From Acidobacteriaceae bacterium (GTDB lineage Bacteria > Acidobacteriota > Terriglobia > Terriglobales > Acidobacteriaceae): a DNA stretch of 64,000 nt. Numbering within the stretch: the stretch's first letter is position 1; each line of letters begins with the position of its first letter. The stretch covers positions 1 to 64,000 of the forward strand of contig JAJPKO010000021.1 in the NCBI GenBank assembly GCA_021323655.1, written 5' to 3'. The notes beneath the pieces were generated by a model, which was not told where the DNA came from, ran no database searches, and saw nothing but the letters and a program-made list of their open reading frames with translations. A program made the position numbers and the translations under genes. Shown here in pieces: positions 1 to 64,000 of the stretch.

Positions 1-144
1 ACGCGGAATGCCATTGCCAATCCCCTTCGCCGTCAGAGTGCCTGCTGGACGCGGAATGCCATTGCCAATCCCCTTCGCCGTCAGAGTGCCTGCCGGACGC
101 GGAATGCTGTTGCCAATGCCCTTCGCTGTCAAGGTTCCGGTCGG
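1..144 (-). repeat. 48-bp tandem repeat, three units visible
   Basis: Units lie at 1-48, 49-96 and 97-144. The first two differ at a single base (position 46 versus 94); the third has about eight differences. A fourth, degenerate unit follows from 145. The period is exactly 48 bp, so each unit adds 16 in-frame residues to the minus-strand gene. Near identity of the distal units suggests recent slippage or unequal-crossover expansion. The array continues past the window edge, so its copy number is unknown. Confidence 0.92.
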
Positions 145-249
145 ACGCGGTGCAGGTATCGCAATCCCCTTTGCAAAGCTGGGCATAGCGGAGGCGCTGA
201 ATGTGAGTGCTGTGGCGGCGAAAATCAGGTTACGAACGGACGTGTGCAT
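1..249 (-). CDS. Secreted 16-residue tandem-repeat protein, partial (C-terminus beyond left edge)
   Basis: Read on the minus strand, an ATG at 249 follows a strong Shine-Dalgarno (AGGAGAG, about 6 bases upstream), and 83 codons run open to the window edge. The first 26 residues form a signal peptide (MHTSVRNLIFAATALTFSAS, ending near SFA). The mature part is a tandem 16-residue repeat, KGIGNGIPRPAGTLTA, with a degenerate first copy (KGIAIPAPRPTGTLTA), one intermediate copy and two nearly identical ones still continuing at the edge. The repeat is rich in Gly, Pro and Thr with one Lys and one Arg per unit, so an extended extracellular or envelope fibre is possible. I do not recognise the family. 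The antisense frame is also open, which is expected for a repeat whose length is a multiple of three, but only this strand has an SD and signal peptide. Confidence 0.72.
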   Translation of the reverse strand, partial: MHTSVRNLIFAATALTFSASAMPSFAKGIAIPAPRPTGTLTAKGIGNSIPRPAGTLTAKGIGNGIPRPAGTLTAKGIGNGIPR

Positions 250-609
250 TATGAACTCTCCTCAGAAGATAGGCGCAGAGATGCGCTCCTCTTTGAGCGT
301 AAGGGGGGGATTTAGCGAAAAACAAGCACTAAATTGGGAAAAAATTTGTTACAGAAGTCCCTTTATTGGCAGGTAATTTCGTCTCAGGAGAGACAAAGGA
401 ACGAATGGAAGACCGTTTCCTGAATGCCGTTGGAGGAAAGTTACTATAGTACCCAGATGCATTCCGAACAAACGATGCGACTTAAATAGCCCAGGAGCCT
501 GCATCGGGCCTTCTTGCGCGACGGATGCCAGAATGGTCCTCCGCCTTCTCATGGCTGATCTTGATTGAGAAAAATCCCTCACATTTAAATGCGAGAAAAA
601 TTACTCACA
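250..609. other. Intergenic region, 360 bp
   Basis: AT-richer than its surroundings and without a convincing gene. It holds the SD and presumably the promoter of the leftward repeat-protein gene, a short hairpin at about 380-393 (GTCTC/GAGAC arms), and at 331-346 a 16-base sequence (AAATTGGGAAAAAATT) that recurs exactly at 36130-36145 in another intergenic region. The open frames here have unconvincing sequences. Confidence 0.6.
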
Positions 610-1353
610 TCAATAGGAAACAACCTCCCCGCTGCTTCCCATGGGAGCACTCTGCGCCAACCGCTTCGCCCGCCGGAATATTTTGAGAAACATGTCCCGG
701 GTGAGCTTACCCGTATTTGTGTTCTGCAATGAGGGATGATAGCTAGCCAGCAGCCAGCGCCCATCCGTCAGTTTGTATTCAACACCGTGGCCGAACTGCA
801 TGCCATTGCGTTTCTCTAATCGTGCATTTCGCTGCAAGTGCGTTACAAAACCATCGAACGCAATCTTTCCCAGACACACAATCACGCGCAGATTTTCTAA
901 TGCGGCAATCTCTTCATCCAAAAAGGCCGCGCAGTTGGCCAGCTCATGCGGCAGAGGTTTGTTTTCAGGGGGAGCACAGCGGGCTACGCTGGTGATCCAT
1001 ATGTCTCGTAATTCCATTCCATCATGGAGAGAAACCGAGTGTGGCTGTGAAGCAAAGCCTGCTTCATGCAAAACGGGATAAAGAAAATCGCCCGAGCCAT
1101 CTCCGGTAAACGGCCGGCCTGTACGGTTCGAGCCGTGCGCGCCTGGAGCGAGCCCCAGCAGCAACACCCGCGCACCTGGGTCGCCGAAGGACGGAACAGG
1201 CCTGCCCCAGTATTCCCAGTCCATATAGGCCCTGCGCTTCTTTCTCGCAACGGAAACGCAGTGCGTCCGCAAGCGCTCACAGGCATTGCAGGCAACAACA
1301 CGCGCATTCAGCGCCTCCAGCGCTTCCCTTGCAGATAGCAGCTTTGCGGACAC
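610..1353 (-). CDS. Family 5 uracil-DNA glycosylase (UDGb)
   Basis: Base-excision repair enzyme expected to remove uracil (and in this family often hypoxanthine or xanthine) from DNA. The 247-residue protein carries the family 5 signatures: active-site motif 1 GLAPGAHGSNRTGRPFTGDG followed by SGDFLYPVL, a central segment with ARCAPPENKPLP, and the C-terminal motif 2 SYHPSLQNTNTGKLT. N-terminal cysteines (CNAC, then a Cys after RTH) with the later RCAPP and NC cysteines fit the 4Fe-4S cluster typical of this family. The start is a GTG at 1353 with a weak SD. It is divergent from hemW, sharing a 43-bp intergenic region. Length and motifs match the family; substrate range is inferred. Confidence 0.88.
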   Translation of the reverse strand: MSAKLLSAREALEALNARVVACNACERLRTHCVSVARKKRRAYMDWEYWGRPVPSFGDPGARVLLLGLAPGAHGSNRTGRPFTGDGSGDFLYPVLHEAGFASQPHSVSLHDGMELRDIWITSVARCAPPENKPLPHELANCAAFLDEEIAALENLRVIVCLGKIAFDGFVTHLQRNARLEKRNGMQFGHGVEYKLTDGRWLLASYHPSLQNTNTGKLTRDMFLKIFRRAKRLAQSAPMGSSGEVVSY

Positions 1354-1396
1354 AGTTTAATTTTAGTGCAGCGGTGAGAAAATAGAGGGGTCCTCC

Positions 1397-2563
1397 ATGC
1401 ATCCGCTTGGCCTCTATATTTCCGTGCCGTTTTGCCGCTCCAAGTGCACCTACTGCAACTTCGCTTCGGGCGTATTTCCGGCCTCGTACATGGAGCGATA
1501 TATCGGGCGCCTCTCCGAAGACCTTCAATCTGCGGCTGCATTTACACCTGCAAATACACTGGATTCCATCTACCTGGGCGGAGGCACACCCAGCCTTCTG
1601 CCGCCTCAGCTCTTCACAACGCTGTTCCGCACAATTCGAGATCAGTTTGAAGTTCTTCAGGCTGCAGAAATCACCGTGGAATGTGCACCCGGCCAGTTGC
1701 CCGATGACACGCTCCAGGCCATGCTCGAATGCGGCGTGAATCGCATCAGCTTCGGAGTGCAGTCGTTCATAGACCAGGAAGCCAGGGCCACAGGCCGCCT
1801 GCATACGCGTGCTGTTGCACTCGCGGATCTCCGCCGCGTACAGCAAGCTGGCATCGCACGCGTAAATGCAGACCTGATTGCAGGTCTTCCTTACCAGACA
1901 GAGCAGTCCTGGCTTGAATCACTCCAGGTCCTCTGCGAAACGCAGGTGGACCACGCCAGCATCTACATGCTGGAAGTAGACGATGATTCGCGCCTGGGCA
2001 AAGAAGTCCTCAATGGCGGAGCACGCTATTTCGCACCAACCGTACCTTCAGAGGATGCCGTGGCTGAAATGTATCTGAGTGCAATCGAGACTCTCGCCTC
2101 GGCCGGTTGGCAGCAATACGAGATTTCAAACTTTGCTCGAAACAGGGCCGAGTCTCGACACAACAAAAAATACTGGCAGAGGGAACCCTATCTGGGGCTG
2201 GGAGTGGATGCGCATTCCCTGCTGCGCAACCCAGACGGCGCCGCTGTCCGCTTTGCCACCACCGATGACCTCGAAGGCTATCTGCAATCTCCGGCATGGT
2301 ACGACCGCCGCACCTTGACCCAACAGGAAGAACTGGAGGAAGCCTGGTTCCTGGGTCTGCGCTTGAATTCCGGCGTCTCGCTCAGGAAGCTCGAAGCCGA
2401 ATTCGGAACAGCAGCCATTGCAGCTTTCCGCTCCGTTATCAACGAGCTGCTCGAAGACGGTTTGCTCCTTGAATCCAACGGATCCATTCAATTAACGCCC
2501 CACGGCCGTCTGCTCTCAAACAATGTTTTCGAGCGCTTTCTGCTTTCCGGCGTTTCTGCCTGA
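1397..2563 (+). CDS. hemW: Radical SAM heme chaperone HemW
   Basis: A 388-residue HemN-like radical SAM protein. The N-terminus has the cluster motif CRSKCTYCNF (Cys13, Cys17, Cys20), followed by the glycine-rich YLGGGTPSLL SAM-binding motif and NRISFGVQSF. The fourth HemN-type cysteine of CxxxCxxCxC is Phe here, the feature that separates HemW from true oxygen-independent coproporphyrinogen oxidase. HemW binds heme and transfers it to client proteins; it was long misannotated as a second HemN. A C-terminal HemN_C domain occupies roughly residues 300-380. The ATG is preceded by GAGGGG. Confidence is high for the family and moderate for chaperone rather than oxidase activity. Confidence 0.9.
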   Translation: MHPLGLYISVPFCRSKCTYCNFASGVFPASYMERYIGRLSEDLQSAAAFTPANTLDSIYLGGGTPSLLPPQLFTTLFRTIRDQFEVLQAAEITVECAPGQLPDDTLQAMLECGVNRISFGVQSFIDQEARATGRLHTRAVALADLRRVQQAGIARVNADLIAGLPYQTEQSWLESLQVLCETQVDHASIYMLEVDDDSRLGKEVLNGGARYFAPTVPSEDAVAEMYLSAIETLASAGWQQYEISNFARNRAESRHNKKYWQREPYLGLGVDAHSLLRNPDGAAVRFATTDDLEGYLQSPAWYDRRTLTQQEELEEAWFLGLRLNSGVSLRKLEAEFGTAAIAAFRSVINELLEDGLLLESNGSIQLTPHGRLLSNNVFERFLLSGVSA

Positions 2564-2686
2564 CCAGCCATCGCAAATAGAAATCCGCCCATCATCGCAG
2601 ACGAACACTTTGCCGGAAAATGGCTGACAGAAAACAGGGCAAAGCGTACGCTTCGCAACAGAACAGTAAGCGAGAGGAAGCCATTT

Positions 2687-3226
2687 ATGAAAGTAATAAT
2701 CTTATGCACGGCAGCGGCGATGTTGGCCTGTTCTGCATACGCACAAGACACTCCTGCACAAAAACCAACGCTGCGCAGTATCCTGCTTCAGCAGATGAAA
2801 GAAACCCATAACAACAAACAATGGTTCGTACCCGCCAATGTCGCCGTAGCAGGCCTCACGCCGGAACAGGCCAACTGGAGGGACGGCAAGGGAAACCATT
2901 CCATCGGCCAGCTGGCCTACCATCTCGTCTACTGGGACACGCGCAGCCTGGAAAAATTCAAGGGTGTGCCATCGCCAAAATTCAGCGGCAACAACGATGA
3001 GACGTTCGACAACTTCGACAGCAGGAAGTGGAACGACACAGTGCATCAGCTGGATGAAGTCCTGACCGAGTGGGAAAAGGCCATTGAAACCGCCGACGAC
3101 CAGAAGCTGGAGCAATGGGCGCCCACGATTGAGAAGATCAGCACGCACAATGCCTATCACATCGGGCAGATCATCTACGTGCGTAAAGAGCAAGGGTCCT
3201 GGAACCCGGAGAACGGCGTGAAGTAA
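2687..3226 (+). CDS. Exported DinB-like putative metal-binding protein
   Basis: A 179-residue protein with an N-terminal signal peptide (about residues 1-19, ending SAYA/Q), followed by a four-helix DinB/YfiT-type fold. Sequence support is the typical opening helix (LLQQMKETHNNKQWF), the GLTPEQANWR segment, the His in QLAYHLVYW, and the C-terminal STHNAYHIGQIIYVRK that supplies the other metal-ligand histidines. DinB-fold proteins are usually cytoplasmic thiol-dependent enzymes, so the signal peptide is noteworthy, although acidobacterial genomes contain such exported versions. The ATG has a clear SD (AGAGGAAG). Function unknown. Confidence 0.78.
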   Translation: MKVIILCTAAAMLACSAYAQDTPAQKPTLRSILLQQMKETHNNKQWFVPANVAVAGLTPEQANWRDGKGNHSIGQLAYHLVYWDTRSLEKFKGVPSPKFSGNNDETFDNFDSRKWNDTVHQLDEVLTEWEKAIETADDQKLEQWAPTIEKISTHNAYHIGQIIYVRKEQGSWNPENGVK

Positions 3227-3288
3227 TCCAGCGCGCATTGCGCCCCGAACCTTTAAAATGTCTTCAGGTTCACAGGACGCATACACGC

Positions 3289-4473
3289 TTGAAACAGATC
3301 GCTATCCTCGGCTCCACCGGTTCCATCGGTACCAGCACACTCGATATCATCGAAAAATACCCGGAGCGCTTTGCTGTGGCATCGCTTGCAGCAGGGCGCA
3401 ATCTGGATGCGGTGTTTGAGCAAAGCGTACGCTGGCGCCCACGCCTTGTCTCCGTGGCGACAGAAGAGCTGGCCCAGAAGCTCGCAATGCGGCTGAAGAA
3501 TGCCGGCATATCCGGGATCGAAGTCGTTTACGGACCGGCTGGAACAGTCCGTGTAGCCACTCTGCCAGAGGTGGATTTCGTCGTCTCCGCCATTGTGGGA
3601 GTGGCCGGGCTGGAAGCCACCTACGCCGCCGTGGAAGCAGGAAAGACCATCGGCCTGGCCAATAAGGAAGCGCTCGTTGCTGCCGGGGAAATCCTGATTG
3701 CCGCGGCCCGCAAAAAGAATGTCTCCCTGCTGCCGATTGATTCCGAGCACAACGCAGTCCACCAGTGCATGCGCGCCGGAGAAAAAAGCGAAGTCCGCCG
3801 CATCTGGCTGACGGCCTCCGGTGGTCCGTTTCGCGCGCTGCCACTGGATCGTTTTGACTCCATCACCGTCGAACAGGCCCTGAAGCACCCCACCTGGGTC
3901 ATGGGCCGCCGCATTACCATTGATTCGGCCACGATGCTGAACAAAGGCCTCGAAATCATCGAGGCATGCCGGCTCTTCGATCTGCCTCCCTCCGCGGTCA
4001 AGGTCACGATCCACCCCCAATCTACTGTGCACTCTCTGGTCGAATACGTGGACGGAAGCATTCTGGCGCAGATTTCTGTCACGGACATGCGTCTGCCCAT
4101 CCTGTACGCCATGAGCCATCCCGAACGGGTCGAGTCGGCCCTTACCTTCGACATGGCATCCCTTGGCCAACTGTGCTTTGAGCCGCCCGATTTTGCCCGC
4201 TTCCCCTGCCTGCGGCTGGCCTATGAGGCAGCAGAAAAAGGGGGAGCGCACTGCATTGCCTTAAATGCAGCAGATGAAGTCGCGGTGGACGCATTTCTGA
4301 ACAAAACCATCCCCTTTCTGGGAATCGCGCGTACAATAGAAGAAGTTCTGCAGGCCACCCCCGAGGCCCACCCTGCGACCATTCAAGACGTGCTGGCATC
4401 AGACAGAAAGGCGCGTGAATTGGCCAGGGAGGCCCTGATCAGGGTCGGCTACGCCGTCTCTGACGCCCGCTGA
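3289..4473 (+). CDS. dxr: 1-Deoxy-D-xylulose 5-phosphate reductoisomerase
   Basis: Catalyses the NADPH-dependent conversion of DXP to 2-C-methyl-D-erythritol 4-phosphate, the committed step of the MEP isoprenoid pathway. The N-terminal Rossmann motif (ILGSTGSIGTSTLDII) starts a few residues after the chosen TTG start at 3289 (AGGA about 11 bases upstream); a longer in-frame reading from TTG 3238 adds 17 non-homologous residues. Family motifs: GLANKEALVAAGE, the metal-binding PIDSEHNAVHQC segment, TASGGPFR, and HPTWVMGRRITIDSATMLNKGLE. At 394 residues it matches family length. rseP follows 18 bp downstream, the common bacterial arrangement, so the two are probably co-transcribed; cdsA and uppS are absent here. 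Confidence 0.96.
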   Translation: MKQIAILGSTGSIGTSTLDIIEKYPERFAVASLAAGRNLDAVFEQSVRWRPRLVSVATEELAQKLAMRLKNAGISGIEVVYGPAGTVRVATLPEVDFVVSAIVGVAGLEATYAAVEAGKTIGLANKEALVAAGEILIAAARKKNVSLLPIDSEHNAVHQCMRAGEKSEVRRIWLTASGGPFRALPLDRFDSITVEQALKHPTWVMGRRITIDSATMLNKGLEIIEACRLFDLPPSAVKVTIHPQSTVHSLVEYVDGSILAQISVTDMRLPILYAMSHPERVESALTFDMASLGQLCFEPPDFARFPCLRLAYEAAEKGGAHCIALNAADEVAVDAFLNKTIPFLGIARTIEEVLQATPEAHPATIQDVLASDRKARELAREALIRVGYAVSDAR

Positions 4474-4491
4474 CAGGTTTTCTTAACGATC

Positions 4492-5865
4492 ATGCCCTTT
4501 GCGATTACCGCTGTCCTTTCCATGCTCGTGGTGCTCGGCATCATGGTGCTCGTCCACGAGTTCGGCCATTTTATTGTGGCCAAATTGTTTGGCGTCCGCG
4601 TAGAAGTCTTTTCCATCGGTTTCGGTACGCGGCTCATCGGCTTTCGCCGTGGCGATACGGACTACCGCCTCAGCCTCCTGCCCCTGGGCGGCTATGTAAA
4701 AATGTCTGGCGAAACTCCGGGTGAGGCACGTACGGGAGATCCGGGCGAGTTCTCCTCGCACCCGCGCTGGCAGCGCATCCTTATCGGACTGGCTGGCCCA
4801 GCAGCCAATTTCGCCCTCGCGTTTGTGCTCATGACGGGCTATTACATGATGCACAATGAAGTGGACCAGTATCTGTCCGGTCCAGCCATCGTTGACTTCG
4901 TCCCCCAAAACTCAGCCGCCGCCCACGCCGGCATTCAATCCGGCGACCATATTGCAAAGTTCGATAAAGACGTGAACCCCACCTGGGAACAAGTGCGGAT
5001 TCGCGCAGCCCTCGATGTAAATTCAACAATACCTGTCACCGTCGAGCGCAACGTAAATGGCCAGACGCAGCAGTTTCCTACGCAGCTTTATCTGCTCGAC
5101 AGATCCAAAGGAGATGACTTCGAGGTTGAATCCATTGGCCTCATCCCCCGTTACCAGAACGGGCCTCTGAAAGTGCATGATGTTGAGCCGGGATACCCGG
5201 CGGAAAAAGCCGGCCTCAAGCCGGGCGATGAAATCTTGGCAATGGACGGCCTGCAGCTCCACTGGACTTCTGCCGTCGTCGCCTATCTCCAGGAAAATGG
5301 CAGCAAACCCGTCACTCTGACTGTGCAGCGGGGCGATAAAACGCTGCACCTCACCGTCACTCCGGCGCTTGGCGATGACGGCACCGGGCACAATGGCTAT
5401 CGGCTTGGATTCAAGCCCTACCTGCCGCCGTTCCGCGTAGAACAGCTGCCTCTCCCTCAGGCGGTCCGCCACTCTGTGGGATTCAATCTGCAGAACTCCG
5501 GCCTGATTCTGGACGTCCTCCATCGCCTCATCACGCGCCAATCCAACATGCAGCAGTTGAGTGGCCCCATCGGAATTGCGCGTCAGACCGGCGAAGCGAT
5601 TTCCATGCCGGGATGGCAGCCGATCATCACTCTGATGGCGCTCATCAGCCTGAACCTGGGCATCTTCAATCTCCTGCCAATTCCCATTCTCGATGGCGGC
5701 ATGATTCTGTTGTTGTTGATCGAGGGTACCATCCGCCGCGATTTGAACCAGCAGTTGAAAGAACGCATCTATCAGGTAGCCTTTGTCGTGCTGGTGCTCT
5801 TCGCCGTTTTTGTGATGTTTAATGATGTCTCGAAATTCAATCTGTTTTCGAAATTGAAGCCGTAA
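4492..5865 (+). CDS. rseP: RseP-type site-2 intramembrane zinc metalloprotease
   Basis: A 457-residue S2P/M50 protease of the inner membrane. The first transmembrane helix carries the zinc motif HEFGH (His22, Glu23, His26). Two tandem periplasmic PDZ domains follow (around residues 125-290; motifs AAHAGIQSGDHI and PAEKAGLKPGDEI). The C-terminal membrane region has the third metal-ligand motif LLPIPILDGG. In Gram-negative bacteria RseP cleaves anti-sigma factors and leftover signal peptides; no anti-sigma gene is nearby, so substrates cannot be named. It lies directly downstream of dxr. A perfect 12-bp hairpin follows the stop codon. Confidence 0.95.
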   Translation: MPFAITAVLSMLVVLGIMVLVHEFGHFIVAKLFGVRVEVFSIGFGTRLIGFRRGDTDYRLSLLPLGGYVKMSGETPGEARTGDPGEFSSHPRWQRILIGLAGPAANFALAFVLMTGYYMMHNEVDQYLSGPAIVDFVPQNSAAAHAGIQSGDHIAKFDKDVNPTWEQVRIRAALDVNSTIPVTVERNVNGQTQQFPTQLYLLDRSKGDDFEVESIGLIPRYQNGPLKVHDVEPGYPAEKAGLKPGDEILAMDGLQLHWTSAVVAYLQENGSKPVTLTVQRGDKTLHLTVTPALGDDGTGHNGYRLGFKPYLPPFRVEQLPLPQAVRHSVGFNLQNSGLILDVLHRLITRQSNMQQLSGPIGIARQTGEAISMPGWQPIITLMALISLNLGIFNLLPIPILDGGMILLLLIEGTIRRDLNQQLKERIYQVAFVVLVLFAVFVMFNDVSKFNLFSKLKP

Positions 5866-5872
5866 ACATCGC

Positions 5873-5905
5873 GGCCATTCCGGCCTCTTCTGTGCCGGAA
5901 TGGCC
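5873..5905 (+). terminator. Perfect 12-bp hairpin after rseP
   Basis: GGCCATTCCGGC at 5873-5884 is perfectly complementary to GCCGGAATGGCC at 5894-5905, with a 9-base loop. No U-tract follows, so it could be an RNA-stabilising or processing hairpin rather than a classical intrinsic terminator. Confidence 0.5.
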
Positions 5906-5919
5906 CGCTACAATCCCCA

Positions 5920-6189
5920 ATGTTTCTTCGCAAGCTGTACGTTCTCCGCATCGCTTCTGATGGTACTTCCCTCCCCTGCCCCATTGCGTGGATTGACAAT
6001 TTTGCCATGCGCAATTTCACCAACGATGCAATCTTCGACGACACCCTCCCCATCGGCGATGGATTGCTGGAAGCAGGCTTCCGCGTACCTCTTGATCGCC
6101 TTCAGGTTGCGATGGAAGGATGGTTCCGGCGCAAAGGCTACCTCAAGCCGGACGAACACGTACGCATCACGGATCAGAAAAACGGATAA
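5920..6189 (+). CDS. Small hypothetical protein (89 aa)
   Basis: An 89-codon frame with coding-like codon choice and a soluble, protein-like sequence (segments RVPLDRLQVAMEGWFRRKGY and LKPDEHVRITDQ). No family is recognised. It lies 54 bp after rseP, just downstream of the hairpin, and its 3' end overlaps the convergent TonB-C gene by 16 bp. No good SD precedes the ATG, which lowers confidence. An alternative frame starting at 5900 gives an implausible protein that would overlap the neighbour much further. Confidence 0.5.
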   Translation: MFLRKLYVLRIASDGTSLPCPIAWIDNFAMRNFTNDAIFDDTLPIGDGLLEAGFRVPLDRLQVAMEGWFRRKGYLKPDEHVRITDQKNG

Positions 6190-7133
6190 TACTCTACGTA
6201 AATCACTGTCTCAAACGGAACAGGGTGGCCATTCTCTACCTCTGGCTCATAGACCAGATGTTGCGCAAACTTCTTCGCAGGGCCTTCGATATGCTTGTCA
6301 TCCGAGTCCAGCACGGCGACCTTCGTGACGTGGCCTTTTTCGTCTACTGAAAGCCGCATCGCTACATCTCCGAAGCGCGCTTGCGTCAGTTCCATCTCTT
6401 CTCTTTGGACAATCTTGTGCCGGGATACCGGATCAGGCTGCGAAGGTGTCTGCGGAATTTCCATCAGATGCGGAGGAAACTTCTTCACCATCTCCACCGT
6501 CGCCGTTGCCTGTAGCAGCAACTTCTTGTCTTCGTAGATGCGGACCGTTCCAGGCACCGTATGCGAGCCCACAGGGAGCCAATTGTCATACATCACGGTC
6601 TGATTGAACATCTGCGCAAATGAAAACAGGTGAATCAATGGATTGAAGCAGACGGCTGTCCCTGCATGATCATTCGCGCACAGCAATGGCATTTTTTCGA
6701 ATGCCTGCAGCTCCATATTTCCAACCCGTTCTGGCTCCCGCGCCAGGCGGTTGATGGCCGCCATCGGCATTTGCACCGCCTGTTCAAAACCAGCAACCTT
6801 CAATGGCTTATCGCCTGTGTACTGCTGCCATACCGTGTGATTTCGCACATCGCTGATCTGCGTAAACTGGTAATCGTCCGCCTTTATCTCGGTCCGTTCA
6901 TACATGATGGGATCGCGATAAACGTCATAGGTGGCTGTGCCTTCGTGACCGTTCCGGTCATAAAACTTCAGATCGTAGTGAACATGATGGGGAGCATCCG
7001 TAGGCGTGGTCCCTGCCAACAATGCCCGGGCATGCTCCAGTTCATGTTGATAATTCGTGTTCTGCATGACCTGAGGGCGCGCGCTGGCTGCAACCAGCAG
7101 AAAAACCAGAACAAAATAGCGCATCAGCGGCAT
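6174..7133 (-). CDS. Secreted protein with TonB-like C-terminal domain
   Basis: About 319 residues from the ATG at 7133, which begins a signal peptide (MPLMRYFVLVFLLVAASA). A longer reading from 7226 adds 31 polar residues before the hydrophobic stretch and is less likely; another ATG at 7124 is also possible. The middle part is beta-rich and unassigned. The last 80-90 residues (from about DVAMRLSVDEKGHVTKVAVLD to ETVIYVEYYPF) resemble TonB C-terminal domains without a proline-rich spanner, a type expanded in Acidobacteriota. Probably periplasmic; substrate and partner unknown. Confidence 0.75.
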   Translation of the reverse strand: MPLMRYFVLVFLLVAASARPQVMQNTNYQHELEHARALLAGTTPTDAPHHVHYDLKFYDRNGHEGTATYDVYRDPIMYERTEIKADDYQFTQISDVRNHTVWQQYTGDKPLKVAGFEQAVQMPMAAINRLAREPERVGNMELQAFEKMPLLCANDHAGTAVCFNPLIHLFSFAQMFNQTVMYDNWLPVGSHTVPGTVRIYEDKKLLLQATATVEMVKKFPPHLMEIPQTPSQPDPVSRHKIVQREEMELTQARFGDVAMRLSVDEKGHVTKVAVLDSDDKHIEGPAKKFAQHLVYEPEVENGHPVPFETVIYVEYYPFF

Positions 7134-7243
7134 CTTACGCCATTTTATGGCTGCGTGGCTGCGACTTACAGGTTTCACTTTCTTCCCGGCCTGCATCTCA
7201 GATACAGAGTGTTCGTCAATTCTCAAATTCCTGAGGTGTCGTG

Positions 7244-7735
7244 ATGAAACTGGAAGGTCTGAAAGAGCTTCTGTTAGACGAATTGCACGACCTGCACTCA
7301 GCCGAGCAGCAGATTACCAGGGCCCTCCCCAAAATGGCGAAGACTGCATCCAGTGAGAACCTTAAAGAGGCATTCAATAGTCATCTGAAAGAAACTGAAA
7401 ATCAGTTACAGCGTCTGGAAAAAATCTTCAAGCACCTGAAAGAAAACCCAAAAGGCAAAACCTGTGAAGGCATGAAGGGCCTCCTGAAAGAAGGCGAAGA
7501 GCGCTTCAAAGAAGGCGGTGAGCCTGAAGTCCTCGATGCCGGTCTTATCTCCGCTGCGCAGCGAGTGGAGCACTACGAAATTGCGGCCTATGGCTCTGCC
7601 CGGACATTCGCTGAACTGCTGGGCGAAGACCAGGTCGTTCGTCTGCTGGAAGAAACGTTGAAAGAAGAGAAGGCCGCAGATGAAAAGCTGACCAAAATCG
7701 CAATGCGGGTCAACAAACAGGCAAAGGCAGCATAG
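7244..7735 (+). CDS. YciE/YciF-like ferritin-fold protein (DUF892)
   Basis: About 163 residues, nearly all helical, matching the DUF892 ferritin-like family: N-terminal LKELLLDELHDLHSAEQQI, central KTCEGMKGLLKEGEE, then AAQRVEHYEIAAYGSARTFAELLG. The Glu/His residues of EHYEIAAYG and the early ELHDLHSAEQ are the expected di-metal ligands. In enterobacteria these proteins are stress-induced; the biochemical role is not settled. The start could be GTG 7241 or ATG 7244; I take the ATG because GAGG lies about seven bases upstream. A hairpin and then a tiny membrane-protein gene follow, a plausible stress-response pair. Confidence 0.88.
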   Translation: MKLEGLKELLLDELHDLHSAEQQITRALPKMAKTASSENLKEAFNSHLKETENQLQRLEKIFKHLKENPKGKTCEGMKGLLKEGEERFKEGGEPEVLDAGLISAAQRVEHYEIAAYGSARTFAELLGEDQVVRLLEETLKEEKAADEKLTKIAMRVNKQAKAA

Positions 7736-7742
7736 TAACGCT

Positions 7743-7768
7743 TTTGGAAGGCCTGCGGGCCTTCCAAA
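7743..7768 (+). terminator. 11-bp perfect hairpin between the DUF892 gene and the small membrane protein
   Basis: TTTGGAAGGCC (7743-7753) pairs perfectly with GGCCTTCCAAA (7758-7768) around a 4-base loop (TGCG). A U-rich run does not follow, so it may attenuate or protect the upstream transcript rather than end transcription fully. Confidence 0.55.
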
Positions 7769-7788
7769 TTCCACAACAGAAAGGCAGA

Positions 7789-7944
7789 ATGTCTATGTTC
7801 CTGGTTCTCGCACTGGTACTTTTCCTGGTCTGGATTGGCAGCTTCGTGATGTATCACGTCACCGGTTTTTTGATCCATTTGCTCCTGATTTTTGCCGTAA
7901 TCTCACTCATCTTTCACTTTTTCCGGGGCAAAAAGACAACGTAA
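7789..7944 (+). CDS. Lmo0937-family small membrane protein
   Basis: A 51-residue protein from the ATG at 7789: two hydrophobic segments (roughly residues 3-18 and 24-41, containing FLVWIGSFVMYHVTGF and IHLLLIFAVISLIFHF) and a short basic tail FFRGKKTT. This matches the lmo0937/DUF5670 family of tiny membrane proteins whose function is unknown. Upstream in-frame codons back to 7744 fall within the hairpin and are rejected. It lies just after a stress-type DUF892 gene and before a terminator shared with aqpZ. Confidence 0.78.
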   Translation: MSMFLVLALVLFLVWIGSFVMYHVTGFLIHLLLIFAVISLIFHFFRGKKTT

Positions 7945-7960
7945 TCTTATGGCAGAACAG

Positions 7961-7986
7961 AAAAGGCGCTGGAAATCCCCAGCGCC
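7961..7986 (-). terminator. Intrinsic terminator for aqpZ (minus strand)
   Basis: On the minus strand GGCGCTGG ... CCAGCGCC (7986-7979 and 7972-7965) forms an 8-bp GC-rich stem with a short loop, followed by TTTT (7964-7961). It lies between two convergent genes and probably ends aqpZ transcription; it may also end the plus-strand transcript. Confidence 0.75.
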
Positions 7987-8014
7987 CTGTTACTGCGAAT
8001 CACATGCCCCGCAC

Positions 8015-8728
8015 TCAAATGACTTCTTTCTCCTCCATCAGGAAGCGGTAGGCCACTCCTCCCACTACTGCACCTGATATCGGGGCCACCCAGAACAGCC
8101 ACAGTTGCTGCAACGGCCACCAGTATCCCGCGAAGATGGCCGGTCCGGTGCTGCGCGCCGGGTTTACTGAGGTGTTGGTCACTGGAATGCTGATGAGGTG
8201 GATCAGTGTGAGCACCAGGCCAATCGCAATCGGGGCAACTCCCGGCGGGACCCGCTTGTCCGTAGCTCCCATAATCACCACCAGGAAGAAAAACGCCACC
8301 ACAAACTCAGCCACAAAGCAGGAAAGCAGCGAGTAGTTGCCCGGAGAATGCGCTCCATAGCCATTGGAAGCAAAAGTGCTCGAAGCTGCATTGAACGAGG
8401 GGTTTCCCGTCACAACCACATAGAGCACCGCGGCAGCTGCTATGCCACCCAGAATCTGGGCAATCACATAAGCAGGAAGCTCCCTTACCGGAAACCGCTT
8501 GCCAGCGACCAGCCCACAGGTGACCGCAGGATTGATATGGCAGCCCGAAATGTGCCCGATGGCGTAGGCCATCGTGAGTAGTGTCAGTCCAAAGGCAAAT
8601 GCCACGCCCAGGAACCCAATCCCCAGTTCAGGAAAAGCCGCTGAAATCAAGGCTGCTCCGCAACCACCAAAGACCAGCCAGAAAGTGCCAAGAAACTCCG
8701 CAATGGAACGCCTGAGTAGTGATGACAC
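8015..8728 (-). CDS. aqpZ: Aquaporin Z
   Basis: Inner-membrane water channel of 237 residues with six transmembrane helices and two half-helices carrying the NPA motifs GCHINPAVT and TSVNPARS. The aromatic/arginine filter residues fit a water-selective AqpZ: HINPAVT in the first half, the Arg directly after the second NPA, and the [12 protein letters not shown] segment. The GTG start at 8728 is fixed by an excellent SD (AAGGAGG, 8 bases upstream). It is monocistronic and ends in an intrinsic terminator. Confidence 0.95.
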
Positions 8729-8879
8729 AGCATATCCTCCTTACGTTAGTTCTGAACCCGCCAAGACGTTATCACAAAAGCATTTACCCTTGTAAAACAA
8801 TTTCTCTCGATTGCTCTGCGAAGAAGCAGAATCCTCACCTGCCCACCCTTGGCTCGGCAAATTGCCCATGTCGCGCGAT

Positions 8880-9809
8880 TTATTCCGCCGCTCTTCCGCC
8901 CAGCGTAATCGCAACCGCAGCCACCAGAATCAGCCCGCCCCCAACCCATGCCAAAGGGCTGAGCGTTTCCCCCATCAGCCTGATACCAAGAAAAGATCCG
9001 AGCGCCGGTTCGATGTTCAGAAATACCCCGGCCCGCGAAGCGGGAACGTGAGCAATGCCCCAGTTCCACAAAAACATCGCGCTTGTATTACAGAGCAGTC
9101 CGCTTGCCAGCAGGGCCGCCCATGCATGAGGGCTGACCCCGTGCACCGGAGGCGCCCCGTCGCGCAGCAACACCCATACAGACAACATCAGCATCCCGCT
9201 CAACAACCCATATGCCGTCACCTGCAACGGAGAATGGACCTGCATCAGAAATTTGTTCAACAGCACCCATGCCAGCGCTATCAACAGAGACAAGACCACC
9301 AGCACATCTCCGGCCAGCGTCGGCCCATGCGCAGATGCGGAGGCGTGCCTGCTGCTGAGAACAATCATTGCCACGCCAGATGTAGAGCCTGCGAGCGCCA
9401 ACCAGCCGGTCTTGTCCAGCCGTTCATGAGCAAACATGCAGGCGCCAATCGCCAGAATCACAGGCATTGTGCCGACCATTAACGCGGCGTGGCTGACCGT
9501 TGTCAGCGCCAGTCCCTGAAATTGCACCAGGTACTGCACTGGAATTCCAAGAAATGAGGCCAGGAGCAGAAGCTGCCACTCTCTTCGCGAAAACCCCGTA
9601 CGGCGCACCACAAAAAGCAATGGCACGCACGCAAACCAGAAACGGTACAGCACCATATGCGCCACGGACATCTCTGCCAACACAATCTTGCCCAGGAAGA
9701 AGCCCATTCCCCATAGGCATCCGGCAACGGCGCATGCGCCATATCCGGCAAGCAGCCGCTGTGGCCTGCCCACAAACACTTCAGCGTTTTCCATTACTTC
9801 CTGGACCAT
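8880..9809 (-). CDS. EamA/DMT-family permease
   Basis: About 309 residues with ten hydrophobic helices arranged as two EamA repeats (around residues 20-150 and 165-305). Typical features are an early tryptophan-glycine motif (GCLWGMGFFLGK), the GLALTTVSHAALM loop, and the second-repeat motif VFLNIEPALGSFLGI followed by MGETLSPLAWVGGGLI. EamA proteins export amino acids, purines or other metabolites; the substrate cannot be deduced. The ATG at 9794 has a better SD (CCAGGAAG) than the one at 9809, so the first five residues are uncertain. Confidence 0.85.
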   Translation of the reverse strand: MVQEVMENAEVFVGRPQRLLAGYGACAVAGCLWGMGFFLGKIVLAEMSVAHMVLYRFWFACVPLLFVVRRTGFSRREWQLLLLASFLGIPVQYLVQFQGLALTTVSHAALMVGTMPVILAIGACMFAHERLDKTGWLALAGSTSGVAMIVLSSRHASASAHGPTLAGDVLVVLSLLIALAWVLLNKFLMQVHSPLQVTAYGLLSGMLMLSVWVLLRDGAPPVHGVSPHAWAALLASGLLCNTSAMFLWNWGIAHVPASRAGVFLNIEPALGSFLGIRLMGETLSPLAWVGGGLILVAAVAITLGGRAAE

Positions 9810-9905
9810 AACAATCGTGTGCTCTCTTTATTCTCATTCCAGATGAGCTCTCTCTGGGTGAAACGACGCGAAATTCTCCCTCTCCAATGAGACAATGGCT
9901 TCGGT

Positions 9906-12338
9906 ATGCCTCTCGGTCGAAGCGTTCATCTTGAAGAAGAAAAGCGCAGACACCCCTTCCTGCGCCTCTTTGCCGGTTTCCTGCTGCTGATCATCATCGC
10001 CACGGTCCTGGGCGTGCTCGGAGGGGCCTGGTGGCTCAAGCACGCTATGCGTGCTTCCCTCCCACAGCTTGATGGCGACATCCGCCTCCCCGGCCTCTCC
10101 GCCGCTGTTACTGTGCGTCGCGACCAGCACGGCATCCCGCACATCCAGGCCGCCACCCTCGACGATCTCTTCGAAGCCCAGGGCTACATCACCGCCCAGG
10201 ACCGCCTCTGGCAGATGGACATGGCCCGCCGCATGGCCGCAGGTGAGGCCGCTGAAATCCTCGGCAAACGCCTCGTTGACCATGACCGCCTTCAGCGTGT
10301 CCTTCAAATGCGTGCCACCGCCGAACGCATGGCCTCCAGTCTTCCCGAGCGCGAGCGACGCTTTTTTGATGACTACTCTCGCGGCGTCAACGAATACATG
10401 GACAGCCATCGCGACAATCTTCCCGCCGAATTTCGCCTGCTCATGTACAAGCCGCGCGCATGGCAGCCCGTGGATTCCATCCTCATCGGACTCAGCATGG
10501 TGCAGATCCTCGACGAGCACTGGCCGGAAAAGCTCGACCGCGAAAAGGTTGAATCACGCCTCGGTCCCACGCTAGCCGCCGAACTCTACCCCACCGGCTC
10601 GTGGCGCGATCACCCACCCACCGTCACCCCGCCGGACCTCACAGCTCCGCAGCCCGTCATTCCTGAAGTGCCTCTCGATGAGTCCCAGACCGCGCTGCAC
10701 GATCTTCTTCACCTGCGCGAAGTCATCAGCGGAACCCAGAACATCTGCCGCGAGTGCATCCCCGGTTCCAACGAGTGGGCCGTGGCCGGAGCACGCACTG
10801 CCAGCGGCAAGCCGCTTCTCTCAAACGACATGCACCTCGACCACGGCATTCCCAACACCTGGTATGAAGTGGACCTGAAATCCGGAAACTTTCACGTTGC
10901 CGGAGTCACCATCGCTGGTATGCCCTTCGTCGTCGCCGGTCACAACGATCACATCGCCTGGGGATACACCGCCCTCTATGGCGATGCGCAGGACATCTAC
11001 GTTGAACAGATCAACAGCCAGGGTGACTACCTCGGCCCCGACGGCTGGCACCCCATTGAGCACACTACAGAAACCATTCACGTGCGCGCCGGCAGCGACG
11101 TCACTGTAGACGTTCAGCGCACCGATCACGGCACGGTCCTCAACCCCCTTCTGCCGAATGAAAAACGCACCCTCTCACTCCGCTGGAGCGCCTACGATCC
11201 CAAATCTGCCGACATCCCTCTCTTTGAACTCGACAGCGCCAGCAACTGGGACGAGTTCCGTCAGGCCATGATCAACTGGTGGGGCCCAACCCTCAACGTC
11301 ATCTATTCTGATGACCAAGGCCACATCGGCTATCAGGCAGTCGGCTTCATCCCCAATCGCCCCACTGGCATCAAAGACGTTCCCATCGCTGACAATCAGC
11401 ACGAGTGGCAGGGCTTCATCCCTTTCGGCCAGATGCCCAGCACGCTCGATCCCGCCGACGGTATTCTTGCCACCGCAAACGCGCGCATCACTCCAGACAA
11501 TTACCCCTATCAGCTCACTCTTGAATGGGCCAGCCCGTATCGCAATGAGCGCATCTGGAAGTGGCTCTCTGGCAAAAACAACCTCACTCCGACTGACATG
11601 CTCAGGCTCCAGACCGACATCTACTCTGAGGTGGACCAGGAGCTGGCACAGCGCTTCGCCTACGCCATTGACCACGCCAGCAAGACCACTCCGCGCCTTC
11701 GTCAGGCCGCCGACCTCATGCGTACATGGAACGGTGAAGTCACCATAGATTCCGCCCCGGCGGCCATCGTCGCCGCAGCAAAGCACGTCTTCTGGCCCAT
11801 GCTTCTCCAGCCTAAACTAGGCGATGAATGGAAGCTCTATCAATGGGCCGAGAGTGCCTTCGCGCAGGAAGAGATCATCATGCACGCGCCCGCGCAGTGG
11901 CTCCCGAAGAACTACGCCACATGGGACGACTTCCTCGCCGCCTGCGTCTCAGAAGGACTCAGGGAAGACCATGCGCCGTCTGATCTCGGTAAATGGCGCT
12001 ATGGATACGCCCATCCCGTCGAACTCGCCCATCCGCTCTACAATCTGCTGCCCTGGTTCAAAAATTGGACCGGTACCGGTGTCCAGCCGCAATCCGGCGA
12101 CACAACCACAGTCAAGCAGGTGGGACGCAGCTTCGGCCCATCCCAACGCTTCACCATGGACTGGAGCAACATAGACGCCTCCACAGAAAACATCGTCATG
12201 GGTGAATCCGGCGATCCGCTCAGCCCCTGGTACCGCGACCAGTGGTGGTACTGGTACAACGGCGCGACCTTTGCCCTGCCCTTTACCGATACAGCCGTCA
12301 ACGCTTCCGCGTCACACACGCTCCGACTTCTGCCGTGA
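9906..12338 (+). CDS. Penicillin acylase family Ntn-hydrolase
   Basis: An 810-residue member of the penicillin amidase/acyl-homoserine lactone acylase superfamily. An N-terminal hydrophobic segment (LFAGFLLLIIIATVLGVLGG) anchors or exports it. The small-subunit motif DQHGIPHIQAATLDDLFEAQ and QDRLWQMDMARR precede a linker. The autocatalytic cleavage site is GSNEWAVAG, in which Ser288 would become the N-terminal nucleophile of the large subunit. The large subunit contains NDMHLDHGIPNTWYEV, AGMPFVVAGHNDHIAWGYTA and a late SFGPSQRFTMDWSN segment. Substrate is unknown; quorum-signal or amide degradation are possibilities, not conclusions. Its stop overlaps the start of the next gene (GTGA), so the two are translationally coupled. 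Confidence 0.9.
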   Translation: MPLGRSVHLEEEKRRHPFLRLFAGFLLLIIIATVLGVLGGAWWLKHAMRASLPQLDGDIRLPGLSAAVTVRRDQHGIPHIQAATLDDLFEAQGYITAQDRLWQMDMARRMAAGEAAEILGKRLVDHDRLQRVLQMRATAERMASSLPERERRFFDDYSRGVNEYMDSHRDNLPAEFRLLMYKPRAWQPVDSILIGLSMVQILDEHWPEKLDREKVESRLGPTLAAELYPTGSWRDHPPTVTPPDLTAPQPVIPEVPLDESQTALHDLLHLREVISGTQNICRECIPGSNEWAVAGARTASGKPLLSNDMHLDHGIPNTWYEVDLKSGNFHVAGVTIAGMPFVVAGHNDHIAWGYTALYGDAQDIYVEQINSQGDYLGPDGWHPIEHTTETIHVRAGSDVTVDVQRTDHGTVLNPLLPNEKRTLSLRWSAYDPKSADIPLFELDSASNWDEFRQAMINWWGPTLNVIYSDDQGHIGYQAVGFIPNRPTGIKDVPIADNQHEWQGFIPFGQMPSTLDPADGILATANARITPDNYPYQLTLEWASPYRNERIWKWLSGKNNLTPTDMLRLQTDIYSEVDQELAQRFAYAIDHASKTTPRLRQAADLMRTWNGEVTIDSAPAAIVAAAKHVFWPMLLQPKLGDEWKLYQWAESAFAQEEIIMHAPAQWLPKNYATWDDFLAACVSEGLREDHAPSDLGKWRYGYAHPVELAHPLYNLLPWFKNWTGTGVQPQSGDTTTVKQVGRSFGPSQRFTMDWSNIDASTENIVMGESGDPLSPWYRDQWWYWYNGATFALPFTDTAVNASASHTLRLLP

Positions 12339-14182
12339 AGATCTCCTTTCGCTTTCCGCACACTCTTTCGAGCAACGCCACGCGGCACCACCGCAGGCGT
12401 TCGCTCCTCTATGCCTGCACCCTCATCGCCGTCCTTCCGCTCGCCTGGCGTGGCGTCTCGTGCGGGCACGACTTCGACTTCCACCTGCAATCGTGGCTTG
12501 AGGCCGCACGCCACTGGCGCGAAGGCATCTTCTATCCGCACTGGGACACATCCGCCAACTACGGAGCAGGCGAGCCGCGCTTCGTCTTCTACCCGCCTGT
12601 CACCTGGATCATTGGCGCTCTCCTCGGCACGCTTCTGCCCTGGAGCTGGACCCCCCTCGTCTTCACCCTCCTCGCATTCCTGCTTGCCGGGTTGTCCTTC
12701 TTCAAGATGGCTTGCGAGTGGATGCCCGAAGACGCCGCCGTCGTTGCCGCCAGCGTCTACATCCTTAATCCGTATCTCATGTTCGTCGCCTACGAGCGCA
12801 CTGCGTATGGCGAACTGTTCTCCGCCGCGCTGCTCCCACTACTCGTTCTCTATGGACTCCGCAAACAATCCGGCCTCCTGCCGCTCTCGCTCATCATCGC
12901 CGCGCTCTGGCTCACCAACGCACCATCCGCCGTCATGGGCTGCTATTTTCTCGCTTTCATCGCCCCCATAGCGGCTGCGCGAAACAAATTCATCTCACCC
13001 CGGGACAACGCCTCGCGGCGGGAGCAAGCAGTGGGGTCACCAGCACCTCACCTCATCCTCCGCACCATCGCCGCAACCATCTTCGGCATCGCCCTCGCCG
13101 CCTTCTACATCATCCCCGCCGGGTACGAAGAGCGATGGGTCGAAATCTCGCGCGCCATTGCCCCGGGAATGCGCATCGAAGACAGCTTCCTCTTTGAACA
13201 CACCGGAGCAGCCTTCCACGATCAGGTACTCCACACCGCCTCATGGATTGCCGTCCTCATGTTGGCCGCAGCCTTCATCTCCATCTGGCCCTCAGTCAAA
13301 TCCAGAATCTCGGGCGCCCCGCATCTCAACGAGATGTGGGATCCTCGCCTCGGCATCGGCTCCCATCCCCTCGCCCTCCCGATGCTCACCACCACTGGAG
13401 CCATCTTCCTTCTCCTCCTCCCTTTCACCGCCCCTGTCTGGCGCCGCCTTCCGGAACTCAAATTCCTGCAATTCCCCTGGCGCTGGCTCCTGGTCCTCGG
13501 AGTCACCATGTCCGTACTCATCGGACTCAGTCTCCGCGGCAGCTTTCTTGAAGCAAAGACCCGCCGCAGCATCCTGGTCCGCGCCGTCTCCATGCTCGCC
13601 CTTGCGGCCATCATGTCCTCCATCGCCGCCGCCATCTTCTGGCAGCCCTGCGATGACGAGGACAACATCGCCGCCCAGCGCGTCACTCTCCGCAGCACCG
13701 GCTTTGAAGGCACCGACGAATACACCGCCGCCAACTCAGACAACGGCAGTATTCAGCAGGGCCTCCCGCTCGTCCGCATCCTAAACGCCCCCGATGCAGA
13801 TGAGGCCGACAGCTCCATCGCCCTCAATCCCCAATGGAAACCAGACCTGCAGGAAACTCTTCCCGCACAGATCAGCACTCCCGTCTGGCAATCTGAAAAC
13901 AAGACCATCGCCATCACCACCCCAACCGGGGGTTACGCCGTTCTGCGCCTCGTGGACTACCCCGCCTGGCGCGTCATTCTGAACCGAAAACCGGTCACCA
14001 CCCGACCCCATCGCGACGATGGCCTCATGGTCATCCCCATCCCCGCCGGACAATCCCTCATCACCATCCGCTACACTGCTACCGCGGACGTGAAGCTTGC
14101 CCGCGCCATCTCTTTGCTCGCCGCGTGCATCCTCATCGCGCTCTTTGCGCAGTCCAGGAGACACCAATCGCTTCGGGTATGA
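12335..14182 (+). CDS. Large polytopic membrane protein (6-pyruvoyl-tetrahydropterin synthase-related type)
   Basis: 615 residues from a GTG that overlaps the stop of the acylase gene. About a dozen hydrophobic helices follow a short basic N-terminus. An early acidic motif in the first extracytoplasmic loop (GHDFDFHLQSWLEAARHWRE) is reminiscent of GT-C type membrane glycosyltransferases, and the segment VFYPPVTWIIGALLG resembles the membrane family annotated as PTPS-related. The last 150 residues form a soluble beta-rich domain (GGYAVLRLVDYPAWRVILN) before a final helix. Activity is unproven; a lipid-linked sugar transferase is one possibility. A longer upstream reading inside the acylase gene is rejected. 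Confidence 0.75.
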   Translation: MKISFRFPHTLSSNATRHHRRRSLLYACTLIAVLPLAWRGVSCGHDFDFHLQSWLEAARHWREGIFYPHWDTSANYGAGEPRFVFYPPVTWIIGALLGTLLPWSWTPLVFTLLAFLLAGLSFFKMACEWMPEDAAVVAASVYILNPYLMFVAYERTAYGELFSAALLPLLVLYGLRKQSGLLPLSLIIAALWLTNAPSAVMGCYFLAFIAPIAAARNKFISPRDNASRREQAVGSPAPHLILRTIAATIFGIALAAFYIIPAGYEERWVEISRAIAPGMRIEDSFLFEHTGAAFHDQVLHTASWIAVLMLAAAFISIWPSVKSRISGAPHLNEMWDPRLGIGSHPLALPMLTTTGAIFLLLLPFTAPVWRRLPELKFLQFPWRWLLVLGVTMSVLIGLSLRGSFLEAKTRRSILVRAVSMLALAAIMSSIAAAIFWQPCDDEDNIAAQRVTLRSTGFEGTDEYTAANSDNGSIQQGLPLVRILNAPDADEADSSIALNPQWKPDLQETLPAQISTPVWQSENKTIAITTPTGGYAVLRLVDYPAWRVILNRKPVTTRPHRDDGLMVIPIPAGQSLITIRYTATADVKLARAISLLAACILIALFAQSRRHQSLRV

Positions 14183-14191
14183 TGATAGGAA

Positions 14192-15088
14192 ATGCAAGCC
14201 GAAGTAAAAGACCTGCTTCAGACAGGCCAGGAACTGACTGACGCCGCGCTTGAGCGGCTCTTGCCGCCAGAGACGCAAGTCCCCGTTTCCATCCACAAAG
14301 CCATGCGGCACAGCACCTTTGCCGGCGGGAAACGCCTTCGTCCCGTGCTCGCCATGGAAGCCGCACGCATGGTCCGCCGTACCGGCGATCTGCCCGACGG
14401 AATTGAAGAGCTGGGCGCAGCCATTGAGATGCTGCACACCTACTCACTCATCCATGACGACCTGCCCGCGCTCGACAACGACGATCTCCGCCGCGGCAAG
14501 CCCACCTGCCACGTCGTCTTTGGAGAAGCCATCGCCATTCTCGCCGGAGATGCGCTCCAGACCCGCGCCTACGAAGTTCTCGCCCATCTGCGCTGCCCCG
14601 CGCCCGCTGTCGTCGAAATCATCCGGCTCATTGCTCAGGCCACCGGCACCGTTGAAGGCATGATCGGCGGACAGGTTCTCGACCTCGAAGGTGAAGGTAC
14701 AAAGCCCACTGCCGAGTCCGTGGACGCCATCCACCGCGCCAAAACCGGAGCGCTCATTCGCGTCAGCGTCGTCACCGGAGGCATCTACGCCGGGGCCACG
14801 GCCGTTGACGTAAAGCGCCTCACAGAGTTCGGCCGCAAAGCCGGACTCGCCTTCCAGATCATTGACGACATACTCGACGTTACGCAGGACTCCGCACAGC
14901 TAGGCAAGACCGCTGGAAAAGACCTCGCCAGCGACAAAGCCACCTGGCCCGCCGTCTTCGGCATTGAGGCCTCACGCCAGCACGCTGCCAGCCTCATCCA
15001 GCAGGCCTTCGCCGAACTCGCCCCCTACGGCACCTCTGCCGAAGGACTAAGGTCTGTCGCCCGCTATCTGGTCGAACGCACACACTAG
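14192..15088 (+). CDS. ispA: Short-chain polyprenyl diphosphate synthase (FPP/GGPP synthase type)
   Basis: 298 residues. Condenses IPP with allylic diphosphates to C15 or C20 products. The first aspartate-rich motif is DDLPALDNDDLRRGKPT, with the two extra residues typical of bacterial FPP synthases. GGKRLRP (IPP binding), a GGQ motif and the second aspartate-rich motif QIIDDILDVTQD are all intact, as are the KDLASDKATWP residues near the end. The ATG follows ATAGGA, 9 bp after the preceding gene, so it belongs to the acylase/membrane-protein transcription unit. Chain length cannot be fixed by eye, so ispA is the best-fit symbol. Confidence 0.9.
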   Translation: MQAEVKDLLQTGQELTDAALERLLPPETQVPVSIHKAMRHSTFAGGKRLRPVLAMEAARMVRRTGDLPDGIEELGAAIEMLHTYSLIHDDLPALDNDDLRRGKPTCHVVFGEAIAILAGDALQTRAYEVLAHLRCPAPAVVEIIRLIAQATGTVEGMIGGQVLDLEGEGTKPTAESVDAIHRAKTGALIRVSVVTGGIYAGATAVDVKRLTEFGRKAGLAFQIIDDILDVTQDSAQLGKTAGKDLASDKATWPAVFGIEASRQHAASLIQQAFAELAPYGTSAEGLRSVARYLVERTH

Positions 15089-15261
15089 CATTGAAAACTT
15101 CTCGTCCTAGCGCCTGCGGAATCCCTTCAGATTTTCATCCTGAGTGAAGTCGAAGGGCCCGCACCGCGAGGTGCAAGTTGTTGCGAAAGCAAAAACCCTC
15201 TGCCCCATTTCTGCGTGTAGCAAACAAGGCATCATTCCGCCAGCATGAAATGCCCTCAGGC
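15089..15261. repeat. Short intergenic region carrying a dispersed repeat
   Basis: No gene. The stretch at 15135-15149 (TCATCCTGAGTGAAG) recurs in inverted orientation at 35738-35752. I recall similar CATCCTGAG(T/C)GAAGTCGAAGG words in intergenic regions of other Acidobacteriota, but could not check. It is followed by a small hairpin (GCACC/GGTGC) at about 15161-15174. Confidence 0.55.
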
Positions 15262-16269
15262 TTACTCGTCCCGCCCAGGCCGTGCCATCAGGTCCCGCAT
15301 CGCGTCCTTAGGCGATTTCTCATCGTTCAGGATCGAGTACACCTGCTCCGTAATCGGCATCTCCACACCATAACGCCGCGCTAACCCCAGTGCCGCCGAC
15401 GTAGTACGCACGCCCTCAGCGACCTTGCCATGCAGTCCAGCCAGAATCTCAGCAAGCCTTCGGCCTTTCCCCAGTTCAATCCCCACCATCCGGTTGCGCG
15501 AGAGCGCACCCGTGCAGGTCAGCACAAGATCGCCAATGCCGGAAAGCCCTGCAAGTGTTTCGCGCCTCCCGCCACACGCCACTGCAAGCCGTGTCGTCTC
15601 CGCAATTCCACGCGTAATCAGGGCCGCAACGCTGTTGTGCCCAAGGCCAAGCCCCGTCACAATTCCTGCCGCAATGGCAATGACGTTCTTGAGTGCACCA
15701 CCCAGTTCCACGCCCACCACGTCATCATTGGTGTAAAGGCGTAGAGACTGGCTCCCAAACTCACACTGCACCAGCGCCGCCACATCACTGCTCTGCGATG
15801 CAATCGTGACCGCGGCAGGCGCTCCGGCAGCAACTTCCTGCGCAAAGGTTGGTCCGCTCAAAACCGCAATCGGCAGTTGCAGCCCAAACCCGCGCAGCAC
15901 ATCAGTCATTACCTCGCTCATGCGCAGCAGCGATTTGTCTTCAATGCCCTTGGTCGCGCTCACCAGCACCTGCCCCGGGTGCAGATACGGCGCAAACTGT
16001 ACATAGCTCGCCCGAACATGATGCGACGGCATCACGCTTACAACGATCTCCGCGTGGCTCAGCGCTTTCTGAATACTTGACGTGGCCCGCACCGCTGCAG
16101 GAATCGAATATCCAGGCAGAAAGAACGTGTTCTCCCCGCGCTCGCAAATCGCTTCACTCACCTCCGGCGAGTGCGACCACAGCGCAATCTCATGCCCGCC
16201 GCGGTTTGCCAGATGCAGAGCAATCGCAGTACCCCAGGCGCCGCTGCCCATCACCGCAATGCGGCTCAT
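15262..16269 (-). CDS. gpsA: NAD(P)+-dependent glycerol-3-phosphate dehydrogenase
   Basis: 335 residues from the ATG at 16269. Makes sn-glycerol 3-phosphate from dihydroxyacetone phosphate for phospholipid synthesis. The nucleotide-binding loop is VMGSGAWGTAIALHL. Further motifs: VSATKGIE, the LSGPTFAQEVAAGAP segment, VGVELGGALKNVIAIAAG with the catalytic Lys, and the GLSGIGDLVLTC domain. Its start overlaps the plsY stop by 4 bp (ATGA), a functional coupling since PlsY uses the GpsA product. An upstream extension inside plsY is spurious. It ends the leftward phospholipid cluster. Confidence 0.96.
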   Translation of the reverse strand: MSRIAVMGSGAWGTAIALHLANRGGHEIALWSHSPEVSEAICERGENTFFLPGYSIPAAVRATSSIQKALSHAEIVVSVMPSHHVRASYVQFAPYLHPGQVLVSATKGIEDKSLLRMSEVMTDVLRGFGLQLPIAVLSGPTFAQEVAAGAPAAVTIASQSSDVAALVQCEFGSQSLRLYTNDDVVGVELGGALKNVIAIAAGIVTGLGLGHNSVAALITRGIAETTRLAVACGGRRETLAGLSGIGDLVLTCTGALSRNRMVGIELGKGRRLAEILAGLHGKVAEGVRTTSAALGLARRYGVEMPITEQVYSILNDEKSPKDAMRDLMARPGRDE

Positions 16270-16898
16270 GCGGCGGCTTCCTTTGACTTCCCAAAGCGAT
16301 ATTCTGTGCCATGCAGCAGACGGCGAATGTTCTGGCGGTGCTTTGCAATCACAATCGCCGGCACAATCAGAATCACAGCAGTCATCCACGTGTTATATGG
16401 CTGTGAATGAGGCAACAGAAACGCGAATACCGGAAACGCCGCCGCCGCCAGAATCGAAGCCAGCGAAACATAGCGGAACAGCGCAAACACGACAATAAAC
16501 ACCCCAAGGCCAGCCAGCGCCGGAAGCCATGCCAGCGCAAGAAAGACTCCCAGCGCCGTGGCAACTCCCTTGCCGCCCTTAAAGCCCAACCAAACAGGAA
16601 AGATGTGTCCCAGAATCGCGCAGAATGCAGCAACCGCCGCCGTATATTGTGCCGGAATAGAAGCAAACATCCACCCCGCCGCCAGCACTGCTATTGCGCC
16701 CTTCAGCGCATCCAGCAGAAAGGTAAGAGTCCCCAGCCCCTTGGCCCCGGAACGCACCACATTGGTCGCTCCGATATTTCCGCTGCCTTTTGCACGAATG
16801 TCTTCTTTGCGGAAGATGCGTACCAGCACATACCCAAAAGGAACCGAACCCAGAAGATACGCAACCAGCGCAATCACCAGATACGAAGTAACGAACAT
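16266..16898 (-). CDS. plsY: Acyl-phosphate:glycerol-3-phosphate acyltransferase
   Basis: A 210-residue inner-membrane protein with five to six helices. Transfers acyl groups from acyl-phosphate to glycerol 3-phosphate, the first membrane-lipid step. Family motifs are all present: YLLGSVPFGYVL, GSGNIGATNVVR, the KGxxA-type loop GFKGGKGVATALGV and the C-terminal IAKHRQNIRRLLHGTE. 210 residues is normal. It is translationally coupled to gpsA downstream and lies 20 bp after cinA. Confidence 0.96.
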   Translation of the reverse strand: MFVTSYLVIALVAYLLGSVPFGYVLVRIFRKEDIRAKGSGNIGATNVVRSGAKGLGTLTFLLDALKGAIAVLAAGWMFASIPAQYTAAVAAFCAILGHIFPVWLGFKGGKGVATALGVFLALAWLPALAGLGVFIVVFALFRYVSLASILAAAAFPVFAFLLPHSQPYNTWMTAVILIVPAIVIAKHRQNIRRLLHGTEYRFGKSKEAAA

Positions 16899-16918
16899 TG
16901 CGATTCTGAGTTTAGCAG

Positions 16919-18163
16919 CTACATGAGCTTTCGACGCACCATGTCCAGCGCCTGCTGCGTTGCATAGGTCCGGATGTACTCGCGATCCCCAAAGAAATTC
17001 TTCTCAACCACCTCGGTCTGCGCGCCATCACTCACCGCAATGTACACCAGGCCTACTGGCTTTTCTTCCGTTCCGCCCATCGGCCCTGCAACACCCGTAA
17101 TGCCTACGCCGTAGGTGCTGCGGCAGCGCCTGCGAATGCCGTCCGCAAGAGCAATCGCCACTTCCCTGCTGACTGCCCCGCGCTCCTCAATCAGCTCTTC
17201 CGGGACCTCCGCAAATTCCGTCTTCAGCTCATTGCTGTAAACAATCGCGCCGCCCACAAATGACCGTGAGCTTCCGCTGATGCTCGTGAGCCGCTGCGCC
17301 AGCAGGCCTCCCGTACAGCTTTCTGCTACAGACAAAGTGACCCCGCGCATCTCCAGGTAGTAGAGAACAATCTGCTCCAGCGGCTCGTTTTGCGAGGAGT
17401 AGACAATATCATCCAGCTCTTCTTCAATCCTGCTTGCCAGCTCATCCACCCGCGCCTGCGCTGCTTCTATGCTCGAATGGCGGCACATCAGCGTAATCTG
17501 GATATCGCCAGCGCCCGCCAGAATCGTAGTCTCTATGTCCGGATACTGCGTATAAATCGGCGCAATACGCGAATCACAGAGCGACTCGCCGATCATCGCT
17601 GCCTTCAGCGTGCGCGTGGCAATAAATCTGGTCGGCAACACGCTCCGCAGCCGCGCCACGCATTGCTCATCAAACATCGGCTTGATTTCTCGCGCTGGCC
17701 CAGGCAGCAACACTCCCAGCTTGCGATGTCCCGCATAGACCGTGTCCAGCCATTGCCCCGGAGCGCTGCCATTTGGATTCTCCAGCACCTCCGCGCCTTC
17801 CAGCACATCGGCCTGCTTCAGATTGTTTTCCGTCAGTGTCCATCTTCGCTGCGCCGCGCGCGCATAGAGCTGACCTACAAGATCAGCATTCCGCTTCAGC
17901 TTCGTTCCCAGAGCATCGGCCCAGGCCTCGCGCGTCAGGTCGTCTCCCGTTGGGCCAAGCCCGCCCATCGTAATGACGATGTCCGCCCGCCCCAGCGCTG
18001 TCCGAATCGCGCTGGCCAGGTCTTTCCTTCGGTCGCCAACAATGGTCTTAAAGGTGACGTTTACGCCAATCTGGTTCAGGCGTTCCGTCAAGTAGAGTGA
18101 GTTCGTGTCCTGCCGCCAGGGGGTAAGCAGTTCAGAACCAATGGCAATGATCTCGCATTTCAT
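16919..18163 (-). CDS. cinA: CinA family protein (competence/damage-inducible, PncC domain)
   Basis: 414 residues. An N-terminal MoeA/MogA-like fold (residues 1-170, with EIIAIGSELL and ITMGGLGPTGDDLTREAW) acts in related proteins as a pyrophosphatase on ADP-ribose or NAD breakdown products. A middle region precedes the C-terminal PncC nicotinamide-nucleotide amidase domain (about 250-414, with VAESCTGGLLAQRLTSISGS and GIRRRCRSTYGVGITGVAGP). Together these recycle pyridine nucleotides. The common pgpA-cinA neighbourhood is kept here, with one NHL gene inserted. The ATG is 21 bp from the upstream gene. Confidence 0.93.
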   Translation of the reverse strand: MKCEIIAIGSELLTPWRQDTNSLYLTERLNQIGVNVTFKTIVGDRRKDLASAIRTALGRADIVITMGGLGPTGDDLTREAWADALGTKLKRNADLVGQLYARAAQRRWTLTENNLKQADVLEGAEVLENPNGSAPGQWLDTVYAGHRKLGVLLPGPAREIKPMFDEQCVARLRSVLPTRFIATRTLKAAMIGESLCDSRIAPIYTQYPDIETTILAGAGDIQITLMCRHSSIEAAQARVDELASRIEEELDDIVYSSQNEPLEQIVLYYLEMRGVTLSVAESCTGGLLAQRLTSISGSSRSFVGGAIVYSNELKTEFAEVPEELIEERGAVSREVAIALADGIRRRCRSTYGVGITGVAGPMGGTEEKPVGLVYIAVSDGAQTEVVEKNFFGDREYIRTYATQQALDMVRRKLM

Positions 18164-18184
18164 GGGCAGGCAGCGTCCAGAGAA

Positions 18185-19222
18185 TCAGAAAGGCCGCAGC
18201 CCTTCCACTCCCAAAGCTAAATGATACATGGCCGTATTCGTCGCCAGAATCATGTCACCGCCGGGTGCAAACGACAACCCGACAAGACCAGCTCCGGCAA
18301 TCGCCAGTGAAACCTCGCCCGCGGGCGTAATCCGCACAACTCCGCGCTTTCCCTGCCATGAGGCGCACACATAAAGGTTCCCGCTGATATCAAACGCCAT
18401 GCCCTGCGGACGCCCCAGGCCACGGAAAAAGACCTTCGTGTTCCCATCGCGATCAATGGCGTGGATACTGTCGTAACTCGACGTCGTCGGCCCAGCTACA
18501 TACAGCGTTTCATCTGGCCCAAACGCCAGGTGATAAGCCGAGACACTCGGCTCCAGCGTGGCAAAAACAAAAATCTGCCGGTCAGGAGCAATCTTAAAAA
18601 TCGTGCCGCTGCGGTCGCCCACAAACAGGTTCTGCTCGCTGTCAAACGCAATCCCCGTCGCAATGCCCATGCCCTCGGCAAACTGCGTGTAGATGCCGTT
18701 CGGAGAGACCCGATAAATCACTCCATCATTCCGCGACGAGACATACAGAAATCCTTCCGGATCCACCGCCAATCCCGTTGCATTCATAATGCCGGTTACA
18801 AACGGCCGCATCTCCCCGTCCGGCCCAATTCTGAAAACTGAAACCGGAGTGCTCTGTCCCCGCGGCCCGGAAAGCGTCGCGTAGATGTTCCCTTCGCGGT
18901 CCACCGCAGGGTTCGCCACAATATGCACGTCCGTGGCAATCATCCCCGCAACCAGCACGCGAGCATCATTGCTCTGGACGCCATTCTGCAGCACGCGAAC
19001 CAGCCCGGTCTCGGCCTCGTCCGGCAGCTTAATTCTGATCCTGCGACCGCGGCTTAAGAGCACAGGCACAGCCAGTTGCCCAACCATCACCACCGGTTGG
19101 CGCTGCGCAATCGGCCCGAGACCAACGCCCACAAGTTCCACCTCGCCGCCCGGAATGGCAGCCGACGGTACAAGGGCATCAATCTTCAGTGATTCCTGCG
19201 TGTTCGCTTTTGTCCTGGCCAT
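18185..19222 (-). CDS. IPT/TIG-like plus NHL beta-propeller protein
   Basis: 345 residues. Residues 15-95 look like an immunoglobulin-like IPT/TIG domain (AAIPGGEVELVGVGLGP). Residues 100-340 form a six-bladed NHL/SMP-30-like propeller with recurrent D-x-x-G-N-x-Y/F blade motifs: DREGNIYATL, DPEGFLYVSS, DSEQNLFVGD, GPDETLYVAG and DISGNLYVCAS. No clear signal peptide is seen, so the protein may be cytoplasmic or exported another way. The full metal-ligand set of gluconolactonases is not obvious, so enzymatic activity is doubtful. It sits between pgpA and cinA with gaps of about 20-30 bp. Confidence 0.82.
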   Translation of the reverse strand: MARTKANTQESLKIDALVPSAAIPGGEVELVGVGLGPIAQRQPVVMVGQLAVPVLLSRGRRIRIKLPDEAETGLVRVLQNGVQSNDARVLVAGMIATDVHIVANPAVDREGNIYATLSGPRGQSTPVSVFRIGPDGEMRPFVTGIMNATGLAVDPEGFLYVSSRNDGVIYRVSPNGIYTQFAEGMGIATGIAFDSEQNLFVGDRSGTIFKIAPDRQIFVFATLEPSVSAYHLAFGPDETLYVAGPTTSSYDSIHAIDRDGNTKVFFRGLGRPQGMAFDISGNLYVCASWQGKRGVVRITPAGEVSLAIAGAGLVGLSFAPGGDMILATNTAMYHLALGVEGLRPF

Positions 19223-19253
19223 GTCCTGAAACCAACTGCGTATTGCCCATTCT

Positions 19254-19733
19254 CTACCACCAGTGATGTATCACTACAAATACCACCAGTGCATAGACTC
19301 CTGCAGCCACATCATCGAGCATAATACCTGTGCCGCCTGGCAAGTCTTCCAGTTGCCGCGCAGGCCATGGCTTTATGATGTCGAAAACTCGAAAAAGCAG
19401 CAAAGCCAGCAGCGCATGCGGCCAATTCGCCGGGCAAGCAGCAAGCGCAATCCACTGCCCGCAGACCTCATCCAGCACCACATGCCCAGGGTCCTCGCGT
19501 CCGCTCTCCCGCGCCACAATCGTTGCCGCGGGAATTCCAACGACCAGCACTATCAATGCGCCAACAAAGGAAACTGCCGCTGTTCCTGTAGTTGAAAGGT
19601 GGGCGGTCCGCACCAGAAGAAACCACACCAGCGTGGCAGCCACAGACCCCCATGTCCCCGGTCCGGGCTTCCCCCATCCGGCGCCAAAGAAGGTCGCCGC
19701 CGTCCACGCCCAAAGCGTCCTATTCTTCGTCAT
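19254..19733 (-). CDS. pgpA: Phosphatidylglycerophosphatase A
   Basis: 159 residues from the ATG at 19733, preceded by CCAGGAACG. Dephosphorylates phosphatidylglycerophosphate to phosphatidylglycerol at the inner membrane. Motifs: [16 protein letters not shown], the acidic [17 protein letters not shown] segment, [31 protein letters not shown], and several membrane helices. This family is normally 150-170 residues. Its start lies 14 bp inside the yacG gene, so translation is likely coupled. The longer reading from 19787 adds 18 residues within yacG and is unlikely. Confidence 0.94.
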
Positions 19734-19950
19734 CGTTCCTGGCAGGCCGTGGAGCAGATTCAATATCTTCCAGCACCTCAGGGTCAAACACCGGTGATGA
19801 AATTCGATACGCCCCGCTCGCCCACTTACCCAGATCGATCAACTGGCATCGCTCACTGCAAAAGGGAAAATTCCCATCACTCGCGGCCACAATCGTCCCA
19901 CAGGTAGGACAGCGAAGAATTTTGTTCCTGGTTGAAGACTGCCTGCTCAT
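19720..19950 (-). CDS. yacG: YacG zinc-binding DNA gyrase inhibitor family protein
   Basis: 76 residues. The zinc knuckle is C-P-T-C ([10 protein letters not shown]) followed after 15 residues by C-S-E-R-C ([16 protein letters not shown]), which is the full YacG signature; the following [13 protein letters not shown] matches the family. The C-terminus is acidic ([14 protein letters not shown], then NDDEE). In E. coli YacG binds GyrB and inhibits gyrase. Here it leads the pgpA gene with a 14-bp overlap, an association I cannot explain functionally. Confidence 0.92.
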
Positions 19951-20018
19951 AACTCATAAGTGGTCTTGATGAATGAATCTCTGGCGTTCTGAGGTAATAA
20001 GGATTTTCGCCGGGTGCG

Positions 20019-20039
20019 CCACGTCTCGCAGAGATGTGG
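20019..20039. repeat. Short intergenic inverted repeat between rimO and yacG
   Basis: CCACGTCTC (20019-20027) and GAGATGTGG (20031-20039) pair with one G-T wobble around a 3-base loop. No U-tract is present. Similar GGGTGC..CCACATCTC-type words recur in acidobacterial intergenic regions in my memory; this was not verified. Confidence 0.4.
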
Positions 20040-20054
20040 GTTTAGAAATACTCT

Positions 20055-21566
20055 CTAACCCACTATCTGCGCCACCACGTCATAATCATGCGCTTCCGTA
20101 ATCTCGCATTCGTAGAACTTCCCTGCTTCAATCGCCTCATACGGCCCAAAGTCGTTGATATAAACCGTCCCATCAATCTCCGGAGCATGAAACTGCGACC
20201 GCCCCTGCCACAGCAATGGAGTCTCCTCTGACTCACCCTCCGCCAGGACCACCATCCGGCGGCCGACCCATTGCTGTTTGGCCTTCTTGCTGATGCCCTT
20301 CTGCAGACGCATCAGCGCGCGCCGCCGCTGCTCAATCACTTTCGCCGGAACTTTCTCCGCCAGCGAAAACGCCTCCGATCCTTCCTCGTCCGAATAGCTG
20401 AATACACCCAGCCAATCGAACTTCGCCGCGCGCACAAACTCCTGCAAAGCCTCAAAGTCAGCATCCGCCTCGCCTGGAAAGCCCACAATAAACGAGGTCC
20501 TCAGCGCAATGCCCGGCACCGCAGCTCGCGTCTTTTCAATCATTTTCAGGAAAATGTCTGCATTCGCGCCGCGCTTCATGCTCTTCAGCACCGGCCCGGA
20601 TGCATGCTGCAACGGAACGTCAAGATATTTGCAGATATTCTCATGCTTCGCGATCGTCTCCAGCAGCCGCCCCGTCACCTTGTTCGGATACGCATACAGG
20701 AAGCGCAACCACCGCAGCCCTTCAATCCCCGCCAGCCTGTCCAACAGCTGTGCCAGGCCATCCTTCAGTCCCAGGTCTTCGCCATAGCAGGTTGTGTCCT
20801 GCCCTATCAGCGTAATCTCCTCGACGCCTTGCGAAACCAGCTTCTCCGCTTCCGCCACAACCGACTCAAAATGCCGTGAGCGGAACTTGCCCCGCAGGTT
20901 GGGAATCACACAGAAGCTGCACGGGTGGTCGCAACCCTCAGCAATCTTGATATAGGCCGAAGGCCCGCGCGTCGCCAGCAATCGTGGCGTCGTGTGGTCA
21001 TACAAGTATTGCGGAAGCACCGCCGTTGCCCCGTCCCATTCCTTGCGGTTGAAGCGCCCCTGTTCTTCACGGCGCTCGCCTTCCGGACGCGCACTGCTGC
21101 CCAGAATGTTAAACGGAGAAGCAGGCTTCGGCCCGGGCACCGGCGCCTCAATTCCCGCCGCAGCAAGAATCTCCTCCAGTTCTCCCGTCCCAACAACCGC
21201 ATCCACCTCCGGAATGTTCTTCCGGATCTCATCGCGGTAGCGCTCCACCAGGCAGCCGGCCACGATCAGCTTCTGTGCCCTGCCTTCGGTCTTGTACTGT
21301 GCCATCTCCAGAATCGCGTCTACAGATTCCTGCTTGGCCCTATCTATGAAGGAGCAGGTATTGACCACCAGTACATCGGCAGATTCTGGCGAGGCAGTCA
21401 TCTTCGCGCCAGCATGCGTCAGCATGCCCATCATCACTTCACTGTCCACCAGGTTTTTTGGACAGCCCAGGCTCACAAAGCCCACCTTCAGCGGCTTCGA
21501 CAAATTTTCGTTTTTCGGGGTATCGAGAACGCCAGTTGCAGCGCCATCGAGGACGGATTGCTTCAC
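20055..21566 (-). CDS. rimO: Ribosomal protein uS12 methylthiotransferase RimO
   Basis: A 503-residue MiaB-type radical SAM enzyme that adds a methylthio group to an aspartate of ribosomal protein S12. The N-terminal UPF0004 domain carries three cluster cysteines (VSLGCPKNLVDSE, NTCSFIDRAKQES, VAGCLVERY); GCPKNLVDSE is diagnostic for RimO over MiaB. The radical SAM motif is EGCDHPCSFCVIP. A TRAM domain ends the protein. It is about 60 residues longer than E. coli RimO because of a short N-terminal leader and a polar insertion of about 45 residues before the radical SAM domain (segment GSSARPEGERREEQGRF). First gene of the leftward cluster. Confidence 0.95.
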   Translation of the reverse strand: MKQSVLDGAATGVLDTPKNENLSKPLKVGFVSLGCPKNLVDSEVMMGMLTHAGAKMTASPESADVLVVNTCSFIDRAKQESVDAILEMAQYKTEGRAQKLIVAGCLVERYRDEIRKNIPEVDAVVGTGELEEILAAAGIEAPVPGPKPASPFNILGSSARPEGERREEQGRFNRKEWDGATAVLPQYLYDHTTPRLLATRGPSAYIKIAEGCDHPCSFCVIPNLRGKFRSRHFESVVAEAEKLVSQGVEEITLIGQDTTCYGEDLGLKDGLAQLLDRLAGIEGLRWLRFLYAYPNKVTGRLLETIAKHENICKYLDVPLQHASGPVLKSMKRGANADIFLKMIEKTRAAVPGIALRTSFIVGFPGEADADFEALQEFVRAAKFDWLGVFSYSDEEGSEAFSLAEKVPAKVIEQRRRALMRLQKGISKKAKQQWVGRRMVVLAEGESEETPLLWQGRSQFHAPEIDGTVYINDFGPYEAIEAGKFYECEITEAHDYDVVAQIVG

Positions 21567-21584
21567 CCTTCTATTCTACTGGAA

Positions 21585-21794
21585 TTACGAGCATCGCTTT
21601 GCGCGAATTTCCCATTGCTGCTCATGTTTCCAAAACCACTTCATAATGGTTTCTTGCCATGATGAATGCTCGTATTCTCCCGCTGGGCTTTCCTCAATCT
21701 CCCCATATACGTATTCAGCATCAGGCTCATAGGAAGACCGTAGGTATACCTCTACCGGGACATATTCAGCGTTAGTCCACACCGCTTCGTCCAT
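21585..21794 (-). pseudogene. Truncated Uma2-family endonuclease remnant
   Basis: From the ATG at 21794 only 69 residues are open, but they match the N-terminus of Uma2/DUF820 putative PD-(D/E)XK nucleases: VPVEVYLRSSYEPDAEYVYG, then EIEESPAGEYEHSSWQ. The family is normally about 190 residues; the catalytic C-terminal two thirds are missing, and rimO begins 18 bp beyond the stop. I read it as a decayed gene. An upstream extension of this frame runs antisense through the SRP RNA and is not coding. Confidence 0.72.
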
Positions 21795-21805
21795 CCCAAA
21801 GGTGT

Positions 21806-21811
21806 TATCAT
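21806..21811 (+). promoter_or_regulatory. Probable -10 element of the SRP RNA gene
   Basis: TATCAT ends 7 bases before the first paired base of the RNA. No strong -35 is visible; TTCGTC at 21786-21791 is a weak candidate with a short spacer. Confidence 0.4.
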
Positions 21812-21818
21812 CAAGAGT

Positions 21819-21917
21819 GTGCCGGGTCCTACGCGGCGCAATCCCGCCAACCCCGCCAGGCCCGGAAGGGAGCAACGGTAACGGGCCAGTGCGTGCGCAG
21901 TAGGTCCCCCGGTGCAC
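21819..21917 (+). ncRNA. ffs: Bacterial small signal recognition particle RNA (4.5S type)
   Basis: The conserved apical domain is unmistakable: GCCAGGCCCGGAAGGGAGCA with the GGAA-type tetraloop and the asymmetric internal loop (AGCA side) that bind Ffh. The outer stem pairs GTGCCGGGTCCTAC at the 5' end with GTAGGTCCCCCGGTGCAC at the 3' end. The total of about 99 nt is the Gram-negative 4.5S size without an Alu domain. It acts with Ffh and FtsY in co-translational membrane targeting. It lies between the Uma2 remnant and fabH. Confidence 0.95.
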
Positions 21918-22041
21918 TATCTCCAGCTGCTTCCGACACAACTTTTACACCTCATTCCCGCCGGGAACCGTCCCCTTCATAGACACCGCTCAACATCTTC
22001 ATAGAAAATAGGTTTTTACCTCGCATCACTGGAGAGAAGCA

Positions 22042-23058
22042 TTGAGCCTTACCGTGCGACCGAATCAGGCGCGGCGCGCCAAAATCAGCGCCCTCGGCAC
22101 TTACGTCCCTGAGCGTATCCTTACCAACGCCGACCTCGAAAAGATGGTCGAAACCAATGACCAGTGGATCGTTGAGCGCACCGGTATCCGCGAACGCCAC
22201 CTCGTCGCCAAAGGACAGGCCACCAGCGATATGGCCGTCGAAGCCGCCAGAAAGTGCCTCGCCGAGCGCGGCATCGGCCCGGAAGAAGTCGAGACCATCA
22301 TCATCGCCACCGTTACGCCCGATATGGTGTTCCCCGCCACCGCCTGTCTCGTCCAGAACAAGCTCGGCGCAAAAGGCGCCTGGGGATTCGACCTCTCCGC
22401 CGCCTGTTCCGGCTTCGTCTACGCCCTGCAAATGGGAACCAAGCTCGTCGAATCCGGCGCGCACTCCAAAGTCCTCGTCATTGGCGCCGACACCATGTCC
22501 TCCATCATTGACTACACCGACCGCGCCACCTGCATCCTCTTCGGCGACGGAGCGGGCTGTGTCCTCATCGAGCCCGCAGCCCAGAACGAAATCGGCATGA
22601 TTGACTACGTGCACGAAATTGATGGTTCCGGCGCCTGTTCCCTCTATATGCCCGCCGGTGGAAGCCTCAATCCTCCCTCCGCCGAAACAGTCGCTAAAAA
22701 AATGCACTACGTCCACCAGGACGGGCAGGCCGTCTACAAATATGCCGTGCGCAAAATGGCCGAGGCCACCGAAAGGGTCCTCGAACGCAACGGAATCACT
22801 GGCGCCGATCTCGGATGTTTCATCCCGCACCAGGCCAATAAGCGCATCATCACCTCCACCGCAGACCGCCTCGGCATGCCGCCGGAGCGCGTCATCATCA
22901 ACATTGATCGCTACGGAAACACCACCGCCGGCACCATCCCTATCGCCATGCAGACCGCCCGCGAAGAAGGCCGCCTCAAAAAGCATGACCTGGTCCTGAT
23001 TGCCAGTGTCGGAGCAGGATTTACCGTAGGCGCATCCCTCCTCCGCTGGGAAATCTGA
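22042..23058 (+). CDS. fabH: Beta-ketoacyl-ACP synthase III
   Basis: 338 residues. Starts fatty-acid elongation by condensing acetyl-CoA (or a branched primer) with malonyl-ACP. The catalytic Cys-His-Asn triad is visible in [26 protein letters not shown] and [15 protein letters not shown]-terminal motifs are [18 protein letters not shown] and [12 protein letters not shown]. The TTG start at 22042 has GGAGAG seven bases upstream, and the protein length fits. It appears monocistronic and separate from a fab cluster. Primer preference cannot be read from the sequence. Confidence 0.95.
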
Positions 23059-23577
23059 AGAAGCTCGGAGGAAGTCTGTTCAGGCGGGCACGGCGACCCA
23101 TATGTGCCCAAACTCCCCAAAGTCAGCTTTAAATCGCCACACGCCACCTTTCATAGCAACTTGGAAAAATGTCATTTGTTTAAACAACAAATGCCCGGTC
23201 ATATCCGCCCGATTTGTTATCCTGAAAGGTAGGTTTTGAATAACGATCCGGAATACTCCCTTACTATCCGCTGGCAATAAAACAACGTTCCTCTGAACCG
23301 AGTCTGGACTCCGGCTTCCTGGACAAATGCTCGCAAGGCCAAACCGTCGTGGCCTCCTAACCCATGCATTATGAAGACTTTACAAACAAGGCGGGGGTGG
23401 AATTTTCCCTCCCTCGTCTCCGTTGCTCCCGAGTCGAACGTCGAAGAATCAAGAAGACCAGATGAAGCCAGAGAAGCCAACAGATTTCTGGCAAAACGAA
23501 AAGGGCCTGAATGCCCCTAATTTCAATATCATGAATACTTTACGAGCAAAGTAGGGGGTCGCCCCACGCGCCCCCAT
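23059..23577. other. Intergenic region, about 519 bp
   Basis: No convincing gene. It contains an 8-bp perfect inverted repeat CATTTGTT/AACAAATG (23173-23180 and 23186-23193) and two imperfect copies of a TTTAC(A/G)A(A/G)CAA..GGGGG word near 23379-23398 and 23538-23556. The lower GC and lack of SD-led frames suggest decayed or regulatory sequence. Confidence 0.5.
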
Positions 23578-23958
23578 TCACTCGCCGGTAAGCCACGCAA
23601 ACTGTGCATCGTTCAACGGAACCACCGACAATCTCCCCTGCCGAACCAAAGGTGAATCTGCAAACAGCGCGTTGGCTTTGATCTCCGCAAGTGTCCGCGG
23701 CGTCTTGATCGCCGAACCGGCTTTGATCCGGACAACGGGCGACTTAGGATTTTCCGAATCGACCGAAACAACCTTTGCGGTCCCCACCGCTGTGCGCTCG
23801 TCCCCCGTGTGGTAAATCACGAGTTTCTCGCCCGGCTTCATGTTACGCAAAAACTTCAGTGCGACAGGGTTCGTGACACCGTCCCAGACCGTTTCGCCTT
23901 CGCGTTCCAGGTCATGAAAGGAGTACGTTTCCGGTTCCGTCTTCAGCAGGTAATGCAT
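23578..23958 (-). CDS. EVE domain protein
   Basis: 126 residues covering one complete EVE/PUA-like domain: N-terminal MHYLLKTEPETYSFHDLERE, then the modified-base pocket region TVWDGVTNPVALKFLRNMKPGE and VIYHTGDERTAVG. EVE domains bind modified cytosine or related bases in nucleic acids and occur in RNA modification and DNA restriction contexts. The ATG has a strong GGAGG SD located inside the 3' end of the upstream YhaM-like gene; the genes overlap by 47 bp, so they are co-transcribed and probably coupled. Confidence 0.9.
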   Translation of the reverse strand: MHYLLKTEPETYSFHDLEREGETVWDGVTNPVALKFLRNMKPGEKLVIYHTGDERTAVGTAKVVSVDSENPKSPVVRIKAGSAIKTPRTLAEIKANALFADSPLVRQGRLSVVPLNDAQFAWLTGE

Positions 23959-24985
23959 CGCTTTCCTCCGGGACTGCTTTGGGCTCCGGCGGGGCTTCCG
24001 GTTCCGGTGCCAGATATTGCGCAGTGTTCAGCAAAGGACGGTCCAGTGCGCGCACCCATTCTGTCATTTGCCCAGGGCCGCGTCCATTGGCTTCTGCGCG
24101 AGCAAGTTCGCCTCGCACCGTCTGCATCTTCGCGTCCAGGTCATCAATGTAATGCAGCATCACGGCTTCCGGAACCATCGGCAGCTTTGGCGAGCCAAAT
24201 TCATACTTCCCGTGATGGCTCACAACCATATGCTCCACCAGAACGCGTAATGGCTCAGGGAAATCCGGCAACGAAGTAACCTTCTGCTCGATCATGCGAA
24301 TACCGATCGTAATGTGGCCTACAAGCTGGCCTTCGATCGTGTAGTCAAAGCGGGTCCCCCACTGCAGTTCGCGCAGTTTGCCAATATCGTGCAGCATGAC
24401 CCCGGTCAGAAGCAGGTCCCGATTGACCTCCGGATACCGCTTCGCCATATCGCTGGCTACTCCCATCAGCGAAACGATATGCTCCAGCAGTCCGCCAATC
24501 CAGGCATGATGCATCGCCTTGGCGGCTGGCGCAGACCTCAGCGCTTCCGCAATCTGCGGGTCATCCAGAAAAGCGCGCAAAAGCGCATGCAGGTGCGGAT
24601 TGGTAAAACTATCTACAAACTCATTCAGTTTCTGCCAAAGCTCAACAATGTTCCGTGAAGTCTTCGGCACAAAATCGGCCAGGTCGTACTCTTCCTTGTC
24701 CCTGTCTTCCGCCTTCCGGATCTTCTCAACTTTCAGCTGGAGTCTCTCCTGATACCGGCAGACCTGCCCGCGCACTTTCACCACATCGCCTGACGCAAAA
24801 TCGCCAAGAATGGACGCCATTTCCCATACCCGGCATTCAATCTGCCCCGTGCGGTCGCAAATGGAAATAGCAAAATAAGGCGCGCCGTCCCGCGTGCTGC
24901 GCGTTTGCTTCTGCGCAACAACAAAAAAGCCATCAATCACCTGGTTCTCCAGTCCCGCCAGGTCCTGAATGAAGAGCTCTTTCAT
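23912..24985 (-). CDS. YhaM-like 3'-5' exoribonuclease (OB-fold plus HD domain)
   Basis: 357 residues. Residues 12-100 form an OB-fold nucleic-acid-binding domain (GAPYFAISICDRTGQIECRVW and SGDVVKVRGQVCRYQ). Residues 150-310 form an HD phosphohydrolase domain with HHAWIGGLLEHI, MLHDIGKLRE, VEHMVVSHHGKYEFGSPK and HYIDDLDAKMQ, the same order as Bacillus YhaM. A proline/glutamate-rich tail of about 40 residues is the part overlapped by the EVE gene. YhaM trims RNA (and single-stranded DNA) from the 3' end with Mn. The pairing with an EVE base reader is suggestive of nucleic-acid processing. Confidence 0.88.
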   Translation of the reverse strand: MKELFIQDLAGLENQVIDGFFVVAQKQTRSTRDGAPYFAISICDRTGQIECRVWEMASILGDFASGDVVKVRGQVCRYQERLQLKVEKIRKAEDRDKEEYDLADFVPKTSRNIVELWQKLNEFVDSFTNPHLHALLRAFLDDPQIAEALRSAPAAKAMHHAWIGGLLEHIVSLMGVASDMAKRYPEVNRDLLLTGVMLHDIGKLRELQWGTRFDYTIEGQLVGHITIGIRMIEQKVTSLPDFPEPLRVLVEHMVVSHHGKYEFGSPKLPMVPEAVMLHYIDDLDAKMQTVRGELARAEANGRGPGQMTEWVRALDRPLLNTAQYLAPEPEAPPEPKAVPEESDALPAEDGTGNVLLS

Positions 24986-24997
24986 AAAATCCGCCAG

Positions 24998-26782
24998 TTA
25001 CGGCTGTTGAGTGGACGGCGTAGATGACTGCTGCGCAGGTTGCGTCTGCTCTTGCTGCTGTTGCTGATCGGTAGACTTTTCCTTTGCCTTGTCTGACAAG
25101 CGCGTCTTGCCCGTCGGCTTTTCCTTCTTCGGCTTGGAAGTGTCCCCATTCAGCCCCAGAGGAGCGCTCTGCGCCTGTCGGGTGGCCTGTTCATCCGTCG
25201 TCTCCGGAGCAGGAGCAAACGGGTCCGTCTTGTCCTTCGATTTCTTCTGCTTCGGCAGTTTGGCACGGTCAGAGAAACGGGACTTCTCTTTCTTTTCCTG
25301 CGCCTGCTGGTTCTCTACTTCGCCATTCGGCCCCACCACCTGAACATTCTGGGCTGCATTGCTGGCCGTTTCCGTCGTTGCACCAGCATCTTCCGTCTTG
25401 GTGGGAGCATAAGGCAGCGTCTCACGCGGAGCCTGCCCAAAACGGATCTTCTCTTTCTTACCCGGCTTCTCTACGCCTGTGCTGGCCACTCGAGTATTTT
25501 TCGCATTGCTCGGCTGGGCCGGTGTTGCGGTCGGCTGGCTGTTCGTTTCCGCCGTTGCCGCTCCAGACACCTGTGCCAACGACGGCACATTGGTTGGCGC
25601 TGGAGCGCCTGCTGCCGTTTCCGTCTGCGGCTTCTGCCTTGGGCCTTTCTGCCGGAAGCGCGTCCGCTCTACGTGCTTTTTCTTCTTGATCGGGGCCACA
25701 TAGGCGCTGTACGTCGTGGTCGGCTGCGTCTCATTCGGTGTTGCCGAAGAATCCACGTAGCCGTCCTTTGTATCAATCTCAATGTAGGCCTGTTCGCGCA
25801 GCTTCGTCAGATATTGACGCAGCGCGGGGGCCATCTTCTGCTGATAAAGGGCCTCTTCCACCTGAGGCTCAACATCTTTCAGCGGCTGTACGCCCCCCGC
25901 TGTGTGCTCAGTGACTTTCAGAATGACATACCCCTGCTTGGTGCGGATGGGTTGCGTGTACTCGCCCGGTTTCAGATCAAACGTCTGGTCTTCGAGGGTT
26001 TTCGCCAGTTGGCCCCGTTTAAACTCGCCCAGGTCTCCACCCTGCGCCGCCGTCGGCCCACCGGATTCAGTCTTGGCAAGCTCAGCAAAATCCGCGCCAG
26101 ATTTCAGCTTTGCCGCGATGTCATCCGCCTTCTTCTGCGCCGCTGCCACCTGCACGCTGTCATCAGGATTCGGCGTGGCAATCAGGATCTCACTCAGCCT
26201 TACCTGCTCCGGCTGCTCAAAGTCCGATTTGTGCTGGCTGTAATATTGCTGCACTTCAGACTGGCTCACCGAGAGATGCCGTCCTACCTCATCGCGTATC
26301 ACCTGCGACGAAATCACGCCTTCGCGGATATGCTGCTTGAAGTCTTCAAAAGAAACCCCCTGCGCCTCCGCCGCCTTCTGCAGGTCTTCCATGCTGTCCA
26401 GGTGGTTCTGCTTGCGAATCTCATCCAGCCGTCTTACCGTCTCTGATTCGCCCGTGATCCCCAGCTCCTTGCCTTTGGACAAAAGCAGTTGCTGGTCAAT
26501 CAGGTCGCGCAGTAAATTGTGCTCCTGCTCAAACAACTGCTGTTGCGGCCATCCCTGCTGGCGCGCCTGCGCCTGAAGCTCCTGCTGCGCGCGCTGGTAA
26601 TCAGAATTCGTAATTACCTGGTCGTTCACGCGCGCAATAATGCGCTCCACCACAGTGCCCTGATAAGGAAGGTCCTGGGCCGGGGCAGTACTTGTCGGTG
26701 GGCTCTGTGCGAATGACGGTCCAGTCAGCAATACGATACCCGCTACAAGCGCGGCTGGGAGCGGCAAGGATTTTAAAGTCAT
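24998..26782 (-). CDS. surA: SurA-like parvulin peptidyl-prolyl isomerase with long basic/Gln-rich tail
   Basis: 594 residues from the ATG at 26782, which begins a signal peptide ending PSFAQ. A SurA N-terminal chaperone region (residues 40-185, RIIARVNDQVITNSDYQRA) precedes one parvulin domain (193-292; VRLSEILIATPNPDD, GGDLGEFKRGQLAK, GYVILKVTEHTAG). Canonical SurA has two parvulin domains and about 430 residues. Here about 250 C-terminal residues are low-complexity, rich in Thr, Ala, Gln and Pro, with repeated K-K-x-K/R-x-x-R-F blocks (GKKEKIRFGQ, KKEKSRFSDRAK, KEKPTGKTRLSDKAK) and a poly-Gln stretch. The longer frame reading to 27220 precedes the signal peptide and is rejected. Periplasmic outer-membrane-protein folding is inferred. 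Confidence 0.85.
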   Translation of the reverse strand: MTLKSLPLPAALVAGIVLLTGPSFAQSPPTSTAPAQDLPYQGTVVERIIARVNDQVITNSDYQRAQQELQAQARQQGWPQQQLFEQEHNLLRDLIDQQLLLSKGKELGITGESETVRRLDEIRKQNHLDSMEDLQKAAEAQGVSFEDFKQHIREGVISSQVIRDEVGRHLSVSQSEVQQYYSQHKSDFEQPEQVRLSEILIATPNPDDSVQVAAAQKKADDIAAKLKSGADFAELAKTESGGPTAAQGGDLGEFKRGQLAKTLEDQTFDLKPGEYTQPIRTKQGYVILKVTEHTAGGVQPLKDVEPQVEEALYQQKMAPALRQYLTKLREQAYIEIDTKDGYVDSSATPNETQPTTTYSAYVAPIKKKKHVERTRFRQKGPRQKPQTETAAGAPAPTNVPSLAQVSGAATAETNSQPTATPAQPSNAKNTRVASTGVEKPGKKEKIRFGQAPRETLPYAPTKTEDAGATTETASNAAQNVQVVGPNGEVENQQAQEKKEKSRFSDRAKLPKQKKSKDKTDPFAPAPETTDEQATRQAQSAPLGLNGDTSKPKKEKPTGKTRLSDKAKEKSTDQQQQQEQTQPAQQSSTPSTQQP

Positions 26783-27071
26783 CGTTTTACGTCTCAATTC
26801 GGGTGCGCGCCGCGAGTTTGGGGTCTGCTCCTCAAGGTTCCGGTTGCGCCTTCTGACTATTCTAAACAGAAGCGAGTCAGCGGGCCAGCAAGTCAACATC
26901 AGCTGAAAAGCTGCCAGTCTGTAAGACCGCTCAAAGTACCGGCTTGTTAGCTGATTGCAGATCATGCCGGAGGCATGGCTGACCGCTTCTTGGCCAACAG
27001 CGCCCCCCAGGGGCGCGCTCCTCCGCTGCTTGCTATACTTTTCCCAGGACACCCCGAGGGTCCCAGGATAC

Positions 27072-28721
27072 ATGCCTTCCCGCACTCGCCGTACCGTTTT
27101 TGCGCTGGTCGTTTTCTTCTCCGCCTGCGGTCTTGCAGGCATGGTTGTAAGCCAGAAAGTCGGCGCGCAATCCAGTAATGATGAATCGCAGTTCCGCGAC
27201 AGCCTCAAGACCTTCGCCAACGTCTACAACGTCGTCGCGCAGAACTATGCCGAGCCCCTCACCGGAGACATGCCCGACAAGGTCATCTACGACGGCGCCA
27301 TCCCGGAAATGCTGCACACGCTCGATCCGCACTCCAGCTTCTACGACCCCAAAGCCTATGCTCGGATGAAGGAAGACCAGCACGGCAAATATTACGGCGT
27401 CGGCATGACCATCCAGCCCCAGATCATCAACGGCACCCAGAAGATCGTGGTCATCTATCCCTATGAAGGCACACCTTCGTACAAGGCCGGTGTTCGTCCC
27501 GGAGACATCATCGTCTCGGTAGACAACAAGACCACTGACTCCATGAGTTCAGAAGAAGTGGCCAACATGCTGAAGGGCCCAAAAGGGACCCATGTCAAAC
27601 TGACCGTCTCCCGCGAAGGCGTCGCCGCTCCCATCACCTTCGATTTGGTACGCGACGAAATTCCCCATCCCAGCATTGATCTGAAGGAGTGGATCCGTCC
27701 AGGCATAGGTTACATCCACATCACTCAATTCATGGAAACCACCGGACGCGAAGTTTCCGATGCGCTCGATGGTTTCGGCCCGGACCTCAAGGGCCTTGTG
27801 CTCGACCTGCGCGGCAATCCCGGTGGTCTGCTCACTGAGGCCGTGGCCACCTGCGACAAGTTCCTCAAGAAAGGCCAGGTCATCGTCTCACAACGTGGTC
27901 GTGCCTACCCCGAACAGACGTACCATGCCATGCACGGCAATGATGGGCGCACTTACCCCATCGTCGTTCTCGTCAATCACGGCACGGCATCCGCTGCTGA
28001 AATCGTCAGTGGCGCCCTGCAGGACCATGACCGCGGACTGATTGTAGGCGAAACAACTTTCGGTAAGGGACTCGTACAGACCGTATATCAGCTCTCTGAC
28101 AATACCGGCCTTGCGCTTACCACCTATCACTACTACACGCCCAGCGGACGCCTTATCCAGCGCAACTACAACGGCGTTTCTCTGTACGACTACTACTACA
28201 ATCACGACCAGCCGCAGGACAATAAAGACCGCGAAGTCAAGCTGACTGATTCCGGCCGGACCGTCTATGGCGGCGGCGGCGTTACGCCAGACATCAAGAT
28301 AGACACGCCCAAATCAACGCACCTCCAGGAAGCGCTGATGTCCCCGCTGCACTACTCGTTTTTCAACTTCGCCCGCCACTATCTCGCTGACCCGGGCCAC
28401 AAAGTCACCCGCGAGTTCCAGGTAGATGACGCCGTTCTCAACGACTTCAAGCAGTTCCTTGCCTCGCAGGACATCACTTTCACCGACCAGGAATTCAGCA
28501 ACGTTCTCGATTGGATCAAAACCAACATCAAGGCTGAAATCTTCACCACCGAGTTCGGTCAAATGGAAGGGCTGAAGGTCCGCGCATCGTGGGACCCGAT
28601 GATCAATCAGGCCCTCACCTATATGCCACAGGCCGAATCGCTCGAACAGGCCGCCATCAAAGCGGACTCGCAGAAGACAGTAACAGCAAAGAACATCCCC
28701 TCTGTCCCTGCATCAAATTAA
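27072..28721 (+). CDS. S41 C-terminal processing peptidase (CtpA/Prc type)
   Basis: 549 residues from the ATG at 27072, starting with a signal peptide/anchor (RRTVFALVVFFSACGLAGMVV). Residues 80-110 have the S41 entrance motif (LDPHSSFYDPKAYARM). A PDZ domain at about 115-210 includes AGVRPGDIIVSVDN. The protease domain carries the catalytic Ser in NHGTASAAEIVSGAL and the catalytic Lys in ETTFGKGLVQTVYQL. The C-terminal 130 residues are extra to the minimal CtpA. It is divergent from surA, which makes a shared envelope quality-control promoter region (26783-27071) likely. Ends with a strong bidirectional terminator. Confidence 0.92.
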   Translation: MPSRTRRTVFALVVFFSACGLAGMVVSQKVGAQSSNDESQFRDSLKTFANVYNVVAQNYAEPLTGDMPDKVIYDGAIPEMLHTLDPHSSFYDPKAYARMKEDQHGKYYGVGMTIQPQIINGTQKIVVIYPYEGTPSYKAGVRPGDIIVSVDNKTTDSMSSEEVANMLKGPKGTHVKLTVSREGVAAPITFDLVRDEIPHPSIDLKEWIRPGIGYIHITQFMETTGREVSDALDGFGPDLKGLVLDLRGNPGGLLTEAVATCDKFLKKGQVIVSQRGRAYPEQTYHAMHGNDGRTYPIVVLVNHGTASAAEIVSGALQDHDRGLIVGETTFGKGLVQTVYQLSDNTGLALTTYHYYTPSGRLIQRNYNGVSLYDYYYNHDQPQDNKDREVKLTDSGRTVYGGGGVTPDIKIDTPKSTHLQEALMSPLHYSFFNFARHYLADPGHKVTREFQVDDAVLNDFKQFLASQDITFTDQEFSNVLDWIKTNIKAEIFTTEFGQMEGLKVRASWDPMINQALTYMPQAESLEQAAIKADSQKTVTAKNIPSVPASN

Positions 28722-28737
28722 GAAAACGCCCATACCA

Positions 28738-28773
28738 GAAAAAATGCCTTCGTAACAGCGAAGGCATTTTTTC
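28738..28773. terminator. Strong bidirectional intrinsic terminator
   Basis: GAAAAAATGCCTTCG (28738-28752) and CGAAGGCATTTTTTC (28759-28773) form a perfect 15-bp stem with a 6-base loop. The A/T arms give U-tracts on both strands, ending ctpA on the plus strand and the Mo-hydroxylase operon on the minus strand. Confidence 0.9.
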
Positions 28774-28810
28774 TATGGAACATACGGGGCAAAAGCGCGA
28801 TGGCTCGAAT

Positions 28811-29419
28811 TTAGACCTGACTCGTACTCAAGCAATCGAGTTGTGCCAGGTCCCCGATTGTGTCCAGATCCATGGCGCCTTCCGGGAAGTCTACCAGCAC
28901 GGTCTGGTGGCGATGCTGTTCGATGACGTGGCGGGCGCCTTTGTCTCCCTCAATGCTTTTGAGAGCAGGAAAGAGTGGGCTGCGGAACACTGCTGGCACA
29001 CCGGCACGGCCCGCATAGTGCGAAGCGGCAATCAGCGCGGTGGATGTCTCACTCAGGCTGAGCAGCGACTTTAATATTTCGAGAGATAAACGCGGCTGAT
29101 CAGAAACCAGGACCAGCACGCGCTCCGGCACGTTTTCGCGGGACAACGCTTCCACTCCGCAACGGAGAGAAGACCCCATTCCTGCTTGCCAGTCAGGATG
29201 GATGATTGTCTTCACGCTGAGCCCGCCCAGGGCTGCCTGCATCTGCTCCGCGGCAAAACCCAGGACGGCGATCACCGGTGAGCATCCGGCTTCGAGTGCC
29301 AAACGCCCTGTGCGATGCAAAAGCGTTTCGCCATGAATTTGGACAAGCTGTTTGGGACGGCCCAGCCGGGTGGATGCCCCGGCGGCAAGCAGGATGGCAG
29401 CGCAGTTCAGACGCGGCAT
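28811..29419 (-). CDS. mocA: Molybdenum cofactor cytidylyltransferase (MocA family)
   Basis: 202 residues with the nucleotidyltransferase signature LLAAGASTRLGRPKQLV and central GWQ-type segment HPDWQAGMGSSLRCGVEAL; the later LVSDQPRLSLEIL and GRAGVPAVFRSPLFPAL match MobA/MocA-like proteins of the CoxEF/XdhC neighbourhood. The predicted reaction is CTP plus Mo-molybdopterin to the cytosine dinucleotide cofactor used by PaoC-type enzymes. Its start overlaps the xdhC-like gene by 13 bp. Last gene of the five-gene operon, just before the terminator. Confidence 0.9.
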   Translation of the reverse strand: MPRLNCAAILLAAGASTRLGRPKQLVQIHGETLLHRTGRLALEAGCSPVIAVLGFAAEQMQAALGGLSVKTIIHPDWQAGMGSSLRCGVEALSRENVPERVLVLVSDQPRLSLEILKSLLSLSETSTALIAASHYAGRAGVPAVFRSPLFPALKSIEGDKGARHVIEQHRHQTVLVDFPEGAMDLDTIGDLAQLDCLSTSQV

Positions 29420-30492
29420 CCTTTCAGCGCGTAAGAGTAAGAGGATGAGGCTTCCAGGTTGAGCGCTTTACTTCCCTGCAGCGCAGCAAAGATTTCTGCT
29501 GCGATGGCGAGTGCAATGCCTTCAGGCGAGTGCGCACCGAGGTCGAATCCTACAGGAGAACTCAGACGCCCCATGCATTCCAGGGGAGACAGCTGGATGG
29601 AGGCAGCGATATCGTCCACGATCCGCTGAGTGCGCGCGCGGGGCCCGAGCACTCCCAGATACCTGGGCGCAAGAGGCAGCATTTCACGCAGCAGAGCGCG
29701 GTCTTGCTCATAGCTGTGTGTCATCAGGACGAAAGCGCCATCTGGATCTGGCGCGAGTGGCCGAAGAGGATTGGGTGATGCATGGTCGAGCACAAGCACC
29801 TGCGCTGCTGAAGGAAACCGCTCCTTCCGCGCCAGGTGCGAGCGGCCATCTGCGATGGTCACATGCCAACCAAGTCGTCCGCCAAATTCTGACAGCGGTA
29901 TGGCATCATCTCCTGCGCCAAAGATTGTGAGTGAAGGTGGAGGCGGGGTGTAGGCTACAAAAATCTCAGGTGTATCGTCAGGGTAAAATGAGCGCCGCTC
30001 GTGGAAGGCGCGTTCTGCCAGATGTGCCATCTCCTGCGGGCCGCCGAGCGGCACACAGCCATTGCTTTGCCGGAGAAGCAGCGTGCGGCCGCGCTTTGTA
30101 TCTATTACGGTTACAAAGGAGATGCGTTGCGATACGCTTGCTTCGAGTGCATTCAGTACTGCGTGTACTGCAGGGCCACGATCGATCAGGACATAGACTG
30201 TCCCCCCGCAGCCTGAACCGTAAGGTTCCGGGGAGTCGTCATCAAAAAAGCTGCTGTATCTCTGGATGGTTGGGCCGTTTTCTGTGAGCCACCATGCCTT
30301 TTTTGAGACTTCGCCTTCCAGGCAACCACCGCTGATGGTCCCGGCCCGGCGCCCTCCGCGCGTGAGGAGCATGTATGCACCGGCCTTACGATATGAAGGG
30401 CCTTCGGTGCGGACGATTGTTGCCAGACACACCTCCTCATTACGTGCCTTTGCAGCGCGCCAGAGTAAGACGATCTGGTTCAGTTCAGACAT
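29407..30492 (-). CDS. XdhC/PaoD-family molybdenum enzyme maturation factor
   Basis: 361 residues. XdhC/CoxI N-terminal domain (YMLLTRGGRRAGTISGGCLEGEV) with the conserved Gly-Gly-Cys, plus a C-terminal Rossmann-type XdhC_C domain (LTIFGAGDDAIPLSEFGGRLGW, LGVLGPRARTQRIVDDI, and SPVGFDLGAHSPEGIALAIAAEI). Such chaperones bind the sulfurated Mo cofactor and insert it into xanthine dehydrogenase or aldehyde oxidoreductase apoprotein; E. coli PaoD is the closest analogue in context. It lies 18 bp downstream of the catalytic subunit gene and overlaps mocA. Confidence 0.92.
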   Translation of the reverse strand: MSELNQIVLLWRAAKARNEEVCLATIVRTEGPSYRKAGAYMLLTRGGRRAGTISGGCLEGEVSKKAWWLTENGPTIQRYSSFFDDDSPEPYGSGCGGTVYVLIDRGPAVHAVLNALEASVSQRISFVTVIDTKRGRTLLLRQSNGCVPLGGPQEMAHLAERAFHERRSFYPDDTPEIFVAYTPPPPSLTIFGAGDDAIPLSEFGGRLGWHVTIADGRSHLARKERFPSAAQVLVLDHASPNPLRPLAPDPDGAFVLMTHSYEQDRALLREMLPLAPRYLGVLGPRARTQRIVDDIAASIQLSPLECMGRLSSPVGFDLGAHSPEGIALAIAAEIFAALQGSKALNLEASSSYSYALKGCRV

Positions 30493-30510
30493 CCATTCAT
30501 TCAGAACAGG

Positions 30511-32733
30511 CTAAACGTGGCCCAGCAAATCTTCGATGCGCACGGGAAGCTTGCGGACGCGGACCCCTGTTGCGTGATAGACCGCCATCGTAATTGCGGA
30601 GGCCACGCCTGCAAGTCCTATTTCGCCGACGCCGCGTGCTCCGTATTCGTTCAGGTTCAGATCAGGATATTCAACGAAGATGCACTCCATTGCAGGAACA
30701 TCGGCGTTGGTGGAAACCAAATAGTCGCCATAGTTGTTGTTGAGCGGCTTGCCGTTGCGCGGATCGTAGAGCGTTTCTTCCAGCAGGGCCATACCAATGC
30801 CCATGACGACGCCGCCAAGGATCTGGTTCGTGGCTGTTTTGCGGTTGATAATGCGGCCTGCATCCATGACAGTTACCCAGCGCGAGACGCGCAGCCGCGC
30901 GATGCCTGGGTCCCATGTCACTTCACAGAAATGCGACCCGAAGCTGTGACCGGAGAATTTGTGCATCTCCTCGGACGGGCCTGTTTTGGCCTCGCCATCA
31001 ATGCCACTGAGCCGCCGCATTGCCAGAATTTCATGAAACGGCACGCCGCTCTCCGGTGCTTTGTCTGCCGCGTGTATGAAGCCCTTGGTCATCTTCAATG
31101 AAGGTGGATCGCCTCCCTGCGTTTCCTTCACATAAAATGGGGATCCCTGCGTGCGCTGCGCAATCGAAATCAACGTGTTCACCACACTGTTCGTGGCTCC
31201 AGCCACGGCGGGCATTACGGAAGCTGTCGCCGTAGAGCCTCCGGACGTAGGGCCCGGCGGCAATGAGCTGTCGCCCAGCACGACCTCAATTTTGTTGAGA
31301 GGAATTCCCGTCTTGTCTGACACGACCTGGGCGATCACGGTATAGGTCCCGGTGCCGATGTCCTGCGTTGCGCTTGAGGCACGCGCCGTACCGTCGGCAT
31401 TCAGGCGCACGCGCACGGTTGCGCCGCCACGTCCGGCATGCCACGTTGCTGTGGACATGCCCCAGCCCAGAACCAGACCACCATCGCGCATGGAGGCGAC
31501 CTTCGGATTGCGCTTGCTCCAGCCAAAGCGCTCTGCGCCTATCTGATAGGCTTCGCGCAGATGCTTGCCGGAGAAGGGCAGATTGAGGCTTTCGTCTTTC
31601 TCCGCGTAATTGCGCAGCCGCAGCTCCAGCGGGTCCATGTTCAGCCTGATGGCCAGCTCGTCCATGGCCGATTCAAGCGGAAAAATGCCCGGCACCGTGC
31701 CCGGACCGCGCATGGGAGTGGGCGTACCCACGTTCAAAGGCACGAGGTGCTGCACCGCTTTCACGTTCGGACAGGTGTAGAGCATGGGCGTGGAAGACGT
31801 GCAGTGTTCAACGTATGTGTCTACTTTGGAGGTTGTGGAGAGCACGTCGTGCTGAATGGAAACGAGCTTGCCATCGGCCGTTGCGCCAAGGCGCATACGT
31901 TGCTTTGTGTAAGGACGGTGGCCGACGGTGGTGAACATCATGGAGCGCGGTACATATACCTTGACCGGACGTTTTACCCTGCGCGCCGCCAGCGCTGCCA
32001 CCATGGAATGCGGCCAAGGGAACAATTTCCCGCCAAAGCCTGAACCGCAGAATGGGGAGATGACGCGAACATTTTCCAGCGGCAGCCCCAGAACTTCTGA
32101 CATGACCTGCTGATGATTTACCACGCCTTGCGTTGTTTCATAGAGCGTGACCTTGTCACCGTCCCAGGCTGCAATGGTGCCGTGCATCTCCATGGGATTG
32201 TGGGTCTCAACAGGAGTGATGTAGGTCTCGTCAATCTTTATCGGGGCGCTCTCGAATGCAGCTTCAGCATCGCCGCGTGAATAATTTGCCACGGGCTCGC
32301 CCGTCGGGGCTGGAGCATCCTCCAGATGCACCAGAGGTTTCTCTTCCGCATAGGTGACCTTCACGCGCGTGGCCGCATCCTGCGCCTGTTCGAGTGTATT
32401 TGCAACTACAACGGCTATAAATTGCCCGTAATAGTAAACGCCGTCGTCCTCGAACGGAGGACGAGCTTCACTGGCGCGGCTGTGCTCAAACTGACCGGCG
32501 GGGCGGTAGAGCTGGTCAGCATTTCCGTGATGCAGAATGTCAATCACTCCGGGCATTTTTTCCGCTTCAGCAGTGTCTATGCGGACGATCTTTCCATTGG
32601 CGATCGTGCTGAAGACACCAGCGCCATAGGCCACGTTGTCCAGCGGATGGTCTATGGCGTAACGCGCCGCTCCGGTAGTTTTGAGTTTGCCGTCCACTCT
32701 TCCAACAGCCGCCCCGATGATGGATGTGCTCAT
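30511..32733 (-). CDS. paoC: Molybdenum hydroxylase large subunit (PaoC/YagR-like)
   Basis: 740 residues, the Mo-molybdopterin-cytosine-dinucleotide-binding subunit of an aldehyde oxidoreductase/xanthine dehydrogenase-type enzyme. Residues 10-115 form the a/b hammerhead domain (YAIDHPLDNVAYGAGVFST). Cofactor motifs include CGSGFGGKLFPWPHS, PMRGPGTVPGIFPLESAMDE and GSTATASVMPAVAGA. The catalytic Glu is in ARGVGEIGLAGVASAI near the C-terminus. The length and subunit order match E. coli PaoABC, a periplasmic aldehyde oxidase. Substrate unknown. Upstream paoB is 14 bp away. Confidence 0.93.
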   Translation of the reverse strand: MSTSIIGAAVGRVDGKLKTTGAARYAIDHPLDNVAYGAGVFSTIANGKIVRIDTAEAEKMPGVIDILHHGNADQLYRPAGQFEHSRASEARPPFEDDGVYYYGQFIAVVVANTLEQAQDAATRVKVTYAEEKPLVHLEDAPAPTGEPVANYSRGDAEAAFESAPIKIDETYITPVETHNPMEMHGTIAAWDGDKVTLYETTQGVVNHQQVMSEVLGLPLENVRVISPFCGSGFGGKLFPWPHSMVAALAARRVKRPVKVYVPRSMMFTTVGHRPYTKQRMRLGATADGKLVSIQHDVLSTTSKVDTYVEHCTSSTPMLYTCPNVKAVQHLVPLNVGTPTPMRGPGTVPGIFPLESAMDELAIRLNMDPLELRLRNYAEKDESLNLPFSGKHLREAYQIGAERFGWSKRNPKVASMRDGGLVLGWGMSTATWHAGRGGATVRVRLNADGTARASSATQDIGTGTYTVIAQVVSDKTGIPLNKIEVVLGDSSLPPGPTSGGSTATASVMPAVAGATNSVVNTLISIAQRTQGSPFYVKETQGGDPPSLKMTKGFIHAADKAPESGVPFHEILAMRRLSGIDGEAKTGPSEEMHKFSGHSFGSHFCEVTWDPGIARLRVSRWVTVMDAGRIINRKTATNQILGGVVMGIGMALLEETLYDPRNGKPLNNNYGDYLVSTNADVPAMECIFVEYPDLNLNEYGARGVGEIGLAGVASAITMAVYHATGVRVRKLPVRIEDLLGHV

Positions 32734-32747
32734 GTGCTTCTGCCCCG

Positions 32748-33728
32748 CTATGCTGTCTGGGTTGTGTTCTCAAGCGCTCGAACGATGACGCGCTTTGCCA
32801 GCTCTACTTTGAAGGCGTTGTCGCGCAGCGGCTTCGCCGGTTTCAGCGCCGCTTCGGCTGCTGCGCGGAAGATGCGCTCATTTGCCTCATGTCCGTGCAG
32901 TTCCTGCTCTGCCTCCCGAGAGCGCCATGGTTTCGTACCGACGCCGCCAAGCGCCACGCGCGCAAATTCAATCCGGCCTCCGCTTGTCCGAATTACAACC
33001 GCAGCTGACGCCAGCGCAAATTCATAAGAAGCGCGGTCTCGCAGTTTGAGGTAATGCGACCGCGTGCTTTGCGGCAGCGGGGGAAGCGTGACATGCGTGA
33101 TCAGCTCGCCCGGCTCGAGTACGTTTTCACTGTCCGGAGTGCTGCCAGGAAGCAGATAAAAGTCATTCAGCGGAATACTGCGTTCCCCCTTCGCACCGCG
33201 CGTGTGGACAGTGGCTTCGAGCGCCATCATGGCCACAGCCATGTCAGAAGGATGCGTTGCAATGCAGTGCTCGCTGCCGCCCAGAACGGCATGGATGCGA
33301 TGGAAGCCATCTATGGCTGAACAGCCTGAGCCGGGCTCGCGTTTGTTGCATTTGTAATTGGTGTCGCGGAAGTAGTAGCAGCGGGTGCGCTGTAAAAGAT
33401 TACCTCCTGTGGTTGCCATGTTGCGCAGTTGCGGAGAAGCACCGGAAAGCAGCGCTTCCGACAAGACTGCATAGCGCTGCCTTACGTTGGCGTTCCAGGC
33501 AAGGTCGCTGTTGCGCACCATGGCGCCAATCTTCAGGCCGCCATCGGGAGATACTTCAATCCTGTCCAGTGGCAGACCGTTGATGTCAATCACAGAAGCG
33601 GGTCGCTCGACATCGAGCTTCATCAGGTCTACCAGCGTGGTGCCGCCTGCGATAAACCTGGTTTTCTCCCCAGCATTGGCAATTGCGCCCTCGGGCGACC
33701 TGGCCTGACGGTACTCAAAGCTCTGCAT
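32748..33728 (-). CDS. paoB: Molybdenum hydroxylase FAD subunit (PaoB/YagS-like)
   Basis: 326 residues from the ATG at 33728; the longer frame to 34016 overlaps paoA and is spurious. FAD-binding motifs [17 protein letters not shown] and [20 protein letters not shown] are intact. The insertion after [17 protein letters not shown] with two further cysteines (GSGC region) matches the additional 4Fe-4S cluster that distinguishes PaoB-type subunits from ordinary xanthine dehydrogenase FAD subunits. A CO_deh_flav_C domain ends the protein. Gaps to both neighbours are about 13 bp. Confidence 0.93.
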
Positions 33729-33741
33729 GGCGTCTTCTCCT

Positions 33742-34401
33742 TCAGGCGGAACGGCGTACGTGCTGCACCGCAGCAACAATGTTGTTGTAGGCGCCGCAGC
33801 GGCAGATATTGCCCGACATGGCCTCGCGTACGTCGTGGTCTTCTTTGCCGATCGGCTCCTTGAGCAAGGCAACGGCGGACATAATCTGCCCCGAAGTGCA
33901 GTAGCCGCATTGGTATCCGTCATGCTCGATAAATGCCGCCTGAATCGGGTGTAATTCGCCATTCTGGGCGAGGCCCTCAACTGTGGTAATCTCATCTGCC
34001 TGGTGCATGATGGCAAAGCTCAGACAGGAGTTCACGCGCCGCCCGTTCACATGCACCGTACAAGCGCCGCACTGGCCGTGGTCGCAGCCCTTCTTGGCGC
34101 CAAAAAGCTGAAGGTGTTCCCGTAGTGCATCGAGCAGCGTTACGCGCGGCTCAAGCATCAACTTATGGGTCTGTCCATTGACCTTGAGTGCTACAGGGGC
34201 CGCTCCTGGCACAGCCGCAGCTGCAGTTTCGGCTTCAGCCTGCGGAGCCGCGGGTGCGGCATGTGCCAGAGGAGCGGTGGTAGCGGCCAGTCCGGCAACG
34301 CCTAGTTGTGAGAGAAAGGAACGCCGTGAAAATTTCCCGAAAAGCGGCCTGGAACCGGTGTTCTCCTGTTCAGAAGTTTCGCTGTCGCTCGGTTTAGACA
34401 T
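33742..34401 (-). CDS. paoA: Molybdenum hydroxylase 2Fe-2S subunit with Tat signal (PaoA/YagT-like)
   Basis: 219 residues from the ATG at 34401 (SD AGAGGA). The N-terminus has a twin-arginine signal ([19 protein letters not shown]), so the whole complex is probably exported folded to the periplasm. The plant-ferredoxin-like domain has cysteines in [16 protein letters not shown] and RRVNSC; the second cluster is in CGYCTSGQI and [12 protein letters not shown]. An Ala/Pro-rich linker of 30 residues separates signal and domain. First gene of the operon; a palindrome lies 160 bp upstream. Confidence 0.94.
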
Positions 34402-34560
34402 GCGGTTGTCCTCTGTCGCAATTAAGTGGTCTGACCTTATGTTGTTCAGTGAGCGCCCGAAGGCGCAGCATTCTTCGCCTTCCAGAATGCCACTTTCCGG
34501 GAGGAAATGCACATTCGACGGTGCGATGAATTTAGAGTCACCACAAATGCGATAACCAGC

Positions 34561-34585
34561 ATATGAATAGCGGTTCTATTCATAT
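34561..34585. promoter_or_regulatory. Perfect 10+10 bp palindrome, probable operator
   Basis: ATATGAATAG (34561-34570) and CTATTCATAT (34576-34585) are exact reverse complements with a 5-base spacer (CGGTT). The right arm overlaps a -10-like TATAAG (34583-34588) 12 bases before the ATG of the rightward barrel gene, and it lies between that gene and the divergent paoA. It has the size of a dimeric repressor site. No regulator gene is adjacent. Confidence 0.65.
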
Positions 34586-34599
34586 AAGATCGCATTACC

Positions 34600-35430
34600 A
34601 TGATCTCATTCCGATTTCATCCGGCGATTCTGGCCGCATCACTCTCGGCGTGTGTGGCCCTTTCTGCAAGCGCGCAGCAATCCTTTGTGGAGCGGTGGCA
34701 AGCGCGCGTGACACGAACACAGGCAGAGCAGCCGCACTGGGTGACGCCGCTGGCCACGGTCACACCGCGCCTGGAGCAGGAGTTCCGCACAGACTTCATG
34801 CGGCAGATCACTCCCAGGCACACGAACACGTGGAACTATGGCGGTGGCAAAGGGCTGGAGCTGATTCCCACGCGTAGGATTGAGCTGCTGCTGAATGTAC
34901 CGCCGTACATTCAGCACAACAGCACGGCCAAGGACGGCTTCGGCGATACGTCCTTTGTGATGAAGTACCGGTTCTACGCCAGCAATGAAGAGGCACATAA
35001 TACCATCATCACTGCGTTCCTCGGGGGGACCATCCCCACTGGAAGCTACAGCAATGGCAGTACCGATGCGAGCATCGCGCCTACACTCGCCGGAGGCAAG
35101 GGCTTTGGGCATTTCGATGTGCAGTCCACGTTAGGAGCAACGCTGCCTGTGGCCAACAGCAGAAAACTGGGGCGCCCCATCGCCTGGAACACGGCGTTGC
35201 AATGGAAGGCGAATCCTCACTGGTGGCCGGAGACGGAGTTCAACACCACCTTCTACAAAGGCGGCCCGAACGATGGAAAGATCCAGAACTTTGTAACGCC
35301 GGGAATTGTTTCGCGCTGGCCGCTGCACCACCGCGTGGGCGTGACGCTTGGCGCTGGCATGCAGATTGCCACTTCCAGCTACCACAGCTACAACCATGGA
35401 CTTGTTTTTTCGGCGCGTATGCCGTTTTAA
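34600..35430 (+). CDS. Outer-membrane beta-barrel protein, unknown substrate
   Basis: 276 residues, signal peptide to about residue 25 (LSASAQQ). The mature sequence alternates polar and aromatic/hydrophobic residues with short strands, ending in a C-terminal Phe (GLVFSARMPF), the usual BamA recognition end. Motifs such as GFGDTSFVMKYRFYAS and TGSYSNGS resemble the acidobacterial and proteobacterial family described as phenol-degradation meta-pathway or transporter-like barrels. It is divergent from the Mo-hydroxylase operon, and the palindrome directly in front of its start suggests shared control. A channel for the enzyme substrate would be a reasonable but untested inference. Confidence 0.75.
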   Translation: MISFRFHPAILAASLSACVALSASAQQSFVERWQARVTRTQAEQPHWVTPLATVTPRLEQEFRTDFMRQITPRHTNTWNYGGGKGLELIPTRRIELLLNVPPYIQHNSTAKDGFGDTSFVMKYRFYASNEEAHNTIITAFLGGTIPTGSYSNGSTDASIAPTLAGGKGFGHFDVQSTLGATLPVANSRKLGRPIAWNTALQWKANPHWWPETEFNTTFYKGGPNDGKIQNFVTPGIVSRWPLHHRVGVTLGAGMQIATSSYHSYNHGLVFSARMPF

Positions 35431-35760
35431 AACTTCGTCCGTATATCTGTTCCGGGGTATGCGGCTCGTCCAGCCACGCCCGGCGTCGGGTTAGTTCGAC
35501 ACCATCAGCCCCGGCCCCGGCTGTCGGCGGCGACGCAGCCACAGGGTATCCCTTCTGCATGCTGACAGGTTTTTGGAGGGGTGCGCTTCCCGCGGACAAG
35601 ACTGCCTGGGCCACCTGAATTCTCGACCTACTGCTGGTTAGGAAACGATGGGTACCCCCCGGAACTATTCTGTCCGCCTGCATTCTGCGAAAGAAGGTTA
35701 CTACACAACAAAGCGCATCGCTTTGGGATGCGCTTTGCTTCACTCAGGATGACCAAATGG
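35431..35760. other. Intergenic region, 330 bp, with hairpin and dispersed repeat
   Basis: No convincing gene. A 10-bp hairpin CAAAGCGCAT/ATGCGCTTTG lies at 35709-35718 and 35728-35737. Immediately after it, CTTCACTCAGGATGA (35738-35752) is the reverse complement of the word at 15135-15149. The GGGTACCCCCCGG word near 35650 resembles intergenic repeats I associate with acidobacteria (not verified). Confidence 0.55.
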
Positions 35761-35976
35761 CTAATTAAACGGAACAGCCGCTGCCGGTTGCTGATCCATC
35801 AGCTTCTCTTTGCATACATGCGCAGCCCGGAGCCGTTCACGCTCTCCCGGTCCTTCCGCTCTGCCCAATACCTGGCAGCAGTGATGGCAGATAATCATGC
35901 GGCTGCGGGTCACATGAATGCCGGCAGAGAGGAGCTTTTGAGGCACGGCGTGCGTAGTTGAGATGGCGGGAATCAT
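35761..35976 (-). CDS. Small hypothetical protein (71 aa), uncertain
   Basis: An ATG at 35976 has a good SD (TTGGAGCGAG). The product has four Cys/His-like residues grouped as CHHC (segment MIICHHCCQVLGRAEGPG), which could bind metal, and a basic tail. The family is not recognised and the neighbouring sequence is repeat-like, so it may be spurious. Confidence 0.35.
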   Translation of the reverse strand: MIPAISTTHAVPQKLLSAGIHVTRSRMIICHHCCQVLGRAEGPGERERLRAAHVCKEKLMDQQPAAAVPFN

Positions 35977-36248
35977 GACTCGCTCCAACGTGAGGGTAGG
36001 TAAGAGGTAGTCTTGCACCGGATTAGCTCCGGCACACATGCCAGAATTTCTCTGGTTATTAATCAACTGGATGCCGATAGTAACCTGTCAGGTTGGCCGC
36101 TTGTGTAAATTTTTGCGCATTTGACTGGAAAATTGGGAAAAAATTACCGTCCAGGCCCCCTCTAGTTTGGCAGGATGAAAAAAATCCATTGCCTTGCTGC
36201 CAGACACCCTATCGCTCCGTCACATTTCCCCCGATATCTGCTAATGAG

Positions 36249-37187
36249 ATGGCTCTCATGGCTTCTGACCCTCAAAATCGTCCCTGGATCCTGTTGGCAG
36301 ACCCCGACCCGCAGACCGCAGAGACGCTGGCCCAGTGCATCCAGTCCTGGAATTACGGGCTGGAAGTCATCCATGACGGCATCCAGAGCTTCAAACGCCT
36401 GCTTGCGTCTGATGCCCCGGCCATCGCCATCCTCAACCATGACCTGCCCTCCATGGGAGGGCTGGAGATCATCGCCGAAGTCAAACGCCGCTCCCGCCCT
36501 CACTCGCCATGGCTCATGCTCATGGGCAACGCTCCGGATGAAGAAACCATTACGCTCGCTACTGTCGCCGGCGTAGATGATTTCGTCTTGAAGCCTGTGA
36601 GCGAAACCGACCTTCTGGTGCGCCTGCGGACCGCCGAGCGCGTACAGCAGCTCTACCGCGAGATGCAGGAGCAGACCCATGCCCTGCACTTCCGCGCTAC
36701 ACACGATCCACTCACCGGACTGTTCAATCGTGAATCCACCATGCGCCAGCTTTTCCAGGAAACCGACCGCACCCAGCGTATGCGGACCCCACTCTGCCTC
36801 ATGCTGCTCGATCTCGACGATTTCTCCCGAATCAATCAGCGCTACGGCTACTCTACCGGAGACGCCGTATTGAAAGAACTGGCCCAGCGCCTCAGGCGCT
36901 ATATGCGGAGCTATGACGTTCTTGGCCGCTGCGGAAATGATGACTTCCTCATCGGCCTCCCCGGATGTGTCGCCGATGATGCCGTCGCCCTCGGGCAGCG
37001 CATCCAGCAGTCTGTTCTCGCAAAGCCCTGCCATATCCACCGCGATGTGATCCCGGTGACCGTCAGCATTGGAATTGCGAGCAGCCGCGGTCGCCTTCCG
37101 CTCGTGGTCCTCCGCGAAGCGGAAGAAGCACTCACCCAGGCCCGCCTGGCCGGAAAAAACACTGTCCGCTTCTACGACCCCGCCTGA
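36249..37187 (+). CDS. Receiver-GGDEF protein with degenerate active-site motif
   Basis: 312 residues from ATG 36249 (36258 is an alternative start). Residues 9-135 form a response-regulator receiver domain with phospho-acceptor Asp65 (ILNHDLPSMGGLEI) and the Lys of VLKPVSETDLLVR. Residues 155-310 form a GGDEF domain (HDPLTGLFNRE, LDLDDFSRINQRYGYSTGDAVL). The signature loop is GNDDF (229-233), not GG(D/E)EF, while the inhibitory I-site RSYD (220-223) sits exactly five residues before it. It may therefore be a weak or inactive cyclase acting as a c-di-GMP sensor. The longer frame from 36093 adds 52 atypical residues. Confidence 0.85.
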   Translation: MALMASDPQNRPWILLADPDPQTAETLAQCIQSWNYGLEVIHDGIQSFKRLLASDAPAIAILNHDLPSMGGLEIIAEVKRRSRPHSPWLMLMGNAPDEETITLATVAGVDDFVLKPVSETDLLVRLRTAERVQQLYREMQEQTHALHFRATHDPLTGLFNRESTMRQLFQETDRTQRMRTPLCLMLLDLDDFSRINQRYGYSTGDAVLKELAQRLRRYMRSYDVLGRCGNDDFLIGLPGCVADDAVALGQRIQQSVLAKPCHIHRDVIPVTVSIGIASSRGRLPLVVLREAEEALTQARLAGKNTVRFYDPA

Positions 37188-37212
37188 CTTTTCTCAACTT
37201 GTTAAGTAGCTC

Positions 37213-39990
37213 TCACTCATCATCATCATCGTCCTTGCGGTCCACATGCGGATGCAGCACCATCCTCGGCACTGGCTTGTCGCCCATCGCGTCGCGCCAC
37301 AAAATCACATTCAGCTTCACCGGATCTGCGCGGTCCTCGTGCGTAAAATCCATCTTGCTGGACTCTTTCGCTCCCGGGGCCTTTGCCGTATTGGCCGTAT
37401 AGATCAGCCCGTTGTCCCGATTGGAATAGTCGGCAGTATATGCCGGCTGGTCGCCTGCCCCGGTAAACACGGACGACACCAGCGGCGCAAGCGCATCATT
37501 GTTGTTCATCGGCGGAATCCCCAGCAGGTCTTCCATGGTGCGCAGAAAGCTCACCGTCGTATAGAACGTTGAATCCACCAGAGGCTGCCGGTTCCTCGGC
37601 GCATACTTACTCACAACCAGGGCCGTGCTGCGATGAGCATCCACGTGGTCGGCGCCGTCCTGCGCGTCATCTTCCAGAATGAAGAACGCAGTGTCGTTCC
37701 AATACGGGCTGTGTGAGACTGCTTCCACTGCCCGCCCAACGGCAAGGTCATTGTCTGCAATGGAGGCCCGCGGTGTCGGCATGCCCGGACGTGTACCCGC
37801 CGTATGGTCATTCGGCAGCCGCAGCATCACAAAGTTCGGCATCGTGTCGTGCCCCTGTTCCCGGTCTGCCACCCATTTGCGGAAGTGCGTGAGAAACTCC
37901 TCCACGCGAAACTGGTCGGGAAAGGCAAGTTCAAAGTCGGCATACAACGGGTCAAAGTGCCCGGCCAACTCCGGTTTAGTGGCAACATTTTTCGCAATTA
38001 GTGGAATCGCCCATGGATACCGGCTCACGCCTCCACCGTAATTCGCGGGAATAGGATCCCCCTTGTGGATTGCCGCTACCGGACAGCGCTCCGGTTCAGG
38101 CTCAGGTGAACCCGCCAGCGGCGACTTTTCCCTCGACTGCTCCTTTTTTTCCTCACAGAATGTCGTCGAAATAAATTCGCCAAAGTGATAGAGCGTCTTT
38201 CCATGCTTTGCCAGGTCAGTCCAGATATAGCTGCTCGCTGGCTCATTCACATCCGGGATCCCTTCCTCATACGGGTTCCCATGCTCAACAATTCCTTCGA
38301 AGTCGTACACGCGCGCGCTGCCGCGGTAGGCCTGCTGCCACGTCTTCTCCGTGTAGTCACTGCTGATCGCCGCATTCGACCACACATGCCCATCACCAGA
38401 GACCTCACCCGAGTCATAAAAATTGTCCAGCACCCCAAATTGCAAGGCCAGTTTGTGCAGGTTTGGCGTAATGCTCTCTCCATACATGGTCAGTGATGCG
38501 TCGCCATTCCCCACGCCAAGGTCTCCGAACACCTGGTCGTAGGTGCGGTTTTCCTTAATGATGTAGATCACGTGATGGATCGGGTTTGTTCCCGCCGCAA
38601 ACTTCAGATGCTCTGCGGCAGCCTGCATCATGTTGCTCGCCACGACTTCTGACGTGAGCCGCTGCAATTCATCCTGCGCGCCGTTTAAATCAACATCGGC
38701 CAGCGACCCATGCAGCAGCGTCGCAATATAGGTGTGCGGACGGTGCATGTTACGGCCGTGCTGCAAACGATGTTCCGGCTCAGGCTGCGGAGCAACATTC
38801 GGGCCAGTTTCCTTCCCTTTGCCCGTCGCAATATAAAGATGGCTGCCTTTTACCGCCAGCCCCGTCGGAAACCATTCCGTAGGAAGAAATGCGCGCGCCT
38901 GGGCCGCCGCTCCCGCCTTCAGATTCGTAGTAGAAAAAACTGCAACCGCGTCCGAACCGCCATTGGCCACATAGAGCGTTTTGCCGTCATCAGAAAGCGC
39001 TGCTGCGTCCGGGATCGCGCCAAAATATCGCTGACCCGGCAGTTGCGTATTCAACATTCCTGCAAGTTGCATCCTGCTGCCATGCAGGCGCACCGCAGCC
39101 ACCGCATCTCTGTTCGCCAGGACTACATAGAGTATTTTTTCATCGGCAGACAGAGCAAACGCCGTCGGATGCGACCCCGGAGAAGTCGGCTTGTCCGGAG
39201 GAAGCAGTGCCAGCTTTTGTAAAATTTTTCCGGACGCAAGGTCCAGCTCCGCAATCGCCGAACCATTCCACAACGCCACAAAGGCGCGGCGTCCATCGTG
39301 TGTGGCCATCACAGCAATCGGATATTCAGAAGGAACAACGGCGTGATCGGCAAGATCAAAGCGCTCCAGAACATTTCCTGACGCTGCATCCATCACCAAC
39401 ACATCATCAGAAAATTCGTCCGCAACCAGGATCTCCTCACCGCCAGACTGTCCTTTCACCACTGCCAGCCCAGCCGGCACAGGAACGGCCATGCCCGCCG
39501 GAACATGCCCTCCCAGAGAATTCTGCGTGCGTCCCGGTGCCAGCTTCTGCAAAGGAACCGTGATCGTCCGCTCCGGCGTAAGTCTTCCTCCATCAAAACG
39601 GTAGACGGCGATCGCATTCCCCGTCTCCGGCTGCGCCAGCGAATCCAGGCTTGCATACAGGTGCGACCCGTCCAGGCTGAAGGCCAGCCCGTTATACAGC
39701 GTCTGTGCCGAACCTACTACTGTGCGGCCGTCTGGAAAATCAGCCAGCTTCCCCGTGGTCGTGTCCAATACCGCAAGCGATTGTGCGTAGTCTGACTCTA
39801 CCGTTCCAAACCCGGCATTCACTATGGCCAGATACCGCCGGTCCGGAGACCACGCCATCATCATGGGCAGGCTATTCAGTTGCTGCGGAGAGCCCGGTAC
39901 AGGCTCCATGATTGTTTTACTGGTCGGCAAATGGATGGTCTGCGCCGCACACCCGGCGCACAGCAGAAGGAGGAGATAATTGCGTTTCAT
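37213..39990 (-). CDS. YncE-like beta-propeller fused to phosphoesterase (bifunctional type)
   Basis: 925 residues. A signal peptide with a possible lipobox (LLLLLCAGC) precedes a seven-bladed YncE-type propeller (about 30-430) with repeated S-x-D-G-x-x-L/YV(A/V)N blades such as SDDGKTLYVANGGSDAVAVF. Residues 460-860 form an alkaline-phosphatase-superfamily phosphoesterase (HHVIYIIKENRTYDQVFGDL, GDGHVWSNAAI, FFILEDDAQDGADHVDAHRS). The C-terminus ends in RKDDDDDE. This fusion is widely found in Acidobacteriota, with substrate unknown; extracytoplasmic phosphate scavenging is a possibility. Convergent with the receiver-GGDEF gene. Confidence 0.88.
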   Translation of the reverse strand: MKRNYLLLLLCAGCAAQTIHLPTSKTIMEPVPGSPQQLNSLPMMMAWSPDRRYLAIVNAGFGTVESDYAQSLAVLDTTTGKLADFPDGRTVVGSAQTLYNGLAFSLDGSHLYASLDSLAQPETGNAIAVYRFDGGRLTPERTITVPLQKLAPGRTQNSLGGHVPAGMAVPVPAGLAVVKGQSGGEEILVADEFSDDVLVMDAASGNVLERFDLADHAVVPSEYPIAVMATHDGRRAFVALWNGSAIAELDLASGKILQKLALLPPDKPTSPGSHPTAFALSADEKILYVVLANRDAVAAVRLHGSRMQLAGMLNTQLPGQRYFGAIPDAAALSDDGKTLYVANGGSDAVAVFSTTNLKAGAAAQARAFLPTEWFPTGLAVKGSHLYIATGKGKETGPNVAPQPEPEHRLQHGRNMHRPHTYIATLLHGSLADVDLNGAQDELQRLTSEVVASNMMQAAAEHLKFAAGTNPIHHVIYIIKENRTYDQVFGDLGVGNGDASLTMYGESITPNLHKLALQFGVLDNFYDSGEVSGDGHVWSNAAISSDYTEKTWQQAYRGSARVYDFEGIVEHGNPYEEGIPDVNEPASSYIWTDLAKHGKTLYHFGEFISTTFCEEKKEQSREKSPLAGSPEPEPERCPVAAIHKGDPIPANYGGGVSRYPWAIPLIAKNVATKPELAGHFDPLYADFELAFPDQFRVEEFLTHFRKWVADREQGHDTMPNFVMLRLPNDHTAGTRPGMPTPRASIADNDLAVGRAVEAVSHSPYWNDTAFFILEDDAQDGADHVDAHRSTALVVSKYAPRNRQPLVDSTFYTTVSFLRTMEDLLGIPPMNNNDALAPLVSSVFTGAGDQPAYTADYSNRDNGLIYTANTAKAPGAKESSKMDFTHEDRADPVKLNVILWRDAMGDKPVPRMVLHPHVDRKDDDDDE

Positions 39991-40089
39991 GGCTCGCTAG
40001 CAAACCTATCACGACGACATTACAAAAGTCTTACAAGCGGCTTCCTGCCATGCTGGTAGGTTGAAATCAGGAAGATATTTTACGGAAGG

Positions 40090-41037
40090 ATGCAGTCTCC
40101 CGAAATGCCTGTCGAATTACTTGAAGAGCCGCTTGCAACCGAAGCTGTCGAAGTCCCCATGAAGCGCTACACCGCCAATCATGACATTCCCACTCTGGGC
40201 CGTGCCGCGCAGGGAGGCAGAACCAATTGGCTCACGACGTCGTTCATGATTGCCTTCCACCTCTGCGCCATTGCCGCACTTTTCTTCTTTTCCTGGAGCG
40301 CTCTCGCCGTTTCCATCGTGCTCTATATGTTCGCCGTAAACGTTGGCATTGGCATGGGCTATCACCGCCTGCTCACTCATCGCGGATACAAGACCCCGAA
40401 GTGGGTGGAATACTGCATCGCAGTCTGTGGGACTATTGCCCTTGAGGGCGGACCCATTTTCTGGGTGGCCACGCATCGCCTTCATCATCAGCTTTCCGAC
40501 CACGCCGGCGATCCGCATACCCCCACCGAAGGCGGATGGTGGGCACACCTCGGCTGGATACTCAGCGGCGACACCATGCACTCTCAGACCGCCATCCATG
40601 CCCGGTACGCACCCGACCTCACCAAAGACCGATTCTATGTCTGGCTCAGCGAATACCACTGGGTGCCGCTCACCGTTCTCGGCCTCATCCTGTTCGCCGT
40701 TGGCGGCTGGAGCTGGCTGCTCTGGGGCGTCTTCCTGCGCGTGGTTGTCGGACTTCACGCTACTTGGCTGGTCAATTCCGCCACACACATGTGGGGCTCG
40801 CGCCGCTTTCCTACTCGCGATGACTCGCGCAATAACTGGTGGGTGGCCCTGCTGACCGGAGGCGAAGGGTGGCACAACAACCATCATGCGCACCCCGTCT
40901 CTGCGCGCCACGGGCTCAAGTGGTATGAGTTCGACCCGAACTACTATGGCATCTGGCTGCTCAAGAAAATCGGCCTCGCCCACGACGTAAAAATCGCGCA
41001 ATACGACCCGCAAAATCCACGCCCCGCCGGCGCCTGA
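40090..41037 (+). CDS. Acyl-CoA/acyl-lipid delta-9-type fatty acid desaturase
   Basis: 315 residues of an integral-membrane di-iron desaturase. Three histidine boxes are intact: HRLLTHRG (first), THRLHHQLSDHAGDPH (second) and GEGWHNNHHAHP (third). Four membrane helices are seen. It introduces a cis double bond into acyl chains, adjusting membrane fluidity. The upstream GGAAGG abuts the ATG at 40090, so translation may instead start at the ATG at 40105; the first five residues are uncertain. A terminator follows. Confidence 0.93.
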   Translation: MQSPEMPVELLEEPLATEAVEVPMKRYTANHDIPTLGRAAQGGRTNWLTTSFMIAFHLCAIAALFFFSWSALAVSIVLYMFAVNVGIGMGYHRLLTHRGYKTPKWVEYCIAVCGTIALEGGPIFWVATHRLHHQLSDHAGDPHTPTEGGWWAHLGWILSGDTMHSQTAIHARYAPDLTKDRFYVWLSEYHWVPLTVLGLILFAVGGWSWLLWGVFLRVVVGLHATWLVNSATHMWGSRRFPTRDDSRNNWWVALLTGGEGWHNNHHAHPVSARHGLKWYEFDPNYYGIWLLKKIGLAHDVKIAQYDPQNPRPAGA

Positions 41038-41054
41038 TTCGAACTCGGCCTTAT

Positions 41055-41090
41055 AAATACCCCGCATCTCCTGAGAAGTGCGGGGTATTT
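41055..41090 (+). terminator. Intrinsic terminator after the desaturase gene
   Basis: AAATACCCCGCA (41055-41066) pairs perfectly with TGCGGGGTATTT (41079-41090), loop of 12 bases. The right arm ends in TTT and is followed by ACTTTGT. Confidence 0.8.
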
Positions 41091-41262
41091 ACTTTGTACC
41101 TGATTCAGCAGGGCAGAGAACCCGGGTGTCCGGTCTTTTCATGAGGGAAGGGTGGGAGACCACAACCGCCAACCCCTGAACAAAAATCGTCATTTTGAAA
41201 TAGCGCCGAATGCCGCAGTGAAACAACCTGGCCACTGACCCCTGACGTAAACTCATACCATC

Positions 41263-42207
41263 ATGCGCATCACTCGACGTCGGCCCGCCATGATCTTCTT
41301 CATTGCGCTCGGCGTGTGTCTCGTCGGCGTCGCCATTGCACTCAACGTTGGCTGGATCATCCTGAACTGGCGCCGCGACTGGCAGCTCCTTGTCGGTATT
41401 CCCTTTTTTCTTCTGTTGATTGCAGGCGTCGTACTGAACACTATCTTTCTGGTGCGCGAGGTTCGGCGCAATGAACGCCACGACAGCTTCATCAACGCCG
41501 TCACTCACGAGCTGAAAACGCCCATCGCTTCCATCCGGCTCTATCTTGAAACCCTCCAGCGCCGCGCGCTCAGTGAAGAACAGCGGCAGCACTTCTACAG
41601 CATCATGCTTGCAGACAGCGAGCGCCTCCTGGCCACGGTCGAACAGGTTTTAAAAGCAGGCGAGGTCGGCCAGCGCGCACGCAACCAGGTCCGGACCGAA
41701 GTAGACATGGCAGCCCTGGTGCAAAACTGTATCCAGACCACCCTTCTCCAGCACCACCTCGCGCCAGAAACCATCACGTTTTCTCAGGACGTGCGTCATG
41801 CGCCCATGTTTGTACGCGGCAATCCGGATGAATTGCAGACCGCCGTCATGAACATCCTCAGTAATGCCGTTAAATACTCTCCCGGCGGACTACGCGCCTC
41901 TGTGCGGCTTGCTCCGGAAGGTGACGCGTGGGTGGTGCTCAGCATTACCGATGAAGGCATCGGCATCGCTCCCGCGCATCTCAAGCGCATCTTCAAACGC
42001 TTCTACCGCGTTCCGGCAAGAAATGTCCTTCGCACCAAAGGGACCGGCCTGGGGCTCTTCCTCGTCCGCTCCATCGCGCGGCAGCACGGAGGCGATGCTT
42101 TTGCCGAAAGCCCCGGCGAAGGCCGAGGCACAACCATCCGCCTGCAACTTCCCAGGCTTCTGACCTCTGCGGCTTCTTCTGGTTCGGATGTATCACCCCG
42201 TGATTAG
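41263..42207 (+). CDS. Sensor histidine kinase
   Basis: 314 residues. Two transmembrane helices (about 10-34 and 41-65) leave only a few extracytoplasmic residues, with no HAMP or PAS domain. The phospho-acceptor is His82 in INAVTHELKTPIASI. ATP-binding motifs are N-box LSNAVKYSPGG, G1 DEGIGIAP, F-box KRFYR and G2 KGTGLGLFLV. The minimal sensor suggests detection of membrane state or a partner protein. The cognate response regulator starts 13 bp downstream. Confidence 0.92.
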   Translation: MRITRRRPAMIFFIALGVCLVGVAIALNVGWIILNWRRDWQLLVGIPFFLLLIAGVVLNTIFLVREVRRNERHDSFINAVTHELKTPIASIRLYLETLQRRALSEEQRQHFYSIMLADSERLLATVEQVLKAGEVGQRARNQVRTEVDMAALVQNCIQTTLLQHHLAPETITFSQDVRHAPMFVRGNPDELQTAVMNILSNAVKYSPGGLRASVRLAPEGDAWVVLSITDEGIGIAPAHLKRIFKRFYRVPARNVLRTKGTGLGLFLVRSIARQHGGDAFAESPGEGRGTTIRLQLPRLLTSAASSGSDVSPRD

Positions 42208-42220
42208 GAGAAAATAGCGT

Positions 42221-42943
42221 ATGCACCCTACCCGCATCCTCATTGTTGAAGATGAAACCCATCTCGCCCAGGGGCTTTTCTTCAACCTTCAGGCCGAAGG
42301 ATACGAAGTTGAGATTGCTCCGGACGGAGAAGCAGCCCTCGCCGCCATCGCCTCCAGGCCGAAATTCGACGCCATTATTCTTGACGTGATGCTGCCCGGA
42401 AAAGACGGCTTCAGTGTGGCACGTCAGCTTCGCCAACAGCAGAACTACGTTCCCATCCTGATGCTCACTGCACGCGGCCGCACGGAAGACGTTCTGGATG
42501 GCTTCGCCGCCGGGGCCGACGACTATCTCCCCAAGCCCTTCGATCTTTCCGTGCTCCTCGCCCGGCTCCACGGACTCCTCCGCCGCATCGCATGGCACGC
42601 ACCGTCTTCTGAGCAGTCCGAAGAATCCCCTTCCAGATTTGAATTCGCCGGACGTTGCATTGACTTTGAATCCCTGGAACTGACCGCGCCCGGTAAACAC
42701 GTCCACCTCACACTAATGGAAGCCGATTTCCTGCACTATCTCACCCAGAACCCCGGACGCATCGTCTCGCGCAAGGAACTTCTCGATCAGGTGTGGCACG
42801 TACGCGAAGACACCGACACCCGCGCCATAGACAACTTCGTTGTCCGCCTTCGCCGCTACATTGAAGATGAACCAGCCAACCCCATCTATCTGAAAACCGT
42901 GCGCGGCGTAGGTTACCGCTTCTCTCCCAGGGGCGAAGAGTAG
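42221..42943 (+). CDS. OmpR-family response regulator
   Basis: 240 residues. Receiver domain 5-117 with acidic pocket (VEDE), phospho-Asp55 (AIILDVMLPGKDGF), the conserved Thr (MLTARGRTE) and Lys (YLPKPFDLS). A winged-helix DNA-binding domain at 140-237 includes LTLMEADFLHYLTQNPGRIVSRKELL and RAIDNFVVRLRRYIEDE, ending VRGVGYRF. Forms a two-component pair with the kinase immediately upstream. Target genes are unknown. Confidence 0.94.
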   Translation: MHPTRILIVEDETHLAQGLFFNLQAEGYEVEIAPDGEAALAAIASRPKFDAIILDVMLPGKDGFSVARQLRQQQNYVPILMLTARGRTEDVLDGFAAGADDYLPKPFDLSVLLARLHGLLRRIAWHAPSSEQSEESPSRFEFAGRCIDFESLELTAPGKHVHLTLMEADFLHYLTQNPGRIVSRKELLDQVWHVREDTDTRAIDNFVVRLRRYIEDEPANPIYLKTVRGVGYRFSPRGEE

Positions 42944-43005
42944 TTCGCGTTCGGGACTGATCGTTCGAGATGCCGGAAGGACCACGTGCAGCCATGCATC
43001 TTTGC

Positions 43006-43030
43006 TATAATAGGGTTAGGGGGTATAGGT
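43006..43030 (+). promoter_or_regulatory. Copper operon promoter with G-tract operator candidate
   Basis: An extended -10 (TGCTATAAT, core 43006-43011) is followed at once by AGGGTTAGGGGGTATAGGT up to the copZ start codon. CsoR operators carry GGGGGTA tracts; this one would overlap the transcription start and the SD, so bound CsoR would block the promoter. Only one clear half-site is visible. Confidence 0.6.
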
Positions 43031-43237
43031 ATGAAAGAAATATCGCTCCGGATTGACGGAATGCATTGCGGAGCATGTGTCCGCCGCGTGACGCAGGTAT
43101 TGCATAAGCTCGAAGGCGCAGAAGTAAAGGAAGTGCGCATCGGCGCTGCCCGCATCGCCGTGCCTGAGACCGTCCCCGCCTCGGCAATCCTCGAGACCCT
43201 GGCAAAGTCCGGCTACTCCGCGCATCTGGAGCAGTAA
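43031..43237 (+). CDS. copZ: CopZ-like heavy-metal-associated chaperone
   Basis: 68 residues, a single HMA domain of ferredoxin-like fold with the Cu(I) site MHCGACVRR (CxxC). Delivers cytosolic Cu(I) to the CopA ATPase or to CsoR. It starts at the ATG 43031, 20 bp after the -10, and is two bases from copA, so the genes form one operon. The ORF can be extended upstream to 42986, but that would run through the promoter. Confidence 0.9.
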   Translation: MKEISLRIDGMHCGACVRRVTQVLHKLEGAEVKEVRIGAARIAVPETVPASAILETLAKSGYSAHLEQ

Positions 43238-43239
43238 TC

Positions 43240-45468
43240 ATGGCTGAATCCACAAAGACGATCACGCTGCCCGTCACAGGCATGAGCTGCGCCGCCTGTC
43301 AGGTGCACGTCGAAAAGGCCCTGCGGGAAACTCCCGGCGTGAGCGACGCGCAGGTCAGTCTCATGCACCATCGTGCACGCATCACCTTCAACCCATCCAT
43401 CACGCAGCCTGAGCACCTCATTCACGCCGTCCGCGAAGCCGGTTATGATGCGGCCATGCCAGAGGCCCACGAGCACGACGACGTGGGCAGCGAGGGCACC
43501 CTGAAGGTGCGCGCATTTGCCACCCTCTTCGCAGGCGCAGCCGCCATGCTTCTCTCCATGCCGCTGATGCACGCGGATACCATGCTCGCGCGCATTCTGC
43601 CGTGGCTCTTTCGCATTCCTCACACAGCGCTCGAATACTCTCTGCTCGTCATTACCGTCGTCGGCATGTTCTGGGCTGGGCTGCCGATTTATCGCGGAGC
43701 ATGGAAGGCCGCGCTGCACGGCACAAGCAACATGAACACACTCGTTGCTCTGGGCACGCTCGCTGCTTTTTTCTACTCAGCCCTCGCCACACTCGCGCCT
43801 CAGCTCTTTCTCAAACATGGTCTTCATCCGGACATCTACTACGAATCCGTCCTGCTGATTCTCGGCTTCCTTCTGCTCGGCAAATGGCTTGAGGCGCGCG
43901 CAAAGCATCGCACCGTTGACGCGCTTGAGGCCTTCGCGAAGATGCAGCCATCCACTGTGCATCTGCTGCGCAATGGCGAGGAAACAGAAGTACCGCTTGC
44001 CGAAGTGCATCCCGGTGACCTGCTTGTCGTTCGCCCCGGAGAACGCATTCCCGTGGATGGCGTCATCACCGTAGGCACAAGCAGCGTGGACGAGTCACTC
44101 ATCACCGGTGAATCTATCCCTGTTTCCCGCAGCAAGGGAGATCGCCTCATCGGCGGCTCTCTGAACTTCGATGGCGCACTCACCTACCGCGCAACTTCCG
44201 TCGGAGCAGACAGCGTCCTTGGCCAGATGCTTCGCCTTATGGAAGAAGCACAGTCCTCCCGTGCACCCATACAGCAACTCGCCGACCGCGTCAGCGCCAT
44301 CTTTGTCCCCGCCGTATTGGTCATAGCAGCTATCACTTTCACCCTGTGGGCCTGGCTTCTTCCCGCAGGCGGCATCAGCCGCGCCTTTGCCATCGCCATT
44401 GCCGTCCTGGTCATTGCCTGCCCCTGCGCAATGGGGCTCGCCGTCCCCGCAGCCCTCACCGTCGCCATAGGACGCGCTGCGCAGCTCGGCATTCTCTTCA
44501 AGGGCGGTGAAAGCCTCGAGCGGCTGGCACGCGTAGATACGATCGTGCTGGATAAAACCGGCACACTTACTGCCGGCAGACCACAGATCACCGCCATTCA
44601 CGCAGCCAATGGATGGGACAATCTCCAGCTACTCACTACAGCCGCAGCGCTGGAGCAGCAATCCGAGCACCCACTGGCCCATGCCGTCATGGAACGCGCC
44701 AAAGCAGAAGGCTTGCAACCGTCCCCGGCCACCGATCTGCGCGTCATTCCAGGCAAAGGTATCATCGCCAGCTGGAACGGCCACACAGCCGCAGCAGGAA
44801 ACGCGGCCCTGATGCGCGATCTGGGCATCGCTCTTCCGCCCGTCACCACCCAACCCGCAACGCTTCTTCACATCGCAGTGGCAGGCACATATCGCGGTCA
44901 TCTTGAAGCGCGCGACACGCTGCGGCCAGGAGCAAAAGAAGCCATCGCATCTCTGCGCTCCCTGGGGCTGACCACCATCATGCTCACCGGAGACACAAAA
45001 CAGTCTGCAGACGCCATCGCCAGCAACCTCGGCCTCAATGAAGTCCGCGCAGATCTGCTCCCTGAAGACAAGCTCTCAGCCATTCGTGACTTGCAACAGC
45101 AAGGGCGAAAAGTGGCCATGGTGGGTGATGGCATCAACGACGCAGCCGCGCTCGCACAGGCCGATGCAGGTCTGGCCATTGGCACAGGCACCGACCTTGC
45201 CCGCGAAGCAGGAGACGCCATCCTGCTCCACGGCGACCCTCGTCAGATCGTGCAGTCCATCCATCTCGCTCGCCAGGCCTTGCGCGTAATGCGCCAGAAC
45301 CTCGGCTGGGCCATGGGCTACAACATCGTCGGAATTCCCATCGCAGCAGGCGTTCTCTATCCTGCGCTGGGCATCCTGCTCAGTCCGGTCATCGCCAGCG
45401 CGGCCATGGCCATGAGCTCCGTCAGCGTGCTGACCAACAGTCTGCGATTGAAAGGCTTTCGCCCATGA
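43240..45468 (+). CDS. copA: Copper-exporting P1B-type ATPase
   Basis: 742 residues. One N-terminal HMA domain (GMSCAACQVHV, Cys17 and Cys20), then eight membrane helices. The transmembrane CPC motif is in VIACPCAMGLAVPAA; the actuator TGES in LITGESIPVS; the phosphorylated Asp in LDKTGTLTAGRP; and the hinge in VGDGINDAAALAQADAG. Exports Cu(I) (or Ag(I)) from the cytosol. It is part of the copZ-copA-csoR operon, with its stop overlapping the csoR start (ATGA). Confidence 0.96.
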   Translation: MAESTKTITLPVTGMSCAACQVHVEKALRETPGVSDAQVSLMHHRARITFNPSITQPEHLIHAVREAGYDAAMPEAHEHDDVGSEGTLKVRAFATLFAGAAAMLLSMPLMHADTMLARILPWLFRIPHTALEYSLLVITVVGMFWAGLPIYRGAWKAALHGTSNMNTLVALGTLAAFFYSALATLAPQLFLKHGLHPDIYYESVLLILGFLLLGKWLEARAKHRTVDALEAFAKMQPSTVHLLRNGEETEVPLAEVHPGDLLVVRPGERIPVDGVITVGTSSVDESLITGESIPVSRSKGDRLIGGSLNFDGALTYRATSVGADSVLGQMLRLMEEAQSSRAPIQQLADRVSAIFVPAVLVIAAITFTLWAWLLPAGGISRAFAIAIAVLVIACPCAMGLAVPAALTVAIGRAAQLGILFKGGESLERLARVDTIVLDKTGTLTAGRPQITAIHAANGWDNLQLLTTAAALEQQSEHPLAHAVMERAKAEGLQPSPATDLRVIPGKGIIASWNGHTAAAGNAALMRDLGIALPPVTTQPATLLHIAVAGTYRGHLEARDTLRPGAKEAIASLRSLGLTTIMLTGDTKQSADAIASNLGLNEVRADLLPEDKLSAIRDLQQQGRKVAMVGDGINDAAALAQADAGLAIGTGTDLAREAGDAILLHGDPRQIVQSIHLARQALRVMRQNLGWAMGYNIVGIPIAAGVLYPALGILLSPVIASAAMAMSSVSVLTNSLRLKGFRP

Positions 45469-45794
45469 ACAAGAAGAAGAATGCGCACTGCGCCTGCGGA
45501 GATGAACGCAAGGCCATCAAAGTTGATCCTGAAATCAAGGCCACCACCCTGCGCCGCCTCGCACGCATCGCCGGCCAGATTCGCGGCATCCAGAAAATGG
45601 TGGAAGATGAGCGCTATTGTGCCGACATTCTGGTGCAGATATCGTCCGTACAGGAAGCCCTCCGCGGCGCCAGCCGTCACCTTATGCGCAACCACCTGAT
45701 GCACTGCGCCACAGACGCCATCAAAAAAGGTCCGGATAGCGCTGAGAGCGCCTACGACGAACTTCTCGACCTGGTTTACAAACATTCGCGATAA
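45465..45794 (+). CDS. csoR: CsoR copper-sensing repressor
   Basis: 109 residues of the all-helical CsoR/RcnR family. The W-X-Y-Z type copper ligands are Cys52, His77 and Cys81, with the same spacing (25 and 4) as Cys36-His61-Cys65 of M. tuberculosis CsoR, so Cu(I) rather than Ni or formaldehyde sensing is likely. The N-terminal tail has an additional Cys pair (HCACGDE). It should bind the G-rich site before copZ and be released by Cu(I). It is last in the operon, giving autoregulation. Confidence 0.92.
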   Translation: MNKKKNAHCACGDERKAIKVDPEIKATTLRRLARIAGQIRGIQKMVEDERYCADILVQISSVQEALRGASRHLMRNHLMHCATDAIKKGPDSAESAYDELLDLVYKHSR

Positions 45795-46149
45795 ACCTTC
45801 AGGACTTCTTCCGTCGGGCGGGGTCTACTCACGCATGCAAAAGTTCACAGCCGTTCACCGCTGGCCCGCCTTTGGTTTTCCAGCCTTTTCGCTACATGCA
45901 TTTTCCCAGAGAGACGCGCAGACAATGACCTCACATTTGAAACCACTGGTGTCCTCCGCCAGACCATCCACGACCCTGTTGTCGCAGACCGGGGACACCA
46001 TTTGACAAAAAATAGCAAACCGTAAAACCTGTTTGACAGAACTGTGTGCCAGCGGCCCCATAACGCCAGGGGCTTGTATACAGCAGTTTTGCAGAATAGT
46101 GGCACAACAACCTTGCTGCGCCACTGTAAACTGATGCTGGAAGTAAGCT
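45795..46149 (+). promoter_or_regulatory. Intergenic region, 355 bp, with two TTGACA boxes before lptFG
   Basis: No convincing gene. TTGACA occurs at 46002-46007 and 46033-46038, the consensus -35, 31 bp apart. Possible -10s are TAAAAC (46023-46028) for the first and CATAAC (46059-46064) for the second, both with non-ideal spacing. Probably the lptFG promoter region. Confidence 0.45.
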
Positions 46150-48471
46150 GTGCGCATTCTCACTCGTTACATTCTGCGGGAGGTCCTGTCGCACGCCCTC
46201 ATCGGTGGCGTGCTCTTCACCTTTGTGCTCTTTATGAAGGAGCTGGGACCGCTGCTTGAGCTGGCCGTGCGCAACACCACTTCCATCAGCACTGTATTTG
46301 AAGTCTTCTTCCTCATGCTGCCCAACATGCTCACCGTCACCATTCCGATGGCGGTGCTCGTGGGCATTTTGCTCGGCCTCAGCCGTCTCGCTGCCGACAG
46401 CGAAATCACGGCCATGCGCGCCTCCGGCATCGGCGTCTGGCGCTTTGTCGGCATCGTCGCCCTCGTGGCCACCTGCGCCTGGGCCATCGGCATGGCCAAC
46501 AGCCTTTACCTCGCCCCAAAATCATCCGCGCGCCTTCTGCAGCTTGAAGATGACCTGAAGAATACGCAGGCCACGTATGAAATTCAGCCGCGTGTCTTCT
46601 ATGAAGACCTGAAGGACGCCGTCCTCTACGTGGAAGACGTGCGCTCCGGCACCGGCGCATCCAACTGGCGGCAGGTCTTTCTCGCGGACCTTACTGACCC
46701 CGTCGCCCCCAAAGTCACCACCGCAGAAGAAGCAACCGTCGTCAGCGCAGACAACCAGACCCTCACCATGCGCCTGCGTAACGGCGCCCAGCACGAGTTG
46801 TCTCAGGTCAAACCAGACGGATACACCGTCTCCACCTTCGATCAGACCGACATGCACCTTCAGGCCGCCTCCGCGCCAGACCCGCATCTGGGCCACACCG
46901 ACGCGCCTGTCCTGGCCATGTCCAATCGCGAACTGCTCGATCGCGCCCGCAAAGGCGGCCGCTGGTATCAGATCGAGCTGCAAAAGCGCTTCGCCTATCC
47001 GGCTGCTTGTCTCGTGCTCATGCTCGCCGGCGTGCCCCTTGGCCTTTCCTCTAAACGCGGAGGCAAAAGCGCCGGCTTCGTGCTCACCATCCTCCTCGTC
47101 TTCATCTACTACTTTCTTTCGTCTACCGGAGTGGCCCTGGCTCGCCAGCATAAGCTCCCGGTCATTCTCGGCGTCTGGGCAGCAAACCTGCTCTTCGGCA
47201 TCTGCGGCATCTTCTTTCTGCGCCAGATGTCCACCGGAGGCGCGGCCATTGCGGCCGTCGCTTCCATCGGCTCATGGATCAGGCTGAAGAAAGCACCCGC
47301 TGCTGCACCAGACCATTCCGCCACAGCGCAAAGGACCGTCTCCCGCCGCCATGTCCGCGGCCGCTTTCCCCTCATTCTTGACGAATACATCCTGCGCCAG
47401 TTTCTCGGAACGTTCCTGATGGTGCTCGTCGCCTTTGTCATGCTCATGCTCGTCTTCACCTTCTTTGAGCTGCTCGGCGACATCATCCGCAACCAGACCC
47501 CGCTCATTGTGGTTGGTGAATACCTCATCAATCTCACCCCCAACATGGTCTACAATCTCACGCCACTGAGCGTGCTGATTGCGGTGCTCGTCGTCTTCGG
47601 GCTCATGAACCGCACCAGCGAAATCACCGCCATGAAGGCCACCGGCATCAGCCTCTACCGCATGATCGTACCGGTGCTCGTCATCGCCTCCCTGCTTGCC
47701 CTCTCTCTCTTCGTGTTCGATGAGCTCTACCTGCCCTCGGCCAATCGCAGGCAGGAAGAGCTGCGCAACATCATCAAAGGCAAACCAGCACAGACCTATC
47801 AAAACCTCGATCGCAAATGGATGTTCGGCAAACAGCAGCGCGGCAAGCCGGGACGCATCTTCTACTACGAATTCTTTGACGCCTACAACGACCGCTTTGC
47901 CAACGTGACGATCTTTGAGTTCGATCCGGCGACCTTCTCGCTTACGCGCCGCATTTTTGCCTCCAGTGCGCACTGGGACCCGCAGTTCAATCGCTGGATC
48001 TTTGAGCATGGCTGGGAGCGCAGCTTCAACTCCGACCAGATCACCGATTACAAGACATTTGAAGTCAGCACCTTCCCTGAAATCATCGAACCGCCGACCT
48101 ACTTCAAGCAGGAGCTGCGGCCATCACAGGAAATGAGCTTCAACGAGCTGCGTCGCTACATCCAGGCCCTTCGCCAGAGCGGGTTTGACACCATGCGCCT
48201 GCGTGTCCAGCTCAACCGCAAAATGGCCTACCCGCTCATCACCCTCGTCATGGCCATCCTTGCCATTCCCTTTGCCTTGTCCATGGGGCGCCGCGGCTCG
48301 CTCGCCGGAATCGCCGTCGCCATCGGTATGGCCATCGCCTACTTGTTTGTGGACGGGACCTTCGAGGCCATGGGCAACGTCGACCTGCTGCCCGCCTTCC
48401 TCGCCGCATGGTCTCCGGATATCCTCTTCGGCCTCGCCGGAAGTTACCTGCTGCTGCGCACCCACACCTGA
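46150..48471 (+). CDS. Fused LptF-LptG lipopolysaccharide export permease
   Basis: 773 residues from a GTG start with GGAAG upstream. Two complete YjgP/YjgQ units are joined in one chain. The first (about 1-375) opens MRILTRYILREVLSHALIGG, and the second (about 405-773) opens RFPLILDEYILRQFLGTFLM. Each has six membrane helices flanking a beta-jellyroll, with the conserved motifs SEITAMRASGIGVWRF and SEITAMKATGISLYRM at matching places. LptF and LptG are normally separate proteins forming the LptB2FG ABC transporter that extracts LPS. LptB/LptC are not in the window. Confidence 0.9.
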   Translation: MRILTRYILREVLSHALIGGVLFTFVLFMKELGPLLELAVRNTTSISTVFEVFFLMLPNMLTVTIPMAVLVGILLGLSRLAADSEITAMRASGIGVWRFVGIVALVATCAWAIGMANSLYLAPKSSARLLQLEDDLKNTQATYEIQPRVFYEDLKDAVLYVEDVRSGTGASNWRQVFLADLTDPVAPKVTTAEEATVVSADNQTLTMRLRNGAQHELSQVKPDGYTVSTFDQTDMHLQAASAPDPHLGHTDAPVLAMSNRELLDRARKGGRWYQIELQKRFAYPAACLVLMLAGVPLGLSSKRGGKSAGFVLTILLVFIYYFLSSTGVALARQHKLPVILGVWAANLLFGICGIFFLRQMSTGGAAIAAVASIGSWIRLKKAPAAAPDHSATAQRTVSRRHVRGRFPLILDEYILRQFLGTFLMVLVAFVMLMLVFTFFELLGDIIRNQTPLIVVGEYLINLTPNMVYNLTPLSVLIAVLVVFGLMNRTSEITAMKATGISLYRMIVPVLVIASLLALSLFVFDELYLPSANRRQEELRNIIKGKPAQTYQNLDRKWMFGKQQRGKPGRIFYYEFFDAYNDRFANVTIFEFDPATFSLTRRIFASSAHWDPQFNRWIFEHGWERSFNSDQITDYKTFEVSTFPEIIEPPTYFKQELRPSQEMSFNELRRYIQALRQSGFDTMRLRVQLNRKMAYPLITLVMAILAIPFALSMGRRGSLAGIAVAIGMAIAYLFVDGTFEAMGNVDLLPAFLAAWSPDILFGLAGSYLLLRTHT

Positions 48472-48663
48472 AGACAATATAGGCAAACAAAATGCCGGAA
48501 TGCTCCACGCTCTTGATTTCAGGTTTCCCTCTGTGGCGTGCTGTCTGGGCCTGCGGAAAAACCTGCTTCCTATCGCGGGAACCAATCCGCTGCCGCTTGC
48601 GTATACCTCAGCGGCGGAATACAAAATGGGCCGCCACCAGTCCAATGAGCGGGAGTATGTCTA

Positions 48664-49869
48664 GTGGCGACACAGCGAAAAAAGAAGAAATGGTGGCTAT
48701 GGTCTGGAGTGCCTGCGGCTGTAATCGTTGGTTTGATCGTGATTGTGGCCGTAGCGCGCGGCAGCGGATCGAAGATTGAGCCGGGACGACTGGCCAGGGC
48801 CACGCGCGGTGATATTGCGAAAAGTGTAGTTGCCACCGGAAAAATCCAGCCGATAACCAAGGTCGAACTTAAATCGAAGGCCAGCGGCATTGTGGAAAAG
48901 CTGTTTGTGGATATTAACCAGCACGTCCACAAAGGCCAGGTGCTGGCGCAGCTGGACCAGCAGGAAATTCTGGCCCAGGTGGCCGCGCAGAAGGCGCAGC
49001 TTTCCGCAGCCCAGGCCAACGTTGTTACTTACAAGGCAAACATTGAGCAGGACAGGGTGAATGCCGCGGCCCCGGACCTGCCGATGTACAAGTCCACGTA
49101 CGACCGCAATCTCGCCATGCAGAAGGATGGTATTGTTTCGCAGCAGGTGCTGGATGACGCGCAACGAAATTATGTGGCTGCGGAAAACAAGCGCGATGCC
49201 GCGGTGGCACAGATCAGCGTGGATGAAGCAAAACTGAAACAGGCTGAGGCGCAGGTGAAAGAAGCACAGGCAAGTCTGGACCAGTTGAATGAGCAACTCA
49301 GTTACACAACGCTGGTTTCTCCCATAGATGGTGTTGTGCTTTCACGCGACGTGGAAATCGGCGATGCTGTCAGCTCGATTCTCGTACTGGGGTCCACGGC
49401 AACGCTGGTGATGACGCTCGGCGATACTACCCAGGTCTATGTGCAGGGCAAGGTGGATGAGGCCGATATTGGCAGCGTGTATCTTGGGCAGCCCGCACGT
49501 ATTCGGGTAGAGTCTTTCCCAAACAGGACCTTTAACGGGAAGGTCACGAAGATCGCTCCTCTGGGCGTGGAAAAAGACAACGTGACTACGTTTGAGGTCC
49601 GTGTTTCCATTGATAACCCCTCCGGCGAGTTGAAGGCCAACATGACAGCGAATGCCGAGATTCTGATTACCGAGCACAAGAATGCGCTGACGGTACCGGA
49701 GCAGGCGATCGTATATGACAACCAGAAAAATGCCTTTGCGTTCGTTCCTGATCCGAAGCAAAAAGATGGGCAGCGCAAGGTTCCTGTAAAGGTGGGAATC
49801 TCGAATGGCAGCAAGACTGAGATTCTGAATGGATTAAAAGAAGGCGACACGGTTGTTTTGCAGCAGTAG
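48664..49869 (+). CDS. HlyD/MacA-type periplasmic adaptor protein
   Basis: 401 residues from a GTG with GGGAG upstream. One N-terminal anchor helix (WWLWSGVPAAVIVGLIVIVA), a first lipoyl half-motif (VELKSKASGIVEKLFVDINQ), a long helical hairpin (about 90-205) with many Gln/Ala heptads, a second lipoyl half (YTTLVSPIDGVVLSRDVEIGD) and beta-barrel plus membrane-proximal domains. It resembles MacA. The ABC permease/ATPase or RND partner is not adjacent; the next gene is a DUF4097 protein. Confidence 0.88.
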   Translation: MATQRKKKKWWLWSGVPAAVIVGLIVIVAVARGSGSKIEPGRLARATRGDIAKSVVATGKIQPITKVELKSKASGIVEKLFVDINQHVHKGQVLAQLDQQEILAQVAAQKAQLSAAQANVVTYKANIEQDRVNAAAPDLPMYKSTYDRNLAMQKDGIVSQQVLDDAQRNYVAAENKRDAAVAQISVDEAKLKQAEAQVKEAQASLDQLNEQLSYTTLVSPIDGVVLSRDVEIGDAVSSILVLGSTATLVMTLGDTTQVYVQGKVDEADIGSVYLGQPARIRVESFPNRTFNGKVTKIAPLGVEKDNVTTFEVRVSIDNPSGELKANMTANAEILITEHKNALTVPEQAIVYDNQKNAFAFVPDPKQKDGQRKVPVKVGISNGSKTEILNGLKEGDTVVLQQ

Positions 49870-49895
49870 AATTCTGGGGCCACGGAGAAAGACAC

Positions 49896-50750
49896 ATGAT
49901 ACGGATTCATCAAGCCATTGCAGCCGCATCTCTGATGCTGACGCCGGTTGCGTTGTTTGCAGCCGAAGGTACTTTTGACAAGACGCTGCACGTGAGCGGC
50001 CCGGTCACGCTGAGCGTGAGCACGGGTTCAGGCACAATCCACATTACTCCCGGAGCCGATTCGAGCGTGCACATTATTGGCCATGTCCACGCAGCGAAAT
50101 GGAACAACTGGGTGGACAGCGGTTCGCCCGAACAGCGGGTACAAACCATTGTTGCGAATCCCCCGATTGAGCAGACCGGCAATACGATCTCTATTGGGAA
50201 GCATACGAACTATCGCGACATTTCGATTGACTACGACATCACGGCTCCCAAAGGGACGGACTTGTCGGCCAACAGCGGCTCGGGCGATATCCGCGTTGCC
50301 GATTTGAATGGGGCGGCGAAGATCAGCACAGGCTCGGGCACGATCGAGGCTTCCGGCCTGGGAGAGCGGGTGTATCTGGAGACTGGATCGGGTGACATTC
50401 ACGCTGAAATGCTTTCGCCTACTAGCGTGAAGGCCCAGACGGGAAGCGGAAATATCCGGCTCAGGAATGTTCAGGGAGAGTTGAATGCGGGCACGGGTTC
50501 GGGCGATATCGAGGCGCAGGGCCAGCCGACCGCTCCGTGGAAACTGGAGACGGGATCAGGTTCTATCACGCTGATTACCGGAAACGCCCGGTTTTCGCTC
50601 GATGCCTCTACCGGTTCCGGCAGCGTGCATAGTGATCCACCGCTCACGGTCCATGGAAATCTCGATCGACACCATGTTATCGGGGACATCAACGGAGGCG
50701 GCCCTACAGTGCGTGTTGAGACAGGCTCCGGCGATGTGCGGATCCGCTGA
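49896..50750 (+). CDS. Secreted DUF4097 beta-repeat protein
   Basis: 284 residues with a signal peptide (ends LFAAEG). The mature part has repeated strands with Gly-Ser-Gly-Asp/Thr-Ile turns (GSGTIHI, GSGDIRVADL, GSGTIEASGL, GSGDIHAEML, GSGNIRLRNV, GSGDIEAQG, GSGSITLITG, GSGDVRIR), consistent with a right-handed beta-helix or prism of the DUF4097 family. Function is unknown; related proteins often sit beside envelope-stress or adaptor genes. It follows the HlyD-type gene by 26 bp. Confidence 0.88.
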   Translation: MIRIHQAIAAASLMLTPVALFAAEGTFDKTLHVSGPVTLSVSTGSGTIHITPGADSSVHIIGHVHAAKWNNWVDSGSPEQRVQTIVANPPIEQTGNTISIGKHTNYRDISIDYDITAPKGTDLSANSGSGDIRVADLNGAAKISTGSGTIEASGLGERVYLETGSGDIHAEMLSPTSVKAQTGSGNIRLRNVQGELNAGTGSGDIEAQGQPTAPWKLETGSGSITLITGNARFSLDASTGSGSVHSDPPLTVHGNLDRHHVIGDINGGGPTVRVETGSGDVRIR

Positions 50751-50788
50751 ATCTGGTTGGGTTCTTGTGCTGGGGACTGAAGTCATAG

Positions 50789-51538
50789 TCAAACGGCTGT
50801 TTCCGCTGCTCCCAGCACCTCGCCGTTGTCACCTTTCTGCACGAAGAGGACAAGCCGCATCTTTCCACGCTCCACTCCTCGCGGGAGCATCATGCGTACC
50901 GTTCCGGCGTATGGCCCCTGAATTTTTGCTACTTTGCGCAGGACGCGCGCAACCGCGACGTTTGTAATGGTTCGCCCGGCATTTTCACCTTTTTTCACAT
51001 CCGTGATGTCCTGGTCATCCGCAAGCACGGCATAGAGGTTTGCGCCCTTCGTGCCAGTCTCGGGGATGTTTACTGTCGCGTGCAGTTCATCTCCGGACCA
51101 TGCTGCGTCTTTGATCTCGATCTGGATATTGTGCGGCTGTTCTGCCGCTGTTTCGATTGCCTTGGCGATGTTTGGACCGTCGCTGCCATTTACCTGCTGC
51201 GTCCCATTAATTACTATCTGCGGCGTGTAGACGCTTTCGAGATGGAAGCGGTCGTTGTAATCGTTTTGCCGCTGCGTCCAGTCTGGAGAAGAAAATGGGT
51301 CACGCCACCCCTCGTGGTCCCAGTAGTTGACATGCTCGCTCAACACGACCACCGGGATGCCGTGATAGGCCTTGTCACGATCGAGCGCTGCAAGCAGGTT
51401 ATCTGCAGGAGGACAGCTGGAGCAGCCTTCCGATGTGAATAGTTCGATCAACACTGCAGGTTTTGCCGTCTGTGCCGTGACGTACAAATAGGACCCAGTC
51501 AGGGCCAGAGCAATCGTTACAACGGAGCGCTTTGTCAC
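50789..51538 (-). CDS. DUF1223 family exported thioredoxin-like protein
   Basis: 249 residues from a GTG at 51538, preceded by GGAGGTA. Hydrophobic leader followed by the thioredoxin-fold start VLIELFTSEGCSSCPPADNL (CSSC), then SEHVNYWDHEGWRDPFSS and TPQIVINGTQQVNGSD, all conserved in DUF1223. The CxxC pair suggests a redox role, but none is established for the family. It is convergent with the DUF4097 gene. A longer frame to 51667 crosses toward the tRNA and is rejected. Confidence 0.9.
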   Translation of the reverse strand: MTKRSVVTIALALTGSYLYVTAQTAKPAVLIELFTSEGCSSCPPADNLLAALDRDKAYHGIPVVVLSEHVNYWDHEGWRDPFSSPDWTQRQNDYNDRFHLESVYTPQIVINGTQQVNGSDGPNIAKAIETAAEQPHNIQIEIKDAAWSGDELHATVNIPETGTKGANLYAVLADDQDITDVKKGENAGRTITNVAVARVLRKVAKIQGPYAGTVRMMLPRGVERGKMRLVLFVQKGDNGEVLGAAETAV

Positions 51539-51682
51539 ACTACCTCCATGCTGATAAGAACGTACGCCTGATTGGATAACGAAAGGAAGCACTGGTCCCA
51601 ACGCCCTGGCGCAATCTGGAAACGGATGGGCGCGATTGGCACGGCGAAAGGCAGTTTTGCTGGGCAAAGAAAAGGTGAGTTC

Positions 51683-51775
51683 TGGCGGAGAGAGAGGGAT
51701 TCGAACCCTCGATAGAGCTTTTGACCCTATAACGGTTTAGCAAACCGCCGCCTTCAGCCTCTCGGCCATCTCTCC
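51683..51775 (-). tRNA. tRNA-Ser(GCU)
   Basis: On the minus strand GGAGAGATGGCCGAGAGGCT begins the acceptor and D arm. The anticodon loop reads TTTGCTAAACC with anticodon GCT (complement of 51739-51741), and a long variable arm follows, typical of class II tRNA-Ser. The T loop is GGTTCGAATCC, the acceptor closes with TCTCTCC and an encoded GCCA tail at 51686-51683. Reads AGC/AGU codons. Confidence 0.97.
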
Positions 51776-51926
51776 GCGACTTCTTCTCTGGATTATATAA
51801 GAAGTCCGGACCTTTCTTCCCGATGGGCGCCTAATTTCCTTCTGCCGGGCGCTGCGCGACAAATCTTCTACAGAAGTGCTACGATTGCAGGTTTTCTCAT
51901 CATCGTAATTTTGTGCGGAGTTGACC

Positions 51927-53120
51927 ATGCCATCGGAAGTGGGCCTGCAAGCGCCAGCAACCTATCCCTTCATCCTTACGGAAGAACAGGAACATCTGCG
52001 CAGGGAGATACGCGACTTTGCGCAGCGCGAAATTGCTCCCAATGTAACCCGATGGGACGAGGCCAGCGAATTTCCGGCTGAAGTGGTCCGCCAGCTTGGC
52101 CGGATGGGACTGATGGGGATCATTTTCCCGGTGGAATATGGCGGCTCCGGCCTGGGATATGTGGATTACATCACGGCGATTGAAGAGCTCTCCGCTGTGG
52201 ATGGTTCGATTGGCATCATCGTTGCGGCGCACAACTCACTTTGCACCAACCATATTTTCCTGGCCGGGACCGAAGAGCAGCGGCGCAAGTATATTCCCAG
52301 ACTTGCCAGCGGCGAATGGCTCGGCGCATGGGGGCTGACCGAACCGAATTCCGGCTCCGATGCGGCGGGCGCCCGGACGACGGCGGTCCGCAAAGGCGAC
52401 CGATGGGTGCTGAACGGCAACAAGACGTTCATCACAAATGGACACTATGCGGATGTGGCCGTGGTGATTGCGGTGACGGACAAGAGCCAGGGCACACATG
52501 GGCTTTCGGCATTTGTAGTGGAAAAGGGCACGCCCGGATTTCGGCCCGGCAAAAAGGAAAACAAGCTTGGTCTGCGGGCGAGCGACACATCGGAGCTGAT
52601 CTTTGATGATTGCGAAATTCCTGAGGAGAACCTTCTGGGCAAGCTGGGAGAGGGTTTTGTGGATTCCATGCGGGTGCTGGATGGGGGCCGCATCTCGATT
52701 GCCGCACTGGCGTTGGGGATTGGGCGAGGCGCCCTGGATGCGAGTCTCCGGTATGTGAAAGAGCGCAGACAGTTCGGAAAAGCCATTGCTGAATTTCAGG
52801 GTGTGCAATGGAAACTGGCTGATATGGCGACGGAACTGGATGCGGCAAAGCTGCTGACGCTTCGCGCCGGGGTGCTGAAAGATGCAGGCCAGCGAGTGAC
52901 GCGCGAGTCTTCTATGGCAAAGCTGTATGCGAGTGAGGTGGCCGTGAGGATCTGCGATGAAGCAGTGCAGTTGCACGGCGGATACGGGTTCATCAAAGAT
53001 TATCCGGCGGAAAAGTTCTACCGCGATGTAAAGCTGTGCACGATCGGAGAAGGAACAAGCGAGATCCAGCGGATGGTGATTGCGCGCGAGATACTGAAGG
53101 TGGTTCCGTCCAGAGGATAA
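51927..53120 (+). CDS. Acyl-CoA dehydrogenase
   Basis: 397 residues from the ATG at 51927 (CGGAG six bases upstream). FAD enzyme oxidising acyl-CoA thioesters. Motifs: [37 protein letters not shown], the [20 protein letters not shown] segment, and the C-terminal [20 protein letters not shown] with the catalytic Glu position; [16 protein letters not shown] closes it. Closest general type is short/branched-chain or butyryl-CoA dehydrogenase. Lies upstream of meaB and mce, suggesting branched-chain or propionate breakdown. Confidence 0.93.
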
Positions 53121-53230
53121 GCCCGTTTTGCAATGTTATGATACAAGCCATGAGAAAGACAGTCGCGATGGATGATGCGAATTGCAGGACAGATACATAG
53201 GTCCTGAAGCCCGGATGTCCCCTGCCCTTG

Positions 53231-54187
53231 ATGAGCACCCTGGAAATCTCGCAACTAGTCGAACGTCTTCGCGCTGGCGATGTTCGCGCCCTGGCAAGGG
53301 CCATCTCACTGGTGGAAAATGATGGGCCGTTGTCACGGGATTTGCTTTCAGCCTGTTTTCCGCATACTGGACGCGCGATTCGCATTGGCATCACTGGCTC
53401 TCCGGGAGCGGGTAAAAGTACACTGACAGACCGCCTGGCGCGTTCTTACCGCAGCAAAGGCATGACTGTCGGCGTCATCGCTGTGGACCCCACCAGCCCC
53501 TTTACCGGTGGTGCGATTCTGGGCGATCGTATTCGAATGCAGGAAGGGCTGCATGACACAGGTCTGTATGTGCGCAGCATGGCAACCCGAGGCTCGCTTG
53601 GCGGCCTTGCGCGGACAACGGCTGATGTTGCATCTGTCATCGAGGCCAGCGGCAAGGAAATCATCCTGATCGAAACAGTGGGCGTTGGGCAGGACGAGAT
53701 TGATATCGTTCGGCTGGCTGACATTACCATTGTTGTTCTTGTGCCGGGGATGGGTGACGACGTGCAGAGCATCAAGGCCGGCATCATGGAAATCGCCGAT
53801 ATCTTCGTGATCAACAAGGCCGACCAGGAAGGTGCAGACCGGGTGGAAAAGGAAGTGCGGGCGATGCAGTCGCTGACTACACGGCATGAAGGCAGAACAC
53901 CACCCATTGTGAAGACTGTTGCGACCACAGGTGATGGCCTGGACAAGCTGGCGCTTGCCATTGGAGAAATGAAAGAATGGCTTCAGTCCGACGGGCGCAT
54001 GGAAGCGCGCCGCAAGCAATACTGGCGTGACCGGCTCGTCCAGTTGCTGCTTTCGCTGCTGATGCGCCAGTTGCGTGAACACGGATTGAGCGAGTCTGAA
54101 CTGGACCACTATGCTGAACGCATCGCATGCGGCGAAGAAGACCCCTACCGGCTGGCAGACCGGCTTGTAGCGTATGACAAGAATTGA
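53231..54187 (+). CDS. meaB: Methylmalonyl-CoA mutase-associated GTPase MeaB
   Basis: 318 residues. P-loop G1 motif GSPGAGKSTLTDRL, followed by AVDPTSPFTGGAILGDRIRM, the MRGSLGG-like MATRGSLGGLA switch, ETVGVGQDEIDI, and NKADQEGAD (base recognition). Acts as a G-protein chaperone that protects and reloads B12-dependent methylmalonyl-CoA mutase. The mutase itself is not in the window. Its 3' end overlaps the epimerase gene by 14 bp. Confidence 0.95.
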   Translation: MSTLEISQLVERLRAGDVRALARAISLVENDGPLSRDLLSACFPHTGRAIRIGITGSPGAGKSTLTDRLARSYRSKGMTVGVIAVDPTSPFTGGAILGDRIRMQEGLHDTGLYVRSMATRGSLGGLARTTADVASVIEASGKEIILIETVGVGQDEIDIVRLADITIVVLVPGMGDDVQSIKAGIMEIADIFVINKADQEGADRVEKEVRAMQSLTTRHEGRTPPIVKTVATTGDGLDKLALAIGEMKEWLQSDGRMEARRKQYWRDRLVQLLLSLLMRQLREHGLSESELDHYAERIACGEEDPYRLADRLVAYDKN

Positions 54188-54581
54188 CCATCTCGGAGTT
54201 GCGGTTAAGAGCATTGCCAGTGCGCGCGGATTTTATGAATCGCTCGGCCTGCACGTCTCTCAGGAAGAAACGATCGCGCATGAACAAGTGCGCGTGGCCA
54301 TGGTCCCCGTAGATGAGGGCCGGATTGAACTACTGGAAGCCACCTCAGACGATTCGCCTGTGGGAAAATTCATTGCGAAACGCGGCGAGGGATTGCACCA
54401 CGTAGCTCTGCATGTAGATGACATTTCAGCAACGCTTGAAAATCTGAAAGCAAGAGGCGTGCGACTGGTTTCTGACGAGCTGCAGACTGGAGCAGGCGGA
54501 CATCTTTATTTCTTTGTGCATCCTTCCAGTACAGGAGGCGTGCTGCTTGAAATCTGCCAGGACCCGATTGCGGACGCATAG
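54174..54581 (+). CDS. mce: Methylmalonyl-CoA epimerase
   Basis: 135 residues of the glyoxalase/VOC fold. It interconverts (R)- and (S)-methylmalonyl-CoA. Metal and motif residues: the N-terminal IDHLGVAVKSI (His), GEGLHHVALHVDD (His pair), and the C-terminal GVLLEICQ (Glu). Family length is normal. It overlaps meaB and is directly followed by tsaB, so the transcript mixes propionate metabolism and tRNA modification. Confidence 0.94.
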   Translation: MTRIDHLGVAVKSIASARGFYESLGLHVSQEETIAHEQVRVAMVPVDEGRIELLEATSDDSPVGKFIAKRGEGLHHVALHVDDISATLENLKARGVRLVSDELQTGAGGHLYFFVHPSSTGGVLLEICQDPIADA

Positions 54582-55214
54582 ATGCTGCTGGGAATTGATA
54601 CCTGTGGACCGGTGGGAACACTCGCGCTTGCAGAATTGCACGGCGAAGACATCCGTCTGTCTGGCGAAGCGGAGATTGCAGGCAAAACATATGCGGCGAT
54701 GCTGATGCCGCGCATCCGTGAGCTGCTGCAAGCAAACCATGCCAGTTTTCAGCAAATTGAAGCCATTGTTGTTGTCAGCGGACCCGGAAGCTTTACCGGG
54801 ATTCGTGTGGGGCTGAGCACCGTCAAGGGATTGATTGAAGCACTGAACATTCCCGTGATCGCGGTTTCGCGGCTGGCAGTTCTGGCTAAGAAAGCCGGCC
54901 GGAAATGCGCTGCGCTGGATGCGGGACGAGGCGAATTTTATTTTGGAAATTATTCAGAAGAAGCGCACGAGGTCGTGTTGTCCCTGGATGAGCTTCGCGC
55001 TGCTTGCCCCGAAAGCGGGTTGGCTGTCTGCGAAGAGAAGGTGGCGCAGATGTTCCCGCGGGCGCACGTTGTTGCTCCGCCTCGGGCCTTCGATGCCCTC
55101 ACTTTGGCGCAGCCTGGATTGTCCCGGCGGGATTACGACGATCCTGTTCTGCTGGATGGCCATTACCTTCGTCGCGCAGACGCCGAAGTAAAGCTGGCTA
55201 CGCTGAAGGCATGA
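54582..55214 (+). CDS. tsaB: tRNA threonylcarbamoyladenosine biosynthesis protein TsaB
   Basis: 210 residues of the ASKHA fold. N-terminal LLGIDTCGPVGTLALAEL, then VVSGPGSFTGIRVGLSTVKG and SRLAVLAKKA are family signatures. TsaB pairs with TsaD and TsaE for t6A37 on ANN-decoding tRNAs. Its ATG immediately follows the mce stop, and its stop overlaps the rimI start (ATGA). A Sua5-type TsaC is encoded 4 kb further on at 59212, so two of the pathway enzymes are in this window. Confidence 0.93.
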   Translation: MLLGIDTCGPVGTLALAELHGEDIRLSGEAEIAGKTYAAMLMPRIRELLQANHASFQQIEAIVVVSGPGSFTGIRVGLSTVKGLIEALNIPVIAVSRLAVLAKKAGRKCAALDAGRGEFYFGNYSEEAHEVVLSLDELRAACPESGLAVCEEKVAQMFPRAHVVAPPRAFDALTLAQPGLSRRDYDDPVLLDGHYLRRADAEVKLATLKA

Positions 55215-55672
55215 AATATTCGATACGCTCGATGGCTGCCCGCGATATAGACCAGGTGCTTGCTCTGGAAAAGAGCATTCCGGAAGTGCCACACTGGGGC
55301 TTCTCCGCTTACAAACAACGTTTGTCTGAGAACGGCGCAGGGTTTATTGCGGAAAGCGATGGCCACCTGCTCGGATTTTCCATCGCTAAGCAGGTTGTGA
55401 ATGTCTGCGAGCTGGAATCTATCGCGGTAACTCCTGAGGCGCGCGGCCAGGGGGGTGGGAAGGCCCTCTTTCACGCTGTCGTCGAGTGGGCGCAGTTGCG
55501 GAGCGCTGTTCGCCTGGAACTTGAAGTAAGAGCATCAAACCACAGAGCAATAAGGTTTTATGACCGTATGGGTATGCGGCGTGAGGGTTTGCGGCGGCAA
55601 TATTATTCGTTTCCGGAGGAAGACGCCGTTCTGATGGGAATGCCTCTGTCCACCGGTGGAAAACTCTCCTGA
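55211..55672 (+). CDS. rimI: Ribosomal-protein-alanine N-acetyltransferase (RimI-like)
   Basis: 153 residues of GNAT fold. The acetyl-CoA loop is in VTPEARGQGGGKALFHAV (R/Q-x-x-G-x-G/A), with the preceding beta4 ELESIAV. The C-terminal LEVRASNHRAIRFYDRMGMRREG is strongly RimI-like. Known function is N-terminal acetylation of ribosomal protein S18. The start at 55211 overlaps tsaB (ATGA), a recurrent tsaB-rimI arrangement. Confidence 0.9.
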   Translation: MKYSIRSMAARDIDQVLALEKSIPEVPHWGFSAYKQRLSENGAGFIAESDGHLLGFSIAKQVVNVCELESIAVTPEARGQGGGKALFHAVVEWAQLRSAVRLELEVRASNHRAIRFYDRMGMRREGLRRQYYSFPEEDAVLMGMPLSTGGKLS

Positions 55673-55741
55673 AAACGCCATTGCCAGCGGGCAAACGCAG
55701 TGTTAGCTTGTTACGTCTTAGAGAAAAAAGGAGGTGTCCTT

Positions 55742-55951
55742 ATGGAAACATTCGGATCGCCGGATAGTGATGCCATTCGCCGTCTGGAACAGCAGCATCG
55801 TCACTATTCGGAAAAACTTGACAACCTGCTCCAGAAACCCTACCTGTCTGCTGAGGAACAACTCGAAGAAGTTCGGCTTAAAAAGCTTAAATTATCCATC
55901 AAAGACCAGATCGCTGCCCTACGGAATGGCATGTACCATCACGTAGCATGA
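55742..55951 (+). CDS. DUF465/YdcH-family small protein
   Basis: 69 residues from the ATG at 55742, behind a near-perfect SD (AAAGGAGGTG). Helical hairpin: SDAIRRLEQQHRHYSEKLDN, a proline turn (KPYLSAEEQ) and VRLKKLKLSIKDQI, matching DUF465. The function is unknown. An upstream in-frame extension to 55700 lacks an SD. It lies about 90 bp before the CRISPR-like repeats. Confidence 0.88.
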   Translation: METFGSPDSDAIRRLEQQHRHYSEKLDNLLQKPYLSAEEQLEEVRLKKLKLSIKDQIAALRNGMYHHVA

Positions 55952-56039
55952 TCCGCAAAACAGGCCTGGCGTTGGGTCGGCACCGCCTCCTTCTGCCTGT
56001 CAGGGGCCAGGGTGCCTGTACTCTGCCTTCGCTCGAAGA

Positions 56040-56147
56040 GGTGTGACCACCATAGCAACTGACCAGCATACACAGTCGACCGCCTTTTTTGTGGGAAAGG
56101 CTCCGGCCTGGGGTGTGACCACCATAGCAACTGACCAGCATACACAG
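56040..56147. CRISPR. CRISPR-like element: two identical 36-bp repeats, one 36-bp spacer
   Basis: Two identical 36-base repeats lie at 56040-56075 and 56112-56147. They start GGTGTGACCACC and end GCATACACAG. The unique sequence between them is exactly 36 bases (56076-56111). Repeat and spacer lengths are those of a minimal CRISPR array, and the repeat ends are weakly complementary (GTGT/ACAC), a feature seen in several CRISPR types. No cas gene or leader is visible here, and flanking sequence shows no third repeat. It could also be a chance duplication or a remnant. Orientation is unknown. Confidence 0.5.
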
Positions 56148-56304
56148 GAGAAATTCTCCCCGTATGTGGTATGCCGAGATTGCGGGCGAAGTGCGGAATA
56201 TGCGCGTCGGATAGGCGTTCCCTTCTACCAGCACCGGACGCCCATAAGGATGTAGCTATGTCATGTTGCTCTGAAACACGGCAAGCGCAGCCTTGAGAGA
56301 CAGC

Positions 56305-56334
56305 AAAAAGGGCAAGGTCTGTGTGACCCTGCCC
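56305..56334 (-). terminator. Intrinsic terminator of the chemoreceptor gene
   Basis: On the minus strand GGGCAGGGTC (56334-56325) pairs with GACCTTGCCC (56319-56310), one mismatch, followed by TTTTT (56309-56305). Confidence 0.8.
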
Positions 56335-56356
56335 GATCGTGGATTCTTTGCTGCAG

Positions 56357-58084
56357 CTAATCGCCGTAGGCAGCAGCAGTTTGCGGTGCGAAGCTCCGTG
56401 GTCCGAAGGCTGGGCGCACGGCTCTGCTGCCTTCTTCCAGCTTGAAGCGAGAGATGTGTTCCTGGAGTCGCTTCGCTCCGGATTGCACTGAGGTGACGAT
56501 GGCGTTGCTCTCCGGGATAGAGGCTGCGTTCTCTTCGCCAAGGCGATTAATGATGTCCACATTAGCGCTGGATTGGCGGGCAGCTTCTGATTGCTGCATC
56601 GCTGCGGCGGCAATCTGGGCGATCATGCTGTCTACCTGGTCGGACATGTGGATGATCCGTTGCAAGGCCTCCCCGGCGCGGGTCGTGGTTTCAACACCCT
56701 CGTTGACGGTGGTCGTGCCGACATCCATGGCTTCTACCGCGGAACGGGTATGCACCTGAATGCCTTCGATCATCTGTGCAATTTCGCTGGTGGCATTGCG
56801 TGTGCTTTCTGCAAGGCGCCTGACTTCGCCAGCGACTACGGCAAAACCGCGTCCCTGTTCCCCGGCGCGGGCGGCTTCAATGGCTGCGTTCAGGGCGAGC
56901 AAGTTGGTCTTCTGCGCGATTTCTTCAATCACATTGACGATGCGGATGATCTGTTCCGATTCTTTTCCGAGGCGCTGTACAGTGCTGGCCGTATTGCGCA
57001 CGGAATCGGCAATGGACTGCATGGAGAGAAGCATCTGCTCCACCGTTGAACCGCCTTCTTTTGCGGTCTTCGAGGCCTCCTTGGCATTTTCTGCGGCGTT
57101 CTGCGCATGCCGGGAAACCTCAGCGATGCTGATAGACATTTCCTGCATGGCTGTTGCCGCCTGCTGCGTTTGCAGGCTCTGTTCCTTGGTGCGGCGGAAA
57201 AGTTCGGCCGCCGAATGCGCCAGCTTTTCCGCATCACCGTGGACCGTGTTGGAAATCTCCATCATCGCGCGAATCATCTCGCGCAGATTGTCCTGCATCC
57301 GGTTGATGGATGTGGCCAGGCTGCCGACTTCGTCTTCTGAGTCTGTGTGCAGAGGCTCACCCGTGAGGTTTCCTTCAGCGATCTGCTGCGCGCGGTCCGC
57401 GACCAGAATAATGGAGCGCACAACGCGACGAAGGGTAAGTTCCGCGATGGAAGAGCCAATGACTCCGCCGAACACAATGGCAAGCCAAAGATAAATGGCT
57501 TGCCATCGTATGGCATGTACCGTCTCATGCAGACTGGCATCGGTTGCGTGCATTACCGCGGCCACCATGTCTGAAGAGACTTTTCGACACGCGGCTTCGT
57601 GGTTAGCAACATCGCCCTGCAAAAGATCATAGGCTTTACTGGTAGCATCACTGCCCTGACCAATGGCCATTGCCTCAACGCGCTCCTGGCCTTGTTCAAA
57701 CGAGCGGTACTCAGCCAGCAGTGCGTCCGTCTGTCCACTCCCAGCCATCGCATCTATCGCCTGGCGCCGCGCAAGAATGCGGGTGATAGCATCGCTCGCA
57801 TCGGCCCTGCCCTTTTCCAGCATCGTTTTGTAACGCGAGGCCATGCTGGGATCAATGCCAAACAGCATATACGCCTTCAATGCGTTAGAAGAATCAAGCA
57901 GCGCCACGCGCAGGTCGCGCACGGCCGTCAAAGCAGGAATCTGTTCTGATGCGACATTTTCAGCAAGCTGGCTGGCCTGCCGCATTTTCAGAAAGGCCGC
58001 CATCGAACCAAGCAGGATGCTCACGACCAACACGCCGGTGCTAAAGCGCAGCTTGTTTATCAGGCGCAACTGTGTGAATGTCAT
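56357..58084 (-). CDS. Methyl-accepting chemotaxis protein
   Basis: 575 residues. TM1 at about 15-33, a periplasmic four-helix-bundle sensor (34-190), TM2 at about 195-213, HAMP (215-270), then the cytoplasmic signalling hairpin with the invariant tip [39 protein letters not shown]. Adaptation-helix Glu/Gln pairs are visible on both sides. The C-terminus lacks a CheR-binding pentapeptide. No other che genes are in the window, so it is an orphan receptor feeding a chemosensory array elsewhere. Ligand unknown. Confidence 0.94.
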
Positions 58085-58120
58085 GGCCTCTGTACTTCCT
58101 TCTCTGTAGGAATATTGGAT

Positions 58121-58462
58121 CTAATTCACTTCAAAGTTAATGTCTACGCCTACCGTAGACTGGCCCTCACCGGGCGCGAACTTCCAGCGCTTCACAGCAT
58201 CTTCGGCCGCAGGCGTCAGCATTTTGTTCCCGGAAATGGCCTTGGCTGTGGTAACGCTGCCGTCAGGAGAAACCGTTGCTTCCACATGCACGATGCCGCC
58301 GATGCGCATGCGCTTGGCGATCTCAGGGTACACAGGAGGCACGCGCTTTTCGACGCGACGCTCTTCTCCGTGTCCGGGCAGTATAATCAGCAGGCAGGCG
58401 AATGCAATCGCCAGCCGCCACAATACTCCAGGTGCAGATTTACGAAATTTTCCAGGATTCAT
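58121..58462 (-). CDS. Short TonB C-terminal-domain protein
   Basis: 113 residues from the ATG at 58462 (GAGGTCGC upstream). A single hydrophobic helix or signal (LWRLAIAFACLLIILPG) is followed at once by a TonB_C domain: KRVPPVYPEIAKRMRIGGIV, VSPDGSVTTAKAISGNKM and AVKRWKFAPGEGQSTV. The proline-rich spanner of true TonB is absent, so energising outer-membrane receptors is unlikely unless it works with partners. Two TonB_C-type proteins occur in this window. Confidence 0.85.
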   Translation of the reverse strand: MNPGKFRKSAPGVLWRLAIAFACLLIILPGHGEERRVEKRVPPVYPEIAKRMRIGGIVHVEATVSPDGSVTTAKAISGNKMLTPAAEDAVKRWKFAPGEGQSTVGVDINFEVN

Positions 58463-58554
58463 AGCGACCTCAGAATGTGCTCTGAGGTGCTTATCGGCAG
58501 AAGTTGAGAAGGCTTGAGGGGGAAGTGTCGAAGGAGGCAACTCCGGCCGAAGCT

Positions 58555-59133
58555 TTATACCCCGCTTCCAACTGCTTCAAAGGTCAGGTCACTGGCCGTG
58601 CTCCCGGAAGTGGTGCGCCATTCATCAAAGAGACGGCCATAGCTCAGCGTCATCATTTCAGAAGGATCTACGCCCAGCTTCTTTCCGATGGAATCTATCC
58701 AGTCGCCGGGGCCTTCCAGTTCCGCAAACAACCCAATCGGTGTCTCATCCACCACGCAATGGCCGGTATTGTCAGCGAATTCTGTCCGCCATTTTTCATA
58801 CACGAAGGCTGGTTTGTAACCGAGTTTGCTGAAGATAACGGCCATGGCCTCGCCATCCTGGACCTCGGTTTCAGTCTCGACGCGATGTTTGTGGCGGGCG
58901 CTGGCATCGTGGTCACGAGGCAGGCATTTATGGGTGACGATCCAGCGTCCTCCATACTGGCGGATGCGCAGGATGGCCTGTTGAGCGCGCAAAGAACGGT
59001 CCGGCGTGTCGAAGAGAATGTTCTTCTCGAAGGTGCGCGGCGTGATACGGCGAAATCCGAGCGCAAGCAGCTTTCGTTCGAGTGCTTCGCTGTCGGCAAC
59101 GCGGAACTTGACCTCAATTTCGACAGCGCTCAT
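58555..59133 (-). CDS. CYTH-domain protein (class IV adenylate cyclase/triphosphatase type)
   Basis: 192 residues. The diagnostic ExExK motif is EIEVKF at residues 5-10; strands with alternating charged residues form the triphosphate tunnel (ILRIRQYGG, THKCLPRDHDASAR, RVETETEV, FVYEKWRTEF, CVVDETPIGLFAELEG). Such enzymes cleave inorganic or thiamine triphosphate, or cyclise ATP as CyaB. The substrate cannot be decided. Convergent with the Sua5 gene. Confidence 0.87.
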   Translation of the reverse strand: MSAVEIEVKFRVADSEALERKLLALGFRRITPRTFEKNILFDTPDRSLRAQQAILRIRQYGGRWIVTHKCLPRDHDASARHKHRVETETEVQDGEAMAVIFSKLGYKPAFVYEKWRTEFADNTGHCVVDETPIGLFAELEGPGDWIDSIGKKLGVDPSEMMTLSYGRLFDEWRTTSGSTASDLTFEAVGSGV

Positions 59134-59211
59134 AGATTACAGGGTACAGCGGGCGAGGACGCAGAGTACAGTCATCTGTGCCTTCCGGCGCTGACGCTGT
59201 ACGCTAAAGAT

Positions 59212-60273
59212 GTGCGCACGCTTCATCTGAAAATCAATCCCGCAGAGCTTGAGTCAAAAGCAGCCCGGAGTGTCATCAAAGAGGCTGCCGCCATTCTGCG
59301 CAGCGGAGGCACGGTCGCGTTTCCTACAGAGACGGTCTATGGCCTCGGTGCGAATGCGCTCAAGCCCGATGCCGTTGCCAGGATATTTGCCGCCAAGCAG
59401 CGGCCCTCGTGGGACCCGCTGATTGTTCATGTCTCTGACGCGAGGATGCTTGCGCAGGTGGCCAAAGTGTTGTCGCCAGCAGCGAGGAAGCTCAGCGAGA
59501 AATTCTGGCCGGGGCCGTTGACCTTGCTGGTGGAAAAAAGTGGAGATGTTCCGGACGCGGTTACAGCGGGGCGGCCGAAGGTCGGCGTGCGAATGCCGCA
59601 GCACCCTGTGGCCCTGGCGCTGGTCAGCGCAGCCGGGATTCCTGTTGCCGCGCCAAGCGCGAACCGTTTTGGGCGCACCAGTCCGACGTGCGCAGAGCAC
59701 GTGGCTGAAGACCTGAATGGTCGGATTGATGCCATTCTGGACGCGGGAGAAACCTGGCATGGCCTCGAATCTACCGTGATAGACACGTGCGAGACGCCAT
59801 GCGTCGTTTATCGCCCGGGAGTAGTTTCGCTTGGAGACATTCGTGCTGCGGGTGTGGACGCTGTGGCCTATCATGAGCCGGAGAAACTGCACGAGACGCC
59901 GCCTGCATCCCTGCCGTCTCCGGGAGTTGGTTTGCGCCATTATGCTCCAAGGGCCAGGCTCATTCTTGTGGACGGAGAAGGCGATCTGCAGTTCACGGCC
60001 CTGCGGCAAAAGCTTGAACAGGCGGTAAAGGATGGTGTTCGGGCAGGGGTAATGCTTCCCGCCACGTCCGGTGCTCCTGTCCCTGTAAATGGCGCTATCG
60101 TTTTCGACTGGGGCCGGTGGGATGATGAGGAAGAGTTGGCCCATCGCCTTTTTGCGGGGCTGCGTTTTCTGGACCATGCTGGTGCCGCGGTCATTTTCTG
60201 CCCTCTGCCTAAGCCCGAGGGCCTGGGCATTGCCATGCGTGACCGCCTGCGGAAAGCAGCCTTCAGCGAATAG
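59212..60273 (+). CDS. tsaC: Sua5-type L-threonylcarbamoyladenylate synthase
   Basis: 353 residues from the GTG at 59212; the frame continues upstream to 58504, but that part is antisense to the CYTH gene. YrdC domain (15-200): GTVAFPTETVYGLGANAL, AKQRPSWDPLIVHV, FWPGPLTLLV and AAPSANRFGRTSPT. A Sua5 C-terminal domain follows (from about 245; SPGVGLRHYAPRARLILV). It makes threonylcarbamoyl-AMP from threonine, bicarbonate and ATP for t6A37. Longer and fused compared with E. coli TsaC. The SD is weak, so the start is uncertain. Confidence 0.9.
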   Translation: MRTLHLKINPAELESKAARSVIKEAAAILRSGGTVAFPTETVYGLGANALKPDAVARIFAAKQRPSWDPLIVHVSDARMLAQVAKVLSPAARKLSEKFWPGPLTLLVEKSGDVPDAVTAGRPKVGVRMPQHPVALALVSAAGIPVAAPSANRFGRTSPTCAEHVAEDLNGRIDAILDAGETWHGLESTVIDTCETPCVVYRPGVVSLGDIRAAGVDAVAYHEPEKLHETPPASLPSPGVGLRHYAPRARLILVDGEGDLQFTALRQKLEQAVKDGVRAGVMLPATSGAPVPVNGAIVFDWGRWDDEEELAHRLFAGLRFLDHAGAAVIFCPLPKPEGLGIAMRDRLRKAAFSE

Positions 60274-60315
60274 ACTGAAATCAATCCTTGTGTAAGACAA
60301 TCGAACGAGCCAGCG

Positions 60316-61236
60316 ATGAACGATGCCCTGATGGAGTGTGTGCCGAATTTTTCTGAAGGCCGTGACCTGCGCAAGGTTTCCTCAATTATTTCGGCCATGC
60401 AGGTAGAAGGCGTTCTGCTGCTGGACTGGTCCATGGATGAGGACCACAACCGCTCCGTGGTCACGATTGCAGGGCCGCCCGCTGCGGTGGCAGAAGCCGC
60501 TGTGCGGGCCGCGGGACGCGCGGCCGAGTTGATTGACCTGACCACGCAGGATGGGGTGCATCCCCGTATTGGAGCAGCGGACGTGATTCCCTTTGTACCG
60601 GTCCGCAATATCTCGCTGGAGCAATGCGCGCTGCTGGCGAGACAGGCGGGTGCCGAAATATGGAAGAGGTACCACGTTCCTGCCTATTTCTATGAAGCAG
60701 CCGCAGCGCGGCCTGATCGTGCCATGCTCGAAGATGTACGCCGCGGGCAGTTTGAGGGGTTGCGGGAGATTGTGCGCAAAGATGTGTCGCGCCGCCCGGA
60801 TGTGGGCGGGCCTGACCTGCACCCAACGGCAGGAGCTTCGGCCGTGGGGGCACGGCGGTTTTTGATTGCGTACAACATTTATCTGGATACCGACAATGTG
60901 GCCACTGCAAGGGCCATCGCCAAGGAAATTCGCGCTTCCAGCGGAGGGCTTTCCGGGGTGAAGGCCATGGGGGTACTGGCCCATGGAATGGCGCAGATCT
61001 CGATGAACATCACGGATTTCCGGCAAACCTCAGTGGGCGCTGCCTATGCCGCTGTGAAGCGGCAGGCAGCAAAATACCGGACTGTGCCAGCACGGGGTGA
61101 GTTGATTGGACTGCTGCCGGAGGCTGCTTTTGAGCCGGAAAGCGAGTGGGTGCGTCAATTAGATGGGTTTAACCCTGATGAGAAGATTCTGGAGCGCCGG
61201 CTGCAACATCCGCTGGTATGGCCCGCTCCGGTCTAA
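60316..61236 (+). CDS. ftcD: Glutamate formimidoyltransferase
   Basis: 306 residues, equal to the N-terminal formiminotransferase domains of FtcD only; the cyclodeaminase half is absent, which is usual for many bacteria. Motifs: ECVPNFSEGRD, DWSMDEDHNRSVVTI, DLTTQDGVHPRIGAADVIPFVP and VGARRFLIAYNIYLDT. It transfers the formimino group from formiminoglutamate (histidine breakdown) to tetrahydrofolate. No hut genes are nearby. Confidence 0.93.
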   Translation: MNDALMECVPNFSEGRDLRKVSSIISAMQVEGVLLLDWSMDEDHNRSVVTIAGPPAAVAEAAVRAAGRAAELIDLTTQDGVHPRIGAADVIPFVPVRNISLEQCALLARQAGAEIWKRYHVPAYFYEAAAARPDRAMLEDVRRGQFEGLREIVRKDVSRRPDVGGPDLHPTAGASAVGARRFLIAYNIYLDTDNVATARAIAKEIRASSGGLSGVKAMGVLAHGMAQISMNITDFRQTSVGAAYAAVKRQAAKYRTVPARGELIGLLPEAAFEPESEWVRQLDGFNPDEKILERRLQHPLVWPAPV

Positions 61237-61276
61237 AATAAGGTATTCAGGGGCTTTGGGCCCCGGAGGTAGAGAT

Positions 61277-62230
61277 TTGAAGCTTTTGTCGAAAGCAGTA
61301 CTGGCCGCTGCTCTTGGAGTTCTGGCCGGACTGCCAGCCATGGCCGCACAGTTGAGTGAAGATGCCCGCGCAGCCATTCCCAGGGACGTACAGCAACTCA
61401 TTGTTGTGGATTACCGCGCTATGCAGAACTCTGACGCGGCGATGAATCTGAAGGCACGCATTCTTCCGCCTGAATTAAAGGAACTGGAACGCGCACTGAA
61501 AACTTCTGGCCTGAACGACAACCACGATATTGATGAACTGGCTTTTGCCGCTTTCCGCAGCAGCCCCAGCGTGGACTATACGCGGATTATTGGCATAGCG
61601 CAGGGGCAGTTCTCCCTTCAGGACATCCTGGCCAACTTCCGCAAAAAGAAGGTCAAGGCCACAAAGATCCGCGATAATTCGCTCTATCCAATGGGCGGCA
61701 GCGGGATGCTGGTTTGCTTCCTGAACCCGACGACAATGGTCTTCGGTTCCAGCGATTCCATTAAGTATGCGCTTGATGCGCGTGATGGCCTGGCCCCGAA
61801 TTTTCTCTCAAATGACTCGATGATGCAGCAGATGTCGGCCGTAGATGGTGAGCCCATCTGGAGCATTCTTGACCAGAAGGGCACGCAGATGATGATGCGT
61901 GGTGTCCTGGGAGATGCCTCCCAGCTGGCAGATTACGAGACAGTTAAAAAGCGCCTGCTTGGCTCGCGTTATACCATGAACTTCAACAATGGCGTGAAGT
62001 TTAATCTCGACGTGGTCACGCCCGACACCATTACTGCTGCTACGATGTCATCGCTGCTGAATGCCGCAGCCCTGTACAAGAAAATGTCCGGAACGGCGGT
62101 CGAGAAGGCAGCCATTGACAGCACGGCGATTGACTCCAACTCCGGCACGTTGCAGGTACGATTTGCGACCTCCGACAGCCAGTTTGAATCGCTTCTGCAA
62201 TCGCCGCTGTTTCAGTCTGTCGTGCACTAA
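61277..62230 (+). CDS. Secreted protein of unknown function
   Basis: 317 residues from a TTG at 61277 with a perfect SD (GGAGGT, six bases upstream). Signal peptide MKLLSKAVLAAALGVLAGLP to about AMAA. The mature protein begins QLSEDARAAIPRDVQQLIVV and has an alpha/beta appearance with two similar halves (VDYRAMQ..., later RFATSDSQFESLL). No family recognised with confidence; similar acidobacterial hypothetical proteins may exist. The alternative upstream frame to 61163 precedes the SD. Confidence 0.8.
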   Translation: MKLLSKAVLAAALGVLAGLPAMAAQLSEDARAAIPRDVQQLIVVDYRAMQNSDAAMNLKARILPPELKELERALKTSGLNDNHDIDELAFAAFRSSPSVDYTRIIGIAQGQFSLQDILANFRKKKVKATKIRDNSLYPMGGSGMLVCFLNPTTMVFGSSDSIKYALDARDGLAPNFLSNDSMMQQMSAVDGEPIWSILDQKGTQMMMRGVLGDASQLADYETVKKRLLGSRYTMNFNNGVKFNLDVVTPDTITAATMSSLLNAAALYKKMSGTAVEKAAIDSTAIDSNSGTLQVRFATSDSQFESLLQSPLFQSVVH

Positions 62231-62341
62231 ACACGAATGCCTGATAGCAACACATGCTGTTCGGGACGTAGAGGCAGCGGTCTGGACTGATTGACCCTTT
62301 TGCTCCGGTTTCACTAGACTTTGTTAGAAGAGCCCCAGTCC

Positions 62342-64000
62342 ATGCTGCGTTTTGTAAATCTGCGCCTTTCCTTTGCCATTTCATGCCTTCTGTGCGCTTC
62401 CGTTGCGGCGGCGCAACAGACGGCGAACGTTCCTGCTCCGAATGCTCCGGCGAAGGCACAGAAACAACAGCAGAACCTGCCGCCACAGCCGCCGCCGGAA
62501 AAACCTCCGGCGCTGGTAGATCCCGCTGGGCCAGCGGTGAGTCTGCAAACCAGCGAAGCGCTGTTTGATGTGGCCGTGGCGCTCAATGCCTGCGGATACG
62601 ACAATGGCCTGAGTGACTCTGACCCGGTGCGGCTGCGAGTGCGCGACCAGGTAAACCAGGCGACCCAGCAGTCTGAAAAGGCCCGCGAGGCGCGGGACAA
62701 GCTCTGCGTTTTTGTAGACCAGCACAGGCTGGCGGATGCAAGCCGCGACCTGGCACAGTATGTTTCTCTGGCGCTGTATCTCACGCCTCCACCAGCGCTG
62801 GAGCTGAGTGTGGATGAAGGCGACCTGCCGCCCGATGCAAACGGCGTAGTGGAAATCCTTCCCTTGCTGCATGCCTTTGCCGACGCCATTCAGCTTCATC
62901 TCATCTGGCTCTCGAATCGTCCAGCCTATGACGAGGAAGTTGCGCGGCTGCATGATCCGCTGACGCAGATGATTGTGGGCACGAACACGTATCTCAAGAT
63001 GCCGGCGAGCACCTATAGCGGCATTCGTTTTCTGGTGGTGCTGGAGCCGCTGCTGTCGCCCGCGCAGACCAATGCTCGCGTATATGGGCCGGACTATGTG
63101 GTGGTCACTTCTCCCGTAAATGGCACTATCCGGATGCAAGAGGTGCGGCACACGTATCTGCATTACATGGTTGAGCCGCTGCTCTATTCACGCGCCTCTG
63201 CAATGGATCGGCTGTTGCCCATTCTGAAGACAGTCCGCGATGCGCCACTGGATTTCCAGTACCGTGCGGATGTTGTCTCGCTCGTCATTGAATGCCTGAT
63301 ACGTGCGGTGGAAGCCCGTACAATGAACACCGGCATTGCCGAATACAAGGTTCCGCCGGATGTGCGCCGCGCTGACCTGGAGCGTGAGACGCAGAAGCGC
63401 AATGCGTCTTTGCAGAAGATTGCAGCGGTACGCCAGCAGGCTGTCAACAAAGACATGGTTGCAGGCTTCGTGCTGACGCAGTATTTCTATGACCAGATGA
63501 TTGCTTTTGAGCACACGCCGGAAAGTCTCTCGGAAGCCATTGGCCCCATGGTCTACGGAATGGATGTGGACCAGCAGGTGCACAGGGCACGCGATATTGA
63601 ATTTGCCGAAGAAGGCTCATCGGATGTAATCAGCCATGCCTCGCGCAAGCCGCATGGACTGGATCTGGCGGAGATCAAGCTGCATCAGGGCGATGCTGCC
63701 GGAGCGCAGCAGATTGCTGAGCAGGCACTGAAGGAGCATACGCCTGATCCGGGGCGGGCGGACTATATTCTTGCGCTCACGGACCTGATGCAGGGCCATA
63801 TGGATGGGGCCGAGAAGAGCTTCAACGAGACCATTCGCCTCTCCAAAGACCCTCGGCTGCTGGCATGGTCCCACATTTATCTGGGCCGTATTCACGACGT
63901 AAGGGACGAGCGCGATCAGGCGCTGGTGGAATACCAGACTGCGCTCACGGTCCGCGACGGTCAGCCAGACACCAAGGCCGCTGCGGAGAAGGGACTGAAG
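62342..64000 (+). CDS. Secreted TPR-containing protein with HTYLH motif, partial (C-terminus beyond right edge)
   Basis: 553 codons open to the edge from the ATG at 62342. Signal peptide (residues 1-24, CLLCASVAAAQQ), a Pro/Gln-rich linker (QQQNLPPQPPPEKPPA), then a large domain. Around residue 270 the segment RMQEVRHTYLHYMVEPLLYS has the spacing of a gluzincin-type H-x-x-x-H metalloprotease helix but with Thr in the Glu position. The C-terminal 110 visible residues show TPR repeats (LHQGDAAGAQQIAEQAL, MQGHMDGAEKSFNETI, DVRDERDQALVEYQTAL). Probably periplasmic. Missing C-terminus prevents a firmer call. Confidence 0.8.
   Translation, partial: MLRFVNLRLSFAISCLLCASVAAAQQTANVPAPNAPAKAQKQQQNLPPQPPPEKPPALVDPAGPAVSLQTSEALFDVAVALNACGYDNGLSDSDPVRLRVRDQVNQATQQSEKAREARDKLCVFVDQHRLADASRDLAQYVSLALYLTPPPALELSVDEGDLPPDANGVVEILPLLHAFADAIQLHLIWLSNRPAYDEEVARLHDPLTQMIVGTNTYLKMPASTYSGIRFLVVLEPLLSPAQTNARVYGPDYVVVTSPVNGTIRMQEVRHTYLHYMVEPLLYSRASAMDRLLPILKTVRDAPLDFQYRADVVSLVIECLIRAVEARTMNTGIAEYKVPPDVRRADLERETQKRNASLQKIAAVRQQAVNKDMVAGFVLTQYFYDQMIAFEHTPESLSEAIGPMVYGMDVDQQVHRARDIEFAEEGSSDVISHASRKPHGLDLAEIKLHQGDAAGAQQIAEQALKEHTPDPGRADYILALTDLMQGHMDGAEKSFNETIRLSKDPRLLAWSHIYLGRIHDVRDERDQALVEYQTALTVRDGQPDTKAAAEKGLK

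What the first reader, a model, noticed from the sequence alone, without database searches (positions are those of the whole stretch)
56040..56147. Orphan two-repeat CRISPR-like element with 36-bp repeats and 36-bp spacer
Two exact 36-base repeats with exactly 36 bases between them sit in an intergenic region beside a DUF465 gene. The geometry is that of a minimal CRISPR array, and no transposon or gene explains it. No cas genes are visible, so it would be a remnant or an array served in trans.
Basis: seen in the sequence. Interest (0 to 1): 0.62.

Follow-up and report, generated by a model that had tools for sequence, protein, structure and literature searches.

The report
Possible misplaced CRISPR spacer insertion
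A 36-base stretch flanked by two identical copies of a 36-base sequence has exactly the size of one repeat-spacer unit of the CRISPR type that this bacterium carries elsewhere, but an unrelated repeat, so it may be a spacer inserted in the wrong place rather than a CRISPR array; a chance DNA duplication is not excluded.

Summary
In detail: two identical 36-bp copies (R) at 56040-56075 and 56112-56147 enclose 36 bp (S), between the 3' ends of convergent DUF465 and MCP genes. R has only these copies in the 4.59-Mb assembly and none in 398 other genomes of the class (<=3 mismatches). R is not a CRISPR repeat in sequence: its stem is weak, it does not resemble the genus repeat, and no leader, promoter or protospacer was found. 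"No cas genes" does not hold for the genome, which carries a type I-G operon with Cas4-Cas1 and Cas2. The sister species' I-G array has 36-bp repeats and 34-39-bp spacers (36 commonest), so the orphan's 36+36 unit has exactly the size made by this genus's own spacer-acquisition machinery. Best reading (about 50%): an ectopic Cas1-Cas2 integration that duplicated a 36-bp target around a 36-bp insert, probably inert. A spontaneous spaced duplication is the main rival (about 33%). Neither an empty site nor a source of S was found, so the mechanism is inferred, not shown. Off-target integration is known from E. coli; this would be a natural case in a type I-G host.

The parts
56040..56075 (.). R, first 36-bp copy (proposed duplicated target site); holds TGACCA[CG]CATA twice at a 16-bp period (56044, 56060)
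56076..56111 (.). S, 36 bp between the copies (proposed inserted spacer); no other copy in the own genome at <=3 mismatches
56112..56147 (.). R, second 36-bp copy, identical to the first; same internal motifs at 56116 and 56132
55952..56356 (.). convergent intergenic region that holds the element; no sigma-70-like promoter in the scan of 55900-56400; one terminator-like hairpin on the minus strand (56334-56310) behind the MCP gene
55742..55951 (+). DUF465 gene (PF04325), with a match in 133 of 150 family genomes searched (own included)
56357..58084 (-). methyl-accepting chemotaxis protein gene (MCPsignal, HAMP); no match to it in the other 29 DUF465 loci fetched (about 1.5 kb each side)

Best explanation
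R-S-R is the scar of one ectopic (off-target) spacer integration. The cell's type I-G Cas4-Cas1/Cas2 integrase joined a trimmed 36-bp prespacer to the two strands of an ordinary intergenic sequence 36 bp apart; gap repair then duplicated that 36-bp target, leaving R-S-R with R unrelated to the real CRISPR repeat. Shown here: the exact 36/36/36 anatomy; open cas4-cas1 and cas2 genes in the genome; 36-bp repeats and mostly 35-38-bp spacers in the sister species' I-G array. Inferred: that Cas1-Cas2 made the element, that the adaptation genes are active, and that S came from foreign DNA. The locus is probably inert: no promoter was detected and R lacks the strong stem of the genus repeat.
For: Exact 36+36+36 anatomy with a maximal repeat length of 36. 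Own genome: one Cas1 match (E 1.8e-85) in a Cas4-Cas1 fusion, with Cas2, Cas3, a PF09617 (Csb1-type Cas7) protein and a sub-cut-off PF09609 match on C65, beside one repeat at the contig edge. Sister G001: homologous cas genes (45-84% protein identity, Cas4-Cas1 79%) beside an array of 48 repeats of 36 bp; of 47 intervals 46 are 34-39 bp, 19 of them exactly 36 and 44 of them 35-38, and one is 102 bp. Published I-G arrays of Bifidobacterium lactis: 36-bp repeats, spacers close to 36 bp (PMC12915315, passages). Cas1-Cas2 integration duplicates the repeat around the insert and uses 'a particularly long target site' of size nearly matched to the insert (PMC8390005, passages). Cas1-Cas2 overexpression gives spacer integration at non-array sites (Nivala et al. 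2018 as cited in PMC11788318, passages). In 2,328,951 bases from five genomes the element is the only exact pair with length 30-42 and gap 30-42 outside the genuine G001 array.
Against: No empty site: the 301-bp region has no match in the other 199 of 200 family genomes (which scored only three candidate places per genome). No source for S in the own genome, 397 other family genomes, plasmids or viral contigs; three phage records give only partial matches of 22-25 bp at E 5, and one 19-bp viral match does not extend. The site does not resemble the native leader-repeat junction beyond chance (175 of 2000 random window places reach the best of four alignment scores), whereas off-target sites in E. 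coli resemble the native locus (recalled; that integration is raised near IHF-like motifs is cited in PMC9456107, passage). That test is weak, since the two native leaders do not match each other in register beyond chance either. The own genome's array is missing from the assembly, so the spacer geometry is taken from the sister species.
Confidence: 0.5

Rival explanations
1. A spontaneous short duplication (slippage or template switching in non-coding DNA) copied 36 bp to a place 72 bp away; the CRISPR-like size is coincidence, noticed because the reader looked for such geometry.
For: Short-range exact duplications occur in these genomes: in 2,328,951 bases, besides the element and the genuine array, one search lists 7 isolated pairs and 9 multi-pair clusters of >=24 bp, e.g. 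G001 37 bp with gap 83 and, in G118, a 45-bp pair with gap 125 that no open frame spans. R carries an internal 11-bp direct repeat at 16 bp (38 of 20,000 letter shuffles reach its score), which suggests earlier local duplication. The region is not conserved, so it tolerates change.
Against: No other isolated pair has a gap of 20-60, and no pair in or out of clusters has length 30-42 with gap 30-42 outside the genuine array. Both lengths match the resident subtype. The 72-bp unit is not simply tandem: what follows the second R is not S.
Confidence: 0.33
2. A genuine minimal orphan CRISPR array of a different, lost system.
For: Two identical repeats and a unique spacer, in a plausible size range.
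Against: Weak stem in R; 0 of 398 other genomes of the class have R; no promoter-like site; no full protospacer match; only one Cas1 in the genome and no Cas9 above the cut-off. Cas10 and Cas12 were not searched, and no CRISPR repeat database was available.
Confidence: 0.07
3. Paired binding sites: four TGACCA[CG]CATA motifs at 56044, 56060, 56116, 56132 bind a regulator or nucleoid protein.
For: The motif recurs at an exact 16-bp period within R.
Against: No other pair with that spacing in the own genome at <=3 mismatches (other spacings were scanned only in about 482 kb); the region lies behind both neighbour genes, not upstream of either.
Confidence: 0.07
4. Part of a small protein gene (ORF 56043-56255, 70 aa, with the repeat in frame).
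For: 72 bp is a multiple of 3 and the frame is open.
Against: No Pfam match up to E 1; no convincing relative in 199 other family genomes (19 weak matches at E <= 0.1, the best E 0.0016, 36% over 56 aa with a stop inside); codon score -0.14 against +0.27 to +0.44 for three neighbour genes, which were among the eight used for training.
Confidence: 0.03

Closest known systems
Off-target (non-canonical) Cas1-Cas2 spacer integration, 'neo-CRISPR' loci (Nivala, Shipman and Church 2018; the paper is not held and was seen only as cited in others)
   Same: spacer-sized insert flanked by a duplicated, repeat-sized piece of non-CRISPR chromosome
   Different: would be a natural event in a type I-G host with 36/36 bp; the E. 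coli work used overexpressed Cas1-Cas2 (PMC11788318, passage) of type I-E (recalled); no source of the insert and no native-site resemblance shown here
Type I-G (formerly I-U) CRISPR array, as in sister species G001 and Bifidobacterium lactis
   Same: 36-bp repeat, 36-bp spacer
   Different: unrelated repeat without the strong stem, no cas genes beside it, no leader detected, one spacer
False-CRISPR elements (PMC5294841, passages)
   Same: repeat-spacer geometry without shown CRISPR function
   Different: not listed as a tandem repeat by TRF; the STAR-like signature and simple-repeat classes were not formally tested; a single pair

Membership tests
CRISPR array (type I-G) | repeat related to the genus I-G repeat | tested here: not met
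   8-12 of 36 identical in register, reached by 779-3688 of 5000 shuffles
CRISPR array (type I-G) | repeat with a strong stem-loop | tested here: not met
   -4.7/-5.4 kcal/mol against -15.0/-15.9 for the genus repeats
CRISPR array (type I-G) | 36-bp repeat and about 36-bp spacer | tested here: met
   PMC12915315 (passages)
CRISPR array (type I-G) | spacer matches a mobile element | tested here: inconclusive
   no full match, only partial ones, in the phage, plasmid, viral-contig and family searches; most spacers have no known match (recalled)
CRISPR array (type I-G) | cas genes or leader beside the array | tested here: not met
   neighbours are DUF465 and MCP; flanks do not resemble the native leader junctions beyond chance, a weak test
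Off-target spacer integration | host has Cas1-Cas2 | tested here: met
   activity not tested
Off-target spacer integration | target duplication of the host's repeat length around an insert of its spacer length | tested here: met
   36/36 against 36/34-39 in the sister species; the own array is not assembled
Off-target spacer integration | uninterrupted single-copy target in a relative | tested here: inconclusive
   no homologous region in the other 199 of 200 family genomes; only one other genome of the genus is held
Off-target spacer integration | insert derived from other DNA | tested here: inconclusive
   no source found
Off-target spacer integration | site resembles the native leader-repeat junction (recalled for E. 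coli) | tested here: inconclusive
   best alignment is out of register; 175 of 2000 random places do as well; the two native leaders themselves do not match in register, so the test has little power

The most novel reading that the evidence does not exclude
A natural birth of a new one-spacer CRISPR-like locus: the type I-G Cas4-Cas1/Cas2 integrase wrote a spacer into non-CRISPR DNA and thereby created a new, unrelated 36-bp repeat.
Probability: 0.47. Interest if true: 0.6.

Novelty: new member of a known kind. Interest (0 to 1): 0.42.

Why it matters
If true, single repeat-spacer-repeat units with unrelated repeats, usually discarded as false CRISPRs, record off-target activity of CRISPR integrases in nature. 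They could be found systematically by matching their geometry to the resident system, which makes the rate and consequences of off-target integration, and the origin of new arrays, testable from genomes alone.

Tried and rejected
Dispersed repeat or mobile element: only two copies in the genome. Tandem duplication of a 72-bp unit: the sequence after the second R is not S. Known RNA: no Rfam family at the element; the region folds no better than shuffles (z -0.06). Whole region against plasmids and phages: no match; a 25-base block of R in viral contigs: no match. Protein gene. Cas9: one sub-cut-off match at C56; sub-cut-off matches also occur in 4 of 14 control genomes. Resemblance of the site to the native leader-repeat junction: 14 of 1000 letter shuffles for one of four local comparisons and 211 of 5000 for one in-register comparison, but 175 of 2000 real places when the best of the four local scores is taken, so not used as support. 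Viral 19-bp match: ends abruptly, taken as chance. One search used the single genome-contig scan on the TsaB-like neighbour gene and gave one relative, Acidobacterium sp. S8, whose region downstream of DUF465 differs. One search (PMC8616872, passages) gave nothing on off-target integration; (PMC11687729, passages) concerns orphan arrays of P. aeruginosa and only mentions one off-target site; (PMC7913763, passages) concerns false positives of CRISPR finders.

Full report
Observation. The window holds GGTGTGACCACCATAGCAACTGACCAGCATACACAG twice, at 56040-56075 and 56112-56147, with 36 other bases between. The match is maximal at exactly 36 bases. None of 100 shuffles of the window held a copy at up to 3 mismatches. 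The genome has no third copy, and a search with the whole element at E up to 10 gave only six fragments of 14-22 bp elsewhere.

Context. The element lies between the 3' ends of a DUF465 gene (55742-55951, +) and an MCP gene (56357-58084, -). The 301-bp region has no match in the other 199 of 200 genomes of the same family, with three candidate places scored per genome. The only other genome held for the genus, G001, keeps the DUF465 gene but has a different neighbour. Of 30 DUF465 loci fetched (133 of 150 genomes have a match), the 29 besides our own show no repeat pair of >=14 bp in the 600 bp downstream, no similarity to the element in the 900 bp downstream, and no MCP match. A scan of 55900-56400 found no promoter-like site and one terminator-like hairpin on the minus strand behind the MCP gene. 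The one named relative is Acidobacterium sp. S8, so the host is probably an acidobacterium (inference).

Not a conventional CRISPR. R has a weak stem, while the two genus repeats fold at about -15 kcal/mol. R is no more like those repeats than shuffles often are. None of 398 other genomes of the class holds R at up to 3 mismatches. S has no match in plasmid records, only partial matches of 22-25 bp at E 5 in three phage records, none in 397 other family genomes at up to 3 mismatches, and in viral contigs none by two exact blocks, one 19-bp match that does not extend by a third, and none by three patterns that free every third base.

The resident system. The large protein between Cas3 and Cas7 has no significant Pfam match; I call it Cas8 by position, and it is 45% identical to a protein of the matching operon in G001. 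The subtype name I-G is my reading of this gene set. One repeat stands at the very start of the contig, with no other copy at <=3 mismatches, so the rest of the array seems to be lost at an assembly break. G001 carries the homologous operon beside an array of 48 repeats, 47 of them exact; 46 of the 47 intervals are 34-39 bp (34 once, 35 ten times, 36 nineteen, 37 eight, 38 seven, 39 once), and one of 102 bp holds a damaged repeat. Type I-G arrays in Bifidobacterium lactis also have 36-bp repeats and spacers close to 36 bp (PMC12915315, passages).

Mechanism. Cas1-Cas2 integration attacks the two ends of the repeat on opposite strands, and repair duplicates the repeat around the insert (PMC8390005, passages). 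Off-target, it would duplicate an arbitrary target of repeat length around a spacer-length insert. That is the anatomy seen: right sizes, unrelated sequence, two identical copies. I know of no transposase that leaves a 36-bp duplication around a 36-bp insert (recalled). Overexpressed E. coli Cas1-Cas2 integrates outside arrays (Nivala et al. 2018, as cited in PMC11788318, passage); from memory, that paper also reports putative natural cases in Yersinia pestis and Sulfolobus islandicus. I could not read it, and a search for those words listed no paper that confirms it (10 of 39 listed).

How strong is it? In 2,328,951 bases from five genomes no other isolated exact pair of >=24 bp has a gap of 20-60, and outside the genuine G001 array no other pair at all has length 30-42 with gap 30-42. 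Other duplications, many of them tandem or in open frames, do occur. By my rough judgement, not a computed value, that favours integration over coincidence by about tenfold, against an unknown and probably low prior. Against it stand the missing empty site, the missing source of S, and no significant likeness of the site to the native leader-repeat junction (a weak test). R's internal repeat TGACCA[CG]CATA at a 16-bp period is unexplained by integration and fits a history of local duplication somewhat better. I therefore put integration at about one half.

Literature. Searches of the held library for non-canonical or off-target spacer integration and neo-CRISPR and for type I-G, I-U or orphan CRISPR and Acidobacteria listed no report of such a case in a type I-G host, judged from titles and starts of abstracts and, for the papers named here, passages. 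The library holds open-licence papers only. False-CRISPR elements are a known problem: 3224 of 11,729 predicted CRISPRs in one survey (PMC5294841, passages).

Noticed in passing
window 1-150; L137 (G000:C64) 1-101: 48-bp tandem repeats start contig C27, and the reverse-complement unit starts contig C64, so the two contigs may join through, or end in copies of, the same repetitive gene.
   Followed up: partly
L131 17595 to L090 about 1093 (G001): Type I-G array of 48 repeats in the sister species, one 102-bp interval holding a repeat shortened by an internal deletion.
   Followed up: yes
L035 1-36 (G000:C65): The genome's own I-G array is cut off at the first repeat by a contig end.
   Followed up: yes
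56044, 56060, 56116, 56132: The 11-bp motif TGACCA[CG]CATA occurs twice in each R at a 16-bp period and nowhere else in the genome as a pair with that spacing; unexplained.
   Followed up: partly
21820-21916 (+) and 51686-51775 (-): Small SRP RNA and a tRNA gene.
   Followed up: no
G001:C1:338861-340013 and 23880-24226: Dense tandem arrays of about 133 bp and 48 bp in the sister species.
   Followed up: no
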